Virus record (IMG/VR): IMGVR_UViG_3300027844_001993
Coordinates: 1-21,390 of that record
Direction: 5' to 3' (one strand)
Length of the DNA stretch: 21,390 bases
Source: a virus
The notes beneath the pieces were generated by a model. That model worked only from the letters and a program-made list of their open reading frames with translations, did not search any database and was not told the origin of the DNA. The position numbers and the translations under genes are program-made. Every line of letters begins with the position of its first letter. Position 1 is the first letter of the stretch. Of this stretch, positions 1 to 21,390 are shown in pieces.

Positions 1-1548
1 TCCCGATACATCAAAAACTGCACCCGAATTTTCTTTAATTCCCGCGGTGAATCTAAAAGAAGAATTAGAAAATAAAGCTTTATTAATATTATTTGAACTA
101 ATTGTTTCGGTTTTAGTACCTTGAACAGGATTATCATTTTTTTGAGCTTTTCCTGTAGGAATAATAGTTCCTACCGTAGCGGCGGCACCTTCTCCTCCCG
201 TACCTCCATCAATAAAATCTAATCGATCACCCACAAAATAACCATCACCAGAATCAACTATACGGAAACCCTTAAGAATATCATCTACAGTATCAACAAC
301 CTCTGCTCTTGCATCTGCTCCTCCACCTCCAATAAATTGTACTACATCTCCTATTACATAATTACTTCCTCCATATTCAATAGTTACTTCTTCAATAATA
401 CCTGTACAGTCACCAAGTCCTACTTCATTATTAGCATTAGGTGCACTTTCAACTCTTTCATGTTTTGTAAAGTACCCTAAAGTTCCGTCTCTACCTACAC
501 CCTTAGTGATTTTTGACAAGTATAATTCAGTAACTTGAACCGGGCCAACCATCTTAGTAATAGTTTTTTCTACTATAGCTGTTGCATTAGATGAATGTCC
601 TCTAATTTCTCTTCCTTCAAATATGCCAATGTTATTTGCGGTATCTGTTAAAATTTTAACTGTTTTATCTTTTGTCCATTTACCGTCCGACAATCTCATC
701 ATATCATCTTTAGGATAGTAATAATCTACTTCCTGTGATGCAAAGATTGCTCTAAATAACCAATCGTAAGATGCCTCTCCACCTTTCGACCGGTACACTT
801 CTTTCATTTGTTTAAGAAGCATTCTCCGATCTGTTGCTGCTTGTTTTGGAACATGAGAATAAAATTCTGGTTTCCAAGAGGAATCAATGAGCCCTTCTAT
901 TGTTCTATCAATATCCGCAAATTCACTTAATTCTTTTGTGGCGGCAATTGGGCCTCTTGTTCGAAAACCTTCTACAGAACCATCAGGGAAAACTCCTGCT
1001 AAAACACCGTTTGCAAAGGTAGTCCAAGCACGAGAATCTACTCCTGTAAGTTCTTCGCCATATATGAAATTAGTATTAGTGGTGGGCTTTAAATAGGCAG
1101 TAGTTCTTCCATTTATACCAGTAACAACTGCTTCTGCATCAGTAGTATTACCGTAAACAGTTTCACCTATTATAAATGATAATTCATCATCTTTTGTAGT
1201 ATCACGTTCTGTTTCTAATTGAATACGATGATTTACTATTGCACCCTCTAGAACACGCGGATCAAAATGTTCATTCTTATCGCCATCAGGCATCAATTCA
1301 GTATTTATTTCATCTTCAAAAATCCAGTAGTCTGGCTCTATTGAGGCGTCATCTATCCCCTCTTGTACAAGTTTATATTCATTAAATGCTATTCCTTCAA
1401 AATAAACCTGATGGGATTCCATAAATTCATAATACTTCTCAATGAAGAGTTTCATCTTCGGATGATCAGCTGTTACAAATTCAGGAACAAGAGTTTCTAC
1501 TAATGTTGAAACATCTTGTCGTTCCTTTATTTTTTTCTTATACGCCAT
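1..1548 (-). CDS. 7: Baseplate wedge protein, gp7-like (partial, C-terminus outside window)
   Basis: An open frame of 516 codons runs from an ATG at 1548 to the left edge with no stop, so the gene is cut by the window. The protein begins MAYKKKIKERQDVSTLVETL. An N-terminal segment reads HPKMKLFIEKYYEFMES, and around residues 220-260 comes YRSKGGEASYDWLFRAIF followed by EVDYYYPKDD. From memory this pair of motifs matches the second half of T4 gp7 (an EAYIQYL helix, then STKGIEASYKFLFKVLYNEEVE), a wedge protein that contacts gp6 and gp53. The beginning of T4 gp7 has no counterpart here, so this may be a shortened version. The later part is rich in Gly, Thr and Val (beta structure). The start codon directly abuts the gp6 stop (TAAATG), which implies translational coupling. 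The order gp25-gp6-this gene supports a wedge role. Alternative: a lineage-specific baseplate protein. Confidence 0.62.
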   Translation of the reverse strand, partial: MAYKKKIKERQDVSTLVETLVPEFVTADHPKMKLFIEKYYEFMESHQVYFEGIAFNEYKLVQEGIDDASIEPDYWIFEDEINTELMPDGDKNEHFDPRVLEGAIVNHRIQLETERDTTKDDELSFIIGETVYGNTTDAEAVVTGINGRTTAYLKPTTNTNFIYGEELTGVDSRAWTTFANGVLAGVFPDGSVEGFRTRGPIAATKELSEFADIDRTIEGLIDSSWKPEFYSHVPKQAATDRRMLLKQMKEVYRSKGGEASYDWLFRAIFASQEVDYYYPKDDMMRLSDGKWTKDKTVKILTDTANNIGIFEGREIRGHSSNATAIVEKTITKMVGPVQVTELYLSKITKGVGRDGTLGYFTKHERVESAPNANNEVGLGDCTGIIEEVTIEYGGSNYVIGDVVQFIGGGGADARAEVVDTVDDILKGFRIVDSGDGYFVGDRLDFIDGGTGGEGAAATVGTIIPTGKAQKNDNPVQGTKTETISSNNINKALFSNSSFRFTAGIKENSGAVFDVSG

Positions 1549-3435
1549 TTATTTTGTCTCATATCCAGTACGGAGGGTAGAACCATCTACAGTGCTATGT
1601 ACTCCAGAAACATATGTTCCGGAAGGAGAATCATCTAACATGCTAACAGTAATATCAGTATCTTCCATTAATAGAATTTGTTCCCGCACAGGTTTAATAT
1701 CTGATGATGCAGGGACAACAGAAATGGTCATAGGTTCAGTATTTCCGGTGATGATAGTCCCTATAGCTTCCGGTAAAAATCCAGTAAGGTTTATTTGGCC
1801 AACTGAATAAGTAACTGTTCCTACATTATTTGCAACAAGAATTCTTTCTAGTCCAAATTTTCTATATACTTGAACATATCCATTTTCATCTTGAAATCTA
1901 CAATCTTCCCATACAGTATTTGCGTTGTCACGATATGTAAATTTACTACTTGTTATAGATCCCCAGAAAGTATTAGAAGGATGATATATTTCATTAGAAA
2001 ATTTTAAAGTATATGCAGCAGTGAGTCCTATTGCAGGATAAAGATATCTTTTTAATGTTATGGCAGTTTGATTACTTGCAATAGAAATTTCTGATTGGTC
2101 TATTTGTCTAACTAAATTTGAATATCGAAATGCCTTATCAAAATCTTTTAAATTTACAGTACTAAAAGATTTAATTGTAGATGTTATAGTAGCTTTAAGT
2201 GATGCTTCACTATTTGATGTTAAAGAAGAATCATATTTTGCCGTAGTATCAACTCCTAAATACATATAATCTGGATCAACAACTACAGAAGTTACACCAA
2301 CAACATTTCGTTTAGATAATATTGCCTTTTCAATACGAGCTTTTGCTGCTGAAGATAAAACATTTCCTTGTCTTGGTTTAATTGCAACATATACTTTTCC
2401 ATAAATGGGTGGATCACTATCTTCTCCTCCCCAAGCTACTACAGATTGTGCGGCAGGATAATCCCTTTTAATTAAACTTATATAATCATAAACTGTAACA
2501 CATCTATTTTGTGCATCAAAACTTTTGGGAGCATTGAATTTAATCTCTTGTATATCAGCTGAAGCTGCACCACCGCCAGCTGCGTCAACAGTAACTATTT
2601 GAACATTTGAATAACCACCAACATCAGCTACAGTAGAAAAGGTTTTACATCCATTAGTAGAAGTAGCATCTGTTACTAATCCTGCTAATGTAATAATATT
2701 TCCATTTGATACTTCTTTTCCTAATATTCCATCTCCAAATTGTACTTCATATAATCCCTCATCCGCTTCATCTAAAAAATAATGCCTGGAAGTAGAGTTA
2801 ACAGTAGTAATATCATTTGCTAAATCATACGCAAAAGATGCCGATTCTGTTTTAGAAGTTTGTACAGTTACCGTTAACGTATCTGTATCGATATTTGCAT
2901 TTGGAAGAAGATATCTTTGGTCAACATCAGCAGTTTCTGCTGTGTATCTATATGAAATAGGTATTCCTTGAGTTAATTCAACATTAGATACGGTATAGAT
3001 AAGATTAGCATTAATATTAAGAGCATGTGCTTCAGCGGTACACCAAATATAATTAATACCGTCCACATCTCCTTGAAATTGTGTAAATCTCGGAATAGTT
3101 ATAACCGCAGGAGTATCCATTGGAGTAATCGTAAGGTCTACGACCGCTTTTGATCCTTTTGCTGAACGTGGCAAATATCCTAAATGTTTTGCTTTAGCAA
3201 CTACCGAATTTCTAAGTGTAGCAGAATCTAAAAACATTTCATTTGCTACCATGTTGGCATAATATGCATTATAATGTGTATTATATGCGAGTACATCTAG
3301 AAGAACATCAAAGGATGATCCTCTAAAATTATAACCGACAAATTCGTTTTGGTTCTGTAAAAACCCTATTAGATTTTCTTTAATTTGTGTAAAATCTAAT
3401 TCTGATACATTAAGCTTTCCTTCTGTGCTGGCCAT
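1549..3435 (-). CDS. 6: Baseplate wedge subunit gp6 (baseplate J family)
   Basis: This 628-aa protein is close in length to T4 gp6 (about 660 aa), which forms the ring of wedge dimers that links neighbouring wedges and drives the hexagon-to-star change during sheath contraction. Residues about 40-95 carry the typical conserved stretch: FDVLLDVLAYNTHYNAYYAN, then NEMFLDSATLRNSVV and AKHLGYLPRSA. A central segment, GLYEVQFGDGILGKEVSNG, is typical of the baseplate J fold, as is the region KSFDAQNRCVTVYDYISLIK followed by AWGGEDSDPPIYGKVYVAIKP. A GGAC-type ribosome site lies a few bases upstream of the ATG. It sits between gp25 (6-bp gap) and the gp7-like gene (abutting), as expected for a wedge operon. 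The family assignment is strong. Confidence 0.92.
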   Translation of the reverse strand: MASTEGKLNVSELDFTQIKENLIGFLQNQNEFVGYNFRGSSFDVLLDVLAYNTHYNAYYANMVANEMFLDSATLRNSVVAKAKHLGYLPRSAKGSKAVVDLTITPMDTPAVITIPRFTQFQGDVDGINYIWCTAEAHALNINANLIYTVSNVELTQGIPISYRYTAETADVDQRYLLPNANIDTDTLTVTVQTSKTESASFAYDLANDITTVNSTSRHYFLDEADEGLYEVQFGDGILGKEVSNGNIITLAGLVTDATSTNGCKTFSTVADVGGYSNVQIVTVDAAGGGAASADIQEIKFNAPKSFDAQNRCVTVYDYISLIKRDYPAAQSVVAWGGEDSDPPIYGKVYVAIKPRQGNVLSSAAKARIEKAILSKRNVVGVTSVVVDPDYMYLGVDTTAKYDSSLTSNSEASLKATITSTIKSFSTVNLKDFDKAFRYSNLVRQIDQSEISIASNQTAITLKRYLYPAIGLTAAYTLKFSNEIYHPSNTFWGSITSSKFTYRDNANTVWEDCRFQDENGYVQVYRKFGLERILVANNVGTVTYSVGQINLTGFLPEAIGTIITGNTEPMTISVVPASSDIKPVREQILLMEDTDITVSMLDDSPSGTYVSGVHSTVDGSTLRTGYETK

Positions 3436-3441
3436 GTCGTC

Positions 3442-3834
3442 CTATGTCCTTTCCAAGTAGACTTCAGTTGATGCTGTTTCTGAACTATTGTCTGGTGTAT
3501 ATTCTATATAGATTTGATAAGCATTGTCTTCTTCTAAACGAATAACATTTATTTTTTTTACAATCGCTCTAGGCTCATACGTTTCGATAGCATGTTGCAC
3601 TGCGGCAGCCAATCTAGCATCTGTTAAAGGTCCAAAATTTTCAAATAAAAGATTAGATATTCCTCCTTGTATATCAGGTTGAAATAATCTTTCATACGGA
3701 CTTGTTTTCATTATATTATTAATTGACCGACTAATAACATTATTTTTTTTAACTTGTTCTAAATCTCCATGCGCAGGATGACTTCCCATGTCCATATCAA
3801 AATCTACGTATTGTTTTCCGTGTGTTGTGGCCAT
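3442..3834 (-). CDS. 25: Baseplate wedge subunit gp25
   Basis: The 130-aa protein matches the length of T4 gp25 (132 aa), the wedge component that joins gp6 and nucleates sheath assembly in contractile systems. Typical features are an N-terminal aspartate-rich strand (YVDFDMDMG), the segment VISRSINNIMKTSPYERLFQ, the glycine-bearing turn DIQGGISNLLFENFGPLTDA and the C-terminal strands INVIRLEEDNAYQIYIEYTP. The conserved EPRA motif of the family appears as TYEPRAIVKKINVIRL. An AGAGGG ribosome site precedes the start. It follows the 648-aa structural gene after a 27-bp AT-rich gap and precedes gp6, a common order in marine T4-like phages. Assignment to the gp25/GPW family is firm. Confidence 0.9.
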   Translation of the reverse strand: MATTHGKQYVDFDMDMGSHPAHGDLEQVKKNNVISRSINNIMKTSPYERLFQPDIQGGISNLLFENFGPLTDARLAAAVQHAIETYEPRAIVKKINVIRLEEDNAYQIYIEYTPDNSSETASTEVYLERT

Positions 3835-3861
3835 ATTTCCCTCTATATTATTTAGTTATTA

Positions 3862-5808
3862 TCACGCCATTAATATTGGTGCCATAAATTTGTCAAGAGC
3901 ATTAAAGCCTCCTACTTCAACTCCAACAAATACAATACCAGCGGCATAACCTAAATTCTTAGGAAGGCCGGATGCACTAGTTATTCCTGATGCTAACCCG
4001 GCATTTCCTTCTTGTTGGTCTTCTATGTGAAGAGCATATATTCCTGCACCAGATAAATCTACTTCAAAGAATGCTAAAAATTTTGTAATAGTTTCTATCA
4101 TCTCTTCTAAAAATTCTATAAGTTCATTAAGTGTGTCAATCATATCTTGAATAAATGCAGAAGATGTAGCAATATATCCTTTTACAGATACTACAAAATT
4201 TTCTAACATCTCAAAAAATTCATTCCACATTGGAATAACTTGGTAAGACGCAATAGTATTGAAATCTGGAGATATAGACTCAACTGGTACAGTTAATTTT
4301 TGCATAGATACTGTGCCATATTTTGGATAAATTCTTTTACTGATACCCTTTCTTTTTGACATCGGGCTAGTTTCTTCAAATTGTGTAGCTGAAACCCCCT
4401 TGAACTGAAAGGTTGCCGCGCCTTTTGTCATATAATTTGGATATTTTTCTGGAGCCACACCCCAATAACCTTTTATTTCTTGTTCTCGAACACTATCTTG
4501 TGGAGTAAAAGTTTCTACCGCATTAGCCTCTTTAGTAGCAATTGGCTTTATTGTTATTACCATATCCTGATAACGGCCGGTCGAGTTTCCATCTTTTTCT
4601 TGTAATGTTCTTCTTGTTATTCCAATATCATCTGTTATTGTATATAAAGCAGTAGAAACTATTGAAGTTGCTTCGGTGGAAAGTATTTCTGATATAGTAC
4701 CTAATCCTCCATAATTAACTCCTCTTATAACATCTCCCACAGCAAATAATCCATACTGTGAATCACACATAGTTAAGTTTATTGTTTGAAGAGGAGGGTC
4801 TGTAAATTCTTTATAAGTATCCATAAGCTTATCTAAAGAAGCTTCCATAAATTCTGGTATATCACTAAAAAGCTTAGAAAATGCATTAAAACTTTCTATA
4901 AATATCTCATATGAAGGGGCAGCTATAAGCATTACTATGGCAGAAGAACCTGCTCCAAATTCCGTATTACCTTGTATATTTGGTTTACCTGATTTTATTT
5001 TTGCATTAATTTTTATTCGTGATGATTTCCACATTCCATTTTTTAAATCTTCATTTGTATGATCAGATCCACTTCTGTTCTTTGATCCCATATTATATAA
5101 TTGTTCTCCATACACTATTTCAGGATCATAGCCCGCCACAGGGTCACCTTGTTCATTAAATACTATATCACCTTTTGTTGGATTAACAGCTGGGGGTCCT
5201 TCCAATTGTATACGCTCATATTTTGGAACATCCCCTGGATCACTAAATGCTTCCGCCATAGTTTTTAATACTTGTTCTGCACTATATTTGGGAAACGGAG
5301 ACATTAAAGAAAATGGATCAACTGTTGAATTAGTATAAGGACTCCATCCTCCAGCTACCAATTTTCGTGGCATTGCTAATTTTGGTTCAAAAACATGTTG
5401 CATCGGAGCAGGAACACTATGAGTTGTTGTAGCTTCTGGATCTGGTGCATTAGTATTCCAATATAATGGTCGTCCTGAATCATCTCTCAATTGTTCAAAG
5501 CCATAAGATTTTTCAGTAACAGGTTCTACATTTTTTATAGGTGAATAAGGATCAACATAAAGATAATAATATCCAGCATCTTTCATATCTTGAATTGATT
5601 TAATTAATTCATCCGCGATTGCCTCCAATGCTTTCAAAAATATATTAGCAGATTGTAATTCAGCAATGATTTTTACTATCCCCATAGCAGTTGTTGCCAA
5701 TGTTGAAGTAGTTTTAATTTGCTCAGCTAATTCTTTTGCAGTGTCAGCTATATCTTTAACTGTACCGGCATCCGCAATTGTCCATTTTTTCCATTCAGGA
5801 GTTGCCAT
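3862..5808 (-). CDS. Large baseplate/tail structural protein, function unassigned
   Basis: I do not recognise a named T4 counterpart for this 648-aa protein. The N-terminus (MATPEWKKWTIADAGTVK) is helical up to about residue 80. The middle (about 90-500) is mixed, with proline-rich loops and strands such as LTMCDSQYGLFAVGDVIRGV. Residues about 530-585 form long amphipathic helices (FFEMLENFVVSVKGYI, then TLNELIEFLEEMIETITKFL), consistent with coiled-coil packing. The C-terminus is Gly/Ala rich (YAAGIVFVGVEVGGFNAL) and resembles an oligomer contact. Its position inside the baseplate operon, between hub genes and gp25, suggests a virion structural role. Its start overlaps the preceding 60-aa gene by 14 bp, and its ribosome site (AGGAAGAAG) lies inside that gene, so coupling is likely. 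Its first 30 residues resemble that small protein. Confidence 0.6.
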   Translation of the reverse strand: MATPEWKKWTIADAGTVKDIADTAKELAEQIKTTSTLATTAMGIVKIIAELQSANIFLKALEAIADELIKSIQDMKDAGYYYLYVDPYSPIKNVEPVTEKSYGFEQLRDDSGRPLYWNTNAPDPEATTTHSVPAPMQHVFEPKLAMPRKLVAGGWSPYTNSTVDPFSLMSPFPKYSAEQVLKTMAEAFSDPGDVPKYERIQLEGPPAVNPTKGDIVFNEQGDPVAGYDPEIVYGEQLYNMGSKNRSGSDHTNEDLKNGMWKSSRIKINAKIKSGKPNIQGNTEFGAGSSAIVMLIAAPSYEIFIESFNAFSKLFSDIPEFMEASLDKLMDTYKEFTDPPLQTINLTMCDSQYGLFAVGDVIRGVNYGGLGTISEILSTEATSIVSTALYTITDDIGITRRTLQEKDGNSTGRYQDMVITIKPIATKEANAVETFTPQDSVREQEIKGYWGVAPEKYPNYMTKGAATFQFKGVSATQFEETSPMSKRKGISKRIYPKYGTVSMQKLTVPVESISPDFNTIASYQVIPMWNEFFEMLENFVVSVKGYIATSSAFIQDMIDTLNELIEFLEEMIETITKFLAFFEVDLSGAGIYALHIEDQQEGNAGLASGITSASGLPKNLGYAAGIVFVGVEVGGFNALDKFMAPILMA

Positions 5809-5977
5809 TTTCTTCTTCCTTCTTTCTTTCTTTTTCTAAAAATGTTTTCCAATGACCTCTTCGTTCTTCAAGAACTTTTAAATACATTTCTGCAAACTTT
5901 TTCGTCTTATTTAATAACTCTTTAACATCCGTTCGTTCAGGGTTCGCTTTTTTCCATTCAGGTGCTTTTTTAGACAT
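5795..5977 (-). CDS. Small lysine-rich helical protein (60 aa), unknown
   Basis: I chose the ATG at 5977 because AAGGAG lies 7 nt upstream. An upstream in-frame ATG at 6013 would add 12 residues but sits deep in the preceding gene and lacks a clear ribosome site. The 60-aa product is strongly charged: SKKAPEWKKANPERTDVKEL at the start, KKFAEMYLKVLEERRG in the middle, and a Lys/Glu-rich end (EKERKKEEENGNS). It is predicted to be nearly all helix, with no membrane segment. It overlaps both neighbours (8 bp upstream, 14 bp downstream), the mark of a coupled operon. The motif PEWKK followed by VK and AE recurs at the start of the next gene. Function unknown; a small accessory or chaperone for its structural neighbours is an inference only. 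Confidence 0.6.
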   Translation of the reverse strand: MSKKAPEWKKANPERTDVKELLNKTKKFAEMYLKVLEERRGHWKTFLEKERKKEEENGNS

Positions 5978-8894
5978 CACTATACTCCTTATCTCTGCCA
6001 TTATAAATTTCAAATTTATTTCTTGCCTTTTTCACTAAATCAATTAATGAGCTCAATGATTGAACATCTCCAATCAATTTTCCTAATAAATCAATATCTT
6101 TCCCCAATAAATGATTAACATTATTATAAAGGGATTTACCATAAGGGACTTGACCTCCAGTCGTGTTCGATGAAGGAATTCCAGATACATAAATTGCGGG
6201 TGGCACTCCTTGTCCTTGTGCTCTTGTTCCTGCACGGGTTGGAACACCAATACGTGCATCTATTTCTGCTACTCTTTTTCCACAATTACTACCGAATGTT
6301 CCTACCTCAGTATGAAAAACACTCCAGTCAGAATTGGAATAAGTAATTGCTGTTCCCTTTCCAGAATTTCCATTATTCGGGCCTGTTCTGCCTTGAGCGG
6401 CAAGAGCATTACGGAAATTTGTTAATGATGTGGATAACAATGCCAAATCTGCGTACGGTTCTGTAGCCAAATAAGTATCAAAATCTGCATCAGATATTCC
6501 ACTACCTCCTGCTTCAGCTCCCGAAATTATAGGATCACGGAAAGAAACAATTGATTGTAAGTCACCTACTGTATCACGTATAAACTGTACATCGGCATTC
6601 ATTGTAGTATTTGCATTACCTCCCGACTCATATATGTGTTTTTGTGCAAAATTATATCGACACACAAATGCTGATACATCTGTACGAGTAGTAGCCACCC
6701 AAGTATTAGATCCACTATTTACAGTTACGGTATTAATTCTATAATGATTATCATAAATGTAATTATTTGCACCCTTTGTATAATAATGTCCGATAGTCTG
6801 TCCCGCAGAGGGTGAGTCATTATATGGCCAGGTTGTTCCACTTAAACTAGGAGTAGTAGTATCATCATCTACTGGTACAGCTCCAGCTGCCCCAACTCCA
6901 ATTGATACTCCATCACAAGAAACTGTTGTTGATTGTACTCTAGTAACAGCACCCGATAATCCCGATTTATCAATAGAATGAGGGGGTTCTCCTTGAGCTG
7001 GCATTGGCCAATTTGCAACAGAACTACTTCCAGAAGTATATCCCGCGTTAGCAGGTAATTCATAATAAAATTTTTCAGCACTATCGGTATAATATCTATG
7101 TTCTGGTAATGCACCACTTGCATCCGCTCGCTTATTATCCCAACGAATATATCTTCCTGAATAAGCATCTTGTCTTCCCAATGACGGAGGTTGTGTTCCT
7201 GTAAGTTCACCATTCTCTACTTTATACGTTCCGGCAGTAGGTCCTATAGCAGGGATAAACGGATTTAATTCCACATAGGGATAATATATCTCATTATATT
7301 CTTTACCCAAAGACGAATAATCATCTCTTGCAGCTTTTGTCAAATCATTAGTTGCATTTGCAGAACCGTTATTAGGATCATAAAATCCTAAAAGCCCAAT
7401 AAATTGAGAAGTATTAGCAGTTAACGTATCATCAGGACCCTCATCTGTTCCACTATAACCTCCTACACCATCACCAATCGGTTTCCAATTATCATTTTTA
7501 ACTATTCCTTCTGCGGTTACTTTAACTTGGCAAAAAATATCATCTTTTGCATGACTGAAAGGAACACTATTAATTGTATAAGTTATTACACCATTTGATT
7601 CTGATTTTCCGCCATACGTTATAGAATATGCTTGTCCTGTCCAAACATTTGAAGAAGTTGAAAGTTCTAATTTAATACCACTCGGTCGGCTAACTATCGT
7701 ACCTCCACCCCCCTCAAAAGTAATGACAGCACCATCAATTCCTGTTGTTAACGGAAAGGTTCCTCCTGTTAAGGTTACTGTATTCATTTCTTGCGTTACC
7801 GTACCTATATCATAAACTAAATCATTAATTCTAATTTTATTTTCTGCTACTTTCGCTGAAAGTATCTTTGTCGGTCCATAATATCCTACTGGAAGATTTG
7901 ATGAAGTTATTACATCTCCATGTTTTACTTTTGCCATGTCTTCATCTGAAACCTCAGTAATTTCTTGCGTATTAGCTGTAGCAGTACCCGTGATAGTAAA
8001 CGTATTTACAGAGTCCTCGTGTCGTTTTAAATAATGTGTTCCTCCAAATGAAGGTCCCACAGGAGTATAAGTACCATCACTTCCTGTAGTTAAATGATCG
8101 GCTAATGTCAGAGTAGTTAATTCATTATATGCTCCTGAATTAATTATATTTACTGAAGCAATATTCGCTTTTGCCCAATTATAATTCCAAGTATTAGCCG
8201 CCAATTCTCCTGAGACATCACCTCCCCAAGTTATAGTATTACCAAAAACTATCTCAGCATCAGGTGTTGTATATGGACTAATATTTACAGTAACATCCAC
8301 TAATTCTCCATCTACTCTTGACCTTACAAGATAATAATCTCCAACATAAGTGCTAAAAACATTACCTCCTTCTGTTTGTGTCGTGCCAGGAGTAGAACTT
8401 AGTGTGATTTGATACTCATCTAAAATCTGAGATGCTGCAAGTCCCATAAAAGATGTATTTGGTTCAGTAAGTCCTAAGGCACCATTTACAACCTCATATG
8501 TTGGAAAAATGAATTTCTTAAAAGCAGTTTGTATATCTCTTGCCCCATAACATATTGATCTTTGTCGTGCAAGTCTTTCACATATTGTAGCGAGAGAATA
8601 ACTTGCATTTGTGATAGATGCTTCCATTAATACCTCACCCATGGTGGATGTATTAGGAGTAACTAAATTTGTATCATCTAGAAGTAGAGTATCAGTACTA
8701 TCTTCCAATTGAAGAAAAATGGAATAAGTACTAGAAGTAAATTGTTCACAAACAGCATTCAGCATGGTTTGCGCAAATTCTCTTGTCAAAGTAATAGAAT
8801 CTAAAATACCTTCACGTGCAAGTAAATGATTATTTGGTGAAGATTCTATTTCTGTTACAATATCATTAATTTCTTTTTGTATTGCTCCTGCCAT
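5970..8894 (-). CDS. Very large virion structural protein (974 aa), function unassigned
   Basis: This is the largest gene in the window and I do not recognise a T4 homologue. The first about 60 residues are helical (AGAIQKEINDIVTEIESSP, then LTREFAQTMLNAVCEQF). Residues about 160-560 are rich in Thr, Gly, Val and Asn, with a strand/turn texture as in fibre or receptor-binding proteins (for example FTITGTATANTQEI and VTLTGGTFPLTTGIDG). The last about 60 residues return to helix (KDIDLLGKLIGDVQSLSSL). This helix-beta-helix plan suggests a trimeric or peripheral baseplate protein, possibly a tail-pin or fibre-attachment component, but that is inference. It lies between the hub genes and the gp25-gp6 wedge genes. 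The ribosome site before the ATG is weak (AGAGAG). Confidence 0.6.
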   Translation of the reverse strand: MAGAIQKEINDIVTEIESSPNNHLLAREGILDSITLTREFAQTMLNAVCEQFTSSTYSIFLQLEDSTDTLLLDDTNLVTPNTSTMGEVLMEASITNASYSLATICERLARQRSICYGARDIQTAFKKFIFPTYEVVNGALGLTEPNTSFMGLAASQILDEYQITLSSTPGTTQTEGGNVFSTYVGDYYLVRSRVDGELVDVTVNISPYTTPDAEIVFGNTITWGGDVSGELAANTWNYNWAKANIASVNIINSGAYNELTTLTLADHLTTGSDGTYTPVGPSFGGTHYLKRHEDSVNTFTITGTATANTQEITEVSDEDMAKVKHGDVITSSNLPVGYYGPTKILSAKVAENKIRINDLVYDIGTVTQEMNTVTLTGGTFPLTTGIDGAVITFEGGGGTIVSRPSGIKLELSTSSNVWTGQAYSITYGGKSESNGVITYTINSVPFSHAKDDIFCQVKVTAEGIVKNDNWKPIGDGVGGYSGTDEGPDDTLTANTSQFIGLLGFYDPNNGSANATNDLTKAARDDYSSLGKEYNEIYYPYVELNPFIPAIGPTAGTYKVENGELTGTQPPSLGRQDAYSGRYIRWDNKRADASGALPEHRYYTDSAEKFYYELPANAGYTSGSSSVANWPMPAQGEPPHSIDKSGLSGAVTRVQSTTVSCDGVSIGVGAAGAVPVDDDTTTPSLSGTTWPYNDSPSAGQTIGHYYTKGANNYIYDNHYRINTVTVNSGSNTWVATTRTDVSAFVCRYNFAQKHIYESGGNANTTMNADVQFIRDTVGDLQSIVSFRDPIISGAEAGGSGISDADFDTYLATEPYADLALLSTSLTNFRNALAAQGRTGPNNGNSGKGTAITYSNSDWSVFHTEVGTFGSNCGKRVAEIDARIGVPTRAGTRAQGQGVPPAIYVSGIPSSNTTGGQVPYGKSLYNNVNHLLGKDIDLLGKLIGDVQSLSSLIDLVKKARNKFEIYNGRDKEYSDV

Positions 8895-8903
8895 AATTTC
8901 TCT

Positions 8904-9377
8904 CTATGATAAAGGTCCCGCAAAAGGAACGGGTGGTGTGCCGGGAAGCAATCCACTTACTACCCAAGTTTTTACCCAATCTGCTAAAACACCTCCAAGG
9001 TTTTGGCCGAATTCCATTCCTGAAGCTGGTTGCTCCGAAAACAACTTCATTAACGCAGGTATATGAGTTGGCGCAGTAACCGGCGGCCCAATCTGAAATG
9101 TACTCATATATGTCATTGCCATAGAAGTTAATTGTGTTCCTATTGCTTGACCTATACTAACACCTACAGGTAATTGTCCTTGAAAAATTTGACCGATATT
9201 CAGTCCAAATGGCTCGGGTAGAACAGTAGCAAACATCTGTCCTCCTGCATTCTGCGACAAAGACAAATAATTTTTAAACGCTTTTGTTATATTTTGTCCT
9301 GGCGTTAAAGGTATTGCAGGCTGCTGCATAAAAGCCATTCCTAATTCTGTTTTCATTAAACTTGGTACCATTGCCAT
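8904..9377 (-). CDS. Unknown 157-aa hub-adjacent protein with repeated GQ motifs
   Basis: Not recognised. The protein is hydrophobic, rich in Met, Pro and Gly, and contains a recurring element: TPGQNI at about 26, NIGQIF at 60, SIGQAI at 74 and EFGQNL at 122, each followed by a short amphipathic stretch. The end is proline-rich (LLPGTPPVPFAGPLS). There is no clear signal peptide or catalytic motif. The ATG overlaps the gp5 stop codon (TAATG), so it is probably translated by ribosomes finishing gp5. That position is occupied in some T4 relatives by spike-tip (PAAR) genes, but the histidine/cysteine zinc-site pattern of PAAR proteins is absent. A hub or spike accessory role is inferred from position only. 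A second ATG two codons downstream is an alternative start. Confidence 0.55.
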   Translation of the reverse strand: MAMVPSLMKTELGMAFMQQPAIPLTPGQNITKAFKNYLSLSQNAGGQMFATVLPEPFGLNIGQIFQGQLPVGVSIGQAIGTQLTSMAMTYMSTFQIGPPVTAPTHIPALMKLFSEQPASGMEFGQNLGGVLADWVKTWVVSGLLPGTPPVPFAGPLS

Positions 9378-11425
9378 TATTCGAAACTCTGTCCTACTTT
9401 TAAAGATTTTAATAAATTTAATTTTACCGATGCCGGTGGCATTGGCGGCCCCGTTGGCCCTGATCCACTAGGATGTATATGCTCTGTTACAATATCTATT
9501 ATCTCATCCATAAACTCTTTCATAGTAATTATTAATCCTTTGACTTTTACTTTACCAGCAGTACTTATACTCACTTCTCCCAATAGACCCTGCATTTCGA
9601 CTGCTCCTGTCTGTGTTAATTTAGATGATGATAACAAACTATCAAATGCAACATCTCCTAGTAATGAAGTACCCTTGAGACTTCCTAAACCTGCCACAAA
9701 TACAATTTCATTTAATGCGTCTAGTTTTACATCCCCCAAAGGTTTCATTGAAAAACTTGCTAAGGTTCCCAAGGGACCTAAATGCATTTCAATTCCACCA
9801 GTAAGTAAACCATCTGTAGATTCTATTCCTATTTTACCTGCAAATGCAGTTGTTTTATGCGAATAACCGGCTGTCGCGGCTGGCATTACTCCTTGAACAG
9901 TTTGAAATATGGAATCTGTAGCATTAACAGAAAATCCTGCACCTGTTTGATGACTCGCAGAACCTTGAGTATTAAAACTGAGAGATCCTGTCCGCATTGT
10001 CCATTTTCCACCCACCTTATCTGTTTGTTCTCCTACTGTAGTTGAATGTGCGTGTTTTGCATGACGATAAAAATGTGATGAAGTTAAATTAATTTTATTT
10101 GATGCATGTATTTTCGTATTACCACTATTCACAATAACATCATTTCCCGGATTTTGAAGAGAATAACTTCCCTTTCCCATTGCAATCAAATAAGAACTTC
10201 CTATTTTGTCACTTTTATTACCTTTAACATAAACTTCTTGTTTACCATCAATCGTTTCACAGTCTCCTAATTCAATATGTGTATAACGTCCTCCTAAAAT
10301 AATATTATAATAATTATTAACTATTTTATCTACTTTAATTCCTACTTGATGAATTTCTGTAAAGGTTCCTGTACGATGATACCAATGTAGTCTCTCATGT
10401 CCCGGAGTATCATCCATTTCTATAATATGTCCACTTTCTGTTTGATGGACATGATTATAAGGATATAATGCTGCCCAAGGAGGGAAAGGTTCTGACCAAG
10501 TACGGCCTGTAGCACATGCAATGTTTACTTGTCCTTGTTCTCGATTGATTGCTTTTTCATGTACAATACCAGTAATCATTGGGTCAGTATAAATAGAATT
10601 TCCTCGCATTCCCCGAGCTAATCTATTCGTAGTAGGTTCTTTAAGGTAATTTAAATTTCTTGTAGTCGAAATTAACGAATCTGAAATATTCCTATCTAAC
10701 GGAGCTAAACCTGTATCTGGAAAGGTAGACCTGACAGGACTTTCTACTACTTTAACAGTAAATGCTGGACTTTGGGCCGATGGAGAAGATATTAATTGTG
10801 TTACAGAAAAATTAGAATATTCACCCTTTACATGTGCCTCATGAGTTGTAGCTTTTGCTCCTTGTTTAAGTAAAACCTTATCTGATATTTTTAAATCTTG
10901 TGGATGTTGCGTAGGATCTGGAGTAGAATTATGTACAATTGTAGCAGGCTCCCTAGGAACTGCTTGTCCTGAAATTTTACTCTCCATATTATAATTTAAT
11001 TGACGAGGTCCAATTTCATCAGGAAAATCAGGATGTCCTGCTTGTAGAGAATGATCACCATCTGGTAATCTTGGATCAAAAAAACCTTTCTGTAAGTTTT
11101 CACCCTTAGCATCTTTTTCAGGAATACCCCCAAATGTTCCAAAAAACATTGGCTCCTGTGCACTTTCTCCGTCTCTATAAAATCCTAATACCCATGTTCC
11201 TTCTACAGGACCCAATGGGGTTGTTCCCACGCCCGTTTGACTAGCAGAAGTAATAGGTGAAACAGGATATGCCCAAGGTAATGTATCTGTAGGTTGATGT
11301 ACCTTTTCTTCTGTATTCCAACCTAAAATTCTAACTTTACATCTTCCAAGATAAAGAGGATCGTGGCGGTCTTCGACAACTCCTTGCCACCAAATGAATC
11401 CCTCTTTCCCCATAAAATAAGACAT
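9377..11425 (-). CDS. 5: Baseplate hub/central spike protein, gp5-like, without lysozyme domain
   Basis: The N-terminal about 100 residues form the OB-fold domain of gp5/VgrG proteins: WWQGVVEDRHDPLYLGRCKV, ILGWN, LPWAYPVSP and GTWVLGFYRDG followed by MFFGTFGG. A middle segment, HVHQTESGHIIEMDDTPGHE at about 326-345, is the typical gp5/VgrG stretch that leads into the triple-stranded beta-helix; the following region (IVNNYYNIILGG, then EVYVKGNKSDKIGSSY) continues it. The C-terminus, EHIHPSGSGPTGPP, is also typical of phage spike proteins. T4 gp5 carries a lysozyme domain between the OB fold and the helix. Here the corresponding stretch (about 110-290) shows no recognisable lysozyme sequence. 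The product should trimerise at the tail tip and puncture the outer membrane. An SD-like GGAGC lies upstream of the ATG, and the gene follows the gp27-like hub gene by one base. Confidence 0.85.
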   Translation of the reverse strand: MSYFMGKEGFIWWQGVVEDRHDPLYLGRCKVRILGWNTEEKVHQPTDTLPWAYPVSPITSASQTGVGTTPLGPVEGTWVLGFYRDGESAQEPMFFGTFGGIPEKDAKGENLQKGFFDPRLPDGDHSLQAGHPDFPDEIGPRQLNYNMESKISGQAVPREPATIVHNSTPDPTQHPQDLKISDKVLLKQGAKATTHEAHVKGEYSNFSVTQLISSPSAQSPAFTVKVVESPVRSTFPDTGLAPLDRNISDSLISTTRNLNYLKEPTTNRLARGMRGNSIYTDPMITGIVHEKAINREQGQVNIACATGRTWSEPFPPWAALYPYNHVHQTESGHIIEMDDTPGHERLHWYHRTGTFTEIHQVGIKVDKIVNNYYNIILGGRYTHIELGDCETIDGKQEVYVKGNKSDKIGSSYLIAMGKGSYSLQNPGNDVIVNSGNTKIHASNKINLTSSHFYRHAKHAHSTTVGEQTDKVGGKWTMRTGSLSFNTQGSASHQTGAGFSVNATDSIFQTVQGVMPAATAGYSHKTTAFAGKIGIESTDGLLTGGIEMHLGPLGTLASFSMKPLGDVKLDALNEIVFVAGLGSLKGTSLLGDVAFDSLLSSSKLTQTGAVEMQGLLGEVSISTAGKVKVKGLIITMKEFMDEIIDIVTEHIHPSGSGPTGPPMPPASVKLNLLKSLKVGQSFE

Positions 11426-11426
11426 T

Positions 11427-13298
11427 TTATTGTGCTCCTGCTTGATTCGATTGGCTCAACGATATTTGACCAGATTTCTCCGCCTGAGTTTCTTCGGAAC
11501 CTGTTATAAGGTCAGACTTAAAAGAATCTTTTATACACTCAAATTCAAGCGTATATTTTTCTGGAGTAAAATGATGACGCAATTTAGTAACTAAATATTT
11601 TCCACTTAAGTATTTGTGTTCATTGGGTTTAGGTTTTTCCTTACCTCTTTGTACTACATCCATTACAGCCGGTATCTTAAAATCTATCACATCTCCCACC
11701 ATTCTATTTGATCTACCTGGTGATCTAATGAATACTTTAACATTATTAAGCTGTTGAGTTTGAACTATTCTCTGTTGCATCCATTGTTCTACTCTATTAG
11801 GAATAATATTTAAAGGTCCCATAATGTCACCCTCCTTAACAGTTTTTACTCCAATACCATTTTTAAAATGTGGTATTTCACTATGTCCAAAATTTGTAGG
11901 ATAAAAACTTACATGCGCGTCACTAGATCCTAATGCATGTTGATAATCAGTACACAACGGCCCTTTGTCTAGGTGAGCAAATCCATCCGCAAAATTTTTC
12001 TTATCTGCTGCACTTATAATTCTCTCTTTTTCTTCTTCTGAACCATCACTACGAATAATTTTTTCTTTCCTTTGTATGGATCTATCAATATAATTAAAGT
12101 CAGTAGTATCATATTTCATTCTAACTAAATCATGAGTTAATAATTTATTTGCATACATTCCTTTTGTTAAATTTTCTAACACATCAAAATTAGAAGTAAA
12201 TTCATAATTATCCACAGAAACCATTTCCATAGCAGTTCGTTCTGCGGATGTTACTTTTGTATCTGGTGGTTGTTGTAAACGTTTAGGCCACATAGTATAA
12301 GTTTCTTTAGCTCTCTGAGTTCCAAAAGAATATTGTCCTTCCTGTGGACTAGTTCCTGGTGGATCATCTGCAGGTTTCATATATCCCATTCCCCCTCCAG
12401 CAAAAAGAGTTTCTATAGAAATAAAGAAAAACCCTGTAACAGTTTCATAAAATAAAAAAGTTGCTCCAACGGCATGTTGTCCCGCAGATACTGATCTAGA
12501 GGCTAAAAAATCAAAAGCTTTAAATGGTGTTAAATTAGGAATAATCATATTTGTTAAATTTTTTGTAGGCTCAATAAATATTTTTTTAGTACTCCATCTA
12601 AAAAATTCACGATATAGCTGCCGAACTACAGTAGATATTTTTTGTGGTTCTTTTGTACGAGTATTCACAGTAGTTCTCTGTACCTTAGTTTTTAAACTAG
12701 TAATGTATTCCTTTGAAACTCCATGTAATGTATATTCAGTAATTCCTTTTTGTGCACTTGTTTCAGCTCTATCAGTCATTTTGAATATACTAAAAGTTAA
12801 ATCTAACAATCCACTATTTGTAGAACCTTTAAAGGGTCCTGGTCTTTCAACTTCACTCCCTGGCGGACCTGAGGGCTCTCCAACATTTATTTCTTCTAAA
12901 TTTGGCATATTCGCCGTTTTAATTTTTAATGTTAAAGTTTCTTCTCCTATAATTGGCAAAAATTCTGCTAATCCTGTACCATCTAAAATTTTTATTTGCA
13001 TGGTAAGACTAGAAGAAAATAGACTTTCATAAATGCTTATTTCAGAAAAAGTCAATCTTAAATCAATATATCCTCCACCTTTTTTATGTGGGGAATAGAG
13101 GTTACATTCATAAATTTCATACTCCCCAGGAAATCGGGGCATATTTTGCGGAGTGGGCTTTTTAATATCTTTTTGTTTTGCTCTAGCAGGTTCGTTCTGC
13201 ATGTAGGCAAAGGGGCCAGGAGACTTCCGGCGGGGTAATATCCTATCCCCGAAACCTGGAGGCGTATCATCATCTGTATGTGGATTTCTTGTGACCAT
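11427..13298 (-). CDS. 27: Baseplate hub protein, gp27-like
   Basis: The 623-aa protein is longer than T4 gp27 (about 391 aa), but its layout suits a hub protein that forms the trimeric torus under the tail tube. After a proline-rich, charged N-terminus (about 1-60) comes GEYEIYECNLYSPHKKGG and SEISIYESLFSSSLTMQIKI, then DGTGLAEFLPIIGEETLTLK, resembling the first barrel of gp27/VgrG-type hubs. Further on are TNMIIPNLTPFKAFDFLASR and, near the C-terminus, MVGDVIDFKIP and LSGKYLVTKLRHHFTPEKYT, the second barrel. It is directly upstream of gp5, its expected binding partner, with the two genes nearly abutting. No good ribosome site precedes the start, so coupling to gp53 is likely. Assignment rests on pattern and context rather than strong identity. 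Confidence 0.7.
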   Translation of the reverse strand: MVTRNPHTDDDTPPGFGDRILPRRKSPGPFAYMQNEPARAKQKDIKKPTPQNMPRFPGEYEIYECNLYSPHKKGGGYIDLRLTFSEISIYESLFSSSLTMQIKILDGTGLAEFLPIIGEETLTLKIKTANMPNLEEINVGEPSGPPGSEVERPGPFKGSTNSGLLDLTFSIFKMTDRAETSAQKGITEYTLHGVSKEYITSLKTKVQRTTVNTRTKEPQKISTVVRQLYREFFRWSTKKIFIEPTKNLTNMIIPNLTPFKAFDFLASRSVSAGQHAVGATFLFYETVTGFFFISIETLFAGGGMGYMKPADDPPGTSPQEGQYSFGTQRAKETYTMWPKRLQQPPDTKVTSAERTAMEMVSVDNYEFTSNFDVLENLTKGMYANKLLTHDLVRMKYDTTDFNYIDRSIQRKEKIIRSDGSEEEKERIISAADKKNFADGFAHLDKGPLCTDYQHALGSSDAHVSFYPTNFGHSEIPHFKNGIGVKTVKEGDIMGPLNIIPNRVEQWMQQRIVQTQQLNNVKVFIRSPGRSNRMVGDVIDFKIPAVMDVVQRGKEKPKPNEHKYLSGKYLVTKLRHHFTPEKYTLEFECIKDSFKSDLITGSEETQAEKSGQISLSQSNQAGAQ

Positions 13299-13309
13299 GA
13301 ATTAATCTT

Positions 13310-13888
13310 TTATAATAATTTATTTACATGTTCCGTGAATATCATAGACGCAAATTGTTTTTTAATTAGCTTAATATCCCGTTTAGCTTCATTTAATTTA
13401 TTTTCAAACTCATAATAATATACAATCCCTCTGTCAGTATCCGGCAAGGAAGTATAAGTGTCAAAATCACACGTTATCTTGTATTCTGGTATAGGATCAT
13501 TTGGACCCTTTTGTTCAACTCTATGTCTGAGAGTACGTTCATAATGGTGTATTTCTTGTTGGGCAAATGGAACAGAACCATATTTAGCTTCTAAATAAGA
13601 AATAAATTCTCTTGTTCCTAAAGGCCAATCCCAAATAGGGTTATGCATTTCATTCATAATAAAAATTAACCAAGTAAATTTTACATCACCATAAATTTTT
13701 TCGGCCGTTACATCCGGTCTTTCATTTTCTGGTATGGAATATGGTTGAAATTGAACTATATCATCCAAAAGAACATCTTTAATTTTTGTCCTATTCATAA
13801 TATCAACCGCGATTTTCAATTTTGTGGGCTCGCGTACTCCTGAAACATTATAAGAAATTTTTGGGTAATGTGAAAAAAATTCTGACAT
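13310..13888 (-). CDS. 53: Baseplate wedge subunit gp53
   Basis: The 192-aa length matches T4 gp53 (196 aa), the wedge protein that clamps adjacent wedges and binds around gp48 and gp27 at the hub. The diagnostic segment is at about 60-95: PDVTAEKIYGDVKFTWLIFI, MNEMHNPIWDWPLGTREF. In T4 the equivalent reads ANAIYGNPQLYWVLLMCND followed by a tryptophan-bearing turn. The C-terminal helix (YYEFENKLNEAKRDIKLIKK) matches the family's end. A ribosome site AAGGAAA lies about 10 nt before the ATG. The gene starts two bases after the gp48-like stop and is followed by the hub gene, a standard order in T4-like baseplate operons. Confidence 0.88.
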   Translation of the reverse strand: MSEFFSHYPKISYNVSGVREPTKLKIAVDIMNRTKIKDVLLDDIVQFQPYSIPENERPDVTAEKIYGDVKFTWLIFIMNEMHNPIWDWPLGTREFISYLEAKYGSVPFAQQEIHHYERTLRHRVEQKGPNDPIPEYKITCDFDTYTSLPDTDRGIVYYYEFENKLNEAKRDIKLIKKQFASMIFTEHVNKLL

Positions 13889-13890
13889 TT

Positions 13891-14703
13891 TTAATAATTT
13901 CCTTGTTTTCCGCTAACTAGTTCTCTATACAATACGTTTATTTCCGTAAAGGATAATTTCATTTCTATACTTACAGGATTTTGTGTATCTTCAAAAAACA
14001 ATACAGTATCTTGTGTAGTATAATCTAATGCAATGTCTGTTAATACCGATCTTCCTATTTGAAAAAGAGGACTCTCTTCACCTTCTGGTAATTTTGATCC
14101 ATTAATATAAAATTCTATTACAAATTCATCAGGATAACCAAACATTCCCATAGGTGTATTTTCACTCACTCCTCCCTCATGACTAGGTAGCATTGCCTTT
14201 TTAAACGCTCGGCTGATTCTCGTTATTTTTTTTGAATCAATTTCATTTTTTGGGAACATTTTAAAAGTAAATGAATGATCACGCATAGCTGTTGGGCCTT
14301 TATATGCAGAAACTATAAAAGGATTTAATACTCTACCTGTAGCTCTACCCAAAGCAGCATCCGCAGCACCTCCAGAAATCGTACTGATCACACCGCGAGC
14401 AATTTCTTCAGCTGAAGTCGCTTTGTTCCACATCGCTTTTCCGGCAGCCTTTATCTCATCCATCGTTGTCCCTCCACTTACAGCTGATCTATTCAAAAAA
14501 TCTGATGTTGCCATTCCCATCTCAGCTGTTTCATAGTCTGATTTATAAGCTGTACTCAATGCATCGGGAGGTATATACAACGCAACATCTAAATTCGGTT
14601 CAGACTTATTACCAAATTTAAAAGATCGAAATGAAATCCAATGTTTCAAATCATCATTTCCTAGATCGGTCGGCCAAGTATGTGTATCCGCGTTTTTTGG
14701 CAT
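13891..14703 (-). CDS. 48: Tail tube cap / baseplate protein, gp48-gp54 family (gp48-like)
   Basis: This 270-aa protein is shorter than T4 gp48 (364 aa). The second half carries the family pattern: SFTFKMFPKNEIDSKKITRI (about 143-162), a helix ending KKAMLPS, a loop, GMFGYPDEFVIEFYINGSK, IGRSVLTDIALDYT and VSIEMKLSFTEINVLYREL at the end. gp48 and gp54 share this fold and sit on top of the hub to start tube polymerisation; I favour gp48 because gp53 follows directly, but gp54 is possible. The N-terminal half is Ala/Gly-rich helix (GVISTISGGAADAALGRATG). It is the first gene of the minus-strand operon, with TAAGGA as ribosome site and a T4 late promoter core about 40 bp upstream. Confidence 0.72.
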   Translation of the reverse strand: MPKNADTHTWPTDLGNDDLKHWISFRSFKFGNKSEPNLDVALYIPPDALSTAYKSDYETAEMGMATSDFLNRSAVSGGTTMDEIKAAGKAMWNKATSAEEIARGVISTISGGAADAALGRATGRVLNPFIVSAYKGPTAMRDHSFTFKMFPKNEIDSKKITRISRAFKKAMLPSHEGGVSENTPMGMFGYPDEFVIEFYINGSKLPEGEESPLFQIGRSVLTDIALDYTTQDTVLFFEDTQNPVSIEMKLSFTEINVLYRELVSGKQGNY

Positions 14704-14742
14704 TTTTTCCTTAATTATAACTGTTATTTTTAAACATCTATA

Positions 14743-14750
14743 TATTTATA
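14743..14750 (-). promoter_or_regulatory. T4-type late promoter core TATAAATA for the baseplate operon
   Basis: On the minus strand the sequence reads TATAAATA, an exact match to the single-element T4 late promoter recognised by gp55 with gp33 and the sliding clamp. A transcript starting roughly 10-13 nt downstream would have a leader of about 25-30 nt that contains the TAAGGA ribosome site of the gp48-like gene. The element overlaps the ATG of the divergent gp4 gene. The same octamer occurs by chance inside genes elsewhere in this AT-rich window, so position is the main support. Confidence 0.65.
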
Positions 14751-15184
14751 TGGCATACAAAGGAAAGTTTCGCCCACAAAATTATAAAAAATATAAGGGT
14801 GATTATACTAAAATTATTTATCGATCTGGTTGGGAGTTAAAATTCATGAAATACCTGGATCGTCAACCTAAAGTCTTGCTATGGTCAAGTGAAGAAGTTA
14901 TTATTCCGTATAAATCTCCTATTGATAATAAATGGCATCGATATTATCCTGATTTTTGGGTTAAAACCTCTAAAAATGAAACTCTAATTGAAATCAAACC
15001 TAAGAAACAGACTAAACCACCTAAACAACTCAAAGAAACTTTAAAACATAGAAGAAGATTTTTAAAGGAAGTAAGGGTTTGGGGAATCAATGAAGCAAAA
15101 TGGAAAGCCGCGGCAGAATTTTGTGAACAAAAGGGTTGGAAATGGCAAATCATGACTGAGGATACTTTAACAATTACTAAATAG
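14750..15184 (+). CDS. 4: Head completion protein gp4 (PD-(D/E)XK / TnsA-like nuclease fold)
   Basis: The 144-aa protein closely follows T4 gp4 (about 150 aa): KGKFRPQNYKKYKGDYTKII, YRSGWELKFMKYLD, LWSSEEVIIPYKSPIDNKWH, RYYPDFWVKT and LIEIKPKKQ. gp4 is needed to complete DNA-filled heads before tail joining and belongs to a nuclease superfamily. The putative catalytic set is visible: Glu29 (GWELKF), Asp68 (YPDFW), Glu81 and Lys83 (EIK). The start is fixed by alignment with T4's MARTYQGRF. No Shine-Dalgarno sequence precedes the ATG; the 46-bp upstream spacer is almost entirely A and T, so translation may be leaderless or rely on an unstructured leader. It is the first gene of the plus-strand block. 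Confidence 0.92.
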   Translation: MAYKGKFRPQNYKKYKGDYTKIIYRSGWELKFMKYLDRQPKVLLWSSEEVIIPYKSPIDNKWHRYYPDFWVKTSKNETLIEIKPKKQTKPPKQLKETLKHRRRFLKEVRVWGINEAKWKAAAEFCEQKGWKWQIMTEDTLTITK

Positions 15185-15217
15185 TTCCAGTATCTAAAAC
15201 AATAATAAAAGAAAAAT

Positions 15218-15829
15218 ATGGCATTACCTTTATTAGCTCTCTTAGCACAAACTATTCGTGCCGGTCTTGTTGCATTAAGAACAAAAACCGCAGCCGGTTG
15301 GTTCAGAAAACTTGTTAAAGAAACGGTAGTAAGAACTACCTTAAGTGAATATAGATCCCCGGGGAAACTATTATCAAGGAGTAATAAAACTGTAGCTTGG
15401 AAAAGAGGTAGTATGTATTTTTTCAAGTATGATCCAAAACATAAAGAAACACTTCCGTTTTATGATACTTTTCCTTTGGTGATTCCCATTGAAAGATATT
15501 CTGATGGATTTTTAGGTATCAATTTTCATTATCTATATCCTAAAGATAGAGCTATATTATTAGATCAGCTTCAGGTGTTTGCTAATAATGACAAATTAGA
15601 TGAAACAACTAGATTACGTATGACATATAGAAGCTTAGGAAATTTTACAAGACTTAAAAGAGCAAAACCATGTATTCACAGATATTTAGATATGCATATG
15701 AGATCGGCAATGGTTCCTGTTAATGCTGATGAATGGGGAACGGCTCTGTTTTTACCTGTAGAACGATTTAAAAAAATGAATAAAACAATGGTTTGGATGG
15801 ATAGTAAATCCAAATACATAACATCATAA
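15218..15829 (+). CDS. Conserved T4-like phage protein (203 aa), function unassigned
   Basis: The stretch MYFFKYDPKHKETLPFYDTF, PLVIPIERYSDGFLGINFHY and LYPKDRAILLDQL (about 66-117) is a pattern I associate with a conserved protein of marine T4-like phages, usually listed only as a structural or hypothetical protein. The N-terminal about 30 residues are hydrophobic/basic (ALPLLALLAQTIRAGLVALR) and could be an amphipathic helix rather than a true signal peptide. The C-terminal half is basic (RLKRAKPCIHRYLDMHMRSA), suggesting contact with nucleic acid. It follows gp4 by 33 bp with only a weak purine-rich ribosome site. Its neighbours (head completion and tail tube fold) suggest a role in virion assembly or packaging, but no activity can be read from it. 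Confidence 0.65.
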   Translation: MALPLLALLAQTIRAGLVALRTKTAAGWFRKLVKETVVRTTLSEYRSPGKLLSRSNKTVAWKRGSMYFFKYDPKHKETLPFYDTFPLVIPIERYSDGFLGINFHYLYPKDRAILLDQLQVFANNDKLDETTRLRMTYRSLGNFTRLKRAKPCIHRYLDMHMRSAMVPVNADEWGTALFLPVERFKKMNKTMVWMDSKSKYITS

Positions 15830-15843
15830 AGAAGGATAAAATT

Positions 15844-16494
15844 ATGCCAGATGCCGGACCCTTTAATCCAGATAGCTTTTTAAATAAAGCAGATAATCTT
15901 GGTGGACTTGCTAAAAATAGTAGATTTTCTGTTTCAATTACTCCTCCCACAAAACTAGTCACCGGAAATCGGGCTGAGGTTTGGTCTTTCCTTTGTAGAA
16001 GCGCAGAAATTCCAGCAATGGCTCAACAGACAACAGAAGATAGGATTTATGGTATAGAAGTTATGAAGCCATACGGTGTTACATTTGAACCTGTGACTTT
16101 AAGTTTTTTTAATACTAATGATTTTTCTCCACGTAAATTTTGGGAAGATTGGTTAGATCATATTCAACCAGCAAAATCAAGGAATATGGCATATTATGAT
16201 GATATGGTTGGAGACATAAAAATATATCATTATTCAGATCACGCGAAGCAACCGGTACCCTCTTATGAAAATTATTATTGCCAGCTCATAGAAGCTTGGC
16301 CACTTTCTATAGGAGAATCAGAACTCGACTGGGAACAAGATGAGGTTAATGGTGCAGCTTTTGATGTTCAACTACAATATAAATATTGGACGAGAAGTGA
16401 CGGACCCGGATCAAGCTCAAGCGGCGGATCCACAAGAGTGGATCCTAACAAGACCTACGAGCAGAACTATGGACGGGGTAATCCTCATCTTTAA
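15844..16494 (+). CDS. Tail-tube-fold protein (gp19-like or gp54-type tube initiator)
   Basis: The 216-aa protein has the pattern of T4 tail tube proteins: FSVSITPP, then WSFLCRSAEIPAMAQQTTED, YGVTFEPVTLSFFNTNDFSP, KFWEDWLDHIQP, NYYCQLIEAWPLSIGESELD and FDVQLQYKYW. T4 gp19 shows FQVEISY, FQCKATALPA, WTVTVMND, FVDWQ, LWPTNVGELQLDW and FEVTLALDYWE in the same order. A Ser/Gly-rich tail of about 35 residues (DGPGSSSSGGSTRVDPNK) extends beyond the fold. gp19 itself is normally encoded beside the sheath gene gp18, which is not seen here, so this copy beside hub-assembly genes may be the gp54-type initiator that shares the same barrel. The start has a good ribosome site (GAAGGA, 7 nt). Confidence 0.75.
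   Translation: MPDAGPFNPDSFLNKADNLGGLAKNSRFSVSITPPTKLVTGNRAEVWSFLCRSAEIPAMAQQTTEDRIYGIEVMKPYGVTFEPVTLSFFNTNDFSPRKFWEDWLDHIQPAKSRNMAYYDDMVGDIKIYHYSDHAKQPVPSYENYYCQLIEAWPLSIGESELDWEQDEVNGAAFDVQLQYKYWTRSDGPGSSSSGGSTRVDPNKTYEQNYGRGNPHL
16378..16385 (+). promoter_or_regulatory. Possible T4 late promoter core upstream of gp26
   Basis: TATAAATA on the plus strand lies inside the C-terminal coding part of the tube-fold gene, about 140 bp before gp26. T4 late promoters often lie inside the preceding gene. It is in the sense direction for gp26 and the tape-measure gene, but the octamer also occurs in antisense positions at 4897-4904 and 10588-10595, so chance is possible. Confidence 0.3.
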
Positions 16495-16523
16495 TTATTA
16501 ATTATGAATTATAGGAGAATATT

Positions 16524-17255
16524 ATGTCTTTACCAAAAGTAGCAACGCCTACTTATGAATTGACAATCCCTTCTACGGGACAAAAAATTAAATACAGACC
16601 TTTTCTTGTAAAAGAAGAAAAGGTGTTAATGATGGCAGCTGAACAAGGAGGTGCACATATAACCAAAGCAATAAAAGATGTTTTGAATGCATGTTCAGAA
16701 AGTAAAGTTAATCTTAAAACCCTTGCACCATTTGATATTGAATATTTCTTTTTACAACTTAGAGGAAAGTCTGTTGGGGATCAAATATCAATTAGACTTA
16801 AAAAACCAGATTCAATAGAATGTGAAGAAGAAAATTGTGAACAACTCTGTACAGTAGACCTTAATGTTGCTGATATAGAAGTAGATACTTCCAAAGTAAG
16901 TAATGGTAAGATAAACATTACAAAAGATATTGGTATAAAATTAAAATATCCTGAACTTGATAACATGCAAAAATTTATTACTTCAGGTACAGACCCAACT
17001 GCTGATGAAATATTTAAATTAATTACTGAATCTATTGAATATATTTGGGAAGGTGAAGAGATATATAAGTCAAGAGATACCACTAAAACGGAATTAAATG
17101 ATTTTATCGAATCACTTAATTCAGAACAATTTGGTAGAATTAGAAGTTTTTTTGAAGATATGCCTAGACTGAGTAAAGATGTTCCATGGACATGTACTAA
17201 ATGTGGAAAATCTACGACAGTAACACTTCAGGGGATTGATTCTTTTTTCGGATAG
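16524..17255 (+). CDS. 26: Baseplate hub assembly protein gp26 (zero-frame product)
   Basis: The 243-aa protein fits the T4 gp26 baseplate family (T4 gp26 about 208 aa): PKVATPTYELTIPSTGQKIK, YRPFLVKEEKVLMMAAEQGG and FDIEYFFLQLRGKSVGD. gp26 is required to assemble the central hub and is not clearly a virion component. Five cysteines look like a metal site: Cys100, Cys105 and Cys109 (ECEEENCEQLC) and the C-terminal pair Cys224/Cys227 (WTCTKCGK). The ATG has an AGGAG ribosome site 7 nt upstream. The gene ends in GIDSFFG. Just before the stop, the sequence T TTT TTC allows a -1 shift into a 67-codon extension, giving a predicted 309-aa fusion spanning 16524-17452. This matches the tail assembly chaperone arrangement, in which the longer form helps load the tape-measure protein encoded next. 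Confidence 0.87.
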   Translation: MSLPKVATPTYELTIPSTGQKIKYRPFLVKEEKVLMMAAEQGGAHITKAIKDVLNACSESKVNLKTLAPFDIEYFFLQLRGKSVGDQISIRLKKPDSIECEEENCEQLCTVDLNVADIEVDTSKVSNGKINITKDIGIKLKYPELDNMQKFITSGTDPTADEIFKLITESIEYIWEGEEIYKSRDTTKTELNDFIESLNSEQFGRIRSFFEDMPRLSKDVPWTCTKCGKSTTVTLQGIDSFFG

Positions 17256-17312
17256 CGCTGAGTCATGACTCCTTGGCGAATCATTTTCAAACAAACTTCG
17301 CCATGATTCAGC
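17243..17312 (+). promoter_or_regulatory. Programmed -1 ribosomal frameshift signal in gp26
   Basis: The slippery heptamer T TTT TTC occupies 17243-17249 in the correct phase of the gp26 frame (codons TCT TTT TTC GGA TAG). After a 7-nt spacer, 17257-17267 (GCTGAGTCATG) pairs without mismatch to 17302-17312 (CATGATTCAGC): 11 bp with one G-U. Inside it, 17276-17280 (GCGAA) pairs with 17297-17301 (TTCGC), leaving an 8-nt bulge and a 16-nt loop. The bulged ACTCC (17268-17272) can also pair with GGAGT at 17322-17326, which would make a pseudoknot. Heptamer, spacer and structure together are the known layout of bacterial and phage -1 frameshift sites. Confidence 0.82.
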
Positions 17313-17452
17313 ATCACAAGTGGAGTCTTTATGATATTGAAAATATGACCCCTTTTGACAGACAAGTATATGTGTTATTATTACAACAATGGTTAAAAGA
17401 AGAAAACGCAAGAATTAATGAGCAAAATAGAAAAATGAAACAAGGTAAATAA
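17249..17452 (+). CDS. -1 frame extension of gp26 (tail assembly chaperone C-terminal domain, gp51 position)
   Basis: From the slip site the -1 frame is open for 67 codons: RIALSHDSLANHFQTNFAMI, QHHKWSLYDIENMTPFDRQV, YVLLLQQWLKEENARINEQN, then RKMKQGK and a TAA at 17450. The segment HHKWSLYDIENMTPFDRQVY is protein-like and resembles a short conserved protein found after gp26 in marine T4-like phages. An internal ATG at 17303 could start a 49-aa free protein, but no ribosome site precedes it and the sensible-looking SHDSLANHFQTNF stretch lies upstream of it, favouring production as a fusion to gp26. T4 places gene 51 (hub assembly catalyst, 249 aa) here, but this piece is far shorter and I do not claim homology. 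It ends 3 nt before the tape-measure ATG. Confidence 0.75.
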   Translation, partial: RIALSHDSLANHFQTNFAMIQHHKWSLYDIENMTPFDRQVYVLLLQQWLKEENARINEQNRKMKQGK

Positions 17453-17455
17453 TAA

Positions 17456-19420
17456 ATGGCGGAAACAGCACAAGACAAAAAACTAAGTGAAGTTAGTGAT
17501 AAACTTTCTAAACTGAATGGTACCACAGAAGTAGGTCTTGGTAATGTCCAAAATCTAACAGAAACTTTGGTTGCACAAAGTAGAGCATCATTAGAAGCAA
17601 CAGAATCAGCTGCAGCAGCAGAAACAGAATCTAGAAAAGAGGCCGCAAGGGCACGAAAAGATAAACTGGGTGTGACTGATGTTAATGTTCTGAATTGGCA
17701 AAAAGAAGATTCAGGAATGTTTGATACATTAGCCGATATGTTGGCTATGAAATTTGCTTGGGGTGGATTAGGTTTAGTTGGTCTGGGTGCAGCTGTCGTT
17801 GGCGCAATATCTGGTGCACTTATAGGAGCAAGTGCTGGATTAGTAACAGGTTTTCTAAGTATGTGGAAAGATATCTTCAAATTTTTTGGAAACATTCTTA
17901 GAGGGAAACTTGCTAGTATGTTTCCAAATGTTACTGCCACCCTGAAGAGCATTTTTGGTAAAGGTGGAAAAATTAGTCAATTTATTACCGCTATAAAAGC
18001 ATTCTTTACAGAAAGCAAAGTATTCAAAGCGATTTCAAATGCATTCATTAAATTAAAAACAATGCTAACAACTTTTGGAACAAAAATATCAAAATTTTTC
18101 TCTCCAATAACAAAACTTTTTGGTGGAGGTGGAGGGCCGATTAGTAAATTTTTCTCCACTTTTGGAAAATTCTTTAAAATATTTAGAACTTTTTTTGCTA
18201 GATTATTTTATCCCCTTCAAATCATTATTAGTCTTGTAGAAGGTTTCTTTGAAGCAAAAGATGCAGTTGGTAAGAGTAAAGGAATGATGGCAACATTCTT
18301 CAATGCAATCATTGGTTTCTTTGGTGGTATTCTTGATGGTCTGATTTTTGGAATGCTGGATCTGATCAAAGATGGTGTTTCTTGGATTGCAGGATTCTTA
18401 GGATTTGGAGATGTTGAAAAATTACTTGATAGTTTTTCTTTCTCCGATATGTTCAATGAATTTTTAGATGACATCTATGAATGGTTCAATCTCTTATTCA
18501 GCGATCCAGTTGCGGCGCTATCACAATATTTTAGCGCACTGTTTGGTGGGATGCTATCAATAGGAGATTTTATCGTTAACATGTATAAAAAACCACTTGT
18601 ATGGTTAATGAAATTGTTTGGATGGGATGATGCTGCAGAATCAACCGAAAACTTTTCCCTCAAAGAATGGGTCATGGGAAAATGGAAGGCTGTAAAAGAT
18701 TGGTTTACAGGATTATTATCTTGGGGTAAAGACGCAGGTGCTACAGAAGAAGGTGGATGGTCGTTCACAAAATTTATAGGTGAAGCATGGCAAAAAATTA
18801 AAGACTACTTCAAGAACCTACTAACCTTTGAGGGTGCCGGTGGAGAAAAGATTGGATTGGGTGACAAGATTATGGAATTATTTAAATCTATACCAGATAA
18901 AATAGTTCAGTTATTTAAAGATATGATTGCAAAGGTTCAACAAATATTCTCATCGATATCTATGCCTTGGGAAGATACACCTGAAGAAAAGCAGCAAAAG
19001 GGAAAAGAAATACAGTCAAAAATTAAAGAGCATCAAGTAGCACTGAAAGCCGGTGACACTAGGACCATGATGGGTTTTTCGCGTGAGGCTGAAATAAAAA
19101 AATTACAAGAAGAATTATCTGGTATACCGGGATTTGCAGAAGGTGGATTAGTCAAAGGAACTGGAATAGCTAAACTTCATGGAAGTCCAACTTCACCAGA
19201 ACTAGTTTTAGACAATCAGGCTGCAAGTCTTTTTATGCAAGCAGCCCAAATGCTTTCAAGTTTATATTTAGAAGGAACTCTTGTAAGAGCAGAAGCTTCA
19301 AGTGGAGGAAACGTATCAGTTGTAAATGCTCCTGCGACCACTATCAACAAATCGACATCCGGCATGATGATGGTGCCTCAAAGTATCCGACCTAATCCAC
19401 CTAATATACTTCCAGCTTAA
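17456..19420 (+). CDS. 29: Tail tape-measure protein (gp29 position)
   Basis: The 654-aa protein has tape-measure hallmarks: a polar, Ala/Glu-rich helical N-terminus (about 1-70), a long glycine/alanine hydrophobic segment (GGLGLVGLGAAVVGAISGAL, about 103-132), repeated aromatic amphipathic helices (ISKFFS occurs at about 211 and 229, with FGKFFKIFRTFFARLF after it), a second hydrophobic stretch (FFNAIIGFFGGILDGLIFGM, about 281-300) and the typical C-terminal motif GFAEGGLVKGTG followed by SPELVLDN. Such proteins fill the tube, set tail length and enter the host envelope. At about 1.5 angstrom per residue it would span roughly 98 nm, near T4's tail. It directly follows the frameshift gene pair, as in most long-tailed phages. 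AAGGT about 9 nt before the ATG is the only ribosome site. Confidence 0.85.
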   Translation: MAETAQDKKLSEVSDKLSKLNGTTEVGLGNVQNLTETLVAQSRASLEATESAAAAETESRKEAARARKDKLGVTDVNVLNWQKEDSGMFDTLADMLAMKFAWGGLGLVGLGAAVVGAISGALIGASAGLVTGFLSMWKDIFKFFGNILRGKLASMFPNVTATLKSIFGKGGKISQFITAIKAFFTESKVFKAISNAFIKLKTMLTTFGTKISKFFSPITKLFGGGGGPISKFFSTFGKFFKIFRTFFARLFYPLQIIISLVEGFFEAKDAVGKSKGMMATFFNAIIGFFGGILDGLIFGMLDLIKDGVSWIAGFLGFGDVEKLLDSFSFSDMFNEFLDDIYEWFNLLFSDPVAALSQYFSALFGGMLSIGDFIVNMYKKPLVWLMKLFGWDDAAESTENFSLKEWVMGKWKAVKDWFTGLLSWGKDAGATEEGGWSFTKFIGEAWQKIKDYFKNLLTFEGAGGEKIGLGDKIMELFKSIPDKIVQLFKDMIAKVQQIFSSISMPWEDTPEEKQQKGKEIQSKIKEHQVALKAGDTRTMMGFSREAEIKKLQEELSGIPGFAEGGLVKGTGIAKLHGSPTSPELVLDNQAASLFMQAAQMLSSLYLEGTLVRAEASSGGNVSVVNAPATTINKSTSGMMMVPQSIRPNPPNILPA

Positions 19421-20337
19421 TCTTCTGCAAGTTGTTTAAAATAACTCATCTCTTCTTCAGTTTCCTCTCCCGCTGCTGTAGCAAGAGTAGGTGTAGGAGA
19501 AACAGCTTCTTTTGGAATATAAGGTGATCCTCCATCAAAAGGGACTGAAGGATTCCTTGGAGCTTCCGGACCGGTTGAGGTTTCGGTAGTATCACCTGTT
19601 GACAAACCAAGTACTCTATCCAATTTCTCTTTCAACTCTGTATAAGTCTTAAAGTTCTTTGGATCAGTAAAGGCATCCAATGAATGTTCTGTTTTCCAAA
19701 CTGTCTCCATCTTATTCTCATCTTCATCAAGAGGAGCTGGATTTTCGAATTCACTCTTATCATAATTTGAAAACCCATCAACTTTACGAATCTTTATCTT
19801 AAAATTCGCGCCTTCCCATAGATCAAAAGGATTGACTGGAGTTTCATCTTCAAATTCAGGATTCATCTTATCATTAAGTTTATCCCAGATTTTCTTCCCA
19901 TACTTGTACAGGCGAACTTGATTTTCGTTCTGAGGATTTGATGGATCTTTGAGAACATAAACATTAGAGACATAGGTGAGCCTACGTTTCTGTTTACGTG
20001 CTATATTTTTATTTGCCTCAATTCCTGAATTCCAGAGTTGAGAATTATACTCACTTACTGGGTCTTTCTGACCAAGAGTGGTGAGAGAGTTTTCAATGTA
20101 CCATCCACCGGGTCCTTGAAATCCATGATTCCATGAACGTGACCAGGGAAGGTCTTCTCCATCTGGTGCAGGAAGAAATCGAACAACGGCCATTCCGTTG
20201 CCTGACTTGTCCAATTCTGGACGCCAGAATCGATCATCATCACCTTGACCTCGTGCTGGTGCATTGAGTTTTGCGGTTTCTTTTAGGAGGGATTGGAGTT
20301 TATCTCCACGTTTTTTCTTCATATCTGCGAACGACAT
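19417..20337 (-). CDS. 32: Single-stranded DNA-binding protein gp32
   Basis: The 306-aa protein matches T4 gp32 (301 aa) in length and order. A basic N-terminal cooperativity domain (SFADMKKKRGDKLQSLLKET) leads to the OB-fold core (GMAVVRFLPAPDGEDLPWSR, NVYVLKDPSNPQNENQVRLY, YGKKIWDKLNDKMNPEF, PFDLWEGANFKIKIRKVDGF, SNYDKSEFENPAPL), then an acidic tail (AGEETEEEMSYFKQLAED) that would bind replication partners. T4 gp32 has a structural zinc held by His and three Cys. Here the protein has no cysteine at all, and the zinc loop is replaced by NSLTTLGQKDPVSEYNSQLW, as in marine relatives. It coats ssDNA during replication, recombination and repair. The leader contains a promoter and tandem repeats. 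Its stop overlaps the convergent tape-measure stop within TTAA. Confidence 0.94.
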   Translation of the reverse strand: MSFADMKKKRGDKLQSLLKETAKLNAPARGQGDDDRFWRPELDKSGNGMAVVRFLPAPDGEDLPWSRSWNHGFQGPGGWYIENSLTTLGQKDPVSEYNSQLWNSGIEANKNIARKQKRRLTYVSNVYVLKDPSNPQNENQVRLYKYGKKIWDKLNDKMNPEFEDETPVNPFDLWEGANFKIKIRKVDGFSNYDKSEFENPAPLDEDENKMETVWKTEHSLDAFTDPKNFKTYTELKEKLDRVLGLSTGDTTETSTGPEAPRNPSVPFDGGSPYIPKEAVSPTPTLATAAGEETEEEMSYFKQLAED

Positions 20338-20346
20338 ATGTTTCCT

Positions 20347-20385
20347 TTCGTATATTTCGTATTGCGTTGTATTATTTGTATTGCG
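20347..20385 (-). repeat. Tandem repeat in the gp32 leader, candidate gp32 autoregulatory operator
   Basis: On the minus strand two adjacent units read CGCAATACAAATAATACAA (20385-20367) and CGCAATACGAAATATACGAA (20366-20347), a tandem direct repeat just before the AAAGGA ribosome site of gp32. The leader is A-rich, poor in G and shows no strong self-pairing. T4 gp32 represses its own mRNA by cooperative binding to an unstructured A/U-rich leader, so this is a reasonable operator candidate. The role is inferred. Confidence 0.5.
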
Positions 20386-20412
20386 ATTTATTTCACTTAA
20401 TCATTATATCTT

Positions 20413-20440
20413 ATTATAACATATTTATTTCATTTGTCAA
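20413..20440 (-). promoter_or_regulatory. Sigma70-type promoter for gp32
   Basis: On the minus strand a perfect TTGACA (20440-20435), a 16-bp spacer and a perfect TATAAT (20418-20413) are present, with a TG one base before the -10 (extended -10). Start of transcription would be near 20406, giving a leader of about 70 nt before the gp32 ATG. A second TATAAT at 20408-20403 has no paired -35. This is the only consensus host-type promoter I found in the window, consistent with early or middle expression of gp32 by unmodified host RNA polymerase. Confidence 0.78.
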
Positions 20441-20450
20441 GTACCTCCTT
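20425..20450 (-). other. Strong Shine-Dalgarno followed by a two-codon mini-ORF
   Basis: Directly after the gp33 stop codon the minus strand reads AAGGAGGT (20450-20443), a complete anti-16S match, then 9 nt, then ATG AAA TAA (20433-20425). No longer gene uses this site. It exists only on transcripts that read through from gp33, because the gp32 promoter -35 box lies inside it. It may be a remnant of a lost gene, a ribosome loading site or chance. Confidence 0.35.
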
Positions 20451-20675
20451 TCATATTGGTAATTTTGCAGAAGTAGCTATTAAATGTAAATCTTCAGCTT
20501 CTTCTTGAATATTCTGTTTTAATTTTCCATTGATCATTTTACCAGCCATTTCTGGCTCTAATTTATGTTCCTCACAATAATGTAAAACAGCGTCTATATA
20601 AGTCATTTTAGTAAAATTTACTAATTTTTCAATATTTTCTGCAAACATAATGGAGTTATTAAGTCTTGTTCCCAT
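20451..20675 (-). CDS. 33: Late transcription co-activator gp33
   Basis: The 74-aa protein aligns with the core of T4 gp33 (112 aa): FAENIEKLVNFTKMTYIDAV, LHYCEEHKLEPEMAGKMING and LKQNIQEEAEDLHLI match T4's IIEKMVEEFGMSYLEATTAF, LEENSIPETQFAKFI and EKIQSEAIDENLL. gp33 binds the RNA polymerase flap and couples late-promoter transcription to the sliding clamp through a hydrophobic C-terminus. Here the C-terminus is ATSAKLPI and lacks the acidic/hydrophobic LDFLL-type motif of T4. The long T4 N-terminal arm is also missing. The start is uncertain: ATG at 20675 or the internal ATG at 20648; neither has a clear ribosome site. Its place next to gp32 follows T4, where the order is 33-59-32, but no gp59 is present between them. 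Confidence 0.82.
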   Translation of the reverse strand: MGTRLNNSIMFAENIEKLVNFTKMTYIDAVLHYCEEHKLEPEMAGKMINGKLKQNIQEEAEDLHLIATSAKLPI

Positions 20676-20687
20676 TAATGATTATTA

Positions 20688-20981
20688 TTAATTATTACCA
20701 TTACCATTTAGTTGATCTGTTTCCTTGTGTTCTGGATCGTCTTTATCCTTAAACCAGTAATCAGTACTCTTTGCCAAGACTGCTACATATGCTCCAACCA
20801 AAATGTTGATTAGTTGCATATGATTATCTGTAGTAGCTTGTGTAAAGAATAACAAATAGATCAAAACTAAAAATGTTCCAACAATACCCCACGATAGAGT
20901 AATTCTTGCCCAATAATTTTTTACTTTTCTTTTTTCAACGGCCGACACTTCTGACTCCGTTACCTTTTTTGATGTTGCCAT
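20688..20981 (-). CDS. Small two-helix membrane protein, holin-like
   Basis: I chose the ATG at 20981 because AGGAG lies 8 nt upstream; a longer frame to 21020 would start inside the preceding gene. The 97-aa product has a charged N-terminus (ATSKKVTESEVSAVEKRKVK), membrane helix 1 at about 25-48 (ARITLSWGIVGTFLVLIYLL), helix 2 at about 55-72 (MQLINILVGAYVAVLAKS), then DYWFKDKDD and a polar Asn/Gly-rich tail. Two helices with an aromatic turn (TDYWF) and a charged tail resemble small phage holins, which trigger lysis, but no endolysin gene is in view, so this could equally be a host-membrane effector. The gene ends in a GGTAATGGTAATAATTAA repeat-like stretch 12 bp before gp33. Confidence 0.55.
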   Translation of the reverse strand: MATSKKVTESEVSAVEKRKVKNYWARITLSWGIVGTFLVLIYLLFFTQATTDNHMQLINILVGAYVAVLAKSTDYWFKDKDDPEHKETDQLNGNGNN

Positions 20982-20982
20982 A

Positions 20983-21273
20983 TTAATATCTCCTGTCTTC
21001 CCATTCGAAAACCCAATCATTATTTACATGTGTAACTTTTACTCTGCCCATATCCATGGGTTCAGGATAAAAATAAATAAAATCTTTTCCTCCTAAACTC
21101 GTATCTTCTCCCGAATACCTAGGATTAATGGCATTTGGTTCGCCTCTATCAATACCAGCTTGTCGTTCTTTTAAATCATCTTCTCTTAATGTGTTTTCAT
21201 ATTTTGTTCGATGAAAACCACGTTGAACAAACCTTGCTGGTATATTCTTATATCCGCCCCGATAATCTGACAT
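20983..21273 (-). CDS. Unknown 96-aa protein
   Basis: The start at 21273 is supported by AAAGGA 5 nt upstream. An upstream in-frame ATG at 21306 would translate through the hairpin and is unlikely. The protein starts SDYRGGYKNIPARFVQRGFH and is rich in Arg, Asp, Glu and aromatics (KENTL-type helix: KYENTLREDDLKERQAGIDR; strand end: GRVKVTHVNNDWVFEWEDRR). It has no membrane segment, cysteine or known motif that I recognise. The last codons contain the ribosome site of the membrane-protein gene, whose ATG follows the stop by one base. Function unknown; placement in the gp33-gp32 block suggests early or middle expression. Confidence 0.55.
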   Translation of the reverse strand: MSDYRGGYKNIPARFVQRGFHRTKYENTLREDDLKERQAGIDRGEPNAINPRYSGEDTSLGGKDFIYFYPEPMDMGRVKVTHVNNDWVFEWEDRRY

Positions 21274-21285
21274 TTTTCCTTTTGA

Positions 21286-21317
21286 GGGGAGGTAATACCT
21301 CCCCAATTTTATTTTTA
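21286..21317 (+). terminator. Rho-independent-type hairpin with U-tract in plus orientation
   Basis: GGGGAGGT and ACCTCCCC form a perfect 8-bp stem around AAT (21286-21304), followed on the plus strand by AATTTTATTTTTA. This would stop plus-strand transcription running antisense through gp32 and gp33. On the minus strand the same hairpin is followed by TCAAAAGG, with no U-tract, so there it would act as a 5'-leader or intergenic mRNA hairpin rather than a strong terminator. Confidence 0.6.
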
Positions 21318-21390
21318 TTGCTTCTCTACAAACTCATAGAGTTCCGCCGCCTTCTTCTTAATATCCTCAATGGTATAAGGGTCTGGCTGA
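21315..21390 (-). CDS. Unknown protein, C-terminal fragment (start outside window)
   Basis: The minus strand is open from the right edge to a TAA at 21317-21315, encoding the last 24 residues: QPDPYTIEDIKKKAAELYEF then VEKQ. This is a plausible C-terminal amphipathic helix. The reading is supported by its position just before the hairpin, in line with the neighbouring minus-strand genes. It is too short to assign a family. Confidence 0.5.
   Translation of the reverse strand, partial: QPDPYTIEDIKKKAAELYEFVEKQ

Follow-up and report, generated by a model that had tools for sequence, protein, structure and literature searches.

In the 21,390-nucleotide stretch of viral DNA analyzed here, which comes from a marine T4-like phage (the window; positions 1 to 21,390 of IMG/VR record IMGVR_UViG_3300027844_001993), gp26 and the open reading frame that follows it in the -1 frame very probably constitute a single gene, from which a genuine programmed -1 frameshift would produce a short and a long tail assembly chaperone. 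A preliminary description of this DNA had proposed that such a frameshift joins gp26 to a downstream extension, and the proposal is supported here by a conserved slip site, by selection on the -1 coding frame and by the lack of conservation of the ATG codon within the downstream frame.

The gp26/extension gene and its surroundings

The gp26 gene (16524-17255, plus strand, as are the other features mapped below) starts at the ATG at 16524, which is preceded by an AGGAG motif, and ends at the TAG stop at 17253-17255. Its predicted product, the short tail assembly chaperone (TAC-N, 243 amino acids), matches PF12322 (E 5.3e-59) and phrog_150 (E 4.5e-65) and contains zinc-ribbon-like pairs of Cys residues. 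The extension (TAC-C, 'gp51'; 17249-17452), which comprises 67 codons and a TAA stop, matches phrog_634 (E 2.8e-26), and the product of the gene as a whole combines a PF12322 domain with a gp51-type C-terminal extension, as in the T4 gp26/gp51 family. The gene is located between that of the tail-tube protein directly upstream (15844-16494; phrog_45, E 4.8e-33) and that of a 654-residue tape-measure protein downstream (17456-19420; phrog_58, tail length tape measure, E 1.5e-9), which is the presumed client of the chaperones. A 10-bp perfect inverted repeat with a 7-nt loop is also found near the start of gp26 (16598-16624), and resembles a terminator when the minus strand is read.

Conservation of the slip site

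The slippery heptamer T TTT TTC is found at 17243-17249 in the phase of gp26, with TTT in the P site and TTC in the A site, and is separated from the stem that follows by a 7-nt spacer (17250-17256) containing the 0-frame stop; both elements are as the preliminary description had read them. The motif TTTTTTC is in itself not rare in the AT-rich window (12 occurrences found versus 13.6 expected), and it is the conserved position and phase of the motif, rather than its mere occurrence, that go beyond chance. A second in-phase run within gp26 (TTTTTTT, 17147-17153) was considered as a frameshift site and rejected, as a ribosome slipping back there would meet a -1 stop while still within gp26, and as the run is lost in more distant relatives.

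Conservation of the heptamer among gp26 relatives is borne out by two sets of IMG/VR loci, which have some contigs in common. In the first set (80 gp26 relatives, of which L046 ends at its contig end in this region), TTTTTT(C/T) is present in phase near the stop in 79/79 complete loci. The second set consists of 80 loci chosen by the extension alone, without regard to gp26 and the T run, and all 80 contain NNT TTT TTN with TTTTTT at offset 0 and an open upstream gp26 frame, the seventh base being C in 40 loci, T in 26 and A in 14. Addition of 14 isolates gave 92 representatives at <85% nucleotide identity, and NNT TTT TTN is found in 92/92 of these, with isolates having been admitted only if they carry the T run (the Vibrio phages VPALA and D494, which do not, lie outside the 92). 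Against a TTT usage of 70% for Phe, this corresponds to a log10 P of about -35 if the representatives are independent, a value that is overstated since it presumes that independence. In some loci the 0-frame stop is 31-34 nt downstream, and the slip site is unmoved relative to the extension.

As a point against the frameshift explanation, the canonical heptamer is missing from some distant relatives (VPALA, D494 and Ackermannviridae) in which the -1 frame is nevertheless open. The sequence (C/A)TT TTC is found in place of T TTT TTC in VPALA (L093, 3205-3229) and D494 (L094, 3061-3085), both of which have a homologous-looking extension, and also at the end of the gp26 CDS of three Ackermannviridae (L180-L182), together with an open -1 frame and a homologous-looking extension. 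The sequence (C/A)TT TTC is reminiscent of the T7-type GUUUUC slip. A search for relatives with VPALA gp26 as the query found none.

Coding in the -1 frame

Following a -1 slip, reading would resume with the codon CGG at 17249 and meet no stop until the TAA at 17450, which upholds the earlier reading of an open -1 frame and of products of 243 and 309 amino acids (242 + 67 = 309 for the fusion). The segment between the slip site and the first ATG of the downstream frame, which had been described as protein-like, shows purifying selection when read in the -1 frame, beginning right at the slip site: differences at codon positions 1, 2 and 3 are 0.27, 0.20 and 0.50, the ratio of synonymous to nonsynonymous change among 34 representatives is 1.83 in the -1 frame versus 0.24 in the 0 frame and 0.08 in the +1 frame, and no stop interrupts the -1 frame over this segment in any of the 34. 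This pattern of coding ahead of the ATG, together with the presence of the ATG in only 23/34 representatives, is what would be expected of a fusion rather than of a gene with a start of its own.

The extension had also been called hidden. The -1 coding is real, but the family has already been named, since phrog_634 is the 'baseplate hub assembly catalyst' family, which cyanophage records name gp51, usually in truncated form if it is annotated at all. In public records gp51 is given as a separate truncated gene of 30 amino acids in P-HM2, 44 in Mosig and 47 in Melnitz-3, and a gp51 gene is not listed in the records of ACG-2014j, S-WAM1, S-BM3, Aswh_1 and VH7D (loci with truncated or unlisted gp51: L082, L081, L096, L083, L097, L099, L091 and L090).

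RNA structure downstream of the slip site

The preliminary description placed a fully paired 11-bp stem after the spacer. The 11 pairs are present (17257-17267/17302-17312), but because one of them is a G-U wobble (17262/17307), 'fully paired' is right only with wobble allowed. The minimum-energy fold is slightly different, being a bulged stem-loop of 16 pairs (17257-17312; 17257-17265/17304-17312 and 17274-17280/17297-17303) that is a putative stimulator of frameshifting. This fold has an energy of -20.1 kcal/mol (z -1.87, with 7/200 shuffled sequences as good), and a 68-nt segment at the stem (z -3.1) is more stable than all 15 of 15 control segments from gp26. The stem is conserved within the clade to which the window belongs, where 98.9% of pair cells are paired versus 23-45% when the pairing is slid; the variable pair at columns 33/60 passes from GC to GU to AU, and conservation at third-codon sites is 0.90 within the stem versus 0.72 outside it (p 0.006). 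Covariation is thin, amounting to one compensated pair, and because of this the case for the stem rests on third-site conservation and stability. A search of Rfam gave no match at E up to 1.

The bases of the 5-bp pseudoknot that had also been suggested (17268-17272/17322-17326) are indeed complementary, but the pairing lacks covariation support. It is left here as an unsupported candidate, with 90.9% of cells paired, no covariation, and a pair (columns 28/82) that breaks in 6/22 sequences.

Across the 92 representatives, the sequence that follows the slip site shows more structure than control segments do (p 2e-11). The same holds for the first 68 nt beyond the slip site in the 80 representatives outside the window's clade (mean z -1.75 versus -0.31 for controls, p 1e-9), although both p-values are optimistic because representatives share ancestry. 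Outside the clade the stems differ in both sequence and geometry (L053, L097 and L107, for example), and 28/80 representatives have virtually no stem. The stem is thus specific to the window's clade and the slip site general, with other lineages retaining the slip site but having different stems.

Alternative explanations

A separate small gene in the -1 frame would make the T run a coincidence, whether its translation began at an internal ATG or TTG or ribosomes terminated and reinitiated at the stop of gp26. Separate 'gp51' genes of 30-57 amino acids are indeed annotated in public records, and stop-start overlaps (TAATG or TGATG) occur in some distant relatives (PhiW-14, Marzo and Dickeya phiDP23.1). 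However, the window has no start codon near the gp26 stop, and the first ATG, at 17303, has no Shine-Dalgarno sequence, in agreement with the preliminary description; this ATG is not conserved, being absent from 11/34 representatives, the 18 codons ahead of it are under selection, and the position of the slip site is fixed, all of which make a separate gene very improbable. Slightly less credible still is the notion that the T run is kept only for a Phe-Phe pair at the end of gp26. The peptide GxxSFF is conserved in many members, but the run is retained where the second Phe is lost (TTT-TTA, Phe-Leu, in 14/80 extension-selected loci, and TTT-TTG in RHph_N34), which shows that selection is on the nucleotide run and not on the peptide. 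Furthermore, the wobble base of the preceding codon is T in all 92 representatives, with the first Phe never encoded by TTC, whereas the in-phase TTTTTTT at 17147-17153, which also codes for Phe, is present in close relatives and lost in more distant ones.

A narrower question, and one compatible with the core of the frameshift explanation, is whether the frameshift is real while the stem-loop has no role in it. In its favor, a strong stem is missing from several lineages that share the slip site (L074, L076 and Aswh_1). Against it stand the third-site conservation and pair-keeping changes within the stem and, outside the clade, the excess of structure immediately downstream of the slip site, and we regard an inert stem as unlikely, albeit to be taken more seriously than either of the preceding alternatives.

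Fold of the short form and proposed mechanism

A search of the PDB by sequence gave nothing useful. The structural model of gp26 (pLDDT 86), when compared with the PDB, has only four matches with Z of at least 5, namely 3fgx, Bacillus subtilis YqbN (3klu), the HK97 tail assembly chaperone gp13 (2ob9, which is titled as such in the PDB) and 5ir0; the first three score 8.4, 7.4 and 7.3, respectively, and the next, unrelated, match scores 2.3. YqbN is a tail-chaperone (XkdN) relative. Residues 1-94 of gp26 align with HK97 gp13 and YqbN (Z 7.3-8.4), but gp26 is longer by about 150 residues and sequence identity is 6-12%, and Foldseek E-values for the model are not significant (1.7 for HK97 gp13). 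The model points to a tail assembly chaperone-like fold for the gp26 N-domain, the resemblance being one of fold. The entry 5ir0 is ORF19 of a Vibrio cholerae PICI-like element. It aligns with residues 8-90 of the model (Z 5.0), in the domain to which the tail chaperones align as well, and is perhaps a satellite mimic. The extension is modeled as three helices, with a single weak PDB match (Z 2.5).

The tail chaperones G/GT of phage lambda and E/E' of phage P2 use a -1 frameshift just before the tape-measure gene. As in these systems, gp26 is a small gene flanked by tail-tube and tape-measure genes, with a predicted -1 shift close to its end that would give short and long forms, but its short form is 243 amino acids long with a zinc-ribbon-like segment; the likeness drawn here is one of arrangement. 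The analogy drawn in the preliminary description survives, with gene order, slip site and the chaperone-like fold of the gp26 model in agreement. In the proposed mechanism, most ribosomes would terminate at the TAG at 17253 and yield the short form. In a minority, with tRNA-Phe at T TTT TTC in both the P and the A site, the two tRNAs would move back by one base to pair with TTT TTT, assisted by the stem-loop 7 nt downstream, and translation would yield the 309-residue long form with its helical C-terminal domain. By analogy with lambda and P2, the two forms may then coat and hold the tape measure, encoded by the next gene, for assembly of the tail tube; slippage itself, its level, its stimulation by the stem and the action of the chaperones on the tape measure, including binding to it, are what we infer from these features.

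Relation to other T4-like phages

T4 genes 26 and 51 belong to the same families as the gene in the window (PF12322, phrog_150 and phrog_634), but T4 has one gene for the short form (gp26) and another, divergent one for the long form (gp51), where the window has a single gene with a -1 shift. T4 gp51 matches PF12322 (1-201), phrog_150 (3-248) and phrog_634 (147-246), and T4 gp26 corresponds to the short part alone; T4 gp51 joins these two parts in a natural fusion, and the frameshift would yield here what T4 encodes twice. Cyanophages and T4-like phages of Methylophilales and Pelagibacter (P-SSM5, P-HM2, Melnitz, Mosig) have the same poly-T heptamer and extension as the window, but their downstream stems differ, and gp51 is annotated as a truncated separate gene or missed.

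Vladimirov and colleagues reportedly found frameshifting to be conserved in several T4-like groups. Poly-T slip sites in the TAC-N genes of T4-like phages (as cited in PMC12846349), and separate short and long TAC genes in place of frameshifting in some of these phages (as cited in PMC10885494), are attributed to the same work (Vladimirov, Gautam and Davidson, 2022, Virology 566:9-15). Going by these attributions the kind of mechanism is already known and, as far as can be told from the citing papers, what is added here is the present clade with its stem, together with the breadth of the sampling.

The frameshift would account for the absence or truncation of gp51 in many records of marine T4-like phages, for which the right reading of gp26/gp51 would be one gene with two products. 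With evenly balanced confidence, we suggest that a fixed slip site runs through the T4-like phages and that lineages have exchanged one stimulating RNA structure for another, the ratio of short to long form being tuned by interchangeable stems, of which the bulged 16-pair stem-loop would be the local version. A fixed slip site with changing stems would amount to a natural experiment on frameshift stimulation outside the model phages.
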